Origin: Melghirimyces profundicolus
GTDB lineage: Bacteria; Bacillota; Bacilli; Thermoactinomycetales; DSM-45169
Assembly (NCBI RefSeq): GCF_003054245.1
Contig: NZ_QBKR01000019.1
Location: forward strand, 1-64,000
Direction of reading: 5' to 3'
Length of the DNA: 64,000 nucleotides
Shown: piece after piece, positions 1 through 64,000 of the stretch
Layout of the letters: every line of letters begins with the position of its first letter
Position numbering within the stretch: position 1 is the first letter of the stretch
Made by a program: the position numbers and the translations under genes
The notes under the pieces: model-generated
What the model was told of the DNA's origin: nothing
What the model saw: the letters and a program-made list of their open reading frames with translations, nothing else
Databases searched by the model: none

Positions 1-400
1 ACAAGTCTCGCCTGGGTCGCTCGCTCCCCGGTCTCGCTATGCACTCACAGAGCACAAGTCTCGCCTGGGTCGCTCGCTCCCCGGTCTCGCTATGCACTCA
101 CAGAGCACAAGTCTCGCCTGGGTCGCTCGCTCCCCGGTCTCGCTATGCACTCACAGAGCACAAGTCTCGCCTGGGTCGCTCGCTCCCCGGTCTCGCTATG
201 CTGTCCTGCAGAGATGCAGGAACTGTCCGCTCCGAATCATCCTGCTGCGGGCAGGGGCAAAACGCCTTCGGATGCAACACAGAGAAGCTTTTGCCCCTGA
301 ACGCCCTTGCAGGCTGATTCTCCGCCGGGCAGGACAGCAAAGTCTTATTTTGGGTAAACGCTTCCCCTTTTCTCGAAACGAACATAAAATCACAACGCTT
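1..400 (+). repeat. Interspersed palindromic element, copy A (left end outside window)
   Basis: The first 205 bases hold four head-to-tail copies of a 53-bp unit starting at 1, 54, 107 and 160, with no spacers between them. After the fourth copy the sequence continues into the element core (CTGTCCTGCAG...) and ends at 400 with TCACAACGCTT. The core and end match copies at 41230, 47281 and, inverted, 53687. The left terminus lies before base 1, so the number of 53-bp units is at least four. The element ends about 30 bases before the start codon of the next gene. No coding capacity is conserved: the unit is not a multiple of three. Confidence 0.9.
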
Positions 401-430
401 ATAGGGGTTGGCAGGAAAGGGGGGAATGCC

Positions 431-1045
431 GTGAAACGCTTGTTGAAACTGGTTTTTCCCGTCGTCTTTTTGGGGACGGTCCTGTTCGTGATGATCGGAT
501 TCCGTCATTTGGAAACCCTGGACGCACAGGAGTTGCGGGTGATCGAGGAGTTTCGCAAGCGGATGAAACTGGAGGCTCAGGGAGGAGCGCTGGACGAAGG
601 GCGAAAACAGACGGTGGGAGAGTGGCCTCTGTCCGTCAACGCTCATGGTTACTTCGGGCCGGATTATCAGACCCATCCGGCCGGAGACGGGTCGGGTATC
701 TTCACTTGGACATTCCGGGTGAAACAAGCCGGAAATTATCAGATCTTCGTGAATTACGCCTCGGCCCCCGATCGGGCGAGTAACGCCCCTTATACGGTTT
801 ACTACCATGGAGGGCAATCAAAGACGGTGATCGTCAACCAGAAGACCGGCGGCGGTCAATGGGTGTCTTTGGGGACCTTTCCTTTTCAAAAAGGGGATCA
901 GGGGAAGGTGGTCCTGACGAACCGGGCCGATGGGTTTGTCATCGCCGACGCGGTAAAGATCGTCGGAACCCAAAACACTTGGGCGCGCCTGATCCTGGAT
1001 AACCGGAATGCTTTGAAGACGGCTTCCGGTTCCGGCGGCAGATGA
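431..1045 (+). CDS. Membrane-anchored golvesin C-terminal-like domain protein
   Basis: 204-residue protein from a GTG start preceded by a purine-rich site (AGGAAAGGGGGGA, about 412-424). An N-terminal hydrophobic helix (residues about 4-22, LLKLVFPVVFLGTVLFVMIG) should act as an uncleaved signal anchor. Residues about 60-175 form a beta-rich domain with the golvesin / xanthan-lyase carbohydrate-binding pattern: GIFTWTFRVKQAGNYQIFV, then YTVYYHGG and GFVIADAVKI. Such domains are usually attached to secreted enzymes or wall proteins; here there is no catalytic domain, so a binding or structural role at the cell surface is likely. Transcription may cross repeat copy A, which supplies the immediate 5' region. 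A longer reading through the repeat is possible but would not be conserved. Confidence 0.75.
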   Translation: MKRLLKLVFPVVFLGTVLFVMIGFRHLETLDAQELRVIEEFRKRMKLEAQGGALDEGRKQTVGEWPLSVNAHGYFGPDYQTHPAGDGSGIFTWTFRVKQAGNYQIFVNYASAPDRASNAPYTVYYHGGQSKTVIVNQKTGGGQWVSLGTFPFQKGDQGKVVLTNRADGFVIADAVKIVGTQNTWARLILDNRNALKTASGSGGR

Positions 1046-1059
1046 AGAAAGTCCATACC

Positions 1060-1096
1060 AAAACGCCGACCTCCCCGGGAGGCCGGCGTTTTTTCT
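1060..1096. terminator. Bidirectional intrinsic terminator
   Basis: GC-rich stem (AACGCCG...CGGCGTT, with an inner ACCTCCCCGGGAGG) flanked by A and T runs, between convergent genes. It serves the golvesin-domain gene on plus and the fructosamine-kinase gene on minus. Confidence 0.85.
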
Positions 1097-1997
1097 ATCC
1101 CGCGTAACGCATCAGCACTCGGTCCACTTCAGAGCCGTAGGTCTCGCCGAAGAGGTTCAGGTGAACCAGAAGGTAATAGAGCTGGTAAAGCGGCTTTCGG
1201 TCTTCGTATCCGGGAAGCGCCGGACAAATTTCCCGGTAGGCGTCGTAAAAGCGGGTGGGAAATCCGCCGAAAAGTTCGGAGAAGGCGAGATCGACTTCGC
1301 CGTGTCCGTAATAAACCGCGGGATCGATCAGGCAGGGAAGGCCGCCGGGTCCGATCATCCAGTTGCCCCCCCACAGGTCCCCGTGGAGCAGGGCGGGTCG
1401 GATGGACGGGATGTCCAGCCAACGGTCCAGGCGGTCCATCAGACGTGTCAGCATCCGTTCCCGACGGGAAGGGAGCCGGTTTTGTTTCCGGGCGATTTCC
1501 ATTTGGGGCCGAAGTCTTTGTTCCCGGTAAAACTCGGTCCAGCTTCCGTGAGGCGTGTTTCGTTGGGGCAGAAGTCCGATGAAATTGTCCGATTCCCATC
1601 CGAAGGACGAAGAGGACAGGCAGTGGATGGCGGCCAGGCCCTGTCCCAAGGCTTCTGCCGGATCCGGGCCGGAAGAGGCATTTTCCGGCTCCAGCCAGTT
1701 CATCAGGATCCAGCCGACCCCGGTTTGTTCGGGACCCCGGTGGTCGATCACAGTGGGAATGCGGACCGGACCGCCGCCCCGGGCGAGAGCTTCCAGGCCT
1801 TGGCGCTCAGCAGTGAAAAGTCCCGCCGGTGCTTTGTCCCGGTACTTGAAAAAGTACCGGTTTTCCTTTGTTTCCAGGCGGAAGGCCTCCCCGATGTCCC
1901 CGCCGGTGACCGAGCGGGCGTGGAGAATCGGGCCGGGATCCCCTGCTTTTTGTCGAAGGGCTTCTTCCGCGGATTCCTTTAAAGAGGCGGGAAGCAT
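1095..1997 (-). CDS. Fructosamine kinase family protein
   Basis: 300-residue protein of the fructosamine/ketosamine-3-kinase family, which phosphorylates sugar adducts on proteins or amines so that they fall off (deglycation). It has the kinase-like fold: an N-terminal lobe with YFFKYRDKAP (nucleotide-binding Lys) and the catalytic segment LLHGDLWGGNWMI (HGDLWxGN, about residue 205), followed by LIDPAVYYGHGEVDLA, where the Asp binds metal. The start at 1997 was chosen because its ATG overlaps the TGA of the upstream phosphatase gene by one base (TGATG), implying coupled translation. Substrate is not determinable from sequence. B. subtilis has a related pairing of low-molecular-weight phosphatase and kinase-like genes. 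Confidence 0.85.
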   Translation of the reverse strand: MLPASLKESAEEALRQKAGDPGPILHARSVTGGDIGEAFRLETKENRYFFKYRDKAPAGLFTAERQGLEALARGGGPVRIPTVIDHRGPEQTGVGWILMNWLEPENASSGPDPAEALGQGLAAIHCLSSSSFGWESDNFIGLLPQRNTPHGSWTEFYREQRLRPQMEIARKQNRLPSRRERMLTRLMDRLDRWLDIPSIRPALLHGDLWGGNWMIGPGGLPCLIDPAVYYGHGEVDLAFSELFGGFPTRFYDAYREICPALPGYEDRKPLYQLYYLLVHLNLFGETYGSEVDRVLMRYAG

Positions 1998-2464
1998 CAG
2001 AGATCTTCCCGCTCCCGGAGCATGCGGATGATCCCCCGGCAACCGGACTCCACCAGGGAGTAGGTTTCTTCAAAATCCCCGGTGTAATAAGGGTCCGGAA
2101 CTTCCTTGTACCGGGATTCGGGAATGAAATCCACCAGCCGGTGGACGCGGGCTCCCGTTTCTTCGGCCAGCCGGTTGACATCCCGGTAGTTGCTCTCGTC
2201 CATCACGATGATGTAGTCGAATTCCGACAGGTCCTTCTTCTCAATCTGGCGGGCCCGGATGCCCTTGTCGGAGATCCCGCGTTCGGCCAAAAGGGACCGG
2301 GTTCCATGGTGGGGGGGTTCTCCGGCATGCCAACCACCGGTACCGGCGGAATCCACCCGAACCCGGTCATCCAGCCCTTCTTCCCGCAATTGGTGTCGCA
2401 ACACCGCTTCCGCCATCGGGGAACGGCAGATGTTGCCCAAACAGACGAACAGCACGGAAATCAA
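1997..2464 (-). CDS. Low molecular weight protein-tyrosine phosphatase
   Basis: 155-residue cytosolic phosphatase. The P-loop CLGNICRS near the N terminus is the CX5R signature of the low-molecular-weight family, and DPYYTGDFEE near the C terminus carries the general-acid Asp. Family members act on phosphotyrosine (for example YfkJ) or phosphoarginine (YwlE). YwlE has Thr at the position after the first Gly-Asn of the loop; here it is Ile, which favours phosphotyrosine specificity, although this is an inference. A good ribosome site (GGAAAGGAG) precedes the ATG. It is the first gene of a two-gene minus-strand operon with the kinase-family gene. Confidence 0.9.
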   Translation of the reverse strand: MISVLFVCLGNICRSPMAEAVLRHQLREEGLDDRVRVDSAGTGGWHAGEPPHHGTRSLLAERGISDKGIRARQIEKKDLSEFDYIIVMDESNYRDVNRLAEETGARVHRLVDFIPESRYKEVPDPYYTGDFEETYSLVESGCRGIIRMLREREDL

Positions 2465-2594
2465 TGCAAACGCTCCTTTCCTCCGGCGGGTTTTTCATAA
2501 AATGATCTTAACATTAAACCGAACCCGAATGCACGGAGGGATCCCGATCCCTATTCGATGGCAGCACTTTAAAAAAACTTAATAAAATTCAGTC

Positions 2595-2623
2595 TTGCAA
2601 AGCGGGATTGCCCCCTTTATAAT
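2595..2623 (+). promoter_or_regulatory. Sigma-A promoter of the thrR-hom-thrCB-pheA operon
   Basis: TTGCAA at 2595-2600 and TATAAT at 2618-2623 with a 17-bp spacer, about 45 bases before the first start codon. No leader terminator or T-box is visible, so control is likely by a repressor rather than attenuation. Confidence 0.8.
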
Positions 2624-2667
2624 GTCCTTTATAAAAAAACATATGTCTTTATCAGGAGGACGGATGG

Positions 2668-3117
2668 ATGAGCCGAGAGGAAGAAACCTATTTTCTCATC
2701 CGTTCCGATATGCTTCCGGAAGCGATCCTGAAAACGGTGAAGGCCAAGTCCATGATCGCCTCCGGGGAAGCCCGGACCGTGCAGGATGCGGTCGATCGGG
2801 TCGGGATGAGCCGCAGTTCTTTTTATAAGTACAAAGACGGGGTCTATCCCTTCAATGCCCTGATGAAGGAGAAGATCGTCACGGTTACCCTTACCCTGGA
2901 GCACCGGTCGGGGGTGCTCTCCGGGCTGTTGTCCTACCTGGCACAGAAGAAGGGGAACGTGTTGACCATTCACCAGACGATTCCATTGCAGGGGGTGGCC
3001 AGCGTCACCCTGTCCCTGGATACGGGGCAGGTCACGGAAGAGATCACGTCCCTGATCGACGGCCTGAACGAGTTGGATGGAGTGCTCCGGGCGGCTTTGG
3101 TCGCCAGGGGCGAATAA
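2668..3117 (+). CDS. thrR: ACT-domain transcriptional regulator, ThrR/PheB (YszB) family
   Basis: 149-residue protein with an N-terminal helix-turn-helix-like region (ARTVQDAVDRVGMSRSSFYKYKDGV, about 37-60) and a C-terminal ACT domain (IVTVTLTLEHRSGVLSGLLS onward) that typically binds an amino acid. The B. subtilis family member was described as PheB and later as ThrR, a repressor of threonine biosynthesis genes; I infer the same job here because it heads the hom-thrC-thrB operon. RBS AGGAGGA lies seven bases before the ATG. Being first in the operon, it would also regulate itself. Confidence 0.85.
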   Translation: MSREEETYFLIRSDMLPEAILKTVKAKSMIASGEARTVQDAVDRVGMSRSSFYKYKDGVYPFNALMKEKIVTVTLTLEHRSGVLSGLLSYLAQKKGNVLTIHQTIPLQGVASVTLSLDTGQVTEEITSLIDGLNELDGVLRAALVARGE

Positions 3118-3146
3118 AGAGACATCATGACCGAGGGGTGGAGAAA

Positions 3147-4445
3147 ATGGCGGAAGAACCGATCCGGGTGGGATTGATGGGCCTCGGAACCGTTGGGTCC
3201 GGAGTGGTCCGGCTGATCGAAGACCATCAGAACGACCTCTGTCACCAGACCGGTCAGGGAGTTTCCATCGAGAAAATCCTGGTCCGGGACAGGCAGAAGG
3301 AGCGGAAAGTGGCCGTGGATCCCTCACTGTTGACGGAACGGCCCGAAGAGATTCTGAAGAATGACCGCATCGATCTGATCGTGGAAGTGATGGGGGGGAT
3401 CGAACCGACACGGTCGTATCTCCGGGAAGCCTTGGAAAACGGCAAACACGTGGTGACGGCCAACAAGGACCTGATGGCCCTTCACGGAGCGGAGCTCCTC
3501 TCCGTCGCCGCGCGAAAGGGTTGTGACGTATTTTACGAAGCCAGCGTTGCCGGCGGAATTCCCATTCTCCGGGCGTTGGCGGAGGGATTTTCGTCCGACC
3601 GGATCACCAAGATGGTGGGAATCGTCAACGGAACGACGAATTACATCCTGACAGAGATGGCCCGCAAAGGAACCCCCTTTCAAAGCGCCTTGGCCCGGGC
3701 GCAAGAACTGGGATACGCGGAATCGGACCCCACTTCCGACGTGGAAGGGATGGATGCCGCACGTAAAATGGCCATTTTGGCCACTCTCGGGTTTCATATG
3801 GACTTGTCTTTGGATGAAGTGACGGTTCGGGGGATCTCCGGAGTGACACCGGAGGACCTTCGATTTGCAGCACAACTGGGTTATGTGTTGAAGTTGGTGG
3901 GAATCGCCGCGCGGAACGGGGAGAAGGTGGAAGTGGTTGTGGAACCGGCTTTGCTTCCACAGGCTCACCCCCTCGCCGCCGTGGACGGGGTGTACAATGC
4001 CGTCTGCGTTTACGGGGAAGCGGTGGGAGAGACGATGTTTTACGGCCCCGGTGCCGGGGCCATGCCGACCGCCACCGCCGTCGTCTCCGACCTGGTCACC
4101 GTCGTGAAGAACATGCGTTTGGGCGGGAACGGCCGGGCGATCGTGGCTCCCTACCGTGAAAAGCGGGTCAAAGGGGCTGACGAAATTTTCGCCAAATACT
4201 TTCTCCGCCTTCGGGTGGAAGATGAAGCCGGGGTGCTCGCCAAGCTGACGCTGATCTTCGCCGAAGCGGGAGTCAGTCTCGAGAAGGTGCTTCAGGAACC
4301 GGGGTGTAGTGGCGATGAAGCGGAAATCGTCTTGGTCACCCACACAGCCAGCCGGGACCGATTGGATGAAGTGTTGCTCCGGATGGAGGAGCTGCCGGCT
4401 GTGCGCAGGATCATGAGCCATTACCGTGTGGAAGGGGGAGAGTGA
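3147..4445 (+). CDS. hom: Homoserine dehydrogenase
   Basis: 432-residue enzyme that reduces aspartate semialdehyde to homoserine with NAD(P)H, the branch point to threonine and methionine. The N-terminal Rossmann motif [11 protein letters not shown] is intact; the catalytic domain shows [12 protein letters not shown] and the signature [11 protein letters not shown]; the C terminus (about 350-432) is an ACT domain ([20 protein letters not shown]) likely used for threonine feedback. ATG 3147 is preferred; an in-frame GTG at 3138 would add three residues. It ends in TGATG, overlapping thrC by one base. Confidence 0.95.
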
Positions 4446-5533
4446 TGAGCCAAGACGGTCTGATTGCCCGCTACCGTTCGTTTTTGCCGGTGACCAAAGA
4501 AACGCCGGCCCTCACCCTTCACGAGGGAAACACCCCGCTCATCCGGGCACACCGTCTCTCCGAAGAGTGGGGAATCGATCTTCGTTTCAAAGCGGAGGGA
4601 TTCAATCCCACCGGTTCTTTCAAGGACCGGGGGATGGTCCTCGCGATCTCGAAGGCGGCGGAAGCCGGAAGCCAGGCGGTCATCTGCGCCTCGACGGGCA
4701 ATACCTCGGCATCCGCTGCAGCCTATGCCGCCCGCATGGGGATGCGCTCGATCGTGGTCATCCCCGACGGCCATGTCGCGCTGGGAAAACTTTCACAGGC
4801 GGTGGTCTATGGAGCGGAGGTGCTGGCCGTACGCGGAAACTTCGATCAGGCACTGGAGATTGTTCGGGACTTGGCGGAAACCCATCCCGTCACCTTGGTC
4901 AATTCCGTCAACCCTTTCCGCATTGAAGGCCAGAAGACGGCAGCCTTTGAAGTGTGCGAACAGTTGGGTGACGCCCCCGACATTCTGGCCATCCCGGTGG
5001 GCAATGCGGGGAACATCACCGCTTACTGGAAGGGATTCAGGGAATTTCAGCAGGCCGGCCGCAGCCGGAAACTTCCGCGGATGTGCGGGTTTGAGGCGGA
5101 AGGAGCGGCGGCGATCGTCCGGGGGAAACGGGTGGAACAACCGGAGACCATCGCCACCGCGATCCGGATCGGAAATCCGGCCAGTTGGAAACCGGCGTTG
5201 GCCGCGGCGGAAGAATCCAAAGGAATGATCGGCAGCGTGAGCGACGAAGAAATCCTGGAGGCTTACCGGGACTTGACCCGGAAAGAGGGCATTTTCGCCG
5301 AGCCCGCTTCCGCCGCCTTGTTGGCGGGAGTGAAACAGCTTCGGCGTGCCGGCAGGATTCCGGATCAGGCTCAAGTGGTCTGCGTCCTGACGGGGAACGG
5401 ACTGAAAGATCCCGCCACCGCCATGGAAGCGGTACCGGTCAAACCCAAGGTGCTTCCCTGCGACCGGGAGGCGGTGTTAGAGGCGATCCGGGAAAGGAAG
5501 GAGGCTCACCATGGATCCGTTTCAACCCTTTGA
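4445..5533 (+). CDS. thrC: Threonine synthase
   Basis: 362-residue PLP enzyme converting O-phosphohomoserine to threonine and phosphate. The PLP Lys lies in [12 protein letters not shown] (about 53-64), with the Gly-rich phosphate loop [11 protein letters not shown] (about 185). Length matches the short Bacillus type. The ATG overlaps the hom stop (TGATG). The 3' end overlaps thrB by 23 bases in another frame, unusually long for this operon and a sign of tight translational coupling. Confidence 0.95.
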
Positions 5534-6467
5534 AGTGAAAGTGCCCGGAAGCACCGCCAACCTGGGGTCCGGTTTCGACTCCATCGGGATGGCGGTCGAC
5601 CGCAACCTAAGGCTGCGGGTTTCCCCGTCGGAACGCCTGTCCGTCACCGTCCGGGGAGAAGATTTGAAGAACATCATGAAGGACGGGGACAATCTCATTC
5701 TGGAAGTGATGAGAGAAACCTGCCTCCTGTCGATGAAATCCCTTCCGCCCCTACATTTGGAAGTGGAAAGCGACATTCCGTTGATGCGGGGACTCGGAAG
5801 CAGCGCGGCTGCCATTGTGGCGGGTCTGGTCGCGGCCAATCACCTTTTGGGCCGTCCTTTCGACCGGCAGACTTTATTTCAACAGGCGGTAAGGAGGGAG
5901 GGGCATCCCGACAATGTCGGTGCCTCCCTGTTCGGGGGTGTGGTGATCTCTTCCTGGGACGGAGAGAAAGCTTACGCCGTCCGGACACCCGTTCCGCCGT
6001 TTTATTTGGTGGCGGCGATCCCCGGGGTTCCCCTGGCCACCGCCCGCGCCCGGGAGGTGCTTCCTGATACCCTGAGTCACCGGGAAGCCGTCCTGGGCAG
6101 CAGCCGCGCCAACCTTTTGACAGCGGCTCTTCTCACCCGGGACTGGGAAGCGTTCCGGGTCGGTTTGATGGACCGATTCCACCAGCCGTTCCGCGCCCCC
6201 TTGGTCCCGGGGCTGAACCGGGTGCTGAATGAGGCCGTGGAACACGGGGCCCTCGGTGCCGCACTGAGCGGTGCGGGCCCCACGGTGGTGGCCTTCGCCT
6301 TGGATCCGGAACCCGTCCGGCAGTTTATGGAGAGGGTGTTCGAAGAAGAGGGAGTGCCGGCGGAAATCATGGTGCTCCGACCGGGCGAAGAAGGGGCTCG
6401 TGTCCGGTTGACAGACAAACATGATCGTAGTACATTGATTGGAAATTTAAAAGGAGCGAGACGATGA
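5511..6467 (+). CDS. thrB: Homoserine kinase
   Basis: 318-residue GHMP-family kinase that makes O-phosphohomoserine from homoserine and ATP, the substrate of thrC. N-terminal [16 protein letters not shown] and the ATP-binding loop [20 protein letters not shown] (about 85-104) are typical; [14 protein letters not shown] near residue 250 is the third GHMP motif. Its start lies inside thrC with AAGGAGG just upstream, and its stop overlaps the pheA start as ATGA. Confidence 0.95.
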
Positions 6468-7357
6468 ACGAACCGGCAGCCTATCTCGGACCGCGGGGCA
6501 CCTTCACTCATGAAGCGGCCCAAGCCTTGTTTCCCGAACCCCATTTCCAGAATACACCCTGTGACTCCATCCCGGATGTGCTGACAGCTGTGGACCGGGG
6601 AGAATTCAACTTCGGAGTGGTTCCCGTGGAGAATGCCATCGAAGGGTCCGTCAACCTGACCCTGGATTGGTTGGTGCACCATGTGGACGTCCGGATCACC
6701 GGAGAACTGGTCTATCCCATCACACAAAACCTGATGGTTCATCCGAACCATGCGGGACGGCCGCTCCGCGGGTTCACACGGGTGGTGTCCCACCCTCAGG
6801 CGGTGGCCCAGTGCCGATCCCATTTGAGGAAACATTTGCCTGAAGCGCGGGTCTCTTATGTGGACAGCACCGCTGAAGCGGCACGTCATGTGGCGGCCCA
6901 TCCGGAAGAAGCCTGGGTGGCGATCGGGCCCCGGAGTGCAGGGGCTCTTTACGGGTTGTCCATACTCGAATCCGGCATCCAGGATTACCCCAACAACTTC
7001 ACGCGTTTCATCGCTGTGGGAAACGCCTGGGATCACCCATTGGCGGATCCGGCGGGGATGAAGAGCAGCCTTTTGGTCACCCTTCCCTCCGACTTTCCCG
7101 GAGCGCTGCACCAGGTGCTGGCCTCTTTTGCCCGCCTCGGGGTGAACCTCACCCGGATCGAATCCCGGCCCACGAAGAAAAAGCTGGGAACGTACCACTT
7201 TTTCATCGATGCCGAACAGGGGGCGGAGGAGAGCGCCATCGACAAGGCCGTCGGGGAAGTGGAATCCCGGGGATGTCACGTACGGCGTTTGGGGTCCTAT
7301 CCCTGTTACAGTTTCGACAAAATCAACGGCATGCGCCCGGTTGACAACGGTCTTTAA
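6464..7357 (+). CDS. pheA: Prephenate dehydratase
   Basis: 297-residue enzyme of phenylalanine synthesis, converting prephenate to phenylpyruvate. AYLGPRGTFTHEAA opens the catalytic domain, VPVENAIEGSV and the catalytic-site motif NNFTRFI (about 177-183) follow, and the last 85 residues form an ACT domain (PGALHQVLASFARLGVNLTRIESRP) expected to bind Phe. It is coupled to thrB by a four-base overlap. In B. subtilis pheA sits beside the ThrR-family gene and obg, so this operon seems to merge the threonine genes into that locus. Its 3' end contains the ilvE promoter. Confidence 0.95.
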   Translation: MNEPAAYLGPRGTFTHEAAQALFPEPHFQNTPCDSIPDVLTAVDRGEFNFGVVPVENAIEGSVNLTLDWLVHHVDVRITGELVYPITQNLMVHPNHAGRPLRGFTRVVSHPQAVAQCRSHLRKHLPEARVSYVDSTAEAARHVAAHPEEAWVAIGPRSAGALYGLSILESGIQDYPNNFTRFIAVGNAWDHPLADPAGMKSSLLVTLPSDFPGALHQVLASFARLGVNLTRIESRPTKKKLGTYHFFIDAEQGAEESAIDKAVGEVESRGCHVRRLGSYPCYSFDKINGMRPVDNGL

Positions 7358-7369
7358 AGGACCTATAAT
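7341..7369 (+). promoter_or_regulatory. Consensus sigma-A promoter of ilvE
   Basis: Perfect hexamers TTGACA (7341-7346) and TATAAT (7364-7369) with a 17-bp spacer, overlapping the end of pheA. Predicted start near 7376 gives a leader of about 210 nucleotides containing the riboswitch. Confidence 0.9.
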
Positions 7370-7404
7370 CATCTTTAAATTTAATATTTTGAATGATTGG
7401 TTTG

Positions 7405-7549
7405 ATCAGGAGGATACCTAGGGTTCCGCTTTGCATCGGCAAAGGTCTGGTCCGAGCGGTATCAACGCCGGCCCCGGCGTACACCGTGGGGAAAAAAGCC
7501 CCTGGCGGCAGGTTCTGATTTTGGTTCAGCCTGCGCAGGGGTTTTCGTT
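7405..7549 (+). ncRNA. ykkC-family riboswitch with terminator, candidate ppGpp sensor
   Basis: The leader of ilvE carries the ykkC signature blocks: CTAGGGTTCCG (7418-7428), GGTCTGGTCCGAG (7444-7456) and ACACCGTGGGGAAAAAAGCC (from 7481). An intrinsic terminator follows (7498-7549: CCCCTGGCGGCAGG pairing with CCTGCGCAGGGG, then GTTTTCGTT). The GCCCC at 7498-7502 can pair either in the aptamer with GGGG at 7488-7491 or in the terminator, so ligand binding should relieve termination. ykkC subtypes sense guanidine, ppGpp or PRPP; subtype 2a (ppGpp) is the one known on branched-chain amino acid genes. The ligand is inferred from context only. Confidence 0.85.
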
Positions 7550-7585
7550 ATAGCCAATATTTTTGAATATCCGGGGGTGCGATCC

Positions 7586-8530
7586 ATGGAAGAGCGTTGG
7601 GTGTACATGAATGGGAAATATGTGAAGAAGAGCGAGGCCACAGTCTCCATTTTCGATCACGGATTCCTGTACGGGGACGGAGTGTTTGAAGGGATCCGGG
7701 TCTATGACGGGAACGTTTTCCGTCTCCGGGAGCATCTGGAGAGACTGTATGAGTCCGCCCGATCCATCCTTTTGGAAATTCCTTATTCCATCGAGGAACT
7801 GGAGGAGGCGGTGGTGAAGTCGGTCCGGAAAAACCGGCTGACCAACGCCTACATCCGCCTGGTGGTTTCCCGAGGGGTGGGAGAGCTCTGTTTGGATCCC
7901 ACCAAATGTTCTGATCCCCGGGTCATCATCATCGTGGACCAGGTAAAGTTGTTTCCGCAGGAGATGTACGACAAGGGGCTCGAGATCGTCACGGTTCCCA
8001 CCCGGCGGAACGTTCCGGATGCCCTCAACCCGAAAATCAAATCTCTCAACTATCTGAATAATATTCTGGTCAAAATCGAAGCGAACCGGGCCGGGGTGGG
8101 GGAAGCCCTGATGCTGAACAGCGATGGTTACGTGGCTGAGGGTTCCGGGGACAACGTCTTCATTGTGAAACGGGGCACGCTCTACACGCCCCCGGGATAT
8201 GTCGGTGCCCTCGATGGAATCACCCGCCGTGCGATCATGGACCTGTGTGACCGGCTCGGTTATGAGGTGAAGGAGCAGCCCTTCACCCGCCACGATGTTT
8301 TTGTGGCGGACGAATGTTTCCTCACCGGAACTGCCGCCGAGGTGATCGCTGTGGTCAACGTGGACGGCCGCCCCATCGGTGACGCCAAGCCGGGACCGAT
8401 CACCCGCCGGCTTCTGGAAGAGTTTCGGAAGCTGGTCAAGGTCGACGGAGTTCAGGTTTATCCCGAGAAGGATGAAAAAACCAGGTCGGAATCCTATCCC
8501 AAAAAAGAAGTGGTCAGCCCGGCCGGCTGA
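7586..8530 (+). CDS. ilvE: Branched-chain amino acid aminotransferase
   Basis: 314-residue fold-type IV PLP aminotransferase that interconverts Leu/Ile/Val with their keto acids. FDHGFLYGDGVFEGIRVYDG is the family opening; the PLP Lys is in PKIKSLNYLNNILVKIEA (about residue 150) and the phosphate-binding stretch is VAEGSGDNVF. ATG 7586 is chosen because GGGGGTG ends six bases before it. The leader riboswitch points to branched-chain rather than D-amino acid specificity, although the latter family is similar. A single-gene transcription unit ended by a strong terminator. Confidence 0.9.
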   Translation: MEERWVYMNGKYVKKSEATVSIFDHGFLYGDGVFEGIRVYDGNVFRLREHLERLYESARSILLEIPYSIEELEEAVVKSVRKNRLTNAYIRLVVSRGVGELCLDPTKCSDPRVIIIVDQVKLFPQEMYDKGLEIVTVPTRRNVPDALNPKIKSLNYLNNILVKIEANRAGVGEALMLNSDGYVAEGSGDNVFIVKRGTLYTPPGYVGALDGITRRAIMDLCDRLGYEVKEQPFTRHDVFVADECFLTGTAAEVIAVVNVDGRPIGDAKPGPITRRLLEEFRKLVKVDGVQVYPEKDEKTRSESYPKKEVVSPAG

Positions 8531-8542
8531 CAAGATCACCCC

Positions 8543-8578
8543 AAAGCCCCGCTCCCGTTCACGGGAGCGGGGCTTTTC
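8543..8578 (+). terminator. Intrinsic terminator of ilvE
   Basis: Perfect stem AAAGCCCCGCTCCCG / CGGGAGCGGGGCTTT with a four-base loop, followed by a short T run. Confidence 0.9.
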
Positions 8579-8641
8579 AGTGTCCTCAACGGCGAAAACC
8601 TAATTTTGGAAAATAAAAAGAAATGAAAAAAATGTGAAGCT

Positions 8642-8664
8642 TGGAAAGGAGTTTCACCTTTCCA
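8642..8664 (+). promoter_or_regulatory. Inverted repeat in the ina upstream region
   Basis: TGGAAAGG (8642-8649) and CCTTTCCA (8657-8664) form a perfect 8-bp inverted repeat about 130 bases before the protease start, downstream of an AT-rich tract. It could be an operator or an mRNA leader hairpin; no regulator can be assigned. No convincing sigma-A hexamer pair was found between 8581 and 8796. Confidence 0.35.
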
Positions 8665-8796
8665 GGTAGAATCCTTATCTGGCGATCCAAAAGGGAGAGG
8701 AAAAAGCGGGAACCACCCGGAGCGAAGGGGGGTTTCCCTTTCCGGGTCCCGGATCGCCTCGGACTACATATCTTGGTGGGAAAGGGGTGCCCATGC

Positions 8797-11061
8797 GTGA
8801 AAATGGGGAAAACGCTGACCGGCTTGTTGTCGGCCGCCCTTATTCTGGGGGCCGTCGGAGCGCCGGCCGCCTCGGCGGCTCCCGTGGGCGACGGGAAGGC
8901 CGAGGAGCAAGAACACCGTTTCGTTGACTGGGGGACAGTGGATGTGGAGAGACTGTCCAAAGCGCTGATGAAGAGGGGGGAAATCGATAAAGAGACCACT
9001 CCCGAAGAAGTGGAGAAAGCCGTCAAACGGTACGTGGAAAAGAGAAAGATCCCCCATGGGATCGACACCTCCACCAAATGGGGAAGCAAGGCCGAAAAAG
9101 GCCTGAAATCCGTTCAGTCGAAGAATATCAAAAAAGCGAACCGAAAAGGCAACTGGAGCGATCGAATGTACAACAGGGCTCATAAGGATAATATTGTTCT
9201 GGCCCTGATTGAATTCCCCGATTATCAACACAACTCGATTGAACAGGAAGAAGGCAGCCTGTACACCAAGGATTTCAGCCCGGAACACTACGAAAAAATG
9301 CTCTTCAACCCCAAAGGGTACACCACCCCCGAAGGGCTGGATCTGATGACGATGGCGGAGTATTACCTGAAACAGTCCGGCGGCACCTGGACCGTGGACG
9401 GGACCGTCACGCCCTGGATCCAAGCGGAACAGGACGCGGCTTATTATGGGGGGAATAACCAGTACCACAACGACAAAGCTCCCCGGGAACTGGTTCACGA
9501 AACCCTGGAACAGGTGGGAAAAGCGGTCCAGGGGAACGAAGAAAGATATGACCAGCGGGATCCCTATGACCTGGACGGCGACGGAAACGTCATGGAACCG
9601 GACGGCCTCCTGGACAACCTGATGCTGGTTCACTCCGGAATCGGTGAAGAAGCCGGCGGAGGGGAACTGGGAGAAGACGCCATCTGGTCCCACCGCTGGA
9701 CATTGAAGCAGCCGACGGAAATCCCGGGGACCTCCCTGAAAGCCTACGATTACATGATCCAGCCGGAAGACGGGGCGGTGGGGGTGTTCGCCCACGAATA
9801 CGGACACAACCTCGGGCTCCCGGATCTGTATGACACCATCCGCTCCGGGCTGGGCTCTCCGGTCGGGTCCTGGTCGCTGATGTCCGCCGGCAGCTGGAAC
9901 GGAAAGATCCTCGGGACCGAACCCACCGGTTTTGATCCGTGGTCCAAAATGTATCTCCAGGCCACCTTCGGCGGGAAATGGATCACCCCCGTTGAAGTCG
10001 ATTACGAAGACATTCAGGGCAAGCAACAGGTTTTCCTCAACCAGGCCAGCAGTCTCAATCCCCGACGGACGGTGTTGAAAGTAAACCTTCCGGATGTGGA
10101 GAAAGAGCCCCCCACCCAGCCCCAGTACGGGGACCACGCTTACTTCTCCGATTACGGGGATGACCTCAACACCAAGATGACTTCCGGTGAGATCGATCTG
10201 ACGGGCGCCGACTCAGCGGCGTTGAGCTTTGACAGCTGGCGCCAGATTGAGACCGGCTACGACTATCTCTACATTCATGTAATCGACACCGCCACCGGCG
10301 AGAAGACCCAACTCAAAGCCTACGACGATACCACCGGCGGCGAGTGGATCAAGGAGGAGCTGGACCTTTCCGACTTTGTCGGGAAAAAGATTCAACTGCA
10401 GTTCAACTATGTGACGGACGGCGGCTTGGCCATGGACGGCTTCTATGTCGATAACATCGCGGTGGAGGCCGACGGAAAAACCGTGTTTGAAGACGACGCC
10501 GAAGGAGAGCCCAAATTCCAGCTGGAGGGTTTCAAACACTTCGACGGCAGCGGGGAGATGTTCCCCAGTTACTACTTGGTGGAATGGCGCACCCATCACG
10601 GAACAGATAAGGGGCTGGCCCATTTGCGCCGGGGCAGCAGCTTCATCACCTACGATCCGGGAATGCTGGTCTGGCATTACGATGGACGTTACGCCAAAGG
10701 AGCGGATAACCACACCGGCAACCATCCCGGGGAAGGGTTCTTCGGCGTAGTGGATGCCCATCAGCGCGTGCACTACTGGAACAACGATCCGGACAGCCCC
10801 GCCACCGACCGGTACCAGGTATTGGATGCCGCTTTTGGTTTTAATGAAACCTCGGGTGTGGACATCGAAAACTATTACACCTATGGTGACATGCACTATC
10901 CGTCGCTTCCCGGAATCCCCGTTTTCTATGACGGGAACGACTATTCCATGCCGGGCGCGGAAGATGTGGGCAAAATCCTTCCCCAGCTGGGGCTTCAATT
11001 CGAGTTGAAGAAGGAGCTCAGGAAAGGAAAGAGTGCCCTGATCGAAGTTTCCAAGCGGTGA
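8797..11061 (+). CDS. ina: Immune inhibitor A-like secreted M6 metalloprotease
   Basis: 754-residue extracellular zinc protease. GTG 8797 is preferred (AAAGGGG nine bases upstream); it gives a classical signal peptide (KMGKTLTGLLSAALILGAVG, cleavage after PAASA). The pro-region runs to about residue 100; the catalytic zinc motif HEYGHNLGLPD lies near residue 332, with SVGSW-type Met-turn sequence SAGSWNG after it. A beta-rich C-terminal half (GEIDLTGADSAALSFDSW onward) resembles the family's MAM-like domain, then a second lobe with YDPGMLVWHYD. Bacillus homologues degrade antibacterial peptides and are usually secreted in late growth. Monocistronic, flanked by terminators. Confidence 0.9.
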   Translation: MKMGKTLTGLLSAALILGAVGAPAASAAPVGDGKAEEQEHRFVDWGTVDVERLSKALMKRGEIDKETTPEEVEKAVKRYVEKRKIPHGIDTSTKWGSKAEKGLKSVQSKNIKKANRKGNWSDRMYNRAHKDNIVLALIEFPDYQHNSIEQEEGSLYTKDFSPEHYEKMLFNPKGYTTPEGLDLMTMAEYYLKQSGGTWTVDGTVTPWIQAEQDAAYYGGNNQYHNDKAPRELVHETLEQVGKAVQGNEERYDQRDPYDLDGDGNVMEPDGLLDNLMLVHSGIGEEAGGGELGEDAIWSHRWTLKQPTEIPGTSLKAYDYMIQPEDGAVGVFAHEYGHNLGLPDLYDTIRSGLGSPVGSWSLMSAGSWNGKILGTEPTGFDPWSKMYLQATFGGKWITPVEVDYEDIQGKQQVFLNQASSLNPRRTVLKVNLPDVEKEPPTQPQYGDHAYFSDYGDDLNTKMTSGEIDLTGADSAALSFDSWRQIETGYDYLYIHVIDTATGEKTQLKAYDDTTGGEWIKEELDLSDFVGKKIQLQFNYVTDGGLAMDGFYVDNIAVEADGKTVFEDDAEGEPKFQLEGFKHFDGSGEMFPSYYLVEWRTHHGTDKGLAHLRRGSSFITYDPGMLVWHYDGRYAKGADNHTGNHPGEGFFGVVDAHQRVHYWNNDPDSPATDRYQVLDAAFGFNETSGVDIENYYTYGDMHYPSLPGIPVFYDGNDYSMPGAEDVGKILPQLGLQFELKKELRKGKSALIEVSKR

Positions 11062-11073
11062 ACAAGCCCCCGG

Positions 11074-11114
11074 CCCCGGCGTTCGGCTTCGGTTGAACGC
11101 CGGGGTTTGTTTTG
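11074..11114 (+). terminator. Intrinsic terminator of ina
   Basis: CCCCGGCGTTC (11074-11084) pairs with GAACGCCGGGG (11095-11105), followed by TTTGTTTT. Confidence 0.9.
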
Positions 11115-11153
11115 CATCCCATGTGACTTTCCATGCGGGGAGTGAGTCACGGA

Positions 11154-11183
11154 TTGACATCGGGTACGAATCAAAGGTATGAT
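11154..11183 (+). promoter_or_regulatory. Probable promoter of the trehalose operon
   Basis: TTGACA (11154-11159) and TATGAT (11178-11183), 18-bp spacer. A small hairpin with a T-rich tail (AGCCCTTT/AAAGGGCT, 11196-11214) sits just downstream, before the TreR-type operator; it may act as an early attenuator. Confidence 0.65.
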
Positions 11184-11231
11184 CGGAACAGCTGAAGCCC
11201 TTTTTGAAAGGGCTTTCTGTTTGGAGGGCAA

Positions 11232-11245
11232 CTTGTATATACAAG
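11232..11245. promoter_or_regulatory. TreR-type operator
   Basis: Perfect palindrome CTTGTATATACAAG. The core TTGTATATACAA is the known operator of B. subtilis TreR (GntR family), whose homologue is the third gene of this operon. One copy is seen; B. subtilis has two. It lies about 50 bases downstream of the predicted promoter, so repression would be by roadblock unless a second promoter overlaps it. Confidence 0.85.
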
Positions 11246-11321
11246 TATGCAAGATTTTGAACTTCCCGGGTTTAAACCGGGGATACGAAACGTTGAAAAT
11301 GAAACGGGAGCGTGAAGGACC

Positions 11322-12926
11322 GTGCTGAAGAGCCGAAGAATTCCATTTGATTTCTTCCAGCGGGTCGGCCGTTCCATGATGGCCGTCGTGCTGATTCTGC
11401 CGCTGGTCTCCATCCTGATGGGGCTGGGGGGGGTGCTGTTGAATCCCAATGTCCACCAGATTCTGCCGTTCCTGGCCGGAGACGGATTCCAGGCGGCCGG
11501 GGAGCTGATGCAGAGGGCCGGACAGGCGGTCTTCAACAACCTGCCGGTTCTGTTTGCCGTCGCCATCGCCATCACTTGGACCGGAGCGGGGATGGCCGGG
11601 TTTGCGTCGTTGATCGCCTTCTTCATCATGCATACCGTGCTCGGAGCCCTGATTGATATCACCGGTTTGAAATTGAACGAAAAGATGATGGGGGACGAGC
11701 TGGGGATCGAAACGATGCAGACCGGGGTGTTCGGCGGCATCCTGATCGGATTTCTGACCGCCTGGCTGTATAACAAATTCCATCGAACCGAACTCCCCGA
11801 CGCGATCTCGCTCTTCAGCGGGGAGCGTCTGGTGCCGATCATCGCTTCCTTTGCTGCCATCGGTGTGGCCGTTGTCTTTTATTTCATCTGGCCTGCGGTG
11901 GGGATGGCCATCCTGACTCTCGGCCAGTATGTGGCCACTCATACCAACCCCTTGGTGGTCGGTCTGTACGGGGGGATCGAGAAACTGTTGATCCCCTTCG
12001 GCCTGCATCACATCTACAACACGCCCCTTCTCTTCACGGAGATCGGAGCCCATTACGAAACATTGGACGGCTCCCGGGTGGTCGGAGATCAGAACGTCTA
12101 TATCGCCCAGGTGATCGACAAGCTGCGGGATCCTTCCGTGGCCATCACCGGAGGCACTTACATCGCCGGGAAGTTCATCCCTGTCATGTTCGGGTTGCCG
12201 GCGGCTGCGCTGGCGATGATCCGGGTGGCCCGTGAGGACCGGAAGGCGAAAGCCCGCTCTCTGTTGATCGCCGCCGCGGTGACGGCTTTCCTCACCGGGA
12301 TCACCGAACCTCTGGAGTTCACCTTCCTGTTCGTGGCTCCACTCCTGTACGGAGTTCATGCTCTGCTGACGGGACTGGCTTTCGGTCTGGCCAATTTTCT
12401 CGGCATGAAAGCCGGCTTTGCCGGCGGATCGGGCTTGATCGACTTCGTTCTCTTTAACGTGTTGCCCAACCCTTCCAACGCATGGATTCTGACCATCGGT
12501 CTGGGTCTGGTGTTCGGAGTCGTCTATTACTTCGTCTTCCGTACCCTGATCCTGGCTCGGGACTTGAAGACGCCGGGGCGGGAAGAAGAAGGGGAGGAAA
12601 CCCGCTTGTTCACCAAGGAAGAAGCCCGGGAGAAGATGGGAATTACCAAGGGCGGACACCGGAAGGCGGACGAAAAAGCTGATGACAGCCGGGCCGCCCG
12701 CATCCTGACCGCTTTGGGCGGAAAGGGCAACATCACCAAACTGGACGCCTGCATTTCCCGGCTTCGCGTCGGGGTGAAGGACCGCGACCGGGTGGACGAG
12801 GCAGCCCTCAAACAAGAGGGGGCCTCCGGTGTCCTGCGCGTGGCCGACGGGGTGCAGGCCGTCTTTGGTACCCGCTCTTCCGTCATTAAGGAAGAAATCC
12901 GCGAGCTGCTGGAGAAGGAGGAATAA
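11322..12926 (+). CDS. PTS transporter subunit EIICB, trehalose/alpha-glucoside type
   Basis: 534-residue membrane sugar permease. Residues about 1-410 are the glucose-superfamily IIC channel (start FFQRVGRSMMAVVLILPLVS; GITEPLEFTFLFVAP is the conserved sugar-binding loop); residues about 445-534 form IIB with the phosphorylated Cys in ITKLDACISRLRVGV. There is no IIA, so phosphate must come from another IIA-Glc protein. The operon (hydrolase plus TreR) argues for trehalose, but B. subtilis TreP has the order IIB-IIC, whereas this protein has the IIC-IIB order of glucose/maltose permeases. GTG start with a weak upstream GGGAG. Confidence 0.85.
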   Translation: MLKSRRIPFDFFQRVGRSMMAVVLILPLVSILMGLGGVLLNPNVHQILPFLAGDGFQAAGELMQRAGQAVFNNLPVLFAVAIAITWTGAGMAGFASLIAFFIMHTVLGALIDITGLKLNEKMMGDELGIETMQTGVFGGILIGFLTAWLYNKFHRTELPDAISLFSGERLVPIIASFAAIGVAVVFYFIWPAVGMAILTLGQYVATHTNPLVVGLYGGIEKLLIPFGLHHIYNTPLLFTEIGAHYETLDGSRVVGDQNVYIAQVIDKLRDPSVAITGGTYIAGKFIPVMFGLPAAALAMIRVAREDRKAKARSLLIAAAVTAFLTGITEPLEFTFLFVAPLLYGVHALLTGLAFGLANFLGMKAGFAGGSGLIDFVLFNVLPNPSNAWILTIGLGLVFGVVYYFVFRTLILARDLKTPGREEEGEETRLFTKEEAREKMGITKGGHRKADEKADDSRAARILTALGGKGNITKLDACISRLRVGVKDRDRVDEAALKQEGASGVLRVADGVQAVFGTRSSVIKEEIRELLEKEE

Positions 12927-12927
12927 G

Positions 12928-14619
12928 ATGAAGGAATGGTGGAGAAAAGCGGTGGTCTATCAAATCTATCCCAAGAGTTTCAAGGATACCACCGGAAACG
13001 GGACGGGGGATCTCCCCGGGATCATCGAAAAGCTGGACTACCTGAAGGAGTTGGGGGTGGACGTTCTCTGGTTGACCCCCATCTATGCCTCTCCGCAGCG
13101 GGACAACGGTTATGATATCAGCGATTACTACCGGATCCACGAGGAATACGGGACCATGGAGGATTTTGAGAACCTCCTCCGAGAAGCCCACGAACGGGGA
13201 TTGAAGATCATGTTGGATATCGTGGTGAACCACACTTCCACTGATCATCCCTGGTTCCGGGAAGCCCGGAAATCCAAAGACAACCCCTACCGGGACTTCT
13301 ACATCTGGAAAGAAGGGAAAGACGGAACCCCCCCCACCAACTGGCGCTCCAAATTCGGCGGATCCGCCTGGGAAAAAGAGGAATCCACCGGTGAATACTA
13401 TCTCCACCTCTTTGACGTGACCCAGGCGGACCTGAACTGGGAGCATCCCCCCGTCCGCCGGGAAGTCTACGAGATGATGCGCTGGTGGCTGGACAAAGGC
13501 GTGGACGGATTCCGGCTGGATGTGATCAACCTGATCTCCAAGGATCCGCGTTTTCCGGATGACGATGGATCGGTACCCCCGGGGGACGGACGGAAGTTTT
13601 ACACCGACGGACCCAGGGTACACGAGTATTTACAGGAGATGAATCGGGAAGTCTTTTCCCGTTACGACATGATGACGGTGGGCGAAATGTCCTCCACAAG
13701 CATTCCCGAGTGCATCCGGTATACCCGTCCCGACCGCCGGGAGCTGAATATGACCTTTAATTTCCACCACCTGAAAGCAGACTACCCCGGAGGAGAGAAA
13801 TGGGTCCGGGGAGAGCTGGATTTTCCCGCTCTGAAGCGGACCTTGGCCGAATGGCAGACGCGGATGAGTGAAAACGGCGGATGGAATGCCCTTTTCTGGT
13901 GCAACCACGACCAGCCTCGGATCGTCTCCCGCTATGGCGACGATGGACGCTACCGGAAGGAATCGGCCAAGATGCTGGCTACGGTGATCCACTTGATGCA
14001 GGGGACGCCGTACATCTACCAGGGAGAAGAAATCGGGATGACCAATCCGGACTTTCACTCCATCGACGACTATCGGGACGTGGAAACCCTCAACATGTAC
14101 CGGATTCTGTTGGAGGAAGGCCGGAGTGAAGAAGAAGTGATGGAGCTGATCCGGGAGAGGTCCAGGGATAATTCCCGGACCCCGATGCAATGGGATGCTT
14201 CCGAAAACGCCGGGTTTTCCGACGGCACCCCCTGGATCCGGGTGGCCGCCAACCACGGTGAAATCAACGTGGAGGAGGCCCTTGCCGATCCGGACTCCAT
14301 CCTTTACCATTATAAAGAACTGATCCGCCTCCGGAAGGAATGTGACATTGTCACCACCGGGGACTTCCGTCTGCTGCTGGAGGATCACCCCGATCTGTTC
14401 GTCTACCTTCGAAGCGGGGAAGGGGAAAAATGGCTGGTGGTGAACAACTTTAAGAAACATGAGGTTTCTTTCTCCCTGCCGGCAGAAGTCGCTTCCTTGT
14501 CGGGATGGAAAGGGGAGCTTCTCCTTTCCAATTATCCCGATTCCCCAAAGGAGCTTCGGGAACAGACGCTTCGTCCCTTTGAATCGGTGGTATACCGTTT
14601 GAAGCCTGCTGGAGAATGA
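12928..14619 (+). CDS. treA: Trehalose-6-phosphate hydrolase (GH13)
   Basis: 563-residue cytosolic glycoside hydrolase splitting trehalose 6-phosphate into glucose and glucose 6-phosphate. GH13 regions are intact: DIVVNHTS, the nucleophile in DGFRLDVINLI (about 195-205), the acid in MTVGEMSST (about 252) and CNHDQPRI (about 327). MTVGEMSST and the C-terminal RTPMQWD with NAGFSDGTPWI are typical of TreC/TreA rather than oligo-1,6-glucosidase. RBS GAGAAGGAGG; the gene starts one base after the transporter stop. Confidence 0.92.
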   Translation: MKEWWRKAVVYQIYPKSFKDTTGNGTGDLPGIIEKLDYLKELGVDVLWLTPIYASPQRDNGYDISDYYRIHEEYGTMEDFENLLREAHERGLKIMLDIVVNHTSTDHPWFREARKSKDNPYRDFYIWKEGKDGTPPTNWRSKFGGSAWEKEESTGEYYLHLFDVTQADLNWEHPPVRREVYEMMRWWLDKGVDGFRLDVINLISKDPRFPDDDGSVPPGDGRKFYTDGPRVHEYLQEMNREVFSRYDMMTVGEMSSTSIPECIRYTRPDRRELNMTFNFHHLKADYPGGEKWVRGELDFPALKRTLAEWQTRMSENGGWNALFWCNHDQPRIVSRYGDDGRYRKESAKMLATVIHLMQGTPYIYQGEEIGMTNPDFHSIDDYRDVETLNMYRILLEEGRSEEEVMELIRERSRDNSRTPMQWDASENAGFSDGTPWIRVAANHGEINVEEALADPDSILYHYKELIRLRKECDIVTTGDFRLLLEDHPDLFVYLRSGEGEKWLVVNNFKKHEVSFSLPAEVASLSGWKGELLLSNYPDSPKELREQTLRPFESVVYRLKPAGE

Positions 14620-14664
14620 GAGTGCGGGACCGGAGCGGGTCGGTACATCGGAAGGGGAGCAAGG

Positions 14665-15378
14665 ATGGATACCAAATATCTGGCCATTTACAACCATTAC
14701 GTGGAAAAGATCGAATCCGGCCAGCTTCGCCCCCGGACCAAACTGCCCTCCGAACACGAATTGACCCGGATGTTCCACACGTCCCGGGAGACGGTTCGGA
14801 AAGCGTTGAACCTGTTGGCCCAGAACGGATACATCCAGAAGGTGAAAGGGAAAGGATCCTTTGTCCTCCAGGTGGACCGGTTTGAGTTTCCCGTTTCGGG
14901 GCTGGTCAGTTTCAAGGAGCTGGCCGCCCGGCTCGGCAAGGAATCCCGCACGAGGGTCCTCTCTTTGAAGGCGACGGCTCCCGAAGGGGAGATGGTCAAC
15001 CATCTGAACATTTCCCCTTCCCAGCCGGTATGGCAAGTCGTCCGAACCCGGACGATTGGCGGGGAGACGATCATTCTGGACAAGGACTGCTTCCGGCAGG
15101 ACATCGTGCCCGAACTGACGGTGGAGATCTGCGAAGACTCCATCTACGAGTACCTGGAAAGAATTCTGGAGAAGAAGATCAGTTTTGCCAAAAAAGTGAT
15201 CACCGTCGAAGAACCGACCGAAGAGGACCGGAACCTCCTGGACCTGGACGGCTATCCGATGGTCGTGGTCGTGGAGAATTACGTTTACCTGGAGGATGCC
15301 ACGCTCTTTCAATACACCGAATCCCGACACCGGCCGGACAAGTTCCGCTTCGTGGACTTTGCGCGCCGCCATCAGTGA
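14665..15378 (+). CDS. treR: Trehalose operon repressor TreR (GntR/HutC)
   Basis: 237-residue regulator with an N-terminal winged helix (LPSEHELTRMF, SRETVRKALNLLAQNGYIQ) and a C-terminal UTRA ligand domain (about 85-230). FPVSGLVSFKELA, the ICEDSIYEYLE segment and the C terminus FQYTESRH...FRFVDFARR are close to B. subtilis TreR, which is released from DNA by trehalose 6-phosphate. The operator at 11232 matches the known TreR site, so the circuit is autoregulatory. Confidence 0.93.
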   Translation: MDTKYLAIYNHYVEKIESGQLRPRTKLPSEHELTRMFHTSRETVRKALNLLAQNGYIQKVKGKGSFVLQVDRFEFPVSGLVSFKELAARLGKESRTRVLSLKATAPEGEMVNHLNISPSQPVWQVVRTRTIGGETIILDKDCFRQDIVPELTVEICEDSIYEYLERILEKKISFAKKVITVEEPTEEDRNLLDLDGYPMVVVVENYVYLEDATLFQYTESRHRPDKFRFVDFARRHQ

Positions 15379-15388
15379 TCGAGTACTT

Positions 15389-15426
15389 CCCCCCCTTCCC
15401 GGAAACCACCGGGGAGGGGGATTTTG
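15389..15426 (+). terminator. Intrinsic terminator of the trehalose operon
   Basis: CCCCCCCTTCCCGG pairs with CCGGGGAGGGGG, loop AAACCA, followed by ATTTT. Confidence 0.8.
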
Positions 15427-15492
15427 ATGGCAAAGGAATTCCGGTCTCCTCAGTCGAAATTCCAAATGGAGAAAAGGAGGGGAGGGGAACCG

Positions 15493-16179
15493 ATGGGATC
15501 GCAGGACGACCCGATGATGTTACGACGTCCTCCGGGAGGTGCCGAACAGCAGCGCCCCGGATGTGGAAGTGAAGAACCGCCGACGGGCGAGGGACCGTTG
15601 AGCCCGTTTCCGGAGGGGCTCCGGTTTGACATCCGCCCGTCGGGGGAGATCTCCCGCTGTTTCCGCAAACTCGGAGTCCCGGATTTTCCGTCGGCAATCC
15701 GCTATGTCCACCGTCTCCCCTACGGGAGGAATACGGACCGCTCGGATTACCGCTTGGTTTTGACGGAAAAGAAAGGTACCTGCAGCACGAAACATGCCCT
15801 TCTCGCCCGGCTGGCGGAAGAGCAGGACCGGCCGGTCCACCTGATGGTGGGAATCTACAGGATGGACGGGAAAAATACGCCGGGGGTGGGGGTTGTACTG
15901 AAAAAGCATCGGCTCTCCTGCCTTCCGGAAGCCCACTGTTACTTGAAATTCCGGGGTCATCGGCTGGATGCCACCCGGGTGACGGAAGCGGGAAGTGACC
16001 CCTTTGATTTTCTCCTGTCCGAGCGGAGGATCCAGCCGGAGGGGATCGGGGAACCGAAAGTAAAATGGCATCAGGCGTATCTGAGGGAATGGGTAAGGAC
16101 GCAAGGCATGAAACCGGAGGAGTGGAAGCGGGTCTGGGAAGCCCGCGAAGCGTGTATCCGGGCGTTGGAAGAAATTTAA
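15493..16179 (+). CDS. Hypothetical protein, possible transglutaminase-like fold
   Basis: 228-residue soluble protein; start at ATG 15493 because GGAGGGG ends five bases upstream (an earlier in-frame ATG at 15424 lies in the terminator tail and is less likely). Residues 1-45 are Pro/Gly-rich and probably disordered. The core shows KGTCSTKHALLARLAEEQ, then EAHCYLKFRGHRLDATR: a Cys before a helix, a His and an Asp in the order and spacing of the transglutaminase/protease-like superfamily triad. That would suggest a peptide or amide processing enzyme, or a non-catalytic fold relative. I do not recognise a named family. Downstream genes follow closely on the same strand. Confidence 0.6.
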   Translation: MGSQDDPMMLRRPPGGAEQQRPGCGSEEPPTGEGPLSPFPEGLRFDIRPSGEISRCFRKLGVPDFPSAIRYVHRLPYGRNTDRSDYRLVLTEKKGTCSTKHALLARLAEEQDRPVHLMVGIYRMDGKNTPGVGVVLKKHRLSCLPEAHCYLKFRGHRLDATRVTEAGSDPFDFLLSERRIQPEGIGEPKVKWHQAYLREWVRTQGMKPEEWKRVWEAREACIRALEEI

Positions 16180-16211
16180 CGGAAAGCGACCGCGAAAAGG
16201 GGGTGGATGTG

Positions 16212-16982
16212 ATGATGACTCTGCCTCACGCGTTGCGTCGATGGACGGCCGGCATGGAGTGGAGACGGGAATCCGTCGGGAAATCCGGTGCGATGGTTTT
16301 TCGGCTGGAAAAGGGAAGGCAGGTTCAATATTTGAAGGTTCGCCCCCGGGACAACCGGCTGGAACCTCTGTCCCGGGAGCGGGAGGTGCTGCGGTGGCTG
16401 GAAAGACGGCTCCCGGTTCCCGAGGTGCTTGATTATGAGGAGACCCGCAGCGCGGAGTTCCTCCTGATGAGCGGAATCCCAGGCAGGATGCCGATGGACC
16501 TCAGGGTGGATAAGTCCCGGATCGTCCGGTGGCTGGGGGAAGGATTAAGATATATTCACGAATTGCCCCCGGATCCGTGTCCCTGGTCACGTCCCAATGA
16601 CCTCCTGGTGAAGGTGGCGGCCGCGCGGGTGGAAAAAGGATGGGTGGACGAATCGGATTTTGATCCCCACCGGCGGGGACGGACGGCGGAAGAACTGCTG
16701 GACGAGCTGTTGCGGACCTGTCCCCGGGAGGAGGACCCGGTGTTCACTCACGGAGATTATACCCTGTCCAACATCCTGATGACGGAAAACGGGATTTCAG
16801 GGTTGATCGACTGGGGACGGGCAGCGGTGGCCGACCGATACACCGACCTGGCCATCGGCTCCCGGAGCCTCGCTTCCCACCTGGGAAGCGAATGGGTTCC
16901 CTTCTTCTTCAAAGCCTACGGGCTGAATGGGGTGAACTGGGAGAAGCTTCGGTTTTACCGGCTGCTGGATGAGTTTTTTTGA
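16212..16982 (+). CDS. Aminoglycoside phosphotransferase APH(3')-like kinase
   Basis: 256-residue kinase-fold enzyme. The catalytic loop THGDYTLSNIL (HGDxxxxN, around residue 180) and the metal-binding Asp in GLIDWGRAAVADRYTDLA match APH(3') enzymes, which phosphorylate the 3' hydroxyl of kanamycin-type drugs. Length is close to the usual 264 residues. It sits among ordinary chromosomal genes with similar codon use and no mobile-element marks, so it is probably an intrinsic gene whose natural substrate is uncertain. The first ATG of ATGATG at 16212 follows AAGGGGGTGG. An in-frame GTG at 16203 is possible. Confidence 0.8.
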   Translation: MMTLPHALRRWTAGMEWRRESVGKSGAMVFRLEKGRQVQYLKVRPRDNRLEPLSREREVLRWLERRLPVPEVLDYEETRSAEFLLMSGIPGRMPMDLRVDKSRIVRWLGEGLRYIHELPPDPCPWSRPNDLLVKVAAARVEKGWVDESDFDPHRRGRTAEELLDELLRTCPREEDPVFTHGDYTLSNILMTENGISGLIDWGRAAVADRYTDLAIGSRSLASHLGSEWVPFFFKAYGLNGVNWEKLRFYRLLDEFF

Positions 16983-16993
16983 GGAGGCTCGTG

Positions 16994-17425
16994 ATGAACG
17001 CGGATGGATACCGGTATGCGGCGGAGATGACGGACCGGTTGACCACGGTGATCCCCCGGGATGGGTGGGACCGGAAGCTGGTTCCCGAACTGGGCTCTCC
17101 CGCCCGGTTGTTTGCCCATCTGATCCGGGTGCGCGGGGTGTACCGGGACGGCTTTTACACCGGGGAGCTTCGCTTTCCGGGAGAACGGGTGAAATCCGGG
17201 ACGGGGCTGGAAGAGGGCCTGGCGCGGAGCCGGGAGGAGCTGGCCCGGGCGATCGAGGTGCCGGAGGTGGAGAAAATCCGTTTCGGAAAGGTCGTGTTGA
17301 CTCTGGACGAACTCCGGGCCACGGCGATTCACCATGAGGGCATTCACCAGGGACAATGGCAGGTGGCGTTGAAACAAGCCGGGCTTCCCCTTCCGGCGAG
17401 CTGGAGGGAGGAATGGAGGCTATAA
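16994..17425 (+). CDS. DinB-family protein
   Basis: 143-residue four-helix-bundle protein of the DinB/YfiT superfamily, often metal-dependent thiol transferases. His residues that could form the metal site are in LFAHLIRVRGV (about residue 36) and AIHHEGIHQGQWQVAL (about 116-131, HxxxHxGQ motif of the family). RBS GAGGAGG six bases before ATG. It follows the APH-like gene by 11 bases and is probably cotranscribed. Confidence 0.85.
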   Translation: MNADGYRYAAEMTDRLTTVIPRDGWDRKLVPELGSPARLFAHLIRVRGVYRDGFYTGELRFPGERVKSGTGLEEGLARSREELARAIEVPEVEKIRFGKVVLTLDELRATAIHHEGIHQGQWQVALKQAGLPLPASWREEWRL

Positions 17426-17435
17426 GGAGGAGGGT

Positions 17436-17525
17436 ATGCAAGAAAAAGAAGCCGTCGTAAAGAGACGGAAGAAGAACGAAAGAAATAAGAGGAACAAGAC
17501 AGCGCGGAAAAGCCGTCCGAAGTAA
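17436..17525 (+). CDS. 29-residue highly basic peptide
   Basis: Short reading frame starting MQEKEAVVKRRKKNERNK and ending ARKSRPK: 14 of 29 residues are Lys or Arg. It has one of the best ribosome sites in the window (AAGGAGG, five-base spacing) directly after the DinB gene, which argues that it is translated. It resembles ribosome- or nucleic-acid-binding tails but matches no family I know. Confidence rests on RBS and operon position alone. Confidence 0.5.
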   Translation: MQEKEAVVKRRKKNERNKRNKTARKSRPK

Positions 17526-17569
17526 CCAAGTCCCTTCCGTGTCAGTCGGTAAGTAAAAAAACCCCCTAA

Positions 17570-17723
17570 AAGCGTTGTAAAAAAGTGAGCGGCAGCATTT
17601 ACCCAAAGCCGCTCCGGCTGCACTCACAGAGCACAAGTCTCGTCTGGGTCGCATCACTCCCGGTCTCGCTATGCACTCACAGAACACAAGTCTCGCTTGG
17701 GTCGCTTGCGCTCCCCGGTCTCG
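17570..17723 (+). repeat. Interspersed palindromic element, copy B (truncated)
   Basis: Starts AAGCGTTGTAAAAAAGTGAG, continues through the left arm (TTTACCCAAAGCCGCTCC) and two diverged copies of the 53-bp module, then breaks off at GGTCTCG. The core and right terminus seen in other copies are missing, so this is a 3'-deleted relic. Occupies the gap between the small basic gene and map. Confidence 0.85.
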
Positions 17724-17748
17724 ATTCGGATCATGAAGGGTTTCAGGG

Positions 17749-17843
17749 TTGATTTCTCCGGGAAATCTGTCATAATAGAGTGACAATAACAGTGTAGCAG
17801 GGAGCCGCAGGGTGTGATACATCTTGCGGCTTCTCCTTTTCGA
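17749..17843 (+). ncRNA. Possible short transcript: promoter plus terminator without a gene
   Basis: TTGATT (17749) and CATAAT (17771) with a 16-bp spacer are followed, about 30 bases later, by a GCCGCA/TGCGGC hairpin and TTCTCCTTTT. No reading frame fits. The predicted RNA would be about 60 nucleotides. It could equally be chance, or remnants left by the truncated repeat. Confidence 0.25.
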
Positions 17844-17880
17844 CAAGAAAAAGAACCCGTCGCATTTCCTCCCGGGCTCC

Positions 17881-18630
17881 TCATTTCTTTTCCGTCAGGA
17901 TGACGGGGCCGTCTTCCGTGACCCAGACGGTGTGTTCATATTGGACGCAGATGGAGCCGTCCGCTGTGCGGGCGGTCCAGCCGTCGTCGTCCATGCGGGC
18001 TTTCCAGTCTCCCAGGGTGATCATCGGTTCGATGGCCAAGGTCATCCCCGCTTGAATCCGGGGGCCCGTTCCGGCCTGGCCGAAGTGGGGGATCTGGGGG
18101 CTTTCCCAGAGCTCCCGGCCCACCCCGTGGCCGCAGAACTCCCGGACGACGCCGTAACCGAGAGGTTCGGCGAAGGACTGGATGGCGTGGCCGATGTCCC
18201 CGATCCGGTTTCCGGGGCGGGCTTGTTCAATGCCCAGAAAAAGGGCTTTTTCACAGGCTTCCATCAGATGGCGGATGTCGGGGGACACCTCTCCGACGGC
18301 GTAGGTCCAGGCGGAGTCGCCGTGGTACCCCTCGACCTGAGCCCCGATATCGATGGTGACCACGTCCCCCTCCGAGAGCGGTTGTTTCCGGGGGAAACCG
18401 TGGCAGATCTCGTCGTTCAGGGCGACGCAGATGGAAGCGGGGAAACCGTGATGTCCCTTGAAGCTGGGAATCGCTCCACTCTTCCGGATATAATCTTCCA
18501 CCCGTGCGTCCAGGTTGCGGGTGTCCGCGCCGGGCCGGATCTGTTCGGCGAACAGGGCGTGGCATTCCGCCACGATGGCGCCGGCCCGGCGCATATACTC
18601 GATCTCGCGGCCCGCTTTCCAAACGTTCAT
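17881..18630 (-). CDS. map: Methionine aminopeptidase, type I
   Basis: 249-residue metalloenzyme that removes initiator Met from nascent proteins. The five metal ligands are visible: Asp in VVTIDIGAQ, Asp in GYHGDSAWTY, His in EFCGHGVGRELWE, Glu in LAIEPMITLG and Glu in VQYEHTVWV; the catalytic His is in GFKGHHGFP-like sequence (SFKGHHGFPASIC). Start at 18630 follows AGGTGG. It stands apart from the ribosomal-protein cluster, so it may be a second map copy, as B. subtilis has with YflG. Transcribed alone on minus. Confidence 0.92.
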   Translation of the reverse strand: MNVWKAGREIEYMRRAGAIVAECHALFAEQIRPGADTRNLDARVEDYIRKSGAIPSFKGHHGFPASICVALNDEICHGFPRKQPLSEGDVVTIDIGAQVEGYHGDSAWTYAVGEVSPDIRHLMEACEKALFLGIEQARPGNRIGDIGHAIQSFAEPLGYGVVREFCGHGVGRELWESPQIPHFGQAGTGPRIQAGMTLAIEPMITLGDWKARMDDDGWTARTADGSICVQYEHTVWVTEDGPVILTEKK

Positions 18631-18707
18631 GTTTACACCACCTGAAAAGGATCCGTGAAAACGCAATCATTTCATGTAGCCCCATCATAATGGATGTGGC
18701 GGATTTC

Positions 18708-18743
18708 ATCAAGAAAGAAGCCCGCTTCCGGTGGGAAGCGGGC
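18708..18743 (-). terminator. Intrinsic terminator of gnd
   Basis: Read on minus: GCCCGCTTCC / GGAAGCGGGC with a four-base loop, then TTCTTTCTTG. It separates gnd from map. Confidence 0.8.
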
Positions 18744-18755
18744 CGTGTATGACGG

Positions 18756-20171
18756 TTATTTTTCCAGCCATTCGGTGTGGAAGGTGCCTTCCTTGTCCAC
18801 CCGCTGGTAGGTGTGGGCTCCGAAGTAATCCCGCTGGGCCTGGAGCAGGTTGGCGGGAAGGCGTTCGGAGCGGTAGCTGTCGTAATAGGAGAGAGCGCTG
18901 GCCATGGCGGGCACCGGGATGCCGCTGTGGATGGCCAGGGCCACCACTTTCCGCCAGGAATCCTGGTACTGTTCCACGGCCTTCCGGAAGTAGGGGGCGA
19001 GGAGGAGGTTGGAGAGCTTGGGATCTTCATCATAGGCTTCCTTGATGTTTTGCAGGAAGCGGGCCCGGATGATGCAACCCCCGCGGAAGATCATGGCGAT
19101 GCTGCCGTAATCCAGGTCCCAGCCGTACTCGTTGGAAGCGGCCCGCATCTGGGCGAAGCCCTGGGCGTAGGAGCAGATCTTGCTGGCGTAGAGGGCCTGC
19201 CGGATCGCTTCGATCCATTCCTTTCGGTTCTCCGTCGAGATCGCTCCGGAATCGGGTCCGGTCAGCACTTTGCTTGCCTTGGTCCGCTCTTCCTTCATGG
19301 CGGAAAGAAAGCGGGCAAAGACGGATTGGGTGATCAGGGTGAGGGGCTCGCCCAGGTCGAGGGCGCTCTGGCTGGTCCATTTCCCGGTCCCTTTTTGTCC
19401 GGCGGTGTCCAGGATGACGTCGACCAGCGGTTTGCCCGTCTCCTCGTCCTTTTTTGTGAAGATATCCGCCGTGATTTCGATCAGGTAGCTGTCCAGTTCT
19501 CCCTGGTTCCATTCCCGGAAGACCTGGTGCAGCTCATCGGTGGTGAGGCCCAGAACCTCTTTCATCAGATGGTAGGCTTCACAGATCAGTTGCATGTCGC
19601 CGTATTCGATTCCGTTGTGAACCATTTTGACGTAATGGCCCGCTCCATCGGGACCGATGTAGGTGGTGCAGGCATCCCCGTTCACTTTGGCCGCGATGGC
19701 GGTCAGGATCGGTTCCATCTCCTTGAAGGCTTCTTTGGGTCCTCCGGGCATGATGGAGGGGCCCTTCAACGCTCCTTCTTCTCCGCCGGAGATTCCGGTT
19801 CCCATGAAGCGAATGCCTTCCGCTTCCAGCGCCCGGGAACGACGCAGGGTGTCTTTGAAATAGGAGTTTCCGCCGTCGATCAGAATGTCTCCTTCGGAGA
19901 GGAGTGGTTTCAACTGTTCAATGGTGGCGTCCGTCGGATCGCCGGCTTTCACCATCAAGATGATTTTACGGGGTTTCTCCAGGGAGTTCACGAACTCTTC
20001 CAAGGTGAAGAACCCTTGGACGTTTTTCCCTTCCGCTTCTTTCAGGAATTCTTCGGTTTTCTCCCGGGAACGGTTGTAGATGGAGACGGGAAAGCCTTTA
20101 CTCTCGATGTTGAGGGCCAAGTTTTTTCCCATTACCGCCAGACCCACCACTCCGATTTTCTGTCCGGACAT
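18756..20171 (-). CDS. gndA: 6-phosphogluconate dehydrogenase, decarboxylating
   Basis: 471-residue enzyme of the pentose phosphate pathway, oxidising 6-phosphogluconate to ribulose 5-phosphate with NADP+. N-terminal nucleotide site [15 protein letters not shown], substrate motif [19 protein letters not shown] (about 128-146), catalytic Lys and neighbours in [19 protein letters not shown] (about 180-198), and C-terminal [13 protein letters not shown]. Length is that of the long dimeric type. The second of two adjacent ATGs (20171) is preferred because GAAAGGG is eight bases upstream; 20177 is the alternative. Monocistronic. Confidence 0.95.
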
Positions 20172-20347
20172 TTGCATCGCCCTTTCTGTGTTCGGTATTG
20201 CTGGATACGCACATAAAAAGATCCCAATCGCTATTTTTCCCGATCAGGCCGGGATCAACCCTTATTTATTTCATTAGTCCGGGCTGAGTCATTACCCCAT
20301 TTTTTCAGTTTTTACGGGGTTTGTCCAGTCCCCCGGATAAGGAGCAC

Positions 20348-20379
20348 GCCCGGCTTCCCGCGGGAAATGGGCCGGGCGT
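20348..20379. terminator. Hairpin between the VOC gene and gnd, possible terminator
   Basis: Long stem CACGCCCGGC / GCCGGGCGTG with an inner CCCGCGGG. No clear T run on either side, so its use as an intrinsic terminator for the VOC gene is uncertain. Confidence 0.4.
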
Positions 20380-20402
20380 GGCGAAAAACGTCCGGGGTCT
20401 GT

Positions 20403-20771
20403 TTACCGATGTTGCTGGCAAACCATCAGGATGTTGCCGTCGGGGTCCCGGAAGTTGAAAAAGGAGACGTCGGAATAACGCTCGATTTCCCTTACGATCT
20501 CCGCCCCCTGTTCCCGGAGGAAACGATGGGCTTCATCGATGTCCGGGGTGCTCAACATGGCGGAGGGGAGGGGGGTGTCTGTCGGGGTGTTCCGGTTGTC
20601 GTCCAGCAGGAAATGGACCCCGTTTTCCATCTCGATGACGTGGACCGGCCCTTCCACCGAACTTTCCGGCCGAGGCAGGCGGAAGAGTTGGTGGTACCAC
20701 TCCACGGCCCGGGGAAGATCTTTCACATGGATGAAGACAGCTTGCACTTGTTTCAGGATCGGGTGGCTCAT
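20403..20771 (-). CDS. VOC (glyoxalase/bleomycin-resistance fold) protein
   Basis: 122-residue single-domain protein with two beta-alpha-beta-beta-beta units: VQAVFIHVKDLPRAVEWYHQ opens the first, and FFNFRDPDGNILMV closes the second. Potential metal ligands are His in AVFIHVKD, Glu in HVIEMENG and the last-strand residues. Members range from glyoxalases to dioxygenases and resistance proteins; no substrate can be assigned. Transcribed alone on minus, divergent from the lysine permease unit. Confidence 0.8.
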   Translation of the reverse strand: MSHPILKQVQAVFIHVKDLPRAVEWYHQLFRLPRPESSVEGPVHVIEMENGVHFLLDDNRNTPTDTPLPSAMLSTPDIDEAHRFLREQGAEIVREIERYSDVSFFNFRDPDGNILMVCQQHR

Positions 20772-20892
20772 TCGTATTCCTCCCGAAAAATGGAGGGTTG
20801 GCGATCGAACATATGTTCATTCTACTATGAAAAGGGGAACGATCCAATCTTTTTGTATCCAATCTGCCGCTCCCATTAACCGAATCTTTCCA

Positions 20893-20921
20893 TTGCAAAT
20901 CATCGTCATCTCCCGTATACT
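20893..20921 (+). promoter_or_regulatory. Sigma-A promoter of the lysine permease unit
   Basis: TTGCAA (20893-20898) and TATACT (20916-20921), 17-bp spacer. Predicted start near 20928, about 35 bases before the riboswitch and 320 bases before the coding start. Confidence 0.8.
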
Positions 20922-20961
20922 GACAAACGGTGATCAATCGAATACTTTTCCTCATCATAAG

Positions 20962-21198
20962 GGTGAGGTAGAGGAGCGGTACCGATGAGTAGCCGGCAGG
21001 AGGTCCGGGGAGACCGGGGATGGCCGGTGAAAGGCGGGATCGCCGAAGTCCGCGCGTGTCCCTTGCACGTGCGGGCTGGGCCCGTCTCCGAACAGGGGCG
21101 GGACTGTCACACCGGAGGTATTCCGGTGTGGAGCGCTATCTCGGAAGGTGATGCGGGTGGAACGACACCGCCGATTCCTTTCGGTGGTGTTTTTTTTA
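20962..21198 (+). ncRNA. Lysine riboswitch (L box) with terminator
   Basis: The leader carries L-box landmarks in order: GGTAGAGGAGCGG, ATGAGTAGCCGGCAGGAGG, GGTGAAAGGCGGGATCGCC with GAAGT, GGGACTGTCACACCGG and GGAGCGCTATCTCGG. B. subtilis lysC has the equivalent GAGGTGCG, GAGTA, GTCGCCGAAG, GGCTGTCA and GGAGGGCTATCTCG. The expression platform is a terminator (ACACCGCCGA/TCGGTGGTGT, 21165-21190, then eight T). Lysine binding should promote termination and shut down the downstream permease. Confidence 0.93.
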
Positions 21199-21248
21199 TC
21201 CAAGCCCACTCCTTCCGGGCAAGATCAAGAGAAGGAGTGTATGAAACC

Positions 21249-22727
21249 TTGAGTACGGTATCGAGGAACGGCATTCAAACGGAATCCCGCGGCCAAGGCG
21301 GGCTCCGCCGGGAACTGAAAGCCCGCCATCTGTCGATGATCGCCATCGGCGGGGCCATCGGGACCGGGCTTTTTGTGGCGAGCGGAAGTTCCATCGCGAC
21401 GGCGGGTCCCGGCGGGGCGCTGGCTGCTTACGTCGCGGTGGGAATCATGGTGTACTTTTTGATGACCAGTCTGGGGGAAATGTCCTCCTATATGCCGGTG
21501 GCGGGTTCCTTCAGCACTTATTCTTCCCGCTTTGTCGATCCCGCCCTCGGCTTTGCGATGGGGTGGAACTACTGGTACAACTGGGCGATCACCATCGCCG
21601 CCGATCTGTCGGCGGCGACGCTGGTGATGAAATTCTGGTTTCCCGACAGCCCCTCGGTGTTGTGGAGTGCGCTGTTTCTCCTCCTGATGTTTATTCTGAA
21701 TTTCCTTTCCGTCCGCGGTTTCGGCGAGGCGGAATACTGGTTCTCCATGATCAAAGTGGGAACCGTGGTCATTTTCCTGATCGTGGGTCTTTTGATGATC
21801 GTGGGAATCATGGGCGGTGAGGCGGTCGGACTCAAAAACTGGACCATCGAAGATGCGCCGTTCCACGGCGGCGGGGCGGCGATTCTGGCCGTTTTCATGG
21901 TGGCCGGCTTCTCCTTCCAGGGGACGGAGTTGATCGGGGTGGCCGCCGGCGAGAGCGAGAACCCGCGGCGGAACGTCCCGCGGGCCGTCCGGCAGGTGTT
22001 CTGGCGCATTCTTCTCTTTTATGTGCTGGCCATCTTTGTGGTGGGTCTGCTGATCCCCTTCACCGATCCCAAGCTGTTGAACGATGACGTTCGGAATGTG
22101 GCGGTCAGCCCCTTCACCATCATCTTTGACCGGGCCGGGGTCGCCTTTGCCGCCTCCGTGATGAACGCGGTGATCCTGACGGCGGTGCTTTCCGCCGGAA
22201 ACTCGGGGATGTATGCTTCCACCCGGATGTTGTGGCATCTGGCGAAGGAGGGGCACGCTCCCCGCTTCTTCGCCCGGGTGAACCGGCGCGGAATCCCGGT
22301 CTTCGCACTGCTGGCGACCACGGCCGTCGGGATGCTGGCTTTTTTGGCCTCGGTTTTCGGGGACGGGGCGGTCTACACCTGGTTGCTGAATGCTTCCGGG
22401 CTGTCCGGTTTCATCGTGTGGCTGGGAATCGCCATCAGCCACTACCGGTTCCGGAAAGCTTTTGTGGCCCAGGGGAAAGATCTGAGCGAACTGCCCTACC
22501 GGGCCAAGTGGTTTCCCTTCGGACCGCTTTTCGCTTTTGCCCTCTGTCTGATCGTGATCGGCGGGCAAAACTACTCCGCCTTTACCGGCGGACAAGTGGA
22601 CTGGTACGGCATTCTGGTCTCCTACATCGGATTGCCCCTGTTTTTGGCCCTGTGGTTCGGGTACAAATGGATCAAAGGAACCCGGGTCGTGCCGCTCAAA
22701 GAATGCCGGTTTGACGATTCGGAATGA
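21249..22727 (+). CDS. lysP: Lysine permease, APC family
   Basis: 492-residue amino acid transporter with about 12 membrane helices. LRRELKARHLSMIAIGGAIG with GTGLFVASGSS is the APC helix-1 signature, and FSFQGTELIGVAAGESENPRR is the conserved helix-6 loop. Lysine specificity is inferred from the L-box riboswitch in its leader and similarity of these motifs to LysP. The start is ambiguous: TTG 21249 (11 bases after AAGGAG) is preferred over GTG 21237, which overlaps the ribosome site. The gene is a single-cistron unit, repressed when cellular lysine is high. Confidence 0.9.
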   Translation: MSTVSRNGIQTESRGQGGLRRELKARHLSMIAIGGAIGTGLFVASGSSIATAGPGGALAAYVAVGIMVYFLMTSLGEMSSYMPVAGSFSTYSSRFVDPALGFAMGWNYWYNWAITIAADLSAATLVMKFWFPDSPSVLWSALFLLLMFILNFLSVRGFGEAEYWFSMIKVGTVVIFLIVGLLMIVGIMGGEAVGLKNWTIEDAPFHGGGAAILAVFMVAGFSFQGTELIGVAAGESENPRRNVPRAVRQVFWRILLFYVLAIFVVGLLIPFTDPKLLNDDVRNVAVSPFTIIFDRAGVAFAASVMNAVILTAVLSAGNSGMYASTRMLWHLAKEGHAPRFFARVNRRGIPVFALLATTAVGMLAFLASVFGDGAVYTWLLNASGLSGFIVWLGIAISHYRFRKAFVAQGKDLSELPYRAKWFPFGPLFAFALCLIVIGGQNYSAFTGGQVDWYGILVSYIGLPLFLALWFGYKWIKGTRVVPLKECRFDDSE

Positions 22728-22736
22728 AGAAACGGG

Positions 22737-22777
22737 AAAAACCCCCGTGGCGGATGTTCGCCGCGGGGGTTTTTTCA
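22737..22777. terminator. Bidirectional terminator between lysP and the ABC permease
   Basis: AAAACCCCCGTGGCGG / CGCCGCGGGGGTTTTTT, flanked by A and T tracts, between convergent genes. Confidence 0.9.
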
Positions 22778-23767
22778 TGCCAGTACGTCCCGCCTCACAA
22801 ACACTGTAAATGCCACCACCAGTCCGACAAGAGACCAGAGTCCCAGGATCGTCAGGGAGAAGGGGAGGGTCATTCCCTCGATCATGGAGGGCTCTCCCGA
22901 AAGATAATCCGTCAGCCGCAGATTGGTGAAGGCCAAATATTTGAGTGCGGTCCAGGTGGGGGCCAGCTGGGTCAGGAGACTGCCGGAGATCAGGGCCGCC
23001 ATCATGATCCCGATGCTGGCGGCGGTGCTTCGGACCAGAACCGACACCATGAAGGAGAGGGTGGCAACGGCGATGCAGGAAAACCAGGCGAGACCGTATC
23101 CCATGAGGATGTATTGCCATTGGGGAATGAGGTGGACGCTTTCGGTATTCAGTTCCCCGCCGTTTGCCTGAAAACCGGTAAACACCGGCATATCCCATCC
23201 CCCGTAACCGAAAATGACCCCGGAGATCAAATATCCCAGGACAGCGGTGGAGGTCATGATGAAGGAGACGAGCAGCAACAGGGCCAGGTATTTGGACAAG
23301 AGAATCCGCCACCTTCGTACGGGCCGGGTCAACAGCAGTTTGATCGTCCCCGCGGAATGTTCCGAACTGACGATGTCCGAGGCGACAACGACCACCAGCA
23401 GGGGAAGGAACAGGGAGACCGCTTCCTCGACAAATCCCCGGACGAAGGTGGGGGCGCCCGGTGCTGTCGGGTTAATGTCGTGGTCCAAGTAGTACTGTTG
23501 CTGCTGGATGTTCAACTTGATCTGTTGTTTCCATTCCTCCGGCAACCGGCTGGAGGAGAGGCGGTTTTGGGCATCGATGATCCGTTGTTGCAGAAGAGAG
23601 CGCCAGTCTGAAGTTCCCATCTGTTCCACGGTGTTTTGAAGAGAACGGTACTCCCCGTAAGTAAAGATGGGGATCAAAACGGCGGTGATCAAAAGGACGA
23701 CGAGAACCCGTTTTTTCTTCACCATTTTCAACAACTCGTTATAGACGAGGCCGATCCAGTTACGCAA
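22775..23767 (-). CDS. ABC transporter permease, ABC-2 type
   Basis: 330-residue integral membrane protein with an N-terminal helix (VLVVLLITAVLIPIFTYG), a long extracytoplasmic loop (about 38-110, Gln-rich) and five further helices from residue about 115 on; SEHSAGTIKLLLTRPVRRW is the ABC-2 coupling region. It starts at a TTG (RBS GAGGGGG) that overlaps the ATPase gene by eight bases, so the two are coupled. Architecture is that of bacitracin/nisin-type or NatAB-type exporters; cargo unknown. Confidence 0.85.
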   Translation of the reverse strand: MRNWIGLVYNELLKMVKKKRVLVVLLITAVLIPIFTYGEYRSLQNTVEQMGTSDWRSLLQQRIIDAQNRLSSSRLPEEWKQQIKLNIQQQQYYLDHDINPTAPGAPTFVRGFVEEAVSLFLPLLVVVVASDIVSSEHSAGTIKLLLTRPVRRWRILLSKYLALLLLVSFIMTSTAVLGYLISGVIFGYGGWDMPVFTGFQANGGELNTESVHLIPQWQYILMGYGLAWFSCIAVATLSFMVSVLVRSTAASIGIMMAALISGSLLTQLAPTWTALKYLAFTNLRLTDYLSGEPSMIEGMTLPFSLTILGLWSLVGLVVAFTVFVRRDVLA

Positions 23768-24692
23768 TGGAATCCCCCTCTGTCATCTGAAGGAAAATGT
23801 CTTCCAAGGTGGGCGTTTTGCGGCGGATGGTGTTCACCCGGATCCCGGCTTCCGCCAGAATTTGGTTCGCTTCGCCGATCCGGTCCTCGGGGATGCGGGT
23901 GAGAACCCGGCCTTCCGACAACCGTTCCAGGGCGGTGATGTAAGAAAGGGAACGGAGGAGGTCCACACCCTGTTCGAGGGGGGAGAATTCCCATTCGACA
24001 GGGGGATCGCCTTCCAACAGACGGCTGACGGCACCGGTCCGGATGATCCGGCCTTTACTGATGATGGCCACCCGGTCACACAGCATTTGCACTTCATGGA
24101 GAATGTGGCTTGAAATAAAAACGCTGATCCCTTCATCCCGGGCCAGCCCATGGATGAAATGGCGCATTTCCCGGATGCCGGCGGGGTCGAGACCGTTGGT
24201 GGGTTCATCCAGGATCAGGAGGCGTGGCCGGCCCAAAAGGGCCTGGGCGATCCCCAGCCGTTGTTTCATCCCCAGAGAGTAGGTTTTCACCTTGTCGTCG
24301 ATCCGATGGCCCAGTTCCACCAGCCGGACCACTTCGTCGATCCGTTTCGGGGAGACATCCCCGGTCATGCGGGCGAACAGCTCCAGGTTCTCCCTGCCGG
24401 TGAGATAAGGGTACAATTCCGGGTTTTCCACGATGCAGCCGACATGCTGCAAAGCCTTCAAGGGCTCTCTCTCCAGGTCGTGTCCGGCGATTCGGATCGT
24501 CCCTTCCGTCGGTTGGATCAGACCGACGAGCATCCGGATCGTGGTGGTTTTCCCCGCCCCGTTGGGACCCAGAAAACCGTAGATTTCCCCTTGTTTCACT
24601 TCGAAGTCGAGATCCCGGACGATCATCCTCTTGCCGATCCGTTTGCTTAATCCCTCGACGCGAAGGACCGGGGGGTTCGCTTCAACGGTCAT
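23760..24692 (-). CDS. ABC transporter ATP-binding protein
   Basis: 310-residue ATPase. Walker A GPNGAGKTTT (about 43-52), Q-loop GCIVENPELYPYLTG, signature YSLGMKQRLGIA and Walker B LLILDEPTNGLDP are all present; the last 80 residues form the extra domain typical of CcmA/BcrA-like exporter ATPases. Start 24692 overlaps the hydrolase gene by 11 bases. Together with the permease it makes an ABC-2 exporter. Confidence 0.92.
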   Translation of the reverse strand: MTVEANPPVLRVEGLSKRIGKRMIVRDLDFEVKQGEIYGFLGPNGAGKTTTIRMLVGLIQPTEGTIRIAGHDLEREPLKALQHVGCIVENPELYPYLTGRENLELFARMTGDVSPKRIDEVVRLVELGHRIDDKVKTYSLGMKQRLGIAQALLGRPRLLILDEPTNGLDPAGIREMRHFIHGLARDEGISVFISSHILHEVQMLCDRVAIISKGRIIRTGAVSRLLEGDPPVEWEFSPLEQGVDLLRSLSYITALERLSEGRVLTRIPEDRIGEANQILAEAGIRVNTIRRKTPTLEDIFLQMTEGDSIA

Positions 24693-25497
24693 CAGCGGAT
24701 ACCTCCTCCGCTTGCCGGTGCAAGGCCTGCAACAGACGGACGGCCATGAATTCATACCCTTGCCGGTTGGGATGGAACCGGTCGGAGTACAGAACCTTTT
24801 CCGGATTCAACTGGAAGATGTCGTAGACGGGAACGACGACCACCTTCTCGTAATCCCCGGCCACTTCGGAAAGGGTCCGGTTCCATTCCCGCACGAGTCG
24901 GTTGCTGATTTCTTTCTCTCCCAGATCTCCGAAAGGGTTGTACAATCCGAACATGAACACCGGGGAGGACGGGTTTTCCTGCCGGATGACGGAGAGGATT
25001 TCATTCAAGTTTTGACGGTAAGCTTTGCGGGCTTTTTCCGCCCCTTCGGGATCCAGTTCTTCCAGGGCCCCGCTGTTGCGGAAGAGGTCGTTTCCTCCGA
25101 TGGTCAGGGTGATCCAGCGGGCGTCCCCGAGAAGAGCGCGCACCCGTTTCTTTTTGACTTGCCGCTTCAACTGGTCCGAAGTCTGCCCCTTGACGGCGAG
25201 ATTGACCGCGCCGAGAGTTCCGTTTTTCTCCCGGAGGGCTTCTTTGACCCTGGAGACGTAGCCCTGCCCGCTGGTATCACCGGTCCCGCGGGTAAGGGAA
25301 TCCCCGAGGCTGACCAGGAGGGCTTCTTTCGATTTCCCGCGTCCGGCGGCTTCCTGCACTTCCCCGGCGGGGATCCGGTCTGAGGAGGGACGTAGCACGT
25401 CTTTGACCGCCCACCCGAAGCCGGTGGCCAGCACCAAGGTTGCGAAGAGGGAGAAAAGACTGAACGCGATCCATACAGGATGTCCTTTAATCCTCAT
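24682..25497 (-). CDS. SGNH/GDSL-family hydrolase, membrane-anchored
   Basis: 271-residue serine esterase. One N-terminal hydrophobic helix (about 7-30, VWIAFSLFSLFATLVLATGFG) places the catalytic domain outside the membrane. Block I VSLGDSLTRG has the nucleophile Ser, block III LTIGGNDLF the oxyanion Asn, block V DRFHPNRQG the Asp-His pair. It resembles B. subtilis YpmR. RBS AAAGGAG precedes ATG 25497. It is the first gene of an operon with the ABC-2 exporter, suggesting action on an exported lipid or wall substrate (inference). Confidence 0.88.
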   Translation of the reverse strand: MRIKGHPVWIAFSLFSLFATLVLATGFGWAVKDVLRPSSDRIPAGEVQEAAGRGKSKEALLVSLGDSLTRGTGDTSGQGYVSRVKEALREKNGTLGAVNLAVKGQTSDQLKRQVKKKRVRALLGDARWITLTIGGNDLFRNSGALEELDPEGAEKARKAYRQNLNEILSVIRQENPSSPVFMFGLYNPFGDLGEKEISNRLVREWNRTLSEVAGDYEKVVVVPVYDIFQLNPEKVLYSDRFHPNRQGYEFMAVRLLQALHRQAEEVSADDR

Positions 25498-25712
25498 AAC
25501 ATACTCCTTTACTGTGAAATCAGGTTGAATGTCGGAGGGAAGGTGGAGAGGTACCGAAATGAAGGAACCGCAGTCCGGTCGCAAATTTACCATACGGGTT
25601 GTCCGGTGGGGCGTCAACTCCTTTTCATATCTTTTCCTTCGACAGAGGGGGGCAAACCGCCCGTGGGCGCATATATATAGAACGTATTGTCTTCTAAAGG
25701 AGGGAAATCGAT

Positions 25713-26738
25713 TTGAAACTGCATGTTGTTCAGCCGGGGGATACCCTGAAGAAGATTGCAGAGCGGTTTGACATCCCTTTTGAACGGCTGACCGAGGCCA
25801 ACCCGGACCTGGAACCCGATCGATTGGAACCGGGAGCGAAGGTGCGTATTCCCGGAAAGAAGGTTCCGGTGAACCGGCAGAGACGGAGCAAAGCGTTCAC
25901 CTCTCGTGAAAAAGAGGTTGAAAGTCCGGAGTCGCCCGAATCCCCGGAATCTCCCCGGGAGAGACCTCTGCCCAAACGACCCGGGTCGTCTCCGCTGATG
26001 CCCCCGATGCCGAAAGCGCCCGAATACCGGTCCGAGCTGCCGGGCGGCATGATGCCGGGGATGCCGATGCCACCCTACCCGCCTTCCCAAAAAGGGGGGT
26101 GCGGCTGCGGGTCCCGACCGTTTCCGATGCCTTACACACCCTATCCCGGAATGCAACCTATGATGCCTTACCCGTATCCGGTTTACGGACCCCCTCGACA
26201 ACCGATGGCTCCCTATCCAGGTTACGGAGCACCTCAACCACCACGGACTTACCCCTGGCCGGGGTTCGGCCGGTCCGGGCACATGCGGCAACAACAGGCC
26301 GAAAGTCAACAGGAGCAACAGCAGCCGATGTTTCCGTTCCCCTTCCCGCAACTGCCCGAGCGGGATCAGGACCAAGATCAGCAACAGGAGCCGATGTTTC
26401 CATTTCCGTTCCCCTTCCCGCAGCCGCCCGAGCGGGATCAGGACCAAGACCAGCCACAGCAGCCGATGTTCCCGTTCCCCTTTCCGCAGCCGCCCCGGCG
26501 GGATCAGGACCAGGACCAGCAACAGCAGCAACCGATGACACCGTACCCTTACCCGTTCCCCGGGTTCGGTCCACCGCCGGGAACCCGGGGCCAAGGTGAA
26601 CCCTACCCGTCTTATCCCGCGGGTAAGGTTTCCCCCGTAACGGAAGCTCCCGGAAAAGAGGAAGAAAACCATCCGGACTTTTCCTCTCTTCTCTACGAGG
26701 AAGAAAAGAGCTGGAAGGAAAGTTCGTCCGAGAAGTGA
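25713..26738 (+). CDS. safA: SafA-like LysM spore coat morphogenetic protein
   Basis: 341 residues. Residues 1-48 are a LysM domain (LHVVQPGDTLKKIAERF, then LEPGAKVRIPG) like that of SafA, which binds cortex peptidoglycan and organises the inner spore coat. The rest is low complexity: an acidic/Pro segment (ESPESPESPESP), a Met/Pro/Tyr-rich stretch with GGCGCG, and three tandem copies of a Gln/Asp/Phe-Pro unit (QPMFPFPFPQ...ERDQDQDQ, about 26305-26530). B. subtilis safA also sits just upstream of yebC, supporting the call. TTG start with AAAGGAGG nine bases upstream. Expected to be made in the mother cell; no sporulation promoter could be named. Confidence 0.75.
   Translation: MKLHVVQPGDTLKKIAERFDIPFERLTEANPDLEPDRLEPGAKVRIPGKKVPVNRQRRSKAFTSREKEVESPESPESPESPRERPLPKRPGSSPLMPPMPKAPEYRSELPGGMMPGMPMPPYPPSQKGGCGCGSRPFPMPYTPYPGMQPMMPYPYPVYGPPRQPMAPYPGYGAPQPPRTYPWPGFGRSGHMRQQQAESQQEQQQPMFPFPFPQLPERDQDQDQQQEPMFPFPFPFPQPPERDQDQDQPQQPMFPFPFPQPPRRDQDQDQQQQQPMTPYPYPFPGFGPPPGTRGQGEPYPSYPAGKVSPVTEAPGKEEENHPDFSSLLYEEEKSWKESSSEK
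26305..26530 (+). repeat. In-frame tandem repeats within safA
   Basis: Three imperfect repeats of about 69-75 bp encode CAGs of Gln, then FPFPFPQ, then RDQDQDQ. Copy-number change would keep frame and lengthen or shorten the coat protein. Confidence 0.75.
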
Positions 26739-26762
26739 GAGAGGCGGGGGAGGATGCTGGAG

Positions 26763-27710
26763 ATGAGTGGAGCGGACCTTGCGCAATGGGAAAAGGCCTT
26801 GGGCGAAAAAATTCACGATGTCCGAAACTACCGCAGATATCGGCTTCTGGAAACGGATTCGGGAAAATGGGTGGTGAAAGCCAGTCGTCACCCTTTCCAT
26901 CTCCGGTGGTGGGCATGGGTGGATCGAGAGCTTCGGCAGAGAGGGTTTGACCGGATGCCTCTTTACCGCACTGACGGTTGCAAATGGCTCTTGACCGCCT
27001 GGGTGGATGCGCAGCCGGCCACGTATCAAAACCCCGGGGACATTCGGAAGGCGGCAGGGCTTCTCTCCCGGTTTCACCGGGCCGGACGGGGTCTTCTCAC
27101 TCCGCCGTCCTCTTTCCATTCTCATTTATTGGAGGAGCGGATCGAATCCCGATACCGTTCCTTTTCTCTTTTGATGAAGAACGTGACAGAGACAAAAGGA
27201 GAATTCGGAGACCTTTTGAGGCAATACGGCCCGGTGTTTCTGCAGTTCGGAAACGAAGCCCGAAGGCGTTTGAAAGGGATGCCGTTGAAAAACCTGATCC
27301 AGTGGGAAAGGGGGATGCGTTGTCTTACCCATCGCGATCTCGCCTGCCATAACTTTTTAATCGACAGGAAGGGGGAGGGATGGCTGATCGACTTTGAAAC
27401 AGCGGAGTACGATGCACAGGTGGGAGATCTTTGGCAGCTTCTTTCCCGGGCACTGACCGTACAGCGGTGGGATGCCTTCCTTTTTTCGGAAATCCTCCGG
27501 GTCTATGAGTCTCATCGGCCCCTGACACCGGTGGAACGGGGAATCCTTGCCATTCTTCTCGGTTTTCCCAACGAGTTTCTACGGGAATCCCTCGGCCTTG
27601 CCCTGAACAAAAAAGGGTATGCCTGCGACAAAACCCTTCCCTACCTGGAGAGAATCGCACAGACGCTTCCCCGATACCGGGAGTTTCTTCATCGATGGGC
27701 CGGTTGGTAG
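26763..27710 (+). CDS. CotS/YutH-like spore coat kinase-fold protein
   Basis: 315-residue protein with the aminoglycoside-phosphotransferase-like kinase fold found in CotS, CotI and YutH coat proteins. The catalytic loop reads LTHRDLACHNFLI (HRDxxxxN, around residue 195) and the metal site WLIDFETAEYD, so activity is possible. It follows safA by 24 bases and probably shares its transcript. ATG 26763 is preferred because GGGAGG lies nine bases upstream; an ATG at 26754 overlaps the ribosome site. Genes of this type are expressed in the mother cell and decorate the spore surface. Confidence 0.75.
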   Translation: MSGADLAQWEKALGEKIHDVRNYRRYRLLETDSGKWVVKASRHPFHLRWWAWVDRELRQRGFDRMPLYRTDGCKWLLTAWVDAQPATYQNPGDIRKAAGLLSRFHRAGRGLLTPPSSFHSHLLEERIESRYRSFSLLMKNVTETKGEFGDLLRQYGPVFLQFGNEARRRLKGMPLKNLIQWERGMRCLTHRDLACHNFLIDRKGEGWLIDFETAEYDAQVGDLWQLLSRALTVQRWDAFLFSEILRVYESHRPLTPVERGILAILLGFPNEFLRESLGLALNKKGYACDKTLPYLERIAQTLPRYREFLHRWAGW

Positions 27711-27733
27711 ATTCCAGTACTTGTGATATCATG
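27705..27733 (+). promoter_or_regulatory. Candidate promoter upstream of yebC
   Basis: TTGGTA (27705-27710), 17 bp, TATCAT (27728-27733). The 200-base leader that follows holds a GC-rich stem (CCGCCCG/CGGGCGG, about 27780-27805) without a T run; its role is unknown. Confidence 0.45.
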
Positions 27734-27941
27734 AGAGAGGCAGAAAACGCCGCGAAAGTTGCGGGACGACAGCGGGATCCGCCCGGTCCGGCATCGGGCG
27801 GATCGGTCTTGGGAGGTCCGCCATGCCGATTCCGGGCAGGTGGACTTTTGTTTACACCCGGAGATCCGGACGTCAGTCCTCTTATGTTAACGGCGTTCCG
27901 GATGCATCATGTTTGAACCGATGGTGAAGAGGTGATGGTTG

Positions 27942-28697
27942 ATGGCCGGTCATTCCAAGTGGAAGAACATCCAACATCGAAAAGGCCGCCAAGATGCGCT
28001 CCGTGGAAAGCTGTTCGCCAAGCTGTCCCGCGAGATCTCGGTGGCGGCCAGAGAAGGAGGCGGCGACCCCGCCCAAAACCAGCGCCTGCGCCTGGCGATC
28101 TCCAAAGCCCGCTCCCAAAACATGCCCAACGACAATATTGAGCGGGCGATCAAAAGAGGGACCGGAGAGGAAGGAGGGGGCAATTACGAGGCCGTCACCT
28201 ACGAAGGATACGGTCCGGGGGGCGCCGCGGTCATGGTGGAGGCTCTGACGGACAACCGCAACCGGACCGCTGCCGATATGCGTCACATTTTTTCCAAGCG
28301 TGGCGGCAACCTGGGCGAGAGCGGCTGTGTGGCTTGGATGTTCGACCGGAAGGGATTCTTAAGGATCGACCGGGAATCCGCCGGTTTGGATGAAGACGAG
28401 ATGATGCTGAAGGTGTTGGAAGCCGGGGCGGAAGATTTTGAAGCGACAGAGGACAGTTTTGAGATCACCACCTCCCCCGACCAGTTCGAAGAGGTGAAAA
28501 ATGCACTGGAAAATGAAGGGATCCGGTTTTCCACCGCCGAGGTGACCCAGATTCCTCAGAACACCGTCGACCTGACAGGGGACGATGTGAAAAACATGCT
28601 CCAGTTGATGGAACAGTTGGAGGACCACGATGACGTGCAGAACGTTTATTCCAACTTTGAGATCGACGATGCCGAATTGGAGCAATACGATGATTGA
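27942..28697 (+). CDS. yebC: YebC/PmpR family protein
   Basis: 251-residue member of the YebC/TACO1 family: start MAGHSKWKNIQHRKGRQDA, core RLRLAISKARSQNMPNDNIERAI and the acidic C-terminal domain ending DDAELEQYDD. Long annotated as a transcription regulator; recent work on the family points to relief of ribosome stalling on proline-rich stretches. The neighbouring SafA-like protein is strongly proline-rich, a suggestive but unproven link. In B. subtilis the gene lies between safA/coxA and ruvA, as here. Its end overlaps the next reading frame by eight bases. Confidence 0.93.
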   Translation: MAGHSKWKNIQHRKGRQDALRGKLFAKLSREISVAAREGGGDPAQNQRLRLAISKARSQNMPNDNIERAIKRGTGEEGGGNYEAVTYEGYGPGGAAVMVEALTDNRNRTAADMRHIFSKRGGNLGESGCVAWMFDRKGFLRIDRESAGLDEDEMMLKVLEAGAEDFEATEDSFEITTSPDQFEEVKNALENEGIRFSTAEVTQIPQNTVDLTGDDVKNMLQLMEQLEDHDDVQNVYSNFEIDDAELEQYDD

Positions 28698-28935
28698 TCC
28701 GCTGTTGTCAGGAAAAAGGGTGCGCCTGACGGCGATGGAAGACGGAGACCTCGGTGCCGTCGCCTCTTGGCACGGGGATGCGGGGTTTATGCGGCGATTG
28801 TCCGCGGCCGCCTCTTTTCCGAGGTCCGAGAGCGAGTTGAAAAAGTGGCTGGAGAAAAGCCGGGAATCACCACTGCTGGTCCGCCGAAGGGTTCCGTTTC
28901 GAAGGGTTCCATGCCACTCCCGACTCCCTCGATGA
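28690..28935 (+). pseudogene. GNAT acetyltransferase, 3'-deleted remnant
   Basis: About 58 residues match the start of a RimJ/RimL-type N-acetyltransferase (LLSGKRVRLTAMEDGDLGAV, then SESELKKWLEKS). The acetyl-CoA-binding motif region is missing. At about 28862 the sequence switches to the second half of a phosphoesterase gene in a different frame, and this frame runs on as nonsense to a stop at 28935. The ATG overlaps the yebC stop, so the intact gene was coupled to yebC. A full-length protein would be about 180 residues. Confidence 0.75.
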
Positions 28936-29272
28936 AGTGATATGGCCCTGGTCTCCGGTGGAGGAGTTGAACCGGCTTCGACGGGAGGAAGATACCGATG
29001 TGGCGGTCTTCGGGCATGTCCACCATGCCTTTGTCCGGTGCACCGGCGGTGTTACTGTCGTCAACACCGGCAGCATCGGCCTTCCCTTCGACGGAGATCC
29101 CGTCATTGATCTCAACCTCACCGGGGCGGCGGTCCAACTCCGCCGGGTGAACTATGACCGGGAAAAGGCGATCCGGGTCGCAAAAGAACGGGAGATGCCG
29201 GATGTGGAGCTGTTTGAGGAAGGGTTGCGGACCGCTTCTTATCCGTACTTCAAGCGGGTACAGAAGGTATAG
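28863..29272 (+). pseudogene. Metallophosphoesterase (YfcE/calcineurin-like), 5'-deleted remnant
   Basis: About 130 C-terminal residues of a metallophosphatase: GFHATPDSLDEVIW, the metal motif FGHVHHAFVR (GHxH) and VVNTGSIGLPFDGD. The N-terminal half with DxH, GD and GNHD motifs is absent. An in-frame GTG at 28937 could start a truncated product but the active site would be incomplete. It is joined directly to the acetyltransferase remnant, which marks a deletion scar. Confidence 0.8.
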
Positions 29273-29297
29273 ATGGTTTCATTGGAAGTATTGTGAT

Positions 29298-29330
29298 TTT
29301 AGGAGCAGGATCACCGGGATTCTGCTTCTT
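29298..29330 (+). terminator. Intrinsic terminator after the yebC/remnant unit
   Basis: AGCAGGATC...GGATTCTGCT hairpin followed by TCTTTTTG. Confidence 0.65.
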
Positions 29331-29510
29331 TTTGTTTATCACACCACTTGTCGACGAGATGGATGATGCTCCCTGTTGAGTGGCAGTGACGAAGACCATA
29401 AACCCTCCCCTTTTGAAATCAACTTCTTGGAGGGATGACATTTCGAAGTGCAGGAAACCCATCATCGCTTGGAAGGGCAACAGGGTACAAGAGTGGCAGC
29501 ATTTTTTAAC

Positions 29511-29532
29511 CCCCTCCGTTGCCGGAGGGGGC
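29511..29532. terminator. Hairpin at the 3' end of mntD
   Basis: CCCCCTCCG/CGGAGGGGG with a small loop, just outside the mntD stop. The flanks are A/T-rich rather than a clean T run, so its efficiency is doubtful. Nothing else is seen in 29331-29510. Confidence 0.45.
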
Positions 29533-29537
29533 ATTTG

Positions 29538-30434
29538 TTACCGATGGTCCACGGCGGTGGCGGTGCGCAGCCGTCGGCGGATCAGCCAGCGGGTGACGAC
29601 GCCGTGGAGGGGGGAGAAAAGAAAGGCGAGGAGGAAGAAGGTGCCGGCCGCCACGGTCATCGAACCGGCGATGGAGGCGTCGAAGACGAGGGCGAGCCAG
29701 TAACCGAAGAGGGAGCTGAGAATGCCCGCCCCGACGCTGATCGCCAGCATGGTTTCCAGTCTGTCTGTCAGCAGATATGCCGTCGCCGACGGCACGGTCA
29801 GCATCGCCACCACCAGAATGGCCCCGACGCTTTCAAAGGAAGCGACGGTGGTGACGGAGACGAGGCCCATCAGGAGGTAGTGGATCAACAGGACGGGGAT
29901 GCCCAGGGCGGCGGCCATCTGAGGATCGAAGGAGACGATTTTGAACTCCTTGAAAAACAGGCCGACGATGAGAAGACTGAGGAGGAAAGCCGTTCCCACT
30001 CCCCAGATCGCCTTGGGGCCGATGTTGTGGCCGAATAGAGACAGGGTGTCCCAGGGGACGTAGGCGATTTCCCCGTAGAGGACACAATCCAGGTCCAGGT
30101 CCACCTGCCGGGTGTAGAGGGAAACGAGAATCACACCAATGGCGAAGAGGGCGGTGAAGGTCACACTGATCGCCGCGTCGCTTTGAACTCCCTGTGAGCG
30201 CAGGCTCTGGATGAAAAAGGTGCACAGGAGACCGAAGGCGGCGGCCCCCAGCAGCATCGGGAGGGAATCCCGGCTGCCGCTGATCAGAAAGGCGATCACA
30301 ATTCCGGGGAGGACGGCGTGGCTGATCGCGTCTCCCAACATGGCCATGCGGCGGAGAATCAAAAAGCATCCCAGGAATCCGCAGGAGGCAGCCACCAGCG
30401 CTCCGGTCACCATAATGGTCAGTCCCATGCTCAT
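29538..30434 (-). CDS. mntD: Manganese ABC transporter permease MntD
   Basis: 298-residue membrane protein of the ABC-3 family (about eight helices) that forms the transport channel with MntC. GDAISHAVLPGIVIAFL near residue 40 is the family's conserved loop and FKEFKIVSFDPQMAAALG the ATPase-contact region. Start ATG 30434 follows AAGGAGG and overlaps the mntC stop as ATGA. Gene order binding protein-ATPase-long permease-short permease is that of B. subtilis mntABCD. Confidence 0.88.
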   Translation of the reverse strand: MSMGLTIMVTGALVAASCGFLGCFLILRRMAMLGDAISHAVLPGIVIAFLISGSRDSLPMLLGAAAFGLLCTFFIQSLRSQGVQSDAAISVTFTALFAIGVILVSLYTRQVDLDLDCVLYGEIAYVPWDTLSLFGHNIGPKAIWGVGTAFLLSLLIVGLFFKEFKIVSFDPQMAAALGIPVLLIHYLLMGLVSVTTVASFESVGAILVVAMLTVPSATAYLLTDRLETMLAISVGAGILSSLFGYWLALVFDASIAGSMTVAAGTFFLLAFLFSPLHGVVTRWLIRRRLRTATAVDHR

Positions 30435-31759
30435 GGGGTGATTCCTCCTTCCCCGGCGGGTATGCTTCCCGCATCCGGTTTCCATTTCGGTTCCCGGCCA
30501 TGCTTGACCAGCAGGTTCCACAAGGGCTCAAACAGATCCGGCGGGATCTCTCCGGTGACAGAACCGGTTCCCTCTTCGCGGAGGTTGCCCCCGATTTCGT
30601 TCTCGTGCATCATCCACACTTCGGTCATCCGGGTGCGCAGGACGGTCTCATAGGCTTGGATCCAACCCTCTTCCGTCCCCCGGATGCGGAAGGCTCCGTT
30701 CCTTTTGCACACTTGGATCCATCCGTCCCGCATCAGGGACGCGAGGGCAGATTTCAGGCGGCGCCGGGGGATCGGATATTTCTGCAAAATCGTTTCCGTA
30801 TCCAGCTCACCGGAACCGCCTTGTTCCCGGTTCTCGTAGAGGGAGTGCAACACGCGTTCCCGGGCCGCCTGTTTTCGCATGCGGGCGAGACGGACCGCTT
30901 TGGCCAGCAGTCCCCGCCGGGGGGAGAAGATGAGGGAAATCAGGAAGACCACGGTGGCGGCCACCACGATCAAAGGACCGGTGGGGAGGTTCGCCGTGGT
31001 CGCACTGAACAGGGTGCCGAGCGCACCGGACATCCCGCCGAGAAGGGCGGACAGCACCAGCATCCTGTCCAGCCGTTCCGTCCAGTACCGGGCCGCCGCC
31101 GCAGGGGTGATGATCAGGGCGGCCATCAACACCACGCCGGCGGCCTGGAGGCCGATGACGACGGCCACGACCAGCATCAACATCAAAACCAGGTCCAGCA
31201 TGCCGACGGGAAAACCCAGGCTCCGACCGAAGCCGGGGTCAAAGCAAAGGAGCTTGAACTCCTTGAAAAACAAGAGGGAGAACAGCAGGAGGGCGATCGC
31301 GACTCCTCCCATCACCCAGACGTCGTCTCCGACGAGAGAAGCGGACTGGCCGAACAGGAATTTATCCAGGCCGCTCTGGTTGCCGTAGTTGGTGTGCTGG
31401 ATCTGGGTGAGAAAGACGATTCCCACTCCGAAGAAGACGGAGAGCACGAGCGCTAAAGCAGTGTCTTCCTTGATCCGGGAGAACCGGGTGATGGCGTTGA
31501 TCGCCATGGAGGCGAGAATCCCTGTCACCGTCGCCCCGATCAGGAAGAAGAAAGGATTTTTCGAACCCGTCAGCATAAAGGCGAGACAGATTCCGGGTAG
31601 AGCGGCGTGGGCGAGAACGTCGCCCATCAGCCCCCGTTTCCGCAAAAAGGCGAAAGAGCCGATCACGCCGCTGGAAAGCCCCAGCAGGACGGTGCCGGAC
31701 AACACCCAGAGGGTGTTGGGATCGGAGAGAAAATGTGACGCTTGCGACAGGAAGTTCAT
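30431..31759 (-). CDS. mntC: Manganese ABC transporter permease MntC (long form)
   Basis: 442 residues. Residues about 1-290 are the ABC-3 permease (GDVLAHAALPGICLAFML, FKEFKLLCFDPGFGRSLG); the last 150 residues form a cytosolic extension with a winged-helix look (SGELDTETILQKYPIPRRRL, LMRDGWIQVCKRNGAFRIRG). B. subtilis MntC (435 residues) has the same long form, which distinguishes this system from zinc ZnuB permeases. ATG 31759 with GAGGTG six bases upstream is preferred over GTG 31768. Confidence 0.88.
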   Translation of the reverse strand: MNFLSQASHFLSDPNTLWVLSGTVLLGLSSGVIGSFAFLRKRGLMGDVLAHAALPGICLAFMLTGSKNPFFFLIGATVTGILASMAINAITRFSRIKEDTALALVLSVFFGVGIVFLTQIQHTNYGNQSGLDKFLFGQSASLVGDDVWVMGGVAIALLLFSLLFFKEFKLLCFDPGFGRSLGFPVGMLDLVLMLMLVVAVVIGLQAAGVVLMAALIITPAAAARYWTERLDRMLVLSALLGGMSGALGTLFSATTANLPTGPLIVVAATVVFLISLIFSPRRGLLAKAVRLARMRKQAARERVLHSLYENREQGGSGELDTETILQKYPIPRRRLKSALASLMRDGWIQVCKRNGAFRIRGTEEGWIQAYETVLRTRMTEVWMMHENEIGGNLREEGTGSVTGEIPPDLFEPLWNLLVKHGREPKWKPDAGSIPAGEGGITP

Positions 31760-31764
31760 GAGGA

Positions 31765-32529
31765 TCACCTCGTCACGGCGACAGGATCCGGGAGTTCCGG
31801 CAACACGGTCAGTCGTCCGCCGTAGGTTTTCTGCAGATGATCCGCCGTAAACACCCAGGAAGTGGGACCGAAGGCGATTTGACGCATGTTGAGCATCAGG
31901 AGCCAGTCGAAGTATTCCCGGACGGTCTGGAGGTCATGATGAACGACCAGCACCGTTTTCTCCTGTGCTTTCAACTCGTTCAGAAGGCGGATGATCGCTT
32001 TTTCCGTGGCCGCATCCACGCCGACGAAGGGTTCATCCATAAAGTAGATCCGGGCGTCCTGGGCGAGGGAACGGGCGAGAAAGACCCGTTGCTGCTGGCC
32101 TCCGGACAGCTGACTGATTTGCCGTTTGGCGAAGTCGGCCATGCCCACTTTATCCAGGCAGTCCATGGCAAATTCCCGGTCGGCGGCTTTGGGCCGGCGG
32201 AACCAACCCAGTTTGCCGTAGCGTCCCATCAGGACCACGTCCAGGGCGCTGGTGGGAAAGTCCCAGTCCACCGATTCCCGCTGGGGGACATAGCCCACCA
32301 GGTCCCGCTGTTCTTTATACGGCTTTCCGTAAATCTTCACATCCCCGCTGGTCAGAGGAAGCAGGTTCATCATCGCTTTGATCAGAGTGGACTTACCGGC
32401 GCCGTTGGGGCCCACGATTCCGATCAGTTTTCCTTCCGGAGCGTCAAACTGGATGTCCCGGAGGACAGGCTTGCGGTGGTAGGCCACTGACAGGTCCCGG
32501 ATCGAGACGGGGCTGTGGATCCTTTTCAT
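31765..32529 (-). CDS. mntB: Manganese ABC transporter ATP-binding protein
   Basis: 254-residue ATPase: Walker A GPNGAGKSTL (about 38-47), Q-loop VGYVPQRESVDW, signature SQLSGGQQQRVFLA, Walker B IYFMDEPFVGVD and switch His in VVHHDLQTV. The QRESVDWDFP Q-loop is typical of Mn/Fe/Zn ABC-3 importers. RBS AAGGAG; the stop nearly abuts the mntC start. Confidence 0.93.
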   Translation of the reverse strand: MKRIHSPVSIRDLSVAYHRKPVLRDIQFDAPEGKLIGIVGPNGAGKSTLIKAMMNLLPLTSGDVKIYGKPYKEQRDLVGYVPQRESVDWDFPTSALDVVLMGRYGKLGWFRRPKAADREFAMDCLDKVGMADFAKRQISQLSGGQQQRVFLARSLAQDARIYFMDEPFVGVDAATEKAIIRLLNELKAQEKTVLVVHHDLQTVREYFDWLLMLNMRQIAFGPTSWVFTADHLQKTYGGRLTVLPELPDPVAVTR

Positions 32530-32555
32530 GGTGGGTGTCTCCTTTCCGATTCGTA

Positions 32556-33494
32556 CTATTTCAGAGCGGATACGATGGTATCCACGTTGTGGCGGACCAT
32601 GCCGACGTACGTGCCTTCAACGGTTCCTTCTTTGCCCATGGCGTCGGAAAAGAGTTCACCGCCGATGGAGATCTTGTGTCCTTTTTCTTCCGTTCCTTTC
32701 ACCACCGCCTGGATGGAGCGATTGGGAACGCTGGATTCCACGAACACCGCTTTGATTTCGCGATCGACCAGCAGTTTGACGATGCGCTGTACGTCCTTGA
32801 GCCCGTATTCCGATGCGGTGCTGATACCCTGAAGACCGACCACTTCCATATCGTAAGCCTTTCCGAAATATCCGAAGGCGTCATGGGCGGTGACCAGTAC
32901 GCGCCGCTCTTCGGGGATGCTTCGGATTTGTTCTTCGGCGTACCGGTCCAGTTCCTTCAGTTTCCCGATATAGGCTTCCGCCCGTTTTCGGTAATCTTCC
33001 CGATGTTGCGGATCGGCTTTGGAGAGCTCGGTTTCCACCCGTTTCACCGCTTCGATCCAGAGCCCCACATCAAACCAGAGGTGGGGATCGTACTGGTTGT
33101 CGGCGGTCCGGATCAGCTTTTTTTCATCGATTCCCTCCGCCACGGCAATCACCGGTTTTTCCCCGGAAATCTTGGCGAGGATGTCCGTCATTTTGCCTTC
33201 CAGGTGAATGCCGTTGTAGAAGATCATGTGGGCATCCTCCAGTTTCTTGATATCCCCATGGGAGGCTTTATATAAATGCGGATCCACCCCCGGCCCCATC
33301 AACGCGGTCACTTCCACCCGGTCCCCGCCGACGTTTTTGACGGCATCGGCCACCATCCCCGTGGTGGCGGTCACCCGGATCGGACCGTCCTGCGGAATGC
33401 CGGAACCTCCATGTACGCCGCAGGCGGACAGGATCAGCATGGCGGACAGAATCAAGCAGAAAACCGGAAACATCCACGTCGTGTACCTTTTCAT
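32556..33494 (-). CDS. mntA: Manganese-binding lipoprotein MntA
   Basis: 312-residue cluster A-I metal-binding lipoprotein. Signal peptide with lipobox LSAC (about residue 25). Metal ligands: His in GVDPHLYKAS, His in YNGIHLEGK, His/Glu region VLVTAHDAFGYFG and the Asp in GGELFSDAMG. TTGMVADAVKNVGGDRVEV, GLQGISTASEYGLKDVQ and AVFVESSV are close to B. subtilis MntA, and there is no His-rich loop as in zinc ZnuA, so manganese is the likely substrate. ATG 33494 has GGGGAG six bases upstream. Operators with MntR character lie upstream. Confidence 0.92.
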   Translation of the reverse strand: MKRYTTWMFPVFCLILSAMLILSACGVHGGSGIPQDGPIRVTATTGMVADAVKNVGGDRVEVTALMGPGVDPHLYKASHGDIKKLEDAHMIFYNGIHLEGKMTDILAKISGEKPVIAVAEGIDEKKLIRTADNQYDPHLWFDVGLWIEAVKRVETELSKADPQHREDYRKRAEAYIGKLKELDRYAEEQIRSIPEERRVLVTAHDAFGYFGKAYDMEVVGLQGISTASEYGLKDVQRIVKLLVDREIKAVFVESSVPNRSIQAVVKGTEEKGHKISIGGELFSDAMGKEGTVEGTYVGMVRHNVDTIVSALK

Positions 33495-33563
33495 CTGTTC
33501 TCCCCCATTCTTGCTTTCTGCCATTTTTCTTTACCCCACGAAGGAAAAGTAGATGGGTCAATT

Positions 33564-33583
33564 TTTATTTCCTTAAGGACATA
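33564..33583. promoter_or_regulatory. MntR-like operator 1 upstream of mntA
   Basis: Contains CCTTAAGG (33571-33578); read on minus it is ATGTCCTTAAGGAAAT, which matches 12 of 16 positions of the B. subtilis MntR box TTTGCCTTAAGGAAAC. About 75 bases before the mntA start, where the promoter should be. Confidence 0.7.
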
Positions 33584-33603
33584 ATGTTTGCTGAAGAAAT
33601 TAA

Positions 33604-33622
33604 TTTTGCCCTTAAGCAAAAA
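33604..33622. promoter_or_regulatory. MntR-like operator 2 upstream of mntA
   Basis: Dyad TTTTGC-CCTTAA-GCAAAA. It shares the TGCCC...GCA pattern with two sites in front of feoA and the TTAAGG core with operator 1. A DtxR/MntR-family repressor is the natural candidate; its gene is not in this window. Confidence 0.65.
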
Positions 33623-33695
33623 TCGTTAAGCTAATTGTATGCGGCGGTTCGAAAAAATGTCAACGATCATTTGCATCTCTTCAAATTTATCTTCG

Positions 33696-33719
33696 ATATT
33701 TGAGCGCATATTCATATAT
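33696..33719. promoter_or_regulatory. CzrA/ArsR-type operator
   Basis: Imperfect dyad ATATTTGAG...TTCATATAT, the 12-2-12 style site bound by CzrA/SmtB repressors, 30 bases before the czrA start. Confidence 0.65.
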
Positions 33720-33748
33720 TGGTACCATGGAACATGGAGGTGGGGGAT

Positions 33749-34060
33749 TTGGCAACGGAATCATCCGGTTTTCCTCTTCCTGAGGAAACAGTGGAAGAGG
33801 TTTCACGAACGTTTAAGGCACTGGGGGATCCGACCCGGATTCGAATTTTACATCTTCTTTCCAGGGGAGAGGCATCGGTGGGACGGATCGCCGGGGCTCT
33901 GAGCCTTTCCCCGTCGGCCGTATCCCACCAGCTGGCGTATCTCAGGAACCTGCGGCTGGTAAAATATCGGAGGAAAGGTTCCACGTACCTGTACTCCTGC
34001 CTGGATGATCATGTTTTGGCTCTGCTCCATCAAACCATCCGCCACGTGGAGCACGGGTAA
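33749..34060 (+). CDS. czrA: ArsR/SmtB zinc-responsive repressor CzrA
   Basis: 103-residue winged-helix repressor (FKALGDPTRIRILHLL, LSPSAVSHQLAYLRNLRLV). The C-terminal helix carries DDHVLALLHQTIRHVEH, which has exactly the D-x-H-(10)-H-x-x-H pattern of the zinc/cobalt alpha-5 site of CzrA. TTG 33749 is chosen because GGAGGTGGGG lies just upstream; it gives near-canonical length (CzrA about 107). It is followed at 12 bases by czcD, so it should repress its own efflux operon until zinc rises. Confidence 0.92.
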   Translation: MATESSGFPLPEETVEEVSRTFKALGDPTRIRILHLLSRGEASVGRIAGALSLSPSAVSHQLAYLRNLRLVKYRRKGSTYLYSCLDDHVLALLHQTIRHVEHG

Positions 34061-34072
34061 GGAGGGGAGAAC

Positions 34073-34999
34073 ATGCACCATCACCACCACGGCGACTCCC
34101 GTCATCACGGCGATCAAAGAGAGCAAAACAAACAAGGTCTGACCATCGCTTTGGGAATCACGACGGGGATCATGTTGCTGGAGTTTTTCGGCGGTCTCTT
34201 GACCAACAGTCTCGCCCTCCTGTCCGATTCGGGACATATGCTGAGCGACGCGGGTTCATTGGCACTGAGCCTGGCTGCCATGTGGTTCGCCGCGCGGCCG
34301 GCGTCTCCGAATAAGAGTTTTGGTTTTTACCGCTTTGAAATCCTGGCGGCTCTGTTTAACGGAGTGACCCTGTTCGTGATCGCCGGTTTTATCGTATGGG
34401 AAGCGGTGAATCGATTCCTCTCGCCGCCGAAAGTGGCGGGCGGGTCCATGATGATGATCGCTGCCGTCGGCCTTGCCGCCAACCTGGTGAGTGCCTGGTT
34501 TCTTATGAAAAAAGGGGATGTCAAGGAGAATGTCAACCTGAAAAGCGCCTTTCTCCACATCCTGGGGGACGCGCTGGGATCCGTGGGGGCGATCGTGGCC
34601 GGAGTGCTGATGACGTTGTATTCCTGGTATGAGGCGGATCCGGTGATCAGTGTGATCGTCGCCCTTTTCATCCTGCGGAGCGCCTGGGGGGTGCTTAGTG
34701 ACAGCATCCATATTCTGATGGAGGGGACGCCCGTCACCATTGATCAGGAGGAGGTTCGGAAGACCCTCGGGGAGATCCGGGGAGTCAACGACGTTCACGA
34801 TCTTCACATCTGGACGATCACCTCCGGGTTGGATTCCCTGAGCTGTCACTTGGTGATTGAGGATGAGCGGGACGGTCAGGTCATCCTGCAACAGGCGATC
34901 CGGAAAATCGAGGAACGCTTTCAGATCCGGCATACCACCATCCAGGTCGAAACGACGGACCTTCAGCACCCTGAGCAGGTGTGTGATCCTCATTCATAA
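34073..34999 (+). CDS. czcD: Cation diffusion facilitator CzcD (zinc efflux)
   Basis: 308-residue proton-coupled metal exporter. His-rich N terminus (MHHHHHGDSRHHGD), six helices, transport-site residues in SDSGHMLSDAGS (helix 2) and LHILGDALGS (helix 5), then a cytosolic ferredoxin-like domain (VNDVHDLHIWTITSGLDSLS). HxxxD pairs in both helices indicate Zn rather than Mn. In an operon with czrA. Confidence 0.93.
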   Translation: MHHHHHGDSRHHGDQREQNKQGLTIALGITTGIMLLEFFGGLLTNSLALLSDSGHMLSDAGSLALSLAAMWFAARPASPNKSFGFYRFEILAALFNGVTLFVIAGFIVWEAVNRFLSPPKVAGGSMMMIAAVGLAANLVSAWFLMKKGDVKENVNLKSAFLHILGDALGSVGAIVAGVLMTLYSWYEADPVISVIVALFILRSAWGVLSDSIHILMEGTPVTIDQEEVRKTLGEIRGVNDVHDLHIWTITSGLDSLSCHLVIEDERDGQVILQQAIRKIEERFQIRHTTIQVETTDLQHPEQVCDPHS

Positions 35000-35029
35000 A
35001 AAACGCCGCGGCGTACCGCGGCGTTTTTT
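34997..35029. terminator. Bidirectional terminator between czcD and feoB
   Basis: AAAAACGCCGCGG / CCGCGGCGTTTTTT with a four-base loop, between convergent operons. Confidence 0.92.
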
Positions 35030-35041
35030 GCATCCGTTGAT

Positions 35042-36454
35042 TCAAACCCAGCCCAGTCCCCGCACGACCTGAGCCACGGTGAAGGTGACTCCGATGGCGA
35101 TCCCCGTCGGGATGGCAAAGGCGAGGAAGGTCCATTTGGGGCTTTTGGTCTCTTTGTAGATATTGAAAAGGGTGGTTCCGCAGGGGTAGTGGAGAAGGGA
35201 GAAGAGCATCATGTTGAGTGCCGTCAGCCAGGTCCACCCATGGTCCAGAAAGATTTGCTTCAAGGCGGCCATGTCCTCCACTTCGGTCATTGCCCCCGTG
35301 GAGAGATATCCCATCAGCAGGATGGGAAGGACGATTTCGTTGGCCGGCAAACCGAGGATGAACGCCATCAGGATGTACCCGTCCAGCCCCAGCGCCCGGG
35401 CGAAGGGATCCAGGAATGCGACGATATGCTCCAAGATGCTCATGTCCCCGACGAAGAGGTTGGCCAGGATCCAGGTGATCACCCCGGCCGGGGCGGCGAT
35501 GATGACCGCCCGCTTGAGGACGAACAGGGATTTGTCGAGGGTGGCCCGGATCACGGTGTTCCAGAACTTCGGACGGCGGTAGGGGGGAAGCTCCAGCGTA
35601 TAGTGGGTGGGAACCCCTCTCAGGGCCGTTTTGGAAAGCACCCAGGAGACCGTCAGGGTAACGACGATCCCGAAGAGCACGATGCCCAAGACCACGGCGG
35701 CGGTGACGAAGGTTTGCAGCCCGCTGGCCACTCCGGCGGCCATAAACAGGGAGGAGAGCACGATCAATGTGGGCCACCGTCCGTTGCAAGGGACGAAGTT
35801 GTTGGTCAGGATGGCCAGCATCCGTTCCCGGGGGGATTCGATGATCCGCGTGGACATAATGGCCGCCGCGTTGCATCCGAAGCCCATCGCCATGGTCAGG
35901 GACTGTTTCCCATGTCCGCCGGACCGCTTAAACAGACGGTCCATGTTGAAGGCGACCCGGGGGAGATAGCCGAAGTTTTCCAGGAGGGCGAACACCGGGA
36001 AGAAGATGGCCATCGGCGGCAGCATCACACTGACCACCCAGGAAATGCCCCGGTACAGACCCAGAACCAACAGACCGTGCAACCAGTCGGGTGCGTGCAC
36101 CGCTTGAAACGCGAGGGTGATATAACCCTCCAACCAGGCGAAGGTTTCGGCCAGCATCGACGACGGGACGTTGGCTCCGGCGATGGTCAGCCAGAAGACT
36201 GTGGCCAGCATGGCCAGCATGATGGGGTAGCCCCAGATCTTGGACGTTAAGATGCGATCCAACCTTTCGGAATGCTGCCGTTGTTGTCGGTCCGTGTATT
36301 GGACCACGTCGCCCACGATGGCTCGGCTGGTTTTATAAATGCTGGAGACCATGTTGTCCCGGTTGTCCGGGTCCGCCAAAGACCGGGCTTTGGAAGCCAG
36401 GGTGTCCAGCTGGTTATGCTTCGGCCGGATAAGGGGGTTGAGCGATGGCTCCAT
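35042..36454 (-). CDS. feoB: FeoB membrane domain encoded as a separate protein
   Basis: 470-residue integral membrane protein equal to the helical linker plus permease part of FeoB. After a soluble N terminus (about 1-70) come the gate motifs LGLYRGISWVVSVMLPPMAIFFP and SLTMAMGFGCNAAAIMSTR; the Cys in GFGCN is the conserved FeoB Cys. The gene has its own strong ribosome site (AAGGAGG, nine-base spacing) placed inside the 3' end of the GTPase gene, with a 41-base out-of-frame overlap. This is therefore a genuine split rather than a random frameshift. Works with the GTPase gene and FeoA in Fe(II) uptake. Confidence 0.88.
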   Translation of the reverse strand: MEPSLNPLIRPKHNQLDTLASKARSLADPDNRDNMVSSIYKTSRAIVGDVVQYTDRQQRQHSERLDRILTSKIWGYPIMLAMLATVFWLTIAGANVPSSMLAETFAWLEGYITLAFQAVHAPDWLHGLLVLGLYRGISWVVSVMLPPMAIFFPVFALLENFGYLPRVAFNMDRLFKRSGGHGKQSLTMAMGFGCNAAAIMSTRIIESPRERMLAILTNNFVPCNGRWPTLIVLSSLFMAAGVASGLQTFVTAAVVLGIVLFGIVVTLTVSWVLSKTALRGVPTHYTLELPPYRRPKFWNTVIRATLDKSLFVLKRAVIIAAPAGVITWILANLFVGDMSILEHIVAFLDPFARALGLDGYILMAFILGLPANEIVLPILLMGYLSTGAMTEVEDMAALKQIFLDHGWTWLTALNMMLFSLLHYPCGTTLFNIYKETKSPKWTFLAFAIPTGIAIGVTFTVAQVVRGLGWV

Positions 36455-37211
36455 CGGTGGATTCCTCCTTTCCGATCCGCTTTTTAAGGGCCTCCGTCAG
36501 GGAAGGATCCCCGTCCAGCAACCGGAGAGCGATCCAACGGCTCGGCAGATCGTTCCCGAAGATTGTCCGGATATCCGCCTCGATCGTTTTAATTTTCTCT
36601 TCCATTTCATCACTGTACCGGATCCGGAAAGGCCGGGTCTGGATGTGTCCACGGGCCACCCCTTCGACGGTCTCCTTCAGTTCCGTCAGTCCCTTGCCGT
36701 CCCGGGCCGCTGTTTTCACCACCGGGACCCCCAGCTTGGAGGAGAGTTTCCGGTCATCGATCCGGATGCCCTTCCGGTTGGCTTCATCCATCAGGTTGAG
36801 GCAAACGACCACCCGTTCGGACATTTCCAGGACCTGCAGGGCAAGGTTGAGGTTCCGTTCCAGGGAGGTGGCGTCCAGGACGACGACGGTGACGTCCGGT
36901 TGTTCAAAGACGATGTAATCCCGGGCCACTTCTTCGTCCGCCGAGTTGGAGTAAAGGGAATACGTGCCCGGAAGATCGATCACCGTGTAGGTCACATCCT
37001 TGAAAGAATACGTTCCCTCGGCACGGAGGACGGTTTTGCCCGGCCAGTTGCCGGTATGTTGCCGCAGTCCGGTCAAGGCGTTGAAGAGCGTACTCTTCCC
37101 GGTGTTGGGGTTGCCGGCGAGTGCGACGCGAAAGCGGGTGGTTTTCCCCTTTTGATCGGAAGGATTCTTATGATGGCAGGATGCGCCGTTTTCGCAACAA
37201 TGCCGCATCAT
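36414..37211 (-). CDS. feoB: FeoB GTPase domain encoded as a separate protein
   Basis: 265-residue soluble G protein. N-terminal Cys/His-rich MRHCCENGASCHHK may bind metal. G1 GNPNTGKSTLFNAL, G2 with the switch Thr near WPGKTV, G3 DLPGTYSLY and G4 NLMDEA are all intact; residues about 170-265 form the GDI-like helical region, ending where normal FeoB would continue into the membrane. The start overlaps feoA by four bases (ATGA), so feoA, GTPase and permease are coupled. Standard FeoB is one chain of about 650-750 residues. Confidence 0.9.
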   Translation of the reverse strand: MMRHCCENGASCHHKNPSDQKGKTTRFRVALAGNPNTGKSTLFNALTGLRQHTGNWPGKTVLRAEGTYSFKDVTYTVIDLPGTYSLYSNSADEEVARDYIVFEQPDVTVVVLDATSLERNLNLALQVLEMSERVVVCLNLMDEANRKGIRIDDRKLSSKLGVPVVKTAARDGKGLTELKETVEGVARGHIQTRPFRIRYSDEMEEKIKTIEADIRTIFGNDLPSRWIALRLLDGDPSLTEALKKRIGKEESTDGAIAQPPYPAEA

Positions 37212-37456
37212 CCTTCACCTCCCGGGAGTTCCCCGAAGATCTTGGAGCTTTCTTCTTTCCGCAAAGCGATTGTCGTATGGCTCACCCGAAAAGCGACGGG
37301 GTCACCCAGTGGGCTTTTCTGCAACACATAGACCTCCGCTCCCGGTACGAACCCCAAGTCCAGCAACCGACGGCGCATGGTTCCGTTGAGTTCCAGCCGC
37401 CGGATGCGAAGGGTTTGGCCCGGGACGGCTTCAGACAGTGGAATAACGGTAGTCAT
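37208..37456 (-). CDS. feoA: FeoA, iron transport accessory protein
   Basis: 82-residue SH3-like protein (IPLSEAVPGQTLRI, LLDLGFVPGAEVYVLQKSPLGDPVAFRV) that supports FeoB. ATG 37456 (RBS GGAGGG) is used; upstream in-frame ATGs lie in the operator region. First gene of the three-gene Fe(II) uptake operon. Confidence 0.92.
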   Translation of the reverse strand: MTTVIPLSEAVPGQTLRIRRLELNGTMRRRLLDLGFVPGAEVYVLQKSPLGDPVAFRVSHTTIALRKEESSKIFGELPGGEG

Positions 37457-37483
37457 GCCGGTTCCCTCCGTGTGTTTCAGGCA

Positions 37484-37505
37484 AAAAATGCCCATAAGCA
37501 TTTTT
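37484..37505. promoter_or_regulatory. Dyad operator upstream of feoA, site 1
   Basis: Perfect inverted repeat AAAAATGC-CCATAA-GCATTTTT, 28 bases before the feoA start. Its ATGCCCATAAGCAT core parallels the mntA site TTGCCCTTAAGCAA, implying a common DtxR/MntR-family regulator. Confidence 0.65.
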
Positions 37506-37541
37506 GTTTTATAAAGCAATTATTTTTTCTCGGGGAAATTA

Positions 37542-37560
37542 TTTTTGCCCTGATGCAACA
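37542..37560. promoter_or_regulatory. Operator-like site upstream of feoA, site 2
   Basis: TTTTTGCCCTGATGCAACA. Read on minus, TTGCATCAGGGCAAAA aligns with TTGCTTAAGGGCAAAA at the mntA site. Confidence 0.55.
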
Positions 37561-37758
37561 ACTCTTACCTCATATTTTATGTGGGAGGGCGGATTTGTGT
37601 CAACAAAATCCGATTTCCAGGTCGCATTAAAAATCCGGCGGAATCACCGCCGGCGAGGTCATGGATTGGGCATATGAACCGGTGGTGTTCCGGTGAAATG
37701 CGAACATCGATCAGACCCGTTGGACGGTGTGAGCCCCACTCACGGGACCGTCCAGTGT
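37561..37758. other. Non-coding stretch between feoA leader and a small gene
   Basis: Contains two inverted repeats: CCGGCGGAATCACCGCCGG (about 37630-37650) and TGGACGGT...ACCGTCCA (about 37719-37753). Neither has a following T run; the second lies at the 3' end of the small minus-strand gene. No credible reading frame was seen. Confidence 0.5.
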
Positions 37759-37965
37759 TTATGGATTCCCGGTGTTGTCCTTCTTCGATATTTTCTCTTC
37801 CCGTTTCAACTCCTCCCGGTCATAAGGGGTGGGGCCGTAGGATTCCTGAATGGAAGAAGTGACGGCGTGGGGGTTGTCTTCGCCCGGGTTCCGGATCCCT
37901 TCGTCGGAATAAGCCAACCGATGTCGGTTGTCGGTGTGGGTCCGTTGTTTTTCAGGTGTCATCAT
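37759..37965 (-). CDS. Small hydrophilic hypothetical protein
   Basis: 68 residues starting MMTPEKQRTHTDNRHRLAY, very polar, with no membrane segment and no Cys. A good ribosome site (AAAGGAG, five bases) precedes the first ATG, which supports translation. The Ser/Thr/Glu/Asp-rich composition resembles small sporulation or stress proteins, but I do not recognise a family. It is transcribed alone. Confidence 0.55.
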   Translation of the reverse strand: MMTPEKQRTHTDNRHRLAYSDEGIRNPGEDNPHAVTSSIQESYGPTPYDREELKREEKISKKDNTGNP

Positions 37966-38097
37966 GGCAACTCCTTTCTTCCATGCTTACGGTGAGTTTG
38001 TGCCAAAAGGGGGGGATCTACCCGGAGACCGGGGTATAAACCCTGCCGCAATGGGAATCATGGAACAAGATTGGAGTTTTCGGAGAGGGGGGGGCCG

Positions 38098-38460
38098 ATG
38101 CTTCACGGCAAACTTCTGCTGGTCAAATTCATCGCCACGTATCTCAGCCTGATCATCGCCTTGGGTTGGGTGCAGAATTTAAACTGGCTCCATCTGGCCG
38201 TCGTCAGTCTGGTCCTGACGGTGGTGGGCTACATCCTCGGGGAAGTTTGGATCCTTCCCCATGTCAACAACACCGTCCTGACCCTGGTGGACGTTGTTCT
38301 CGCCCTTCTGGTCATCGGGTTTGTGGGAAACCGGCTGTATGCCATGGACCTGACCCTGACCAACCTTTCTTTTTTCCTTGGAGCGGCGTTGTTTATCGCG
38401 GTGGTGGAATGGATCATCCATGCATATGTTCAGAAAAATGTGCTGAAGAGAGCGTTGTGA
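38098..38460 (+). CDS. DUF2512 (YndM-like) membrane protein
   Basis: 120-residue protein with four predicted helices (LLVKFIATYLSLIIALGW; LAVVSLVLTVVGYILGE; LTLVDVVLALLVIGFVG; FLGAALFIAVVEWIIHAYV). The pattern matches the DUF2512 family found in spore formers, function unknown. Start ATG 38098 after GGAGAGGGGGGGG. Confidence 0.8.
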   Translation: MLHGKLLLVKFIATYLSLIIALGWVQNLNWLHLAVVSLVLTVVGYILGEVWILPHVNNTVLTLVDVVLALLVIGFVGNRLYAMDLTLTNLSFFLGAALFIAVVEWIIHAYVQKNVLKRAL

Positions 38461-38682
38461 CACCTGTTGGGGATCACCGACCGGCTATTCGGCCGGTTTT
38501 TTCTTTGCAACTTTTCCGCAAGATTTCTGTTACCTTGCACATGAAAAGAAAGCCGTCTCTTCTTTCGCTGATCCTTCTTTCACCCCTGGAGTCCTGGTGG
38601 GTTACAACACCTCCGGACAGGAAAATATGGACAACGAAAATAAAGATCAAGAGATAGAGAAGAGAATCTGTGAAGCAACCCA

Positions 38683-38725
38683 AAAAAAGCGAACCGTCCT
38701 CTCCAAGGACGGTTCGCTTTTTTGT
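38683..38725. terminator. Bidirectional terminator
   Basis: AAAAAAGCGAACCGTCCT / AGGACGGTTCGCTTTTTT between the DUF2512 gene and the Gln-rich gene, which converge. Confidence 0.92.
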
Positions 38726-38741
38726 CGGCACAGGGTTTTGT

Positions 38742-39194
38742 TTATTGGGGCAGGCGTTGTTGGTTGGCGGCTTGCCGGTTCTGTTGACGCACTTGTTGGA
38801 CGTCGGTTTGGCTGTAAGCCGGAACCGTATTTTGACCGGCGTAGGACTGTGCGTTCCTGTAAGCTTGCTGCCCGTAAACCTGCTGAGCCTGAGGTTGAGG
38901 TTGGGCACCCCCATAGGCTTGAGGCTGGGCGCCGTAGTTTTGAGGTTGAGCGTAGTTTTGAGCTTGGGCTTGGACCTGGGGAATCGCTCCCTGCAGCTGT
39001 TGGGCGGCTTGCTGGACCTGGTTGAGTTGTTGGACGGCGTTTTGCTCGCGGGCTGCGAAGTTGGGTGCGGATTGGCCCTGCTGGAACTGAAGGGCATTTT
39101 GTGCTTCCTGCTGCTGCAGCTGTTGGGCAATCTGTCGGATCTGCTGAAGTGCTTGCTGTGCCTGGTTAGCGGCATTTTCAATTCGATGCGGCAT
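38742..39194 (-). CDS. Gln/Ala-rich low-complexity protein, possible spore coat component
   Basis: 150 residues with about one third Gln plus many Ala, Asn and Tyr (for example QALQQIRQIAQQLQQQEAQ; YGAQPQAYGGAQPQPQ). Residues 1-75 have an amphipathic, coiled-coil-like pattern; the rest is disordered with YG repeats. No signal peptide and no Cys. Strong ribosome site AAGGAGG. Such composition is common in spore coat and exosporium proteins of Bacillales; this is only a compositional argument. Confidence 0.65.
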   Translation of the reverse strand: MPHRIENAANQAQQALQQIRQIAQQLQQQEAQNALQFQQGQSAPNFAAREQNAVQQLNQVQQAAQQLQGAIPQVQAQAQNYAQPQNYGAQPQAYGGAQPQPQAQQVYGQQAYRNAQSYAGQNTVPAYSQTDVQQVRQQNRQAANQQRLPQ

Positions 39195-39446
39195 GATGAG
39201 AATCCTCCTTGTGCTTGAATTACAGAAAGTATGGTCTCTCGGAAATGGACGAAGTATGCGGAAATGGACGGTGAGGTAAAAGTTGGAACAAGGTGCGGGG
39301 GATCGAGGCCGGTTTTTGTCCCAAACAGGGATTCCACCTGCCGAAAAGATGGAAACGGGGATGGTCGGAGGGGTTCGACAGAAAAAGGAAAGGACATGCC
39401 GGACTCCCTGTTGAAAGAGATCATGATCCCCGTGATCCGCCGTTGT
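39195..39446. other. Gap between the Gln-rich and lipoprotein genes
   Basis: About 250 bases upstream of the Gln-rich gene on minus. No terminator, RNA gene or plausible small gene was recognised. Confidence 0.4.
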
Positions 39447-39920
39447 TCAGGGGTTCTCCACCCGTTTCCAGGTGAGGGCGGGATATTCCCGGACATACCG
39501 CTGGTAGGCATCGTTACTGATGTAGCCGCCCCGGGTTTTGTCGTAGTTCTGTTCAAACTTGACCACCTTCCATCCAGTGGGCGACCGCTGGACACGGACT
39601 TTGTAATCCCGCTTGTCCGATGGGCGGTGGATCAGGATGGTTTTGGATGCCATCTGGGAATCGGTGGGGGAGACGGTGACCAGGATGGGCGGGTTTTTTC
39701 TCTCCGTGTCGGCGGTCTGTGCCACCCTCCAGCGAAGATCGGTTTCATCCTGCCGGTTTTGCAGCATCCGGCCCGAGTGGTTCATGTCCCCTTCCACCCA
39801 AACCTCTTTGTAGAAGTCGACGGCCGCCCTTTCCGGGGCGGAAAGGCGGTTTCCTGCGCAACCGGTGACCAGAGCCGCCAACAGGAGCATCTTGATTCCG
39901 TATCGCATGGGTTCCTTCAT
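39447..39920 (-). CDS. Hypothetical lipoprotein
   Basis: 157 residues with a lipoprotein signal peptide: MKEPMRYGIKMLLLAALVTG with lipobox VTGC at about residues 18-21. The mature part starts NRLSAPERAAVDFYKEVWVEGD and resembles NTF2-like/DUF4878-type lipoproteins (a helix followed by a curved sheet: YKVRVQRSPTGWKVVKFE), but that is uncertain. Expected on the outer face of the membrane. Single gene, divergent from ruvC. Confidence 0.7.
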   Translation of the reverse strand: MKEPMRYGIKMLLLAALVTGCAGNRLSAPERAAVDFYKEVWVEGDMNHSGRMLQNRQDETDLRWRVAQTADTERKNPPILVTVSPTDSQMASKTILIHRPSDKRDYKVRVQRSPTGWKVVKFEQNYDKTRGGYISNDAYQRYVREYPALTWKRVENP

Positions 39921-40054
39921 GTTGGCACCCCTTATATTGATTTATGATTAGTCATTTGCGGGAGAGAAGGAAATCATGCGGTGGGCGGCCCTTTTTCTCC
40001 ATTGTCGAAAATAAGATGGAAAGGATGGGAAGGGTCATAACTGGGTCGGAAGTA

Positions 40055-40063
40055 TGATATAAT
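40055..40063 (+). promoter_or_regulatory. Extended -10 promoter of ruvC
   Basis: TGATATAAT (extended -10) about 50 bases before the ruvC GTG; no good -35 hexamer. Confidence 0.55.
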
Positions 40064-40114
40064 CAAGCAGTTGCAAAGAAGAGAATGAATGTTCGCGAAT
40101 GGGGAGGAAAAGGC

Positions 40115-40621
40115 GTGAGGATTATGGGGATCGACCCAGGGATCGCCATCGTCGGTTACGGGGTGATCGACCGGCGGGGGAACCGGTTGACCCCGATCGA
40201 TTACGGAAGCATCCAGACGGAAGCGGGGCTTCCGACGGGGACCCGACTCAAACAGATTTATGATGGGGCCACAACGCTGCTGAGACGGTACAAGCCCGAT
40301 GTGGTGGCCATCGAGAAGCTGTTTTTCAACCGGAATGTCACGACCGCCTTTACCGTGGGTCAGGCCCGCGGGGTGATGATGCTGGCGGCGGAAGAAGCCG
40401 GTGCCCCCATTACCGAGTACACTCCCCTCCAGGTGAAGATGGCGGTGGTGGGATACGGACAGGCGCAAAAGCGGCAGATTCAGGAGATGGTTCGGATGCT
40501 TCTGGGTCTGTCCGATATTCCGAAGCCCGACGACGTGGCCGACGCCCTGGGAGTGGCCATCTGCCAGGCCCACTCCACCACGTTTACGGACCGGGTTGGA
40601 GGGGGGAGGAGACGAAAATGA
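40115..40621 (+). CDS. ruvC: Holliday junction resolvase RuvC
   Basis: 168-residue endonuclease that cuts Holliday junctions with RuvAB. Catalytic acidic residues appear in RIMGIDPGIAIVGYG, VAIEKLFFNRN and KPDDVADALGVAICQA. GTG 40115 has GGGGAGG seven bases upstream. B. subtilis lacks RuvC (it uses RecU), whereas this genome has it ahead of ruvA, as in Clostridia and proteobacteria. Overlaps ruvA by four bases. Confidence 0.95.
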   Translation: MRIMGIDPGIAIVGYGVIDRRGNRLTPIDYGSIQTEAGLPTGTRLKQIYDGATTLLRRYKPDVVAIEKLFFNRNVTTAFTVGQARGVMMLAAEEAGAPITEYTPLQVKMAVVGYGQAQKRQIQEMVRMLLGLSDIPKPDDVADALGVAICQAHSTTFTDRVGGGRRRK

Positions 40622-41229
40622 TTGACTACATACGGGGAAAGGTGGTATATCACACCCTGGACGCGGTGGTTGTGGAAGTGAAAGGAGTGGGGTACCGGAT
40701 TTTTTGTGCCAATCCCTTCGAATGGGGGGAAGGGGAAGAGGTCCGGGTATATACCCATCAGGTGGTCCGGGAAGACGCCCACCTGCTGTACGGGTTCCAA
40801 GACCGGGTGACCCGGGATCTTTTCCGGATGTTGCTGGAGGTGTCCGGGATCGGGCCAAAGGTGGCTCTCTCCATCACCGCGGCCGGCTCGCCGGAGCGGC
40901 TGGCGGAAGCGGTGGAGCAGGAGAACCTGAACGTTCTCACCCGGCTTCCGGGAATCGGAAAAAAAACGGCCCAACGGCTCGTGCTGGATCTCAAGGATAA
41001 GTTGAGAAAGGCGGAGTGGGCCCGGCCGCTTTCCCGGTCACCGGAACCCGCAGGGAGGCTGTCGGGTGAAGGGCGTGCCCTGGAAGCGATTGAAGCCCTT
41101 AAGGCCCTGGGATATAATGAGGAAGAAGCTTCCCGTTCCGTCCGGGAGGCCCGGGAAGGATTCGGTGAGCGGGAACCCGGCCTTGACGAGTGGATCAAAC
41201 GCGCGCTTCAGCTTTCGATGAAGGGCTAA
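40618..41229 (+). CDS. ruvA: Holliday junction DNA helicase subunit RuvA
   Basis: 203-residue junction-binding protein: OB-fold domain I (MIDYIRGKVVYHTLDAVVVE), two helix-hairpin-helix motifs (LLEVSGIGPKVALS; LTRLPGIGKKTAQRL) and C-terminal domain III (ALEAIEALKALGYNEEEA) which contacts RuvB. Its stop is immediately followed by repeat copy C. Confidence 0.96.
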   Translation: MIDYIRGKVVYHTLDAVVVEVKGVGYRIFCANPFEWGEGEEVRVYTHQVVREDAHLLYGFQDRVTRDLFRMLLEVSGIGPKVALSITAAGSPERLAEAVEQENLNVLTRLPGIGKKTAQRLVLDLKDKLRKAEWARPLSRSPEPAGRLSGEGRALEAIEALKALGYNEEEASRSVREAREGFGEREPGLDEWIKRALQLSMKG

Positions 41230-41478
41230 AAGTATTGTGGAAAAGTGAGCGGCAGCGTTTACCCAAAGCCGCTCCGGCTGCTGTCCTGCAGAGATGTGGC
41301 ACTGTCCGCTCCGAATCATCCTGCTGCGGGCAGGGGCAAACGCCTTCGGATGCAACACAGAGAAGCTTTTGCCCCTGAACACCCTTGCAGGCTGATTCTC
41401 CGCTGGGCAGGACAGCAAAGTCGCTATTTCGGGTAAACGCTTCCCTTCTTCTGAGCCTAAAAGTAAATCACAACGCTT
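41230..41478 (+). repeat. Interspersed palindromic element, copy C (no 53-bp module)
   Basis: The shortest full copy, 249 bp. It runs AAGTATTGTGG...ATCACAACGCTT and shows the nested pairing clearly: GCGTTTACCC with GGGTAAACGC, TGCTGTCCTGC with GCAGGACAGCA, GAATCATCCTGC with GCAGGCTGATTC, CAGGGGCAAA with TTTGCCCCTG. The loop is about 30 bases. It begins at the ruvA stop and ends two bases before the ruvB ribosome site, separating two genes that are usually coupled. Confidence 0.92.
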
Positions 41479-41493
41479 CAAGGGGGATGCGGG

Positions 41494-42492
41494 ATGGATG
41501 AACGAATTGTTTCTTCCCACCTGTCGGCGGAAGACGAACCGGTGGACCTCAGCCTGCGTCCCCGGTATCTGGATGATTACATCGGTCAGACGCGGGTGAA
41601 GGAAAACCTGAAAGTTTACATAGAAGCGGCCCGGATGCGGGGGGACACTCTGGATCATGTGTTGCTGTACGGTCCGCCCGGTCTGGGGAAAACCACTTTG
41701 TCCCATATCATTGCCAATGAGATGGGGGTCCATGTTCGCACCACCTCGGGTCCGGCCATCGAGCGTCCGGGAGATCTGGCTGCGATCCTGACGAATCTGG
41801 AACAGGGAGACCTCCTTTTCATCGATGAGATCCACCGCCTCAACCGGAGCGTGGAGGAAGTCCTCTATCCCGCGATGGAGGATTTCGCCCTCGACATCGT
41901 GATCGGGAAGGGGCCCAGCGCCCGATCCGTCCGTCTCGATTTGCCCCCTTTCACCCTGGTGGGGGCGACCACCCGGGCGGGCTCCCTCTCCTCGCCCCTG
42001 AGAGATCGGTTCGGGGTGGTCAGCCGGCTGGAGTATTACACGCCGGAGGAGTTGACTCTGATCGTGATGCGGGCGGCCGACTTGTTGCAGGTGACGATCC
42101 GGGAGGACGGGGCGGAGGAAATCGCCTGCCGGGCACGGGGTACCCCCCGAGTGGCCAATCGTCTCCTGAAACGCGTTCGGGATTTTGTCCAGGTGCAGGG
42201 AGACGGGGTGATTACGTCAGTCACCGCCCGTGACGCATTGGACCGGATCCAAGTGGACAAACTGGGACTGGATGAAGTGGACCATAAACTTCTGAAATCC
42301 ATCATGGAGCACTTCGGCGGGGGGCCGGTCGGTTTGGAAACGATCGCGGCCACGATCGGGGAAGAGTCCCATACGGTGGAAGATGTTTACGAACCTTACC
42401 TGATGCAGACCGGTCTTCTGCAGCGGACCCCCCGGGGTCGGATGGTGACCCCCCGCTGTTACCAACATTTTGGGGTGGAGTTGCCGAAATGA
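41494..42492 (+). CDS. ruvB: Holliday junction DNA helicase motor RuvB
   Basis: 332-residue AAA+ ATPase driving branch migration. Walker [13 protein letters not shown] (about 58-69), Walker [13 protein letters not shown], sensor 1 [19 protein letters not shown], and the C-terminal winged helix ending [26 protein letters not shown] directly after the repeat. Translation start at ATG 41494. Confidence 0.97.
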
Positions 42493-42707
42493 GTCCGATG
42501 CCAAAAATGCTGATCTTCCTCGGGGTGCTTTTGGTGGCGGTGGGCCTGATCTGGCAATTGGGCGGCCGTTTCTTCAACCTGGGGCGCCTGCCCGGGGACA
42601 TCGTGGTCGAGAAGGAAAACTTCAAGTTTTATTTTCCGGTGGTAACCAGTATCATCATCAGCGTGGTGCTGTCCCTCCTGCTGTACCTGTTTCGCCTGTT
42701 CCGGTGA
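42489..42707 (+). CDS. DUF2905 small membrane protein
   Basis: 72 residues with two helices ([39 protein letters not shown]) around the conserved [20 protein letters not shown] segment of DUF2905. Overlaps ruvB by four bases. Function unknown; often next to ruvB in Bacillales. Confidence 0.88.
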
Positions 42708-42730
42708 GAGCGCAGGTTGAAAGGAGAAAT

Positions 42731-42773
42731 CGAGAGTCCATCCGCAGCGCTGGATGGACTCTCGCGGTTTTTG
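42731..42773 (+). terminator. Terminator of the ruv operon
   Basis: CGAGAGTCCATCC / GGATGGACTCTCG, then CGGTTTTT. Confidence 0.9.
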
Positions 42774-42984
42774 ACCAGACCGTATCGGACGCAACGCGGG
42801 TTACGGGATCGGCCCATGAGGAAAGGGGGGGCTCGGTCCCGAACAGAGATCATTTCCCGCTTTACTTCTCACCTCTTGCCATATACGATAGATGAGCGGT
42901 GACGGGGACAACAGATCGGTTTCCCGTTCTTGTGACCGATGGACGGATCTTTTGCCTTGAATTTTTTCGATTGGAGAAAGACCC

Positions 42985-44016
42985 ATGGACGTATCCTTGT
43001 TCGATTTTGAGTTACCCGAAGAGTTGATCGCCCAGGAGCCGGCGGCGGAGCGGAGCGGCTCCCGTCTGATGGTGGTGGACCGGGACCGTGGAACGGTGTC
43101 GCACCGCCGGTTTCCCGACCTCTTGGAATACATGAATCCCGGAGACGTGCTGGTGTTGAATGACACCCGCGTCCGGCCCGCCCGCCTGATCGGGACCAAG
43201 GAGGGAACCGGAGCCCGGGTGGAGCTTTTGCTCCTGAACCCCTTGGGAGAAGACCGGTGGGAAGCGTTGGTAAAGCCGGCCAAAAGGGTGAAAGAGGGAA
43301 CCGTGATCCGTTTCGGGGACGGGTTGCTCTCAGCGGTGGCGAAGGAGAAGACCGAGGCGGCGGGAGGACGGGTATTTCAACTCCGGTACGGAAGTTCAGA
43401 CTTGGATAAGCTGTTGGAAGACTTGGGGGAAATGCCCCTTCCTCCCTATATTCGCAAGCAATTGGACGAACCGGAGCGGTACCAGACGGTCTACTCCCGT
43501 GTCGTCGGCTCCGCCGCCGCTCCCACGGCCGGTCTGCATTTCACGCCGCAACTTTTGGATCGGGCAAAGCAAAAGGGAATCCGGTTGGCCCCGATCACGC
43601 TCCATGTCGGTTTGGGCACCTTCCGTCCCGTAACGGCGGAGAATGTGGAAGACCACCGGATGCATGCCGAGTACTATGAGGTGTCGGAGACCTCCGCCGG
43701 GGTGATCCGTTCCGCCGGACAGGAAGGCAAACGGGTGGTGGCGGTAGGCACCACGTCGGTACGGACGCTGGAAAGTGTGGCCCGGGAGCATGGAGAGATC
43801 CGGGCGGCCCGCGGCTGGACCGATATTTTCATCTATCCGGGGTATCGCTTTCGGGTGGTGGATGCCTTGCTCACCAATTTCCACCTGCCCCGTTCGACGC
43901 TGTTGATGTTGGTGAGCGCTTTCGCGTCAAGGGAGTTGATTCTTCAAGCCTACCGGACGGCCGTGCGAAAGCGGTACCGTTTTTTCAGCTTCGGCGACGC
44001 CATGTTGATCCTGTGA
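42985..44016 (+). CDS. queA: S-adenosylmethionine:tRNA ribosyltransferase-isomerase QueA
   Basis: 343-residue enzyme that transfers and isomerises ribose from SAM to preQ1 in tRNA, forming epoxyqueuosine. Typical stretches: [56 protein letters not shown] and [17 protein letters not shown]. Followed by tgt, the preceding enzyme of the pathway. Confidence 0.96.
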
Positions 44017-44059
44017 CCGATTGGGATGGAACCGCCCGTTTATCCGCCCCCCGTCTTAA

Positions 44060-45226
<1,167 letters not shown>

Positions 45227-45274
45227 CCCAGCTGCAGCTTGGAATAAACAATATGACTGACAGGAGGATTTACC

Positions 45275-45574
45275 ATGGAGGGTTTAGCCCAGTTTCTGCC
45301 GCTCATTCTGATTTTTGCCGTCTTTTATTTCCTGTTGATCCGTCCCCAGCAAAAGCGGCAAAAGGAGCGAAACGCGATGCTGTCCGCTTTGAAAAAGGGG
45401 GACAAAGTGATCACCATCGGGGGGCTGCACGGAACGATCCTGGACCTGACCGATGATCGCATCACCCTGAAGGTGAACGAAAACACCCGATTGGTTTTTG
45501 AGCGCTCGGCCGTTAATGCCGTCGTTAACCAGGAGGATGGATCGAAAGAAGAGAAGCAGGACAAAGAGAGCTGA
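45275..45574 (+). CDS. yajC: Preprotein translocase subunit YajC
   Basis: 99 residues: one helix (FLPLILIFAVFYFLLIRPQQ) then the conserved KRQKERNAMLSALKKGDKVITIGG, and a charged tail. Auxiliary component of SecDF-YajC. RBS CAGGAGG. Follows tgt as in most Bacillales. Confidence 0.95.
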   Translation: MEGLAQFLPLILIFAVFYFLLIRPQQKRQKERNAMLSALKKGDKVITIGGLHGTILDLTDDRITLKVNENTRLVFERSAVNAVVNQEDGSKEEKQDKES

Positions 45575-45683
45575 TCCTGGTCGTATCTACATACGCAGGA
45601 TCCCCGGAACAAGGGCGGACCGGAAGGTGCGTCCTTTTGTCAGGGCTTCTCTGGATGGAAAAGATAAGAAACAGGATGGAATA

Positions 45684-45715
45684 AGAGACACCTGACGGGG
45701 TGTCTCTTTTATTTA
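45684..45715 (+). terminator. Terminator after yajC
   Basis: AGAGACACC / GGTGTCTCT followed by TTTATTT. Confidence 0.85.
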
Positions 45716-46558
45716 AGAGAGGTTGGACATCTGTTCGGATGCTTTTCGGCGGGAGAGTTCCAGTTGATGCGTTCCCAGGGGAATTTCGCACAAACGGGAG
45801 GCGAGGCTGACGCTGACCGATGCGAGAACGAGGCCTGCGATCAGGTCCAGGTACCAGTGGATGCCCAGGTACAGGATGGCGAACAGAACGATTCCCGCCG
45901 ACAGGGCGCTGACTCCGGCCAGCCTTCGGTTTTGGGATTGCCAGGCGATGATCGCCATGGTGACCGAAATGGAGGTGTGGAGGCTGGGAAATGAATTGTT
46001 CAGTCCGGAAAAGTGGCGGTACTGCTCTTCAAAATCCGGGTATACCGTGGGAATCAGAAACTGCACATCGGGATGGCTGCTCCAGGCTTCTGCAACTGGA
46101 GCGAAAAGGAAAAAAGGGATGGCCAGAAGATAATTGATGCTGATTCCGTAGATCAGGGTGTACCAGGAGCGATAATCCCGGTTGTGATGATAGACGAACA
46201 GCGAGGCGAACATGAGTGTGCTGAACACGATCACATAGAAATAGGTGGTGACGCAGGTGAGGAGAGGGGTCTTGAATAATTGCTGCACCAGCGGGGTGAC
46301 ATTCTCCTCGAACACCTTGATATACGGGGTCCAGTCACTCACATTTGGATCCAGGTGGGGTTCCATGATCAGTTCCAACTTGTTCAGAAGCAAAATGCTC
46401 ATACCACCAAGAAGATGAAACAACATCACACGGCTTTGTATCAAATCCCGGAAGAGAAAAACCATCGAATGGAAGGGGTTTTTCCTCAGACAGAAAGCCA
46501 GGATGATGAGGAATGTTGCCAACCCGGTCGCGAAAATGGCGGTGGTGGATTGAAACAC
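45713..46558 (-). CDS. PAP2-family membrane phosphatase/phosphotransferase
   Basis: 281-residue polytopic protein with about seven helices. Active-site blocks SFPSLHTSISVT (C2) and YLGIHWYLDLIAG (C3) define the PAP2 superfamily, here of the inositolphosphotransferase (Aur1/Ipt1-like) branch; block C1 is weak. Likely acts on lipid phosphates at the outer membrane face. GTG start with AAGGAG upstream. Confidence 0.8.
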   Translation of the reverse strand: MFQSTTAIFATGLATFLIILAFCLRKNPFHSMVFLFRDLIQSRVMLFHLLGGMSILLLNKLELIMEPHLDPNVSDWTPYIKVFEENVTPLVQQLFKTPLLTCVTTYFYVIVFSTLMFASLFVYHHNRDYRSWYTLIYGISINYLLAIPFFLFAPVAEAWSSHPDVQFLIPTVYPDFEEQYRHFSGLNNSFPSLHTSISVTMAIIAWQSQNRRLAGVSALSAGIVLFAILYLGIHWYLDLIAGLVLASVSVSLASRLCEIPLGTHQLELSRRKASEQMSNLS

Positions 46559-46681
46559 GGCTCACACTCCTTGCCTTTGGGTGGCTGATTCGGAAACAGA
46601 AAGGCTTCGGTCCCGGCAACCGAAGCGGAGGGTGGATGGTAAATGATTTCCACTTGAGCCGTGTCCTGAAACCTGCCACGT

Positions 46682-47080
46682 TTATCGGACAGAGGTGTTG
46701 ACCCCGAAGATGCCGCCCAATGCACTCATCCCCGTCGCACAGACGGTGAAGAGAAAAGGTTGGACCCGCATGCCGGTGTCGAACGCCAAAAATCCGATGA
46801 TGAGCACGATAAGGACGTATAAAAGCCCTGTCAGGCCTCCGTACAACCAGCCTTTCTGTCCGGCTCTCCTTCCCGCCATCCACCCCCCCGAAATCAAGGC
46901 CACACCGTTGATCCCGTAGGTGAAATACGGAAGCGAGGCTTCCGCAACTCCCGTGAAACGGATCAAGAGCGCGGTCAGGACCGAACCGACCAAAACCGTT
47001 CCCAGCACAATGCTGATCCCGGTAAGCAAAGGGGAACGGAAAAGGGGGCGGGCGGACTCACCCATACTGCTTTGTTTCAT
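46682..47080 (-). CDS. yrzE: TIGR04086 family membrane protein (YrzE)
   Basis: 132 residues, four helices (LLTGISIVLGTVLVGSVLTAL; YGINGVALISGGWMAGR; GGLTGLLYVLIVLIIGFL; LFTVCATGMSALGGIFGV). The family is found in spore formers near yajC/secDF, exactly as here. Function unknown. Confidence 0.82.
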   Translation of the reverse strand: MKQSSMGESARPLFRSPLLTGISIVLGTVLVGSVLTALLIRFTGVAEASLPYFTYGINGVALISGGWMAGRRAGQKGWLYGGLTGLLYVLIVLIIGFLAFDTGMRVQPFLFTVCATGMSALGGIFGVNTSVR

Positions 47081-47280
47081 TTGTATACCTCCCGGCGGTG
47101 TTTGTACATGGGTATGAGCGTGTCTCCCTTTTTATGCCGGGCCTCTCCCCGCCGGAAGGAGATAAAAACCGATTCATGCATGACTTCTTGTTCCGGGGTG
47201 GAAAACCCTCCATAAATATGGATTTTTATTCAAATCGAATCTCGACCGGTCATAAATCCCGGTTACGGGGTGAAGACTAG

Positions 47281-47585
47281 AAGCGTTGTGAAAAAGTGAG
47301 CGGCAGCATTTACTCAAAGCCGCTCCGGCTGCACTCACAGAGCACAAGTCTCGCCTGGGTCGCTTACGCTCCCCGGTCTCGCTATGCTGTCCTGCAGAGA
47401 TGGTTGCACTGTCCGCTCCGAATCATCCTGCTGCGGGCAGGGGCAAACGCCTGCGGATGCAACACAGAGAAGCTTTTGCCCCTGAACGCCCTTGCAGTCT
47501 GATTCTCCGCTGGGCAGGACAGCAAAGTCGCTATTTTGGGTAAAAGCTTCCCTTCTTCTGAGCCTAACAATAAATCACAACGCTT
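47281..47585 (+). repeat. Interspersed palindromic element, copy D (one 53-bp module)
   Basis: 305 bp. Its ends form a perfect 13-bp inverted repeat, AGAAGCGTTGTGA (47279-47291) and TCACAACGCTTCT (47575-47587), the best preserved termini in the window. One copy of the 53-bp module sits between the left arm and CTGTCCTGCAG. The preceding 200 bases (47081-47278) contain no supported gene. The element ends 30 bases before the DUF421 gene start. Confidence 0.92.
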
Positions 47586-47615
47586 CTGGACCGGGAGGGA
47601 GGGTGCAGTCCGGAG

Positions 47616-48296
47616 ATGCTGACGATTCTGTTGCGATCTTTGTTTATTTATCTGTTCGTTTTGTTTGTGATGCGGTTGATGGGAAAACGGGAAATCGGCA
47701 AGCTTTCCGTTTTTGACCTGGTGGTTTCCATCATGATTGCCGACTTGGCGGTCCTGTCCATTGAAGACACCCGGATGCCTTTCATCCACGGCCTCATGCC
47801 GATCGTGGTGATGATGGCCGCCCAGATCCTGTTTTCCTGGCTGTCTCTGAAGAGCCCCACCCTCCGGCATCTGATGGACGGGAAAGGCACTTACCTGATC
47901 AAGAACGGAAAGATTCAGGAAGAGGAGATGAAAAAACACCGTTATAACATCGATGATCTTATGATTCAGCTCCGGGAGAAAAACATCGCAGACCCGGCCG
48001 ACGTGGAGTTTGCCATCTTGGAAACGTCGGGGAAGCTGAGCGTGTTTCCGAAGGAGGGAAAGCAACCCCTGACAAAAGAGGACGTCATGAACCCGCCTTT
48101 TCCCCGGATAATGAGACTGCCCGTGGCGTTGGTGATCGACGGCAATGTGCAGGAACATTCGCTTCACCGTATCGGCAAGGATTCATCCTGGCTTCGGGAG
48201 GAGCTGAGAAAATACGGTTACCACGACCCGAATCAGGTCTTTTTTGTGAGCGTGGACCATACGGGAAGACTTTATATCGATCCCCGAAAGGACTAA
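47616..48296 (+). CDS. yrbG: DUF421 membrane protein (YrbG/YetF family)
   Basis: 226 residues: three N-terminal helices with the conserved RLMGKREIGKLSVFDLV and a cytosolic region with two DUF421 subdomains (YLIKNGKIQEEEMKK; DDLMIQLREKNIADPADVEFAILE). B. subtilis has yrbG in the same place beside spoVB. YetF-type proteins are suggested to bind ligands at the membrane; role unknown. Its stop overlaps spoVB, transcribed convergently, by four bases. Confidence 0.88.
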   Translation: MLTILLRSLFIYLFVLFVMRLMGKREIGKLSVFDLVVSIMIADLAVLSIEDTRMPFIHGLMPIVVMMAAQILFSWLSLKSPTLRHLMDGKGTYLIKNGKIQEEEMKKHRYNIDDLMIQLREKNIADPADVEFAILETSGKLSVFPKEGKQPLTKEDVMNPPFPRIMRLPVALVIDGNVQEHSLHRIGKDSSWLREELRKYGYHDPNQVFFVSVDHTGRLYIDPRKD

Positions 48297-49873
48297 CGGG
48301 GAAGGAAGGGACTGAGCCACCGGCCGAGGTAAGGGATCCGTTTGACGTCCTCCCGTGTGACGAGGGAGAGAAACACCAGGGCCGCCAGATAGACGGTGAA
48401 ACTGGCTCCCAGTGACAGGAGAACCCGGAAGACGGTCCCGCCGCCGGTAAGGAGGAAGATCCAGTGGGCCATATATCCCATCCCTCCCACTGCCAGGGAC
48501 AGCTTGATGAAGTCGCCCCCCATCAGGGTAAAGGGGATGTAACGCAAGACACTGAGAAAGTGGAGAACGGTCACGATGACAATGCCGCAATTGATGGCGA
48601 TCACCACGCCGTCAATTCCCAGGAAGGGCTGGGAGCCCAAGAAAAAGATCAGGGTCGTTTTGACCACGGCTCCGAAGATGGAATTTTTCATGGCATCCTT
48701 GGCTTTGTCCAATCCTTGGAGGACGGCGGAGAGAGGTCCCTGAAGATAAAGGAACACGGCGAAGGGAGCCATGATCCGGAGCAGTCTCGCCACCGACACG
48801 TTGTTATACAAAAGGTCGGTCAGCGGGGCGGCCAGGACGAACATGACCGCGGCACAGGGTCCCCCCACCACCAGGGAGAGGCGCATGGCCTGATTCAATC
48901 GGTGTTCCACCATCCGCTGTTGTCCTTTGGCCGCCGCCTCCGAGATGGCGGGAACCAGGGAGACGGAGAGAGCATAGGTGATAAAGGCCGGGAAGAAGAG
49001 AAGAGGAATGGCCATCCCCTCCAACCGTCCGTACATGGCCGTGGAGGCGGCCACCGAGATCCCGGCGAGAGCCAGGCTTTGAGAAACGACGATCGGTTCG
49101 ACGGCATAGGAGAGGGATCCCACCATCCGGCTGGCGGTTACGGGGACGGCCAGCCGCATCAGGCGGACGGTGGTGTCCCGGAAACGTCCCCATTGTTTCA
49201 ACTTCAGCGCTTCCCCCGGCCGGAAACGGATCGGGGGACGGTGGGGATCTTTTTTGTATGATCGCAGCAGGAACAGCATCCCGGCGAATTCACCGATCAC
49301 CATCCCGATCATCGCCCCCGCTGCGGCGAATTCCACTCCGAAAGGAAGCAGAAACCGGGCCATCAGGATCACGGTGAAGATGCGGGTGACAGTCTCCACG
49401 ATCTGGGATATGGCGTAAGGACTCATCTGTTGTCTGCCTTGGAAGTAGCCCCGGAATATGGAGGAGACGGCGATGATGGGCACGATGGGAGTGATCCCCA
49501 TCAGGGAATAGACCGCCCGTTCATCCGTTAACAGCGTACTGGCGATCAACGGGGCGGTCACCAGGACGAGAAGGGTGAAAAAGAGGCTGGAACAGGTGAC
49601 GATCAGGATGGAGACGATCAGAATGGACCGGATGCGCTGTTCATCGCGGTTCGCCTCCGCTTCGGATACCAGTTTGGATATGGCCACCGGCAAGCCTGCC
49701 GTGGTGATGGTGATGACGAAGATCAGAATGGGAAAAGCCATTTGAAAAAGGCCCATTCCTTCATCCCCGATGAGGCGGGACAGGGCGATCCGATAGATAA
49801 ATCCCAGCACTTTGGTGACGAATCCGGCGCCGACCAGAATCAAGGTGCCGTGCAAAAAGGTTTGCTTGGTCAA
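48293..49873 (-). CDS. spoVB: Stage V sporulation protein B
   Basis: 526-residue MOP/MATE-superfamily flippase with about 14 helices (start FLHGTLILVGAGFVTKVLGF; KLVSEAEANRDE; AVLQGLDKAKDAMKNS). SpoVB is needed for spore cortex formation and is proposed to flip lipid-linked peptidoglycan precursors in the mother cell. Position next to yrbG and comN agrees with B. subtilis. Expected sigma-E control; no promoter could be assigned with confidence. Confidence 0.93.
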   Translation of the reverse strand: MTKQTFLHGTLILVGAGFVTKVLGFIYRIALSRLIGDEGMGLFQMAFPILIFVITITTAGLPVAISKLVSEAEANRDEQRIRSILIVSILIVTCSSLFFTLLVLVTAPLIASTLLTDERAVYSLMGITPIVPIIAVSSIFRGYFQGRQQMSPYAISQIVETVTRIFTVILMARFLLPFGVEFAAAGAMIGMVIGEFAGMLFLLRSYKKDPHRPPIRFRPGEALKLKQWGRFRDTTVRLMRLAVPVTASRMVGSLSYAVEPIVVSQSLALAGISVAASTAMYGRLEGMAIPLLFFPAFITYALSVSLVPAISEAAAKGQQRMVEHRLNQAMRLSLVVGGPCAAVMFVLAAPLTDLLYNNVSVARLLRIMAPFAVFLYLQGPLSAVLQGLDKAKDAMKNSIFGAVVKTTLIFFLGSQPFLGIDGVVIAINCGIVIVTVLHFLSVLRYIPFTLMGGDFIKLSLAVGGMGYMAHWIFLLTGGGTVFRVLLSLGASFTVYLAALVFLSLVTREDVKRIPYLGRWLSPFLPR

Positions 49874-49993
49874 AAACAGGCCCCTTCCTTCTTCTCAGGT
49901 TGGTTGATACAAGCTTATGCGCTTGTCCCCCGAATCCATGACTGGAAAGAAGGGGTGGGGATCACGCGGCTGCCGGAGGATTGCGGATCGCTC

Positions 49994-50022
49994 TTGCCGT
50001 CCGTCCGTCACGGTCATATAAT
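49994..50022 (+). promoter_or_regulatory. Promoter upstream of comN
   Basis: TTGCCG (49994-49999) and TATAAT (50017-50022), 17-bp spacer, giving a leader of about 145 bases before comN. Confidence 0.7.
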
Positions 50023-50089
50023 AAGTCCTAAGGGTGAATATTCTGTGGCGTCGTTACCTATGAAACACGGGATCACCCCGCAGGGGCGG

Positions 50090-50138
50090 ACAAGCCCGGG
50101 TGACGGGTCAATTACCCGTCGGTCCGGGTTTTTGCGAT
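50090..50138 (+). terminator. Terminator-like hairpin inside the comN leader
   Basis: AAGCCCGG...GACGGGT/ACCCGTC...CCGGGTTTTT: a long stem followed by five T, located between the promoter and the comN start. It could be a conditional attenuator or simply end an unannotated short RNA. Confidence 0.6.
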
Positions 50139-50172
50139 TTTTCCGCACTTTGATCCAAAGGGGGGAAAGGGG

Positions 50173-50466
50173 TTGGCAAGGCAAAATCTGAAACCTGTCA
50201 GCCGCAGACGCCGGCAGTCGGTGGAGCTGTTGAGCGAGTCGGAGCTGATGAAATGCATCGAAGATCTTTGCAACAGCAAGGCCGAAGAATTTCGGTATTA
50301 CGGTTACGAAAACGTGACCGGTGAACAGGTGTGGGCCTGTGTTTCCGAGAACTACCGCAGGGGTTGGCCCCGGTTGAACCGTCTGGTCAACGATATCATG
50401 TCCTTGAAAGCAACGCGGTTTATGAATTGGTTGATGGTGAGCGTTTATAAAAATCCGGGCGATTAA
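50173..50466 (+). CDS. comN: Post-transcriptional regulator ComN (YrzD)
   Basis: 97 residues; after a basic N terminus come LMKCIEDLCNSKAEEFRYYGYENVTGEQVW and WPRLNRLVNDIMSLKATRFMNWL, matching the ComN/YrzD family. In B. subtilis ComN promotes comE expression at the mRNA level. TTG start after GGGGAAAGGGG. Lies between spoVB and secD as in B. subtilis. Confidence 0.85.
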   Translation: MARQNLKPVSRRRRQSVELLSESELMKCIEDLCNSKAEEFRYYGYENVTGEQVWACVSENYRRGWPRLNRLVNDIMSLKATRFMNWLMVSVYKNPGD

Positions 50467-50489
50467 AAGGGCGCCCGTTTTTTTTTGCG
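50455..50489 (+). terminator. Terminator after comN
   Basis: Short GC stem (CGGGCG...CGCCCG) followed by nine T. Confidence 0.75.
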
Positions 50490-50500
50490 ATCACCACAAA

Positions 50501-50529
50501 TTGACACGGATGTTCCGTGTTGGGATAAT
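50501..50529 (+). promoter_or_regulatory. Sigma-A promoter of secDF
   Basis: TTGACA (50501-50506) and GATAAT (50524-50529), 17-bp spacer, 40 bases before the secD start. Confidence 0.85.
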
Positions 50530-50568
50530 GGAAATGGTTGTCTTCAAAAGAGAAGGAGGAGCATCAGC

Positions 50569-51807
50569 ATGAGGGTTCGCAAGGGAAAAATCGTGATCTT
50601 TTCCCTCCTGGTGATCGCCATCCTGGCCACGGCCGCCCTGACCGGACCGCAAGTGGCCAAAAGCATCACTCTGGGTCTGGACTTGCAGGGCGGGTTTGAA
50701 GTCCTGTACCAGGCGAAAGCGGAAAAAGGGCAAAAAATCACGCGGAAAGTGTTGAACGATACTGCCCAGGCGTTGAGCCGCCGGATCGACGTCCTGGGCG
50801 TGACGGAACCTCAGATCTCGGTGGAAGGGGAGGACCGGATCCGGGTGCAGTTGGCCGGGGTGAAAAACCAGGACAAGGCCCGCGAGGTCCTCGGAAAGCC
50901 GGCGAAACTCACGTTCCGCAGTCCGGACGGAAAGAAAGTGTTAATGGATGGAGCGGACCTGAAACAAGGAGGGGCCAAACAAGACTACGACCCAAACAAC
51001 CAGCCCGCGGTGACGGTTCAGTTTAAGAACGCGGAAAAATTCCGGGAGCTGACCCGGAAATACGTCGGTCAGCAAATGCCGATCTACCTGGACGACCAGG
51101 AACTTTCGGCTCCTGTCATCCAGGAACCGATCCCCAACGGGGAAGCGATCATCAGCGGAAACTTCACCGTCGAGGAAGCGAAGGAACTGGCGGAACTTTT
51201 GAACGCCGGATCTCTCCCCGTCGACCTGAAGGAGATCCACAGTTTCGCCGTGGATTCCGCTTTGGGGAAAGAATCCCTGAAAATGAGCATGGAAGCCGGG
51301 GTTTACGGGATCATCATCATTTTTATCTTCATGATCGGCTTTTACCGGATGCCGGGCTTGGTGGCGGTCCTGACCCTGATCTCCTACGGGTATCTGGTTC
51401 TGCTCGCTTTTTCACTTCTGAATGTGACCCTCACCCTCCCGGGGATCGCGGCCTTCATTTTGGGGGTCGGGATGGCGGTGGACGCCAACATCATCATGTA
51501 CGAACGGATCAAGGAGGAAATGCGCTACGGGAAGAGTATCCCATCGGCACTCCGATCGGGTTCCCGCCGTTCCTTCCTGACGATTTTCGACGCCAACATC
51601 ACCACCATCATTGCCGCGGCGGTTCTCTTCTACTTCGGGACTTCCTCCGTGCGCGGCTTCGCCGTCTCCCTGATCACCGGAATCGTGGTCAGCTTCTTGA
51701 CGGCCGTGGCCCTGTCCCGAATCATGATGACCCTGCTGGTCCGTTCCAATCTGCTTCGGCGTCCCGGCTGGTTCGGTGTGAAGGAGAGTGAGATCGGTGA
51801 ACTTTAA
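50569..51807 (+). CDS. secD: Protein translocase subunit SecD
   Basis: 412-residue RND-type protein using proton motive force to help pull exported proteins across the membrane. N-terminal helix then GLDLQGGFEVLYQ (signature D1), a periplasm-side domain (about 60-250), and five helices including LTLPGIAAFILGVGMAVDANIIMYERIKEE. Start ATG 50569 after AAGGAGGA. Unlike B. subtilis, where SecDF is one chain, secD and secF are separate here and overlap by 11 bases. Confidence 0.95.
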   Translation: MRVRKGKIVIFSLLVIAILATAALTGPQVAKSITLGLDLQGGFEVLYQAKAEKGQKITRKVLNDTAQALSRRIDVLGVTEPQISVEGEDRIRVQLAGVKNQDKAREVLGKPAKLTFRSPDGKKVLMDGADLKQGGAKQDYDPNNQPAVTVQFKNAEKFRELTRKYVGQQMPIYLDDQELSAPVIQEPIPNGEAIISGNFTVEEAKELAELLNAGSLPVDLKEIHSFAVDSALGKESLKMSMEAGVYGIIIIFIFMIGFYRMPGLVAVLTLISYGYLVLLAFSLLNVTLTLPGIAAFILGVGMAVDANIIMYERIKEEMRYGKSIPSALRSGSRRSFLTIFDANITTIIAAAVLFYFGTSSVRGFAVSLITGIVVSFLTAVALSRIMMTLLVRSNLLRRPGWFGVKESEIGEL

Positions 51808-52705
51808 CCTGGATTTCGTCGGTCGACGGAAGCTGTTTTTGATGATTTCCGCCGTCCTTTTGGGATTGGGGTTCCTCTCCCTCCTCTTTCAGGGGTTGAA
51901 CCTCGGAGTGGACTTCGTGAGCGGGACCCGTGTCGACATCAAAATCAACAAGCCGTACGACCTGGAAGAGGCCAAAGATCAACTGGAAGAGCTGGGATAC
52001 CAGAGTCCCGATGCGCGCAAGGCCGGACCGAAGAACGAGTACTTGCTCTTTCGGACCAGCCAGGTGCTCTCCCCGGACAAGGTGAACGAAATCGAAAAGA
52101 AATTCGAGACGGTCTATGGGGATAACGTTGCGGTGAACGAACAGAAGGTGGACCCGATCATCGGGCGGGAACTGGCCCGGAACGCTCTCATCTCCGTCCT
52201 GATCGCTTCCGTCGGGATCATTCTCTATGTCACGCTGCGTTTCGAGTACCGGTTTGCGTTGTCGGCGGTGTTGGCTCTGATCCATGACGCCCTGTTCGTG
52301 ATCGGCATGTTTTCCCTGTTCCAGTGGGAAGTGGATCTGGTCTTTATCGCGGCGGTGCTGACCATCGTCGGTTACTCGGTCAACGACACCATCGTGATCT
52401 TCGACCGCATCCGGGAAAATCTCGATTTCAACAAGCCGAAAACATGGGAGGAACTGAAAAAAACCGTCAACGACAGCCTGCACCAAACCTTGGTGCGCTC
52501 GCTGAACACGTCGTTGACTGTGGTTTTCGCCGCGCTGACGCTTTTCCTCCTCGGAGGGGAAAGCATCCGCTACTTTGCCTTGGCGCTGCTCTTGGGGCTG
52601 GCAGCGGGGACGTATTCCTCCATTTTCGTCGCCAGCCAGATCTGGGTGTCGTGGAAATGGAATTCCATACAGAAAGCCAAACTGAAAGCCCAGACCGCCG
52701 AATAA
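51797..52705 (+). CDS. secF: Protein translocase subunit SecF
   Basis: 302 residues with six helices; NLGVDFVSGTRVDI near the start and ALIHDALFVIGMFSLF, VGYSVNDTIVIFDRIRENL and RSLNTSLTVVFAALTLFLLGG are SecF motifs. GTG 51797 is preferred (AAGGAGA nine bases upstream). Partner of SecD and YajC. Confidence 0.95.
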   Translation: MNFNLDFVGRRKLFLMISAVLLGLGFLSLLFQGLNLGVDFVSGTRVDIKINKPYDLEEAKDQLEELGYQSPDARKAGPKNEYLLFRTSQVLSPDKVNEIEKKFETVYGDNVAVNEQKVDPIIGRELARNALISVLIASVGIILYVTLRFEYRFALSAVLALIHDALFVIGMFSLFQWEVDLVFIAAVLTIVGYSVNDTIVIFDRIRENLDFNKPKTWEELKKTVNDSLHQTLVRSLNTSLTVVFAALTLFLLGGESIRYFALALLLGLAAGTYSSIFVASQIWVSWKWNSIQKAKLKAQTAE

Positions 52706-52740
52706 AAACCGTTTGTCGGGTCATAAACTGTATTGAATGA

Positions 52741-52769
52741 AGCCGCGGGGAATCCGCGGCTGAATTTTT
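52741..52769 (+). terminator. Terminator after secF
   Basis: AGCCGCGG / CCGCGGCT then GAATTTTT, just before the CDF ribosome site. Confidence 0.75.
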
Positions 52770-52783
52770 CGGAGGAACGGATC

Positions 52784-53686
52784 ATGAACGGGGATCAGAT
52801 ACGCCAGGCGGAAACAGGGGCCTGGGTGGGAATCGTCGGAAACCTCATACTGGCGGTGATCAAAGGGGTCATCGGTGTGATCGCCGACAGCCGGGCCCTG
52901 GTAGCGGATGCAGTCCATTCCGCTTCCGACGTGGTCGGTTCTCTGGCTGTCTTGATCGGGGTCCGGGTGGCCAAAGCTCCGCCGGATGAGGATCACCCTT
53001 ACGGTCACGGCAAAGCGGAATCGATTGCGGCCATCATCGTTTCCGTTCTTCTGGTGCTGGTCGGTTTGGAAATCGGCTACGGTTCTTTCGAGGCCCTCTT
53101 CGAACCGGTGCGGGCGCCGGGCGTGCTGGCGGTGGTGGCGGCATTGGTCTCGATGCTGGCGAAAGAAGGGATGTTCCGGTATAAGTACCGGCTGGGAAAA
53201 CGGATCGGCAGCCAGGCGCTTATCGCCAATGCCTGGGAACACCGATCCGACGTCTTTTCGTCGATCGCCGCCCTGATCGGAATCGGCGGCGCCGTTCTGG
53301 GAGAAAGATTCCACATTTCCGCCCTGGTGTACTTGGACCCGGTGGCGGGGATCCTCGTTTCGCTCCTGGTCATTCGTATGGCGATCCGTTTGGCGAAAGA
53401 ATCCATTCATTACACCTTGGATCATGTCTTGCACGAAGAGGATGCGAGGGAATTGGTGGAGGCCGCCAAGGGGGTGGAAGGGGTGCTCCGGGTGGATGAA
53501 CTGCGTGCAAGGGAGCACGGTTTCTATGTGATCGTCGATGTGAAAGTGGCGGTGGACCCCCGTATGACCGTAGAGGAAGGCCATGGAGTGGGGAAAGCGG
53601 TCAAGAAGACGTTGATCGAACGTTTTGATCACGTCTCCGACGTTCTGGTCCATATCAATCCCTACCATCCCAACGGGGAGACCTAG
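52784..53686 (+). CDS. Cation diffusion facilitator, FieF/MneS-like
   Basis: 300-residue metal efflux protein with six helices and a C-terminal cytosolic domain. Transport-site residues appear in ADAVHSASDVVGS (helix 2) and ANAWEHRSDVFSS (helix 5: HxxxD), with DHPYGHGKAE in the loop. The B. subtilis relatives MneP and MneS export manganese, and Asn-Asp/His-Asp patterns separate Mn from Zn types only loosely, so either Mn or Fe/Zn is possible. ATG 52784 has GGAGGA upstream. Its TAG stop is abutted by repeat copy E. Confidence 0.88.
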   Translation: MNGDQIRQAETGAWVGIVGNLILAVIKGVIGVIADSRALVADAVHSASDVVGSLAVLIGVRVAKAPPDEDHPYGHGKAESIAAIIVSVLLVLVGLEIGYGSFEALFEPVRAPGVLAVVAALVSMLAKEGMFRYKYRLGKRIGSQALIANAWEHRSDVFSSIAALIGIGGAVLGERFHISALVYLDPVAGILVSLLVIRMAIRLAKESIHYTLDHVLHEEDARELVEAAKGVEGVLRVDELRAREHGFYVIVDVKVAVDPRMTVEEGHGVGKAVKKTLIERFDHVSDVLVHINPYHPNGET

Positions 53687-54043
53687 AAGCTTGTGATTGA
53701 ATGTTCGTCTCGAGAAAAGGGGAAGCGTTTACCCAAAATAGCGACTTTGCTCCTGCCCGGCGGAGAATAGACTGCAAGGGCGTTCAGGGCAAAAGCTCCT
53801 CTGTGTCGCATCCGAAGGCGTTTTGCCCCTGCCCGCAGCAGGATGATTCGGAGCGGACAGTTCCACCATCTCTGCAGGACAGCATAGCGAGACCGGGGAG
53901 CGTAAGCGACCCAGGCGAGACTTGTGCTCTGTGAGTGCATAGCGAGACCGGGGAGCGAAGCGACCCCAGGCGAGACTTGTGCTCTGTGAGTGCAGCCGGA
54001 GCGGCTTTGGGTAAATGCTGCCGTTCACTTTTTCACAACGCTT
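53687..54043 (-). repeat. Interspersed palindromic element, copy E (inverted, two modules)
   Basis: 357 bp in the opposite orientation to the other copies. Read on minus it starts AAGCGTTGTGAAAAAGTGAA, has the left arm, two 53-55-bp modules, the complete core and ends ATCACAAGCTT (one G lost). The right end begins directly after the CDF stop codon. With the recJ leader it fills the 476-base gap between genes. Confidence 0.92.
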
Positions 54044-54125
54044 CCAGGAGAAGGGGCGGTCCCGTTTGAAGGGGTTGATGGGAGGGAGAAATCTTGACTT
54101 CCGTTTCTCCGGGCAGACTTTGGTG

Positions 54126-54134
54126 TGCTATAAT
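54126..54134 (+). promoter_or_regulatory. Extended -10 promoter of recJ
   Basis: TGCTATAAT (TGnTATAAT) 29 bases before the recJ ATG; no strong -35. Confidence 0.6.
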
Positions 54135-54162
54135 GAAAGGCGGCAAGCGAGGTGAACCCCGA

Positions 54163-56502
54163 ATGCTGCAATCGAAAACCCGTTGGCAGCCGGTGGAGGC
54201 CGACGAGTCACGGGTGAAATGCTTGACGGAAGAACTGGGTGTGCATCCCCTGACCGCCCGTCTCCTGATCAACCGGGGTTTGAGCGATCCGGATGAAGCC
54301 CGCCGTTTTCTCTGGGTCAGTCAGGACGCCCTCCACGACCCTTTTCTGATGGACGGGATGGATCAAGCGGTGAAAAGGATCCGGAAAGCCTTGGACCGGG
54401 GGGAGAAAATCCGGATATACGGGGATTACGACGCCGACGGTGTCAGCAGCACCAGTTTGATGATGAAAGTGTTTCAAAGCCTCGACGCCCATGTCGACTA
54501 TTACATACCCAACCGTTTTACCGAAGGATACGGCTTGAACGAAGGAGCCCTCATTCAGGCAAAAGAGGCAGGGATCGACTTGGTCGTCTCCGTCGATACG
54601 GGGATCAGTGCCGCCGCGGAAGCCGAAATCGCCAAAGAGCTGGATCTGGACCTGATTGTGACGGACCACCACGAACCCCCGGACGTTCTGCCTGATGCAT
54701 ACGCGGTGATCAATCCCAAAAAACCGGGGTGTTCGTATCCCTTCGACATGTTGGCCGGAGTGGGGGTTGCTTTTAAGTTGGCTCAGGCCCTTTTAGGCCG
54801 CTTTCCGGAAGAATTGCTGGAAATTGCCGCCCTGGGAACGATTGCCGACCTGGTCCCCTTGGTCGACGAAAACCGGGTACTCACCGCCTTGGGACTGGAA
54901 CAGATGAACCGGAGGCAAAATGTGGGTCTGTCCGCCCTGATGGAGGTTTCCGGAGTGGACGGGGACGTGGGAGCCGGCCATGTCGGTTTTTCCCTCGGTC
55001 CCCGGATCAATGCCGGCGGCCGTCTGGATACAGCGGAAACCGCCGTGGAACTTCTCTTGACGGAGGATCCGGAGGAGGCCCGCACCATGGCGGAAGAGTT
55101 GGACCGGATGAACCGGGAACGGCAGAAGCTGGTGGAGGAAATCGCACAGGAAGCCTGTGCGATGGTGGAAGCCGAACCTGACAAGCACCGCCGGTTCATC
55201 GTGGTGGCCGCTCCGGGGTGGAACGTCGGAGTCATCGGGATCGTTGCCTCCCGTCTGGTGGAGAAGTATTACCGTCCCACCATCGTTCTGGGCATCGACG
55301 AAGAGACCGGGATGGCAAAAGGTTCGGCCCGCAGCATCACGGGATTGGACATGTACCGGGCCCTGACGGAGTGCGCCGATCTCCTTCCCCATTTCGGCGG
55401 ACATGAGATGGCGGCGGGGATGTCGCTTCCCCGGGAGCATCTCCCCGACCTCCACAAGCGGCTGGACCGGGTTGTAGGTGAACGCCTCAGCCAAGAGGAT
55501 TACATTCCCCTCTCCAAGGTGGAGGCGGACCTGGGCGTTGCCGACGTGGATGTGAAGTTGGTCGAAGAACTGGAACGCCTGGCCCCCTTTGGGATGGGGA
55601 ACCCGACTCCGAGATTCCGTCTGAAAGGGGCGCAACTGTCAAAGCTGCAACGGATCGGACGGGAGAAAAACCATCTGAAGTTCCTTCTGGAAGACCAGGA
55701 ACGGACCTTGGAGGCCATCGGGTTTCGCTTGGGGGAGCTGGCCGAGGAGATCGCTCCCTCGGCCCGTCCGGAACTCCTCGGGGAACTGTCCATCAACGAG
55801 TGGAACAACCGCCGGTTCCCTCAGCTGATGGTGAGGGATCTTACGGTCCCCCACTTGCAGGTGTTTGATTGGAGGAGCAACGGAGACAAGAGCGATCGGT
55901 TCCGCCGGCTGGCGGGTGAGTCGACTCTGTTCGTCATCGGGGAGGGAATGAAGGGGGCGGATTGGACCGTTGGAGCGCAAACCGTCACCTGGGAAGAAAT
56001 ATCGCAGGGCTCGGTCCTCCCTGTTTCCGGGGAGGTATGTCATCTGGTTTTTGCGGATCTTCCGCCCTCTGTGTCCGTTTTTGAGGGGCTTCTCCGCCGT
56101 TTCACCGGAGTGAAGCGCGTCTATTTCGCCTTCGGGGATGCCGAGCTGGACGGAAGTTTGGCCCGGACGCCCGACCGGGAGCATTTCAAGCGGTTGTACG
56201 CATCCATGCTGCGAAAATCTGCGTTGCGGCTTCCGTCCGATCTGGAGCGGCTTTCCAGGATGACCGGATTGTCTGCCAACTGGATCTCCTTCATGATCAA
56301 GGTCTTTGACGAACTGGGGTTTGTCACGATGGCCGGCAACCGGGTGGAAATGGTCTCCCGGCCGCCCAAACGTCCCCTTACCGCCTCCCGCTTATACCGC
56401 GAACAGCGGGAACGGGATGAAGTGCAGCATGCTTTTGTTTATTCTTCGTACCGAGATCTTTGCGAACGGATCCACTCGGTGTTTCCCGGGGATCCGGATT
56501 GA
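54163..56502 (+). CDS. recJ: Single-stranded-DNA-specific exonuclease RecJ
   Basis: 779-residue 5'-3' exonuclease in recombination and mismatch repair. DHH-domain motifs [14 protein letters not shown] (about 85-98), [18 protein letters not shown] (about 163-172) and [10 protein letters not shown] are present, with DHHA1 [11 protein letters not shown] and an OB domain. The Bacillales-type C-terminal extension (about 570-779) is present. ATG 54163 preceded by GAGGTGA is used. Order CDF-recJ-apt matches B. subtilis yrvD/yrvE region. Confidence 0.95.
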
Positions 56503-56516
56503 GGAGGAGTTTTCTC

Positions 56517-57029
56517 ATGGATTTCAAAGAAAAAATCCGGGTGATTGAGGATTTCCCGCAACCTGGTATCCGGTTCAAGGATATCACCACCCTCCTGAAA
56601 GACGGGAAAGCGTTTCGCGCGGCGATCGATGAGATGGCGGAACAGCTGAAGGACAAAGAGGTGGACCTGATCGTGGGGCCCGAAGCCCGGGGCTTCGTCG
56701 TGGGAACCCCCTTGGCCTATGCACTGGGTGTCGGGTTCATCCCGGTTCGCAAGGCGGGAAAGCTGCCGGCGGAGACGGTGGAGACGGCATACAGCCTGGA
56801 ATACGGCAAGGATAAACTGGCCATCCACAAGGATGCCATCCAGCCCGGACAGCGGGTTCTGATCGTGGACGATCTTCTGGCCACGGGCGGAACCGTCAAC
56901 GCCACCCTGAACCTGGTCCGCCAATTGAAAGCGGAGGTGGCCGGCGCCGCTTTCGTGATCGAGCTGACCTATCTCAACGGACGGGAAAAACTTCCCGACC
57001 TCGATATTTTTACATTGGTACAATATTAA
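56517..57029 (+). CDS. apt: Adenine phosphoribosyltransferase
   Basis: 170-residue purine salvage enzyme making AMP from adenine and PRPP. PRPP loop [13 protein letters not shown] (about 117-129), [15 protein letters not shown] and GPEARGF are diagnostic. RBS GAGGAGG. Follows recJ by 14 bases. Confidence 0.97.
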
Positions 57030-57034
57030 GGAAG

Positions 57035-57062
57035 TTACCCGCGGAAACCCGCGGGTTTTTTG
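57035..57062 (+). terminator. Terminator after apt
   Basis: ACCCGCGG / CCGCGGGT with loop AAA, then seven T. In B. subtilis the next gene would be relA; here the unit ends. Confidence 0.88.
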
Positions 57063-57100
57063 TGGTTTGTTCCCGGGAAACTTCAGGAAATGCGGGAGGA

Positions 57101-57141
57101 TTGTGACAAAAGTCGGAGAATAGTATAAACATCCGACTTTT
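57101..57141 (+). promoter_or_regulatory. Promoter enclosed by a 10-bp inverted repeat
   Basis: TTGTGA (57101-57106) and TATAAA (57124-57129), 17-bp spacer. AAAAGTCGGA (57108-57117) and TCCGACTTTT (57132-57141) are perfect inverted repeats with the -10 hexamer in the 14-base gap. This is the geometry of an operator for a dimeric repressor. Confidence 0.7.
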
Positions 57142-57186
57142 ACTTGCAGGACAGAGGCTCGGGAAGGTTCAGGGAGGTGGAATCGG

Positions 57187-57333
57187 TTGGAACGTCTGTA
57201 TGAGGACGCGGAAGACGTGGAAAATCTGGAGGAACCTGAGTGGAACCTGGTTCTGATCGGCCTGGGGATTTGGGGAGTGGTGCTTGCCTGCTATATTGTC
57301 CTGGTGCGGTTGGAGTGGATCAGTCGACTGTGA
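57187..57333 (+). CDS. 48-residue single-pass membrane protein
   Basis: Short gene with TTG start and strong ribosome site (GGGAGGTGG, six bases). Product starts MERLYEDAEDVENLEEPEWN (acidic, soluble) followed by one helix LVLIGLGIWGVVLACYIVLV and a short tail RLEWISRL. Its own promoter with an inverted repeat lies 60 bases upstream. No family recognised; small acidic membrane proteins of this kind often modulate a partner enzyme or transporter. Confidence 0.65.
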   Translation: MERLYEDAEDVENLEEPEWNLVLIGLGIWGVVLACYIVLVRLEWISRL

Positions 57334-57396
57334 TGAAAGGAAACGGTTGAGAGTGGATCGTTTTCAATCAAAAATACAACATGGGGGAGGGGTACG

Positions 57397-57629
57397 ATGA
57401 AAAAATTAATGAAAATTTGTGCAGGTTAGGTGTCATGGCTTTTGTGGCGGCCGGTCCGGGGGCGGCGGAAGCGCACCAGGCGCCTCCCTGTAATGACAGC
57501 AACGGGGACGGAAGCCCGTCAGGTCAAGAGTACGCCCATCACCATATTGTGCCCATGGCCCAATCCGGCCATCTGGGTAACGACGGACACAAACCGGGCA
57601 CCCATCGGGGATTCTCTGTTTGCCGGTAA
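57397..57629 (+). pseudogene. Secreted His-rich hypothetical protein disrupted by a one-base frameshift
   Basis: The ATG at 57397 (RBS GGGGAGGGG) gives MKKLMKICAG then a TAG at 57427. The next frame continues LGVMAFVAAGPGAAEAHQ, which completes a textbook signal peptide with cleavage after AEA. Adding one T in GGTTAGG (57424-57430) restores one frame of about 77 residues. The mature part (about 51 residues) has two Cys, five His plus HHH, and NDSNGDGSPSGQEYAHHH-type sequence, then SVCR at the end. Either a recent null allele, a sequencing error or true ribosomal frameshifting. Confidence 0.65.
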
Positions 57630-57641
57630 CATGAACGTCCG

Positions 57642-57688
57642 AAAACCCACCTCTCACGGGCAAGGCCGTGGGGGTGGGTTTGTTTTAT
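57642..57688 (+). terminator. Terminator after the frameshifted gene
   Basis: AAACCCACC...GGTGGGTTT with an inner CACGG/CCGTG, then GTTTTAT. Confidence 0.85.
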
Positions 57689-57794
57689 CGGTGAACAGGG
57701 TTCCGCAGCTTTCAAAACGTTGCCGGATCAAGACAATCCGGGAGAAACATGATATCCTCATGGTTAATCGAGTTTGACCGGGGGAGGGAACTCA

Positions 57795-59027
57795 TTGGAC
57801 ACCATGAGCACCAACACCCACGTACAGGCAGAAGAACCTTTGTCCCGGGCCTGGCGGATGCTGGGCATCCTGTTGGGGGCGCAGGTCGCCGTCGCTTTTT
57901 TGGGACGGGGGCTGGCCCCGGTGGGTCCCCTGATCGAAGCGGATCTGTCCATTACCAAGGCCCAGGTGGGGATGCTTCCTGCCGCCCTGTTTTTGGGACA
58001 GTCCCTGTTCAACCTGCCGGCGGGATTTCTCGTGGACCGCTATGGCACCCGATGGATGCTTCTGATTCTCACCCTTGCGGCGGCGGCGGGCTTTTTGCTG
58101 GCAGCTTGGGCTCCTTACTTCGGCTGGCTGTTGTTCTTTGTGGTGGTGGGAGGCTTTGCTTACGGAGGGATGCACCCGGTGACCAACCGGGGGATCATCT
58201 ATTGGTTTCCCCATCAAAGTCGGGGGACGGCGATGGGGGTGAAGCAGACGGGCATCACCGCAGGCTCCGGTCTGGCCGCGCTGATCCTGTTGCCGGCGGC
58301 CATGGCTTGGGGATGGAGGGAGGCCCTCTCCGTCTCCGCACTGGCGACGGGTGCGGTCGGATGGGCCGCTTATGTCTTTTATCGGGATTCCCGGGCGGCG
58401 AATCGGAGGAGAGAGGGGGGGTATCGAAGTTTTTTCCGTGGGGTCCGGCTCCTCGCTTCGGATCGCTCTCTCTGGAAGCTGAGCCTTTCCACCGTCGGCC
58501 TCAACATGGGCAATCTGGTGCTCAGCACGTACCTGGTCTTTTTCGCCCACGAACACTTGGGGTTCTCTCTTTATCTGTCAGGGCTTTGCCTGGTGATTTC
58601 CGAAGCGGCCGGTTCCGCCGGCCGGATCGCATGGGGATGGGTGAGCGACCGATTATGGAACGGTCGCCGGGTGGCCGTGCTGATGATCATTACCGTTTTC
58701 ACCTTGGGTTGCAGCCTGACGGCGGCGCTTCTCCCGTCCGAAGTGCCGTATGTTGTATTTTTGCTTCTGGTGGCAGTGTTCGGTTTCTGCATCTGTGGTT
58801 TCAACGGGATCTGGATGAATGCCGCCACGGAATCGGTGCCCCGGGAACAGGCAGGGCTGGCCAGCGGTTTCAGTGTCACCATCGGTTCCTGGGGCGTGGT
58901 GCTGGGGCCCCCGCTTTTCGGTTGGATCGTGGACCGGGGCGGCTACACCCCCGCCTGGCTGGTTCTGGCCGGGATCATGGCGGTCGTCCTGCTGCTCCTG
59001 GCCGGGATTCGGGAAGAGGATAAGTAA
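57795..59027 (+). CDS. Major facilitator superfamily transporter
   Basis: 410 residues with 12 helices. LVDRYGTRWMLLI is the MFS loop 2-3 motif and the second half repeats it loosely (GWVSDRLWNGRRVAVL). PVTNRGIIYWFPHQSRGTAMGVKQTG resembles organic-anion or glucarate/nitrate-type porters, but the substrate is unknown. TTG 57795 follows GGGGAGGGAA closely; ATG 57804 would be the next choice. Stands alone. Confidence 0.85.
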   Translation: MDTMSTNTHVQAEEPLSRAWRMLGILLGAQVAVAFLGRGLAPVGPLIEADLSITKAQVGMLPAALFLGQSLFNLPAGFLVDRYGTRWMLLILTLAAAAGFLLAAWAPYFGWLLFFVVVGGFAYGGMHPVTNRGIIYWFPHQSRGTAMGVKQTGITAGSGLAALILLPAAMAWGWREALSVSALATGAVGWAAYVFYRDSRAANRRREGGYRSFFRGVRLLASDRSLWKLSLSTVGLNMGNLVLSTYLVFFAHEHLGFSLYLSGLCLVISEAAGSAGRIAWGWVSDRLWNGRRVAVLMIITVFTLGCSLTAALLPSEVPYVVFLLLVAVFGFCICGFNGIWMNAATESVPREQAGLASGFSVTIGSWGVVLGPPLFGWIVDRGGYTPAWLVLAGIMAVVLLLLAGIREEDK

Positions 59028-59446
59028 ATCGCTACCCGAGTTGGGGGAAGGGGTGCGCCACGGAAGTGCTGTGTCTTCTTTGCACCTGGCCTCACTCAAC
59101 CTCCGGGTGATCTCCTTCAACTCCTATGGGAAGGGGATCTTACCCAAAACGGCAATCCGGTTGACGGGCCTGTTGAGAAGCGAGTGGCATCCCGGCAAAG
59201 AAAAAGTCTGCGGCAATCAAGCCGCAGACTTTGTTTTTCATTCTTCATGGAGTGTCGGGCAAAATCCCACTTCTTTTGTCGAATCCCCGAAAATTTCTCT
59301 TAACCCTCGACACCCTTCCCTCCCGCCGCGGGAGCAGGCGGGAATTGTTATCGTTTTCAACTGTCGGCCGTTGTCGGATATGAACGATCTTTTTAATAAA
59401 TCTTAAAACAAGCATCATTGTGAAATGGAGGGATATCCATTAGCAT
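59028..59446. other. Intergenic region with one terminator
   Basis: The only clear element is the terminator at 59203-59242. Around 59128-59150, AAGGGGATCTTACCCAAAA resembles one arm of the palindromic repeat and may be a remnant. AT-rich sequence from about 59380 likely holds the promoter of the DUF4912 operon, but no hexamer pair is convincing. Confidence 0.45.
59203..59242. terminator. Terminator after the MFS gene
   Basis: AAAGTCTGCGGC / GCCGCAGACTTT with loop AATCAA, then GTTTTT. Confidence 0.9.
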
Positions 59447-60115
59447 ATGGTCATGATCGATTGGAATGACAGGAAGGGAGCGGACAGGAAACCGGTGGGA
59501 GAAGTGGAACGCAGAACAGCAGCTCTTCAGGGTTTGACGGAGGATGGGAGTCCGCGGGGGGAGGACGAATGGAACAAAACCTTGTTCGACGAATCCTGGG
59601 TCCGGCGGGGGCCCGCCGACCGGCTGGTATTGATGGTGAAGGATCCCTGGACCCTTTTTGCTTACTGGACCGTGGAAGAGTGGCGGAAAGGGATGGTCGG
59701 AGAACATTTTGAAACGGAGTGGGGCGGGCTTCCGTTTTCGCTTCGCCTCCATCAGGTCAATGATCCGGAATATAACGGGGAGAACGCCCGGTTCACTTCT
59801 ACGGCGGATGTGCATCCCGGCCGGGATCGTTGGTATTTTCGCGGAGTGGAGCCGGGGAGGAGATATCTGGCCGAATTCGGCACATGGACAATTCACGGGG
59901 AATTTTTCGCGATCCTCCGCTCCAATGTGACGGAGACCCCGCCCGAACCGGAGTCGGCGGGCGAACCTTCCGTCCGGTTCCGGAAGATGGAACCGGTCCC
60001 GGGCGGTCCTTCGGGGAAAAGGGGCGGGGCCTTTCCCGGGAGCGACGAACCCTGGAGCGAATCCTTTGACGGATACTCTCTCCGGGAGGACGGGAAGAGG
60101 GGGGAGAAACAATGA
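59447..60115 (+). CDS. DUF4912 domain protein
   Basis: 222 residues. The central part (about 55-165) is the DUF4912 domain: DRLVLMVKDPWTLFAYWTVE, then FSLRLHQVND, RWYFRGVEPGRRYLAEFGT. It looks like a beta-sandwich similar to carbohydrate-binding modules of branching enzymes. The C terminus (about 165-222) is charged and Gly/Pro-rich. It overlaps the GH57-GT4 gene by four bases, so a role in glucan synthesis, perhaps as binding partner, is likely. Start among ATGs at 59447/59453 is uncertain because the GAGGG site is rather far. Confidence 0.8.
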   Translation: MVMIDWNDRKGADRKPVGEVERRTAALQGLTEDGSPRGEDEWNKTLFDESWVRRGPADRLVLMVKDPWTLFAYWTVEEWRKGMVGEHFETEWGGLPFSLRLHQVNDPEYNGENARFTSTADVHPGRDRWYFRGVEPGRRYLAEFGTWTIHGEFFAILRSNVTETPPEPESAGEPSVRFRKMEPVPGGPSGKRGGAFPGSDEPWSESFDGYSLREDGKRGEKQ

Positions 60116-62946
60116 CACAGGGGTGGTTCAACCTGGTGCTTCACGCGCACCTTCCTTTTGTTCGCCACCCTGAGCGGGAGGATGCCCTGGAAGAGCGGTG
60201 GCTCTTTGAAGCGATCACGGAAAGTTATGTGCCGCTTTTGAACGTGTTTCAGGGGTTGGTGAAAGACGGGATGGATTTCCGGGCGACCGTTTCCCTGTCC
60301 CCAACACTCCTCACCATGCTGACCGACCCCCTGCTGCAGGAACGTTTCCTCCGGCATATTGACCGTCTGATCGAGCTGGCGGGGAAGGAACGGAAGCGGA
60401 CGACCGGGAGGCCGGAGTCGGAGTACCACCGGCTCGCCCGGATGTATGGGGACCGGTTCACCTCAGTCCGGGAATTCTTTCTGCGATACGGGGGAGATCT
60501 GACCGTTCCCTTCCGGGAACTCCGGGAGGGGGGGAAGTTGGAGCTGATGACTTCCACCGCCACCCATGCCTTTCTGCCCCTGATCCGGAGGGAAGAGGCG
60601 GTCCGGGGACAACTCCTCACCGCCGTTCACACCTTCGAAAGGATCATGGGGTTCCGGCCGAAGGGGATCTGGCTGCCGGAGTGCGGCTTTGCTCCCGGTC
60701 TGGACCGGCTGGTGAAAGAATGCGGCTTGGATTACTTTTTCACCGATCACCACGGGTTGGCCACCGCGGAACCCCGCCCCTTGTTCGGAGGGCTCTCTCC
60801 GGTGATTTCACCCCACGGGACGGCGGTGTTCGCCCGGGACCCCGCCGCGTCGGAACAGGTGTGGAGTTCGGAGAAGGGGTATCCCGGAGATTCGGATTAC
60901 CGGGAATATTACCGGGACATCGGGTTCGATCTGGAGCTGAAACATGTGGGACCGTACATCCATCCGGAAGGGATCCGGGTACACACGGGGATGAAATATC
61001 ACCGGATCACCGGGGAAGGGAAAGAGAAAGAGCCCTACGACCCGGACCGGGCACGGGAAAAAGCCGCCGAACACGCCGAACATTTCCTCCGGGAACGCGT
61101 GAGGCAGGCAGGGAAAGCCCGGGAACGGAAGGGCCGGGAGCCGGTCATCACCGCACCTTATGACGCGGAATTGTTCGGGCATTGGTGGTACGAAGGGCCG
61201 GTGTTCCTCGACATGCTGTTCCGCAAAATGCATTCTGACCAGGAAGTGATCCGGCCCGCCACCCCGTCGGAGATACTGGCCCGATTCACCGGTCTGCAGA
61301 AGTGCCGCCTTTTCATGAGTTCCTGGGGGCGTCACGGGTATGCCGATGTGTGGCTCCGGGAGGAAAACGATTGGATCTATCCGGTTCTGCACCGGGCGGA
61401 GGAGCGGATGATCCATCTCGCCGACCGGGCGGAACACCCCGCCGCTTTGGAACGGCGGGCGCTGAACCAGGCGGCCCGGGAACTGATGCTGGCCCAAGCC
61501 AGTGACTGGGCCTTTATTCTGGATGGGAAGACCGTGGTGGAGTATGCGTTGAAACGGATCAAGCACCATCTGAACCGATTCGACCGCCTCGCCGACATGG
61601 TGGAGATGGAAAAGGTGGAGGAAGGTTGGCTGGTGAAGGTGGAAGAACTGGATCCGGTCTTCCCGGAATTGGATTACCGCTGGTTCCGCTCCCGCCACCC
61701 CGTGGTGCACCGCCGTCAGGAAAAGGGAACGCCCCGTTTGTTGATGCTTTCCTGGGAGTTTCCTCCGATGACCGTGGGCGGTCTTTCCCGGCATGTTTTC
61801 GACTTGTCCCGATGGCTGGTCAAAAACGGGTGGGAAGTCCATGTGATTACCACTGAAGTGGAGGGCTATCCCCATACCGAGACGGTGGAGGGGGTCCATG
61901 TGCACCGGGTCCACGTGATGAAGCCCTTCGGCAAGGAATTTCAGCATTGGGTGTTCCAGTTGAACCTGATGGTGACGGATGCGGTGGATACCCTCGTGAA
62001 GAGCGGTCTGTCTTTTGACTTGGTTCACGCCCACGATTGGTTGGTGGCGCCGGCGGCCAAAGCGATCAAACATCGTCACCGACTTCCCCTGATCGCTACG
62101 ATTCACGCGACGGAACACGGTCGGAACGGCGGTATCCGTACCGGGTTGCAGCGCAGGATCCACGGGTTGGAACGAAATCTCACCGAAGAAGCCTGCCGGG
62201 TGATCCTGTGCAGCCAATATATGAAAGAGGAAGCGAGGCGCCTGTTTGAGCTTCCGGATGAGAAGATGCGGGTGGTGCCCAACGGAGTGGACCCGGTGAT
62301 GCTGCGGTTCAGCGGTGCCGGCAAGCAAAAGGAGCCTTTTGCCTTGGAAGATGAACGGATCATTCTCTTCATCGGACGTCTGGTGCCGGAGAAGGGGGTT
62401 CAAACCCTCTTGGAGGCGGGGGAGAAAATCCTGCCGGCACACCCCGACGTTAAGCTGGTGATCGCCGGCAAAGGGCCGATGAAGGAAGCGTTGGAAGCGG
62501 AAGCCCGAAACCGGGGTCTGGGTGAGAAAGCGATGTTCACCGGGTTTATTTCTGACGAGGACCGGAACCGGCTGTTGAATGTGGCCGATGTGACCGTGTT
62601 CCCCAGCCTCTACGAACCTTTCGGCATCGTGGCCCTGGAGGGAATGGCGGCGGGAACCCCGGTGGTCGTTTCCGACACGGGCGGGTTGGCCGACGTAGTC
62701 GACCACGGACGGACCGTCCTGAAATCCCTCCCCGGGGATGTGGATTCGCTGGCACTTCAGATTCAAACCCTCCTGTCGGATCCGGAACGGGCCCGACGGA
62801 TGGCGGAGTCGGCCCGGGCGGAAGTGGATCGGTTCGATTGGAACCGGATTGCCCGGCGGACGATCGAAATATATGGAGAAGCGCTCCCTTCCCGACGGAG
62901 GACGGAATCGCGGCTGGCAGCCCCGACGGCCGGGGAACCCCGGTGA
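60112..62946 (+). CDS. GH57 alpha-glucan branching enzyme fused to GT4 glycosyltransferase
   Basis: 944 residues, two enzymes in one chain. Residues about 1-530 form a GH57/DUF1957 domain: LHAHLPFVRHPE (motif 1), IWLPECGFAPG (about 184-195, catalytic Glu) and ITAPYDAELFGHWWYEGP (about 346-363, catalytic Asp) indicate 1,4-alpha-glucan branching. Residues about 540-930 are a GT4 domain of the glycogen/starch-synthase type: LLMLSWEFPPMTVGGLSRHV, VHAHDWLVAPAAK, FIGRLVPEKG (about 752) and PSLYEPFGIVALEG (about 831) with the EX7E motif. Fusion suggests chain elongation coupled to branching. Sits in an operon with the DUF4912 gene and a nucleotidyltransferase. Confidence 0.88.
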   Translation: MTQGWFNLVLHAHLPFVRHPEREDALEERWLFEAITESYVPLLNVFQGLVKDGMDFRATVSLSPTLLTMLTDPLLQERFLRHIDRLIELAGKERKRTTGRPESEYHRLARMYGDRFTSVREFFLRYGGDLTVPFRELREGGKLELMTSTATHAFLPLIRREEAVRGQLLTAVHTFERIMGFRPKGIWLPECGFAPGLDRLVKECGLDYFFTDHHGLATAEPRPLFGGLSPVISPHGTAVFARDPAASEQVWSSEKGYPGDSDYREYYRDIGFDLELKHVGPYIHPEGIRVHTGMKYHRITGEGKEKEPYDPDRAREKAAEHAEHFLRERVRQAGKARERKGREPVITAPYDAELFGHWWYEGPVFLDMLFRKMHSDQEVIRPATPSEILARFTGLQKCRLFMSSWGRHGYADVWLREENDWIYPVLHRAEERMIHLADRAEHPAALERRALNQAARELMLAQASDWAFILDGKTVVEYALKRIKHHLNRFDRLADMVEMEKVEEGWLVKVEELDPVFPELDYRWFRSRHPVVHRRQEKGTPRLLMLSWEFPPMTVGGLSRHVFDLSRWLVKNGWEVHVITTEVEGYPHTETVEGVHVHRVHVMKPFGKEFQHWVFQLNLMVTDAVDTLVKSGLSFDLVHAHDWLVAPAAKAIKHRHRLPLIATIHATEHGRNGGIRTGLQRRIHGLERNLTEEACRVILCSQYMKEEARRLFELPDEKMRVVPNGVDPVMLRFSGAGKQKEPFALEDERIILFIGRLVPEKGVQTLLEAGEKILPAHPDVKLVIAGKGPMKEALEAEARNRGLGEKAMFTGFISDEDRNRLLNVADVTVFPSLYEPFGIVALEGMAAGTPVVVSDTGGLADVVDHGRTVLKSLPGDVDSLALQIQTLLSDPERARRMAESARAEVDRFDWNRIARRTIEIYGEALPSRRRTESRLAAPTAGEPR

Positions 62947-62979
62947 CGAAACAAAGAAGAAAGGAGTTTGAAGCGATTC

Positions 62980-64000
62980 ATGAAAGCTGTGATCATGGCC
63001 GGAGGGAAAGGAACCCGTCTGCGCCCCCTGACCAACCGTCTTCCCAAGCCGATGGTTCCCCTTTTGGATAAACCTTGCATGGAGTACATCATCGAGCTGT
63101 TGAAGCGGCATGGGATCACGGATATCGCGGTGACGATGCAGTATCTGCCCCAGGTGATCCAAAGCCACTTCGGCGACGGATCGGATTTCGGGGTGAGACT
63201 GCACTATTTTGAAGAAGGTCATCCCCTTGGCACGGCGGGAAGCGTGAAGAACGCGGAGGCGTTCCTGGATGACACCTTCGTCGTGATCAGCGGAGACGCC
63301 CTGACGGATGTGGACCTGGGCCAAGCGGTCGCTTTCCACCGGGAACGAAAGACTTGGGGCACCCTTGTGCTGAGCCGGGTGGAGGTGCCGCTGGAGTACG
63401 GGGTGGTGATGACCCGGGAGGACGGGAAAATCACCCGATTCCTGGAGAAACCCAGTTGGAGCGAAGTGTTCAGCGATACGGTCAACACCGGCATTTACGT
63501 GATGGAGCCCCAAATCCTCTCCCTGTTCGAAAAAGGGAAGCCCTTCGACTTCAGCAAGGATCTGTTTCCCCTGATGATGGAGCGGCATCTGCCCCTTTAC
63601 GGACATGTGGCGGAAGCGTATTGGTCCGATATCGGCAACCTGAAGCAATACCGGCAAGCCCAGCAGGATTTGCTGGAGGGGCGGGTACAGGCGGATATCA
63701 AGGGGGAAGAGGTATTCCCGGGGATCTGGTTGGGCGAAGGGGCCGATGGGATCGATTGTTCTTCCGTCACCCCGCCGGTCTTCATCGGGGCGGGAAGCAC
63801 CGTTCACCCCGAAGCCCACATCGGTCCCCACACCGTGCTCGGTCAACAGAGCCGGGTGGAAGCCGGAGCCGCTGTGGTCCGGTCGGTCCTCTGGAACCGG
63901 ACATCCGTCGGGGAGGCGTCATCCTTGGATGGATCCACCCTGACCCACGGGGGGCGGGTGGGACCGGGAGCCATTCTGGAAGAGGAGACGGTGATCGGGG
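62980..64000 (+). CDS. Sugar-nucleotidyltransferase (GlmU/ManC/GlgC-like), partial
   Basis: At least 340 residues, running off the window end. MKAVIMAGGKGTRLRPLT and PKPMVPLLDKP are the nucleotide-binding signature of NDP-sugar pyrophosphorylases; SGDALTDVDL and EYGVVMTREDGKITRFLEKP follow; from about residue 245 there is a left-handed beta-helix (GAGSTVHPEAHIGPHTVLG). Several Firmicutes carry this as the first part of a mannose-1-phosphate guanylyltransferase/phosphomannomutase-like fusion; the rest lies outside the window. It could make the nucleotide sugar used by the upstream GT4 enzyme. ATG 62980 chosen; TTG 62968 is in frame. Confidence 0.88.
   Translation, partial: MKAVIMAGGKGTRLRPLTNRLPKPMVPLLDKPCMEYIIELLKRHGITDIAVTMQYLPQVIQSHFGDGSDFGVRLHYFEEGHPLGTAGSVKNAEAFLDDTFVVISGDALTDVDLGQAVAFHRERKTWGTLVLSRVEVPLEYGVVMTREDGKITRFLEKPSWSEVFSDTVNTGIYVMEPQILSLFEKGKPFDFSKDLFPLMMERHLPLYGHVAEAYWSDIGNLKQYRQAQQDLLEGRVQADIKGEEVFPGIWLGEGADGIDCSSVTPPVFIGAGSTVHPEAHIGPHTVLGQQSRVEAGAAVVRSVLWNRTSVGEASSLDGSTLTHGGRVGPGAILEEETVIG

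Follow-up and report, generated by a model that had tools for sequence, protein, structure and literature searches.

A DUF4912 protein and a GH57-GT4 fusion in one operon of Melghirimyces profundicolus: a candidate alternative route to branched alpha-glucan

Genes for a GT4 glycosyltransferase and a GH57-type enzyme are grouped in the mycobacterial cluster Rv3030-Rv3037c, as described in excerpts of two papers (PMC2674218, PMC4555173). In the route to methylglucose lipopolysaccharide set out in the same excerpts, elongation falls to Rv3032 (GT4) and the first alpha-1,6 link was assigned to Rv3031 (GH57) (PMC2674218, PMC4555173); part of a later paper proposes Rv3031 as a glucosylglycerate branching enzyme (PMC10708623). 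GH57 branching enzymes are themselves split by a flexible loop with a Tyr, and an excerpt of PMC10346327 puts the share of enzymes without this loop at 92%. In that excerpt, amylose branching amounts to 10.5 mU/mg for the loop-less TmGBE57 (AmyC) against 550 for the loop-bearing TkGBE57, each enzyme having been produced in E. coli from a separate vector (PMC10346327). Excerpts of PMC6616209 and PMC10346327 describe AmyC as a member of the loop-less class with weak branching in vitro, and the former names the Cys after the catalytic Glu in conserved region CSR-3 as a mark of GH57 branching enzymes.

We analyzed a window of 64,000 nucleotides (bases 1-64000 of a 74,284 bp contig in the 3.77-Mb genome of M. 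profundicolus), at the end of which genes for a DUF4912 protein, a GH57-GT4 fusion and a nucleotidyltransferase follow one another (Table 1). A first, sequence-only reading had described the three as overlapping or tightly linked, and this is borne out: the first two genes share 4 nt (ATGA), the third begins at 62968 (TTG) or 62980 (ATG), 21 or 33 nt past the fusion stop, and all lie on the plus strand. The fusion start is preceded by a purine-rich stretch that resembles a ribosome site. Extending the sequence past position 64000, as that reading had proposed, gave the complete nucleotidyltransferase of 806 aa (8968-11388 of locus L002, the same contig extended past the window) and then a GH15-like gene (L002 12184-13230). 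Because a 55-bp repeat array and a terminator-like hairpin separate these two genes, the latter may belong to a separate transcript. The array has 9.4 copies (L002 11445-11958) and is one occurrence of a 53-55-bp tandem repeat (GACTTGTGCTCTGTGAGTGCATAGCGAGACC...) that is also present at window positions 1-201, 17619-17723 and 53882-53994. Several of the listed places of this repeat are at contig ends, and a genome search allowing up to 2 mismatches matched its 31-base core 246 times and a reversed control 0 times.

Table 1. Features of the operon and of the fusion protein. Nucleotide positions are those of the window; residue numbers are those of the fusion.
Feature	Position	Strand	Basis or remark
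Terminator-like hairpin and T tract	59203..59232	+	between upstream MFS gene and operon; consensus match only
DUF4912 protein, 222 aa	59447..60115	+	PF16258, 84.5 bits vs gathering cut-off 29.4
ATGA start/stop overlap, DUF4912 and fusion genes	60112..60115	+	sequence
GH57-GT4 fusion, 944 aa	60112..62946	+	Pfam domains, all over cut-off; alignment to other fusions
GH57 catalytic barrel, short catalytic loop	60133..61290	+	nucleophile E190 (codon 60679-60681), acid/base D351 (codon 61162-61164)
BE_C helical domain of GH57 branching enzymes	61387..61686	+	PF09210, 126.1 bits vs cut-off 25
GT4 domain	61774..62820	+	R756/K761 and E835-x7-E843 motif
Nucleotidyltransferase with hexapeptide repeats	62968..64000, runs beyond window to 806 aa	+	degenerate phosphomutase domain at its C-terminal half
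Glyco_hydro_57	residues 8-393		Pfam, over cut-off
BE_C	residues 426-525		Pfam, over cut-off
Glyco_transf_4	residues 555-728		Pfam, over cut-off
Glycos_transf_1	residues 744-903		Pfam, over cut-off

Both parts of the fusion carry the marks of their families. On the GH57 side, the branching-enzyme motif WLPEC with E190 (Cys after Glu, CSR-3) is accompanied by D351; on the GT4 side, the marks of retaining-type enzymes are present as both GT-B halves, the R/K pair and E-x7-E. For a wider view of these residues we used a set of loci (set 1) comprising the best 80 matches to the window protein in a scan of GTDB genomes plus relatives of the window, a set that is biased to near homologues because of how it was built. 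Its two duplicate pairs (L049 = L060, L052 = L088) were reduced to one member each for the residue counts, so that 59 rows became 57 fusion-type proteins; the clustering of 88 loci cited below still included L049 along with L060. The GH57 Glu is conserved in 55 of the 57 and the Asp in 53, both being intact in 53 proteins including that of the window, while the GT4 Arg, Lys and both Glu are conserved in all 57. The GH57 residues are lost in two degenerate chains of genome G009 (locus L054) and the acid/base Asp in Paenibacillus copies of L080 and L087. Positions 7160-18280 of L054 hold a cluster of DUF4912, the two degenerate GH57-GT4 chains and a nucleotidyltransferase. With its catalytic residues present, an inactive GH57 domain appears to be ruled out for the window protein.

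In a sequence comparison with the PDB, the GH57 half comes closest to AmyC of Thermotoga maritima (2b5d, 491 bits), against 242-291 bits for loop-bearing enzymes of Pyrococcus, Thermococcus and Thermus. An AlphaFold model of the whole fusion (mean pLDDT 87.9, pTM 0.63) likewise retrieves AmyC first in a fold search (TMt 0.93), followed by other GH57 structures and then by GT-B enzymes led by MshA. The fusion stays below the cut-offs of two equivalog models named for Thermococcales and Thermus enzymes, NF041133 (338.9 vs 1000 bits) and NF041566 (304.2 vs 920). The candidate activity of the window GH57 domain is alpha-1,6 branching.

The glgBCDAP operon has the same presumed task of alpha-glucan elongation and branching, but the M. 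profundicolus genome differs from its carriers in that GlgA, GH13 GlgB, GlgC and GlgP were all undetected. Searches for GT5 GlgA in this genome returned only cross-hits to GT4 proteins, and none of the 42 genomes of the order holds a GlgA over the cut-off, which is strict, since only 7 of 14 control genomes reach it. The four GH13 proteins of the genome are two phosphotrehalases, one neopullulanase/cyclomaltodextrinase-like and one pullulanase-like protein, and the families listed for them include no branching enzyme. Its six NTP_transferases (two RmlA-like, one GalU, one GlmU, one weakly matching small protein and the operon's own) all score under the GlgC cut-off, and no glycogen phosphorylase (GlgP) was found in it by a search that was positive in 12 of 14 control genomes. 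On these searches we rejected classical glycogen genes elsewhere in the genome, and the fusion is therefore the only visible alpha-glucan synthase or brancher that the genome has. The sequence-only reading had set the system apart from glgBCDAP; with none of these genes found, it does look like a separate route. That reading had also named a complete glgBCDA cluster together with a GT4 specific for another acceptor, or else inactive GH57 residues, as observations that would speak against it; no such cluster was found in the genome, and the residues are present.

The fusion is not unique to this genome, since GH57 and GT4 lie in one chain at 43 of 79 related loci among the matches listed in the GTDB scan. 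The window protein can be aligned over its full length to 37 other fusions (41-60% identity) and is therefore not a chance product. Within the order the fusion is patchily distributed, with fusions above 40% identity in 8 of 42 genomes, the window's included. A same-genus genome that is 100% complete (G011) has no fusion, only GT4 relatives, so the function of the fusion is dispensable in the genus. A GT4 gene of the same family was found near 14 of 51 stand-alone GH57 genes; L054, a degenerate fusion, and L158, whose fusion is truncated where the stretch ends, were excluded from the count. A profile built from the fused GT4 gives these neighboring GT4 proteins 292-545 bits; BLAST with the fusion as query, a different score from profile bits, gives at most 124 bits for any other GT4 protein of the window genome. 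The same GT4 thus occurs both fused and near unfused GH57, and such gene fusion is a classic indication that the two enzymes work together. Five Paenibacillus loci (L074, L075, L080, L087, L089) carry two successive units of DUF4912 plus fusion, and in L080 and L087 it is the first copy that is without the acid/base Asp. No description of a GH57-GT4 fusion was found in the literature searched, most subscription journals being outside its coverage. Rv3031/Rv3032 resembles the window pair, in excerpts of the mycobacterial papers, by joining genes for a GH57 branching-type enzyme and an alpha-1,4-glucosyltransferase of GT4, a resemblance judged by description; it differs in that the window pair is encoded as a single chain, preceded by DUF4912 and followed by a nucleotidyltransferase-pseudomutase. 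We regard the fused polymerase as a novel form of this already known GH57/GT4 pairing.

The mycobacterial parallel bears on the nature of the product, which could be a short branched saccharide of defined structure, built on a special acceptor and comparable to methylglucose lipopolysaccharide, instead of a storage polymer. Besides the pairing of GT4 and GH57-type genes in the excerpted Rv3031/Rv3032 cluster, such a product would suit the joint presence of stand-alone-sized and fusion-sized GH57 open frames in 21 of 114 genomes with listed rows, where the fusion is therefore not simply the only branching enzyme. Against it stands the search for GpgS (glucosyl-3-phosphoglycerate synthase), for which no protein of the genome passes the cut-off and the best reaches 77.5 bits vs 262. 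We regard a short saccharide as possible but rather improbable, and a branched, starch-like polymer, made by a fusion that unites chain building and branching in one protein, is what these sequences probably indicate.

Of the sequence-only reading, which is partly upheld overall, elongation of an alpha-glucan by the GT4 half is a putative element. The GT4 active-site residues are present, but the cut-offs for both GT4- and GT5-type glycogen synthases are missed: the best curated glycosyltransferase model, TIGR02149 (GlgM/GT4-type glycogen synthase), gives 155.6 bits vs 302.4, and TIGR02095 (GT5 glycogen synthase GlgA) gives 88.4 vs 328.45. GlgM/GlgA of the GT4 type thus provides the best curated model and also the best PDB chain by sequence (6tvp); unlike it, the GT4 half lies under the cut-off, has MshA ranked above by fold and is fused to GH57. 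Solved structures among its GT4 neighbors include MshA, BshA, sucrose-phosphate synthase, GlgM and GlgA, and the sugars transferred by such relatives range over glucose, GlcNAc and mannose.

Phosphohexomutases (PGM/PMM) are characterized by a phosphoserine loop and a Mg loop. The third gene of the operon is not an ordinary sugar nucleotidyltransferase, a reading we rejected because its PGM/PMM-like second half, which the window does not show, has no mutase motifs. In 30 aligned homologues of more than 700 aa (one duplicate locus dropped), the nucleotidyltransferase motif GGxGxRLxPxT is present in all 30, and neither mutase loop in any. The best model for the full 806 aa is that of mannose-1-phosphate guanylyltransferase, NF052502 (251.7 bits, cut-off 440), and GlgC TIGR02091 gives 110.6 bits (cut-off 424.9); with the mannose model above GlgC and both under cut-off, the sugar donor that the protein would make is uncertain. 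GH15-like genes recur near the loci, in a short form at 10 of 88 and a long form at 25 of 88, as counted from similarity clusters of which one member each was named by Pfam. The mannose model would agree with a GT4 that transfers another sugar, for example mannose, onto a surface glycan, with GH57 as a trimming or binding module, and related chains in which GH57 is degenerate (L054) or the barrel is absent (L055, L058) point the same way. The intact GH57 residues in 53 of the 57 fusion-type proteins, the window's included, and the recurrent GH15-like genes argue against this, and we consider transfer of another sugar unlikely.

DUF4912 is a domain family without a described function: full-text searches gave one incidental mention of DUF4912 and none of PF16258, and a literature search found no paper on TM1437/TM1438. 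The structure model of the window protein has pLDDT above 90 in blocks of residues 61-170, and residues 58-168 are predicted to form an FnIII-like beta-sandwich. It matches FnIII domains (Foldseek best E 2.7e-6; Z up to 10.3), and the DUF4912 profile matched only fibronectin among PDB sequences (best E 8.4e-5). In a comparison with starch-binding modules of the CBM20/CBM48 type, FnIII domains fill the fold lists and no starch-binding domain is among the matches listed. The sequence-only reading had cast DUF4912 as a possible glucan-binding subunit of the GH57-GT4 protein; of this, the role of partner is backed, by gene order and by two single-chain fusions, and glucan binding is a putative function.

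The linkage is close and widespread. In the similarity clustering, DUF4912 is near a GH57 gene at 80 of 88 loci and on its strand in 85 of 85 open frames, and by profile search 86 of the 93 GH57 genes in set 1 have it on their own strand no more than 400 nt away; six genomes of the seven exceptions were searched, and all six hold DUF4912 somewhere. Across a sample of 249 genomes of the window's phylum, comparison of the two genome lists places DUF4912 in 120, GH57 BE_C in 118 and both in 116 (Fisher p 2e-63, kinship ignored). Among 150 listed DUF4912 rows, 133 precede a same-strand BE_C by no more than 2.5 kb, 4 follow one, 10 have no BE_C row on the contig and 3 are otherwise placed, although two of these three (G274, G253) do precede a same-strand BE_C, the script having picked a nearer divergent one. 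Conversely, 137 of 150 listed BE_C rows have a same-strand DUF4912 within 3 kb and 13 do not. In the two single-chain fusions, DUF4912 is joined to GT4 and a BE_C-like stretch but there is no GH57 barrel (L055 9070-11229, minus strand; L058 8612-10747, plus strand). By eye, both loci have a similar gene for 510-545 aa and a methyltransferase-like gene nearby. In L053 (11085-12635, minus strand), a NosD-like beta-helix protein with a weak C-terminal DUF4912 (27.5 bits, cut-off 29.4) adjoins a second GH57-GT4 gene. In Omnitrophota (L102, L105, L106, L109, L115, L136), the DUF4912-GH57 pair is followed by look-alikes of UppS, CdsA, Dxr, RseP and IspG, again named by eye.

The presence of DUF4912 also goes with the lack of the long catalytic loop in GH57; we read the loop from alignments as the Glu-to-Trp spacing across it. 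This spacing is 61 in the window GH57, as in AmyC, and 87 in TK1436, so the long Tyr-loop is absent from the window protein. AmyC thus resembles the GH57 half both as its best PDB match and in loop spacing, and differs in standing alone without a GT4, whereas the window GH57 is fused. Where DUF4912 adjoins, the loop is short in 73 of 73 GH57 genes (spacing 50-62), these being 71 of the 137 together with G239 and G286; L156 (region absent), G112 (contig end) and G190 (BE_C, no listed place) were left out of the reading. Of the 13 BE_C rows that have no DUF4912 close by on their strand, 10 are long-loop genes (spacing 81-98), and the other three are all at contig ends: G239 (short loop, with a truncated DUF4912 at the contig edge), G136 (likewise short) and G112 (unreadable). 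Eight of the 10 long-loop genes are head-to-head with a DUF4912 that precedes a second GH57, and this second GH57 is loop-less in all eight. The arrangement is seen in L139 (2439-7113), L140 (2273-7239) and L141 (1803-6261), with five more genomes alike. Control genomes agree with the loop pattern in Thermotoga maritima (DUF4912 and BE_C) and Thermus composti (BE_C without DUF4912); Synechococcus elongatus has both, and Bacillus subtilis a DUF4912 match without BE_C. As counter-points, DUF4912 also adjoins the long-loop gene, on the other strand, in eight genomes, and seven genes of set 1 with a short loop are not directly preceded by DUF4912. The genes with a long loop fall into a single clade, with one change on the tree (local support 100), and therefore supply only one independent contrast between loop and DUF4912.

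These data qualify the description of the fusion as a self-contained polymerase. GH57 and GT4 do lie in one chain with their residues intact; self-sufficiency, however, is weakened because branching by the AmyC class is weak in vitro, according to the excerpts cited above, and DUF4912 accompanies this loop-less class whether fused or not. We tentatively suggest that DUF4912 could be the missing second subunit of loop-less GH57 branching enzymes, giving in trans what the Tyr loop gives in cis. If so, loop-less enzymes would seem weak since they were assayed alone, and the GH57-GT4 chain of the window together with DUF4912 would be a complete elongating-and-branching complex. A DUF4912 unrelated to GH57 chemistry, kept beside it by inherited gene order, would fit the single event on the tree and the 4 of 249 genomes that hold DUF4912 without BE_C (in one of which, G219, it still adjoins a degenerate GH57-GT4 relative at L156), but is quite unlikely given same-strand linkage that recurs, whether GH57 is fused or not, in Bacillota, Omnitrophota, Deltaproteobacteria, Nitrospirae and others, and given the in-cis fusion of DUF4912 to the BE_C-GT4 part in two genomes. 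As a lead, the pairing of DUF4912 and loop-less GH57 is stronger and more novel than the fused polymerase.

Collectively, the gene anatomy, the intact residues, the lack of a classical pathway in the genome, the recurrent fusion, the GT4 genes near unfused GH57 and the pairing of DUF4912 with loop-less enzymes lead us to favor, with moderate confidence, an operon that would make a branched alpha-glucan by a route independent of glgBCDAP. The sequence-only reading was right in what it observed, and its alternative glucan synthase is retained at that same moderate strength. We propose that the nucleotidyltransferase-pseudomutase protein activates a hexose-1-phosphate to an NDP-sugar, from which the GT4 domain might extend an alpha-1,4 chain. 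The loop-less GH57 domain, linked covalently to the GT4, could then cut this chain and rejoin it as an alpha-1,6 branch, or trim it, while the FnIII-like DUF4912 protein would bind the GH57/BE_C-GT4 body and position the acceptor chain. Finally, the product is potentially trimmed or recycled by the GH15-like enzyme. Should one chain both elongate and branch, it would amount to a compact alpha-glucan synthase in a genome without detected glg genes. Moreover, our data point to a specific and testable role for DUF4912 and suggest why loop-less enzymes such as AmyC may perform poorly in vitro.
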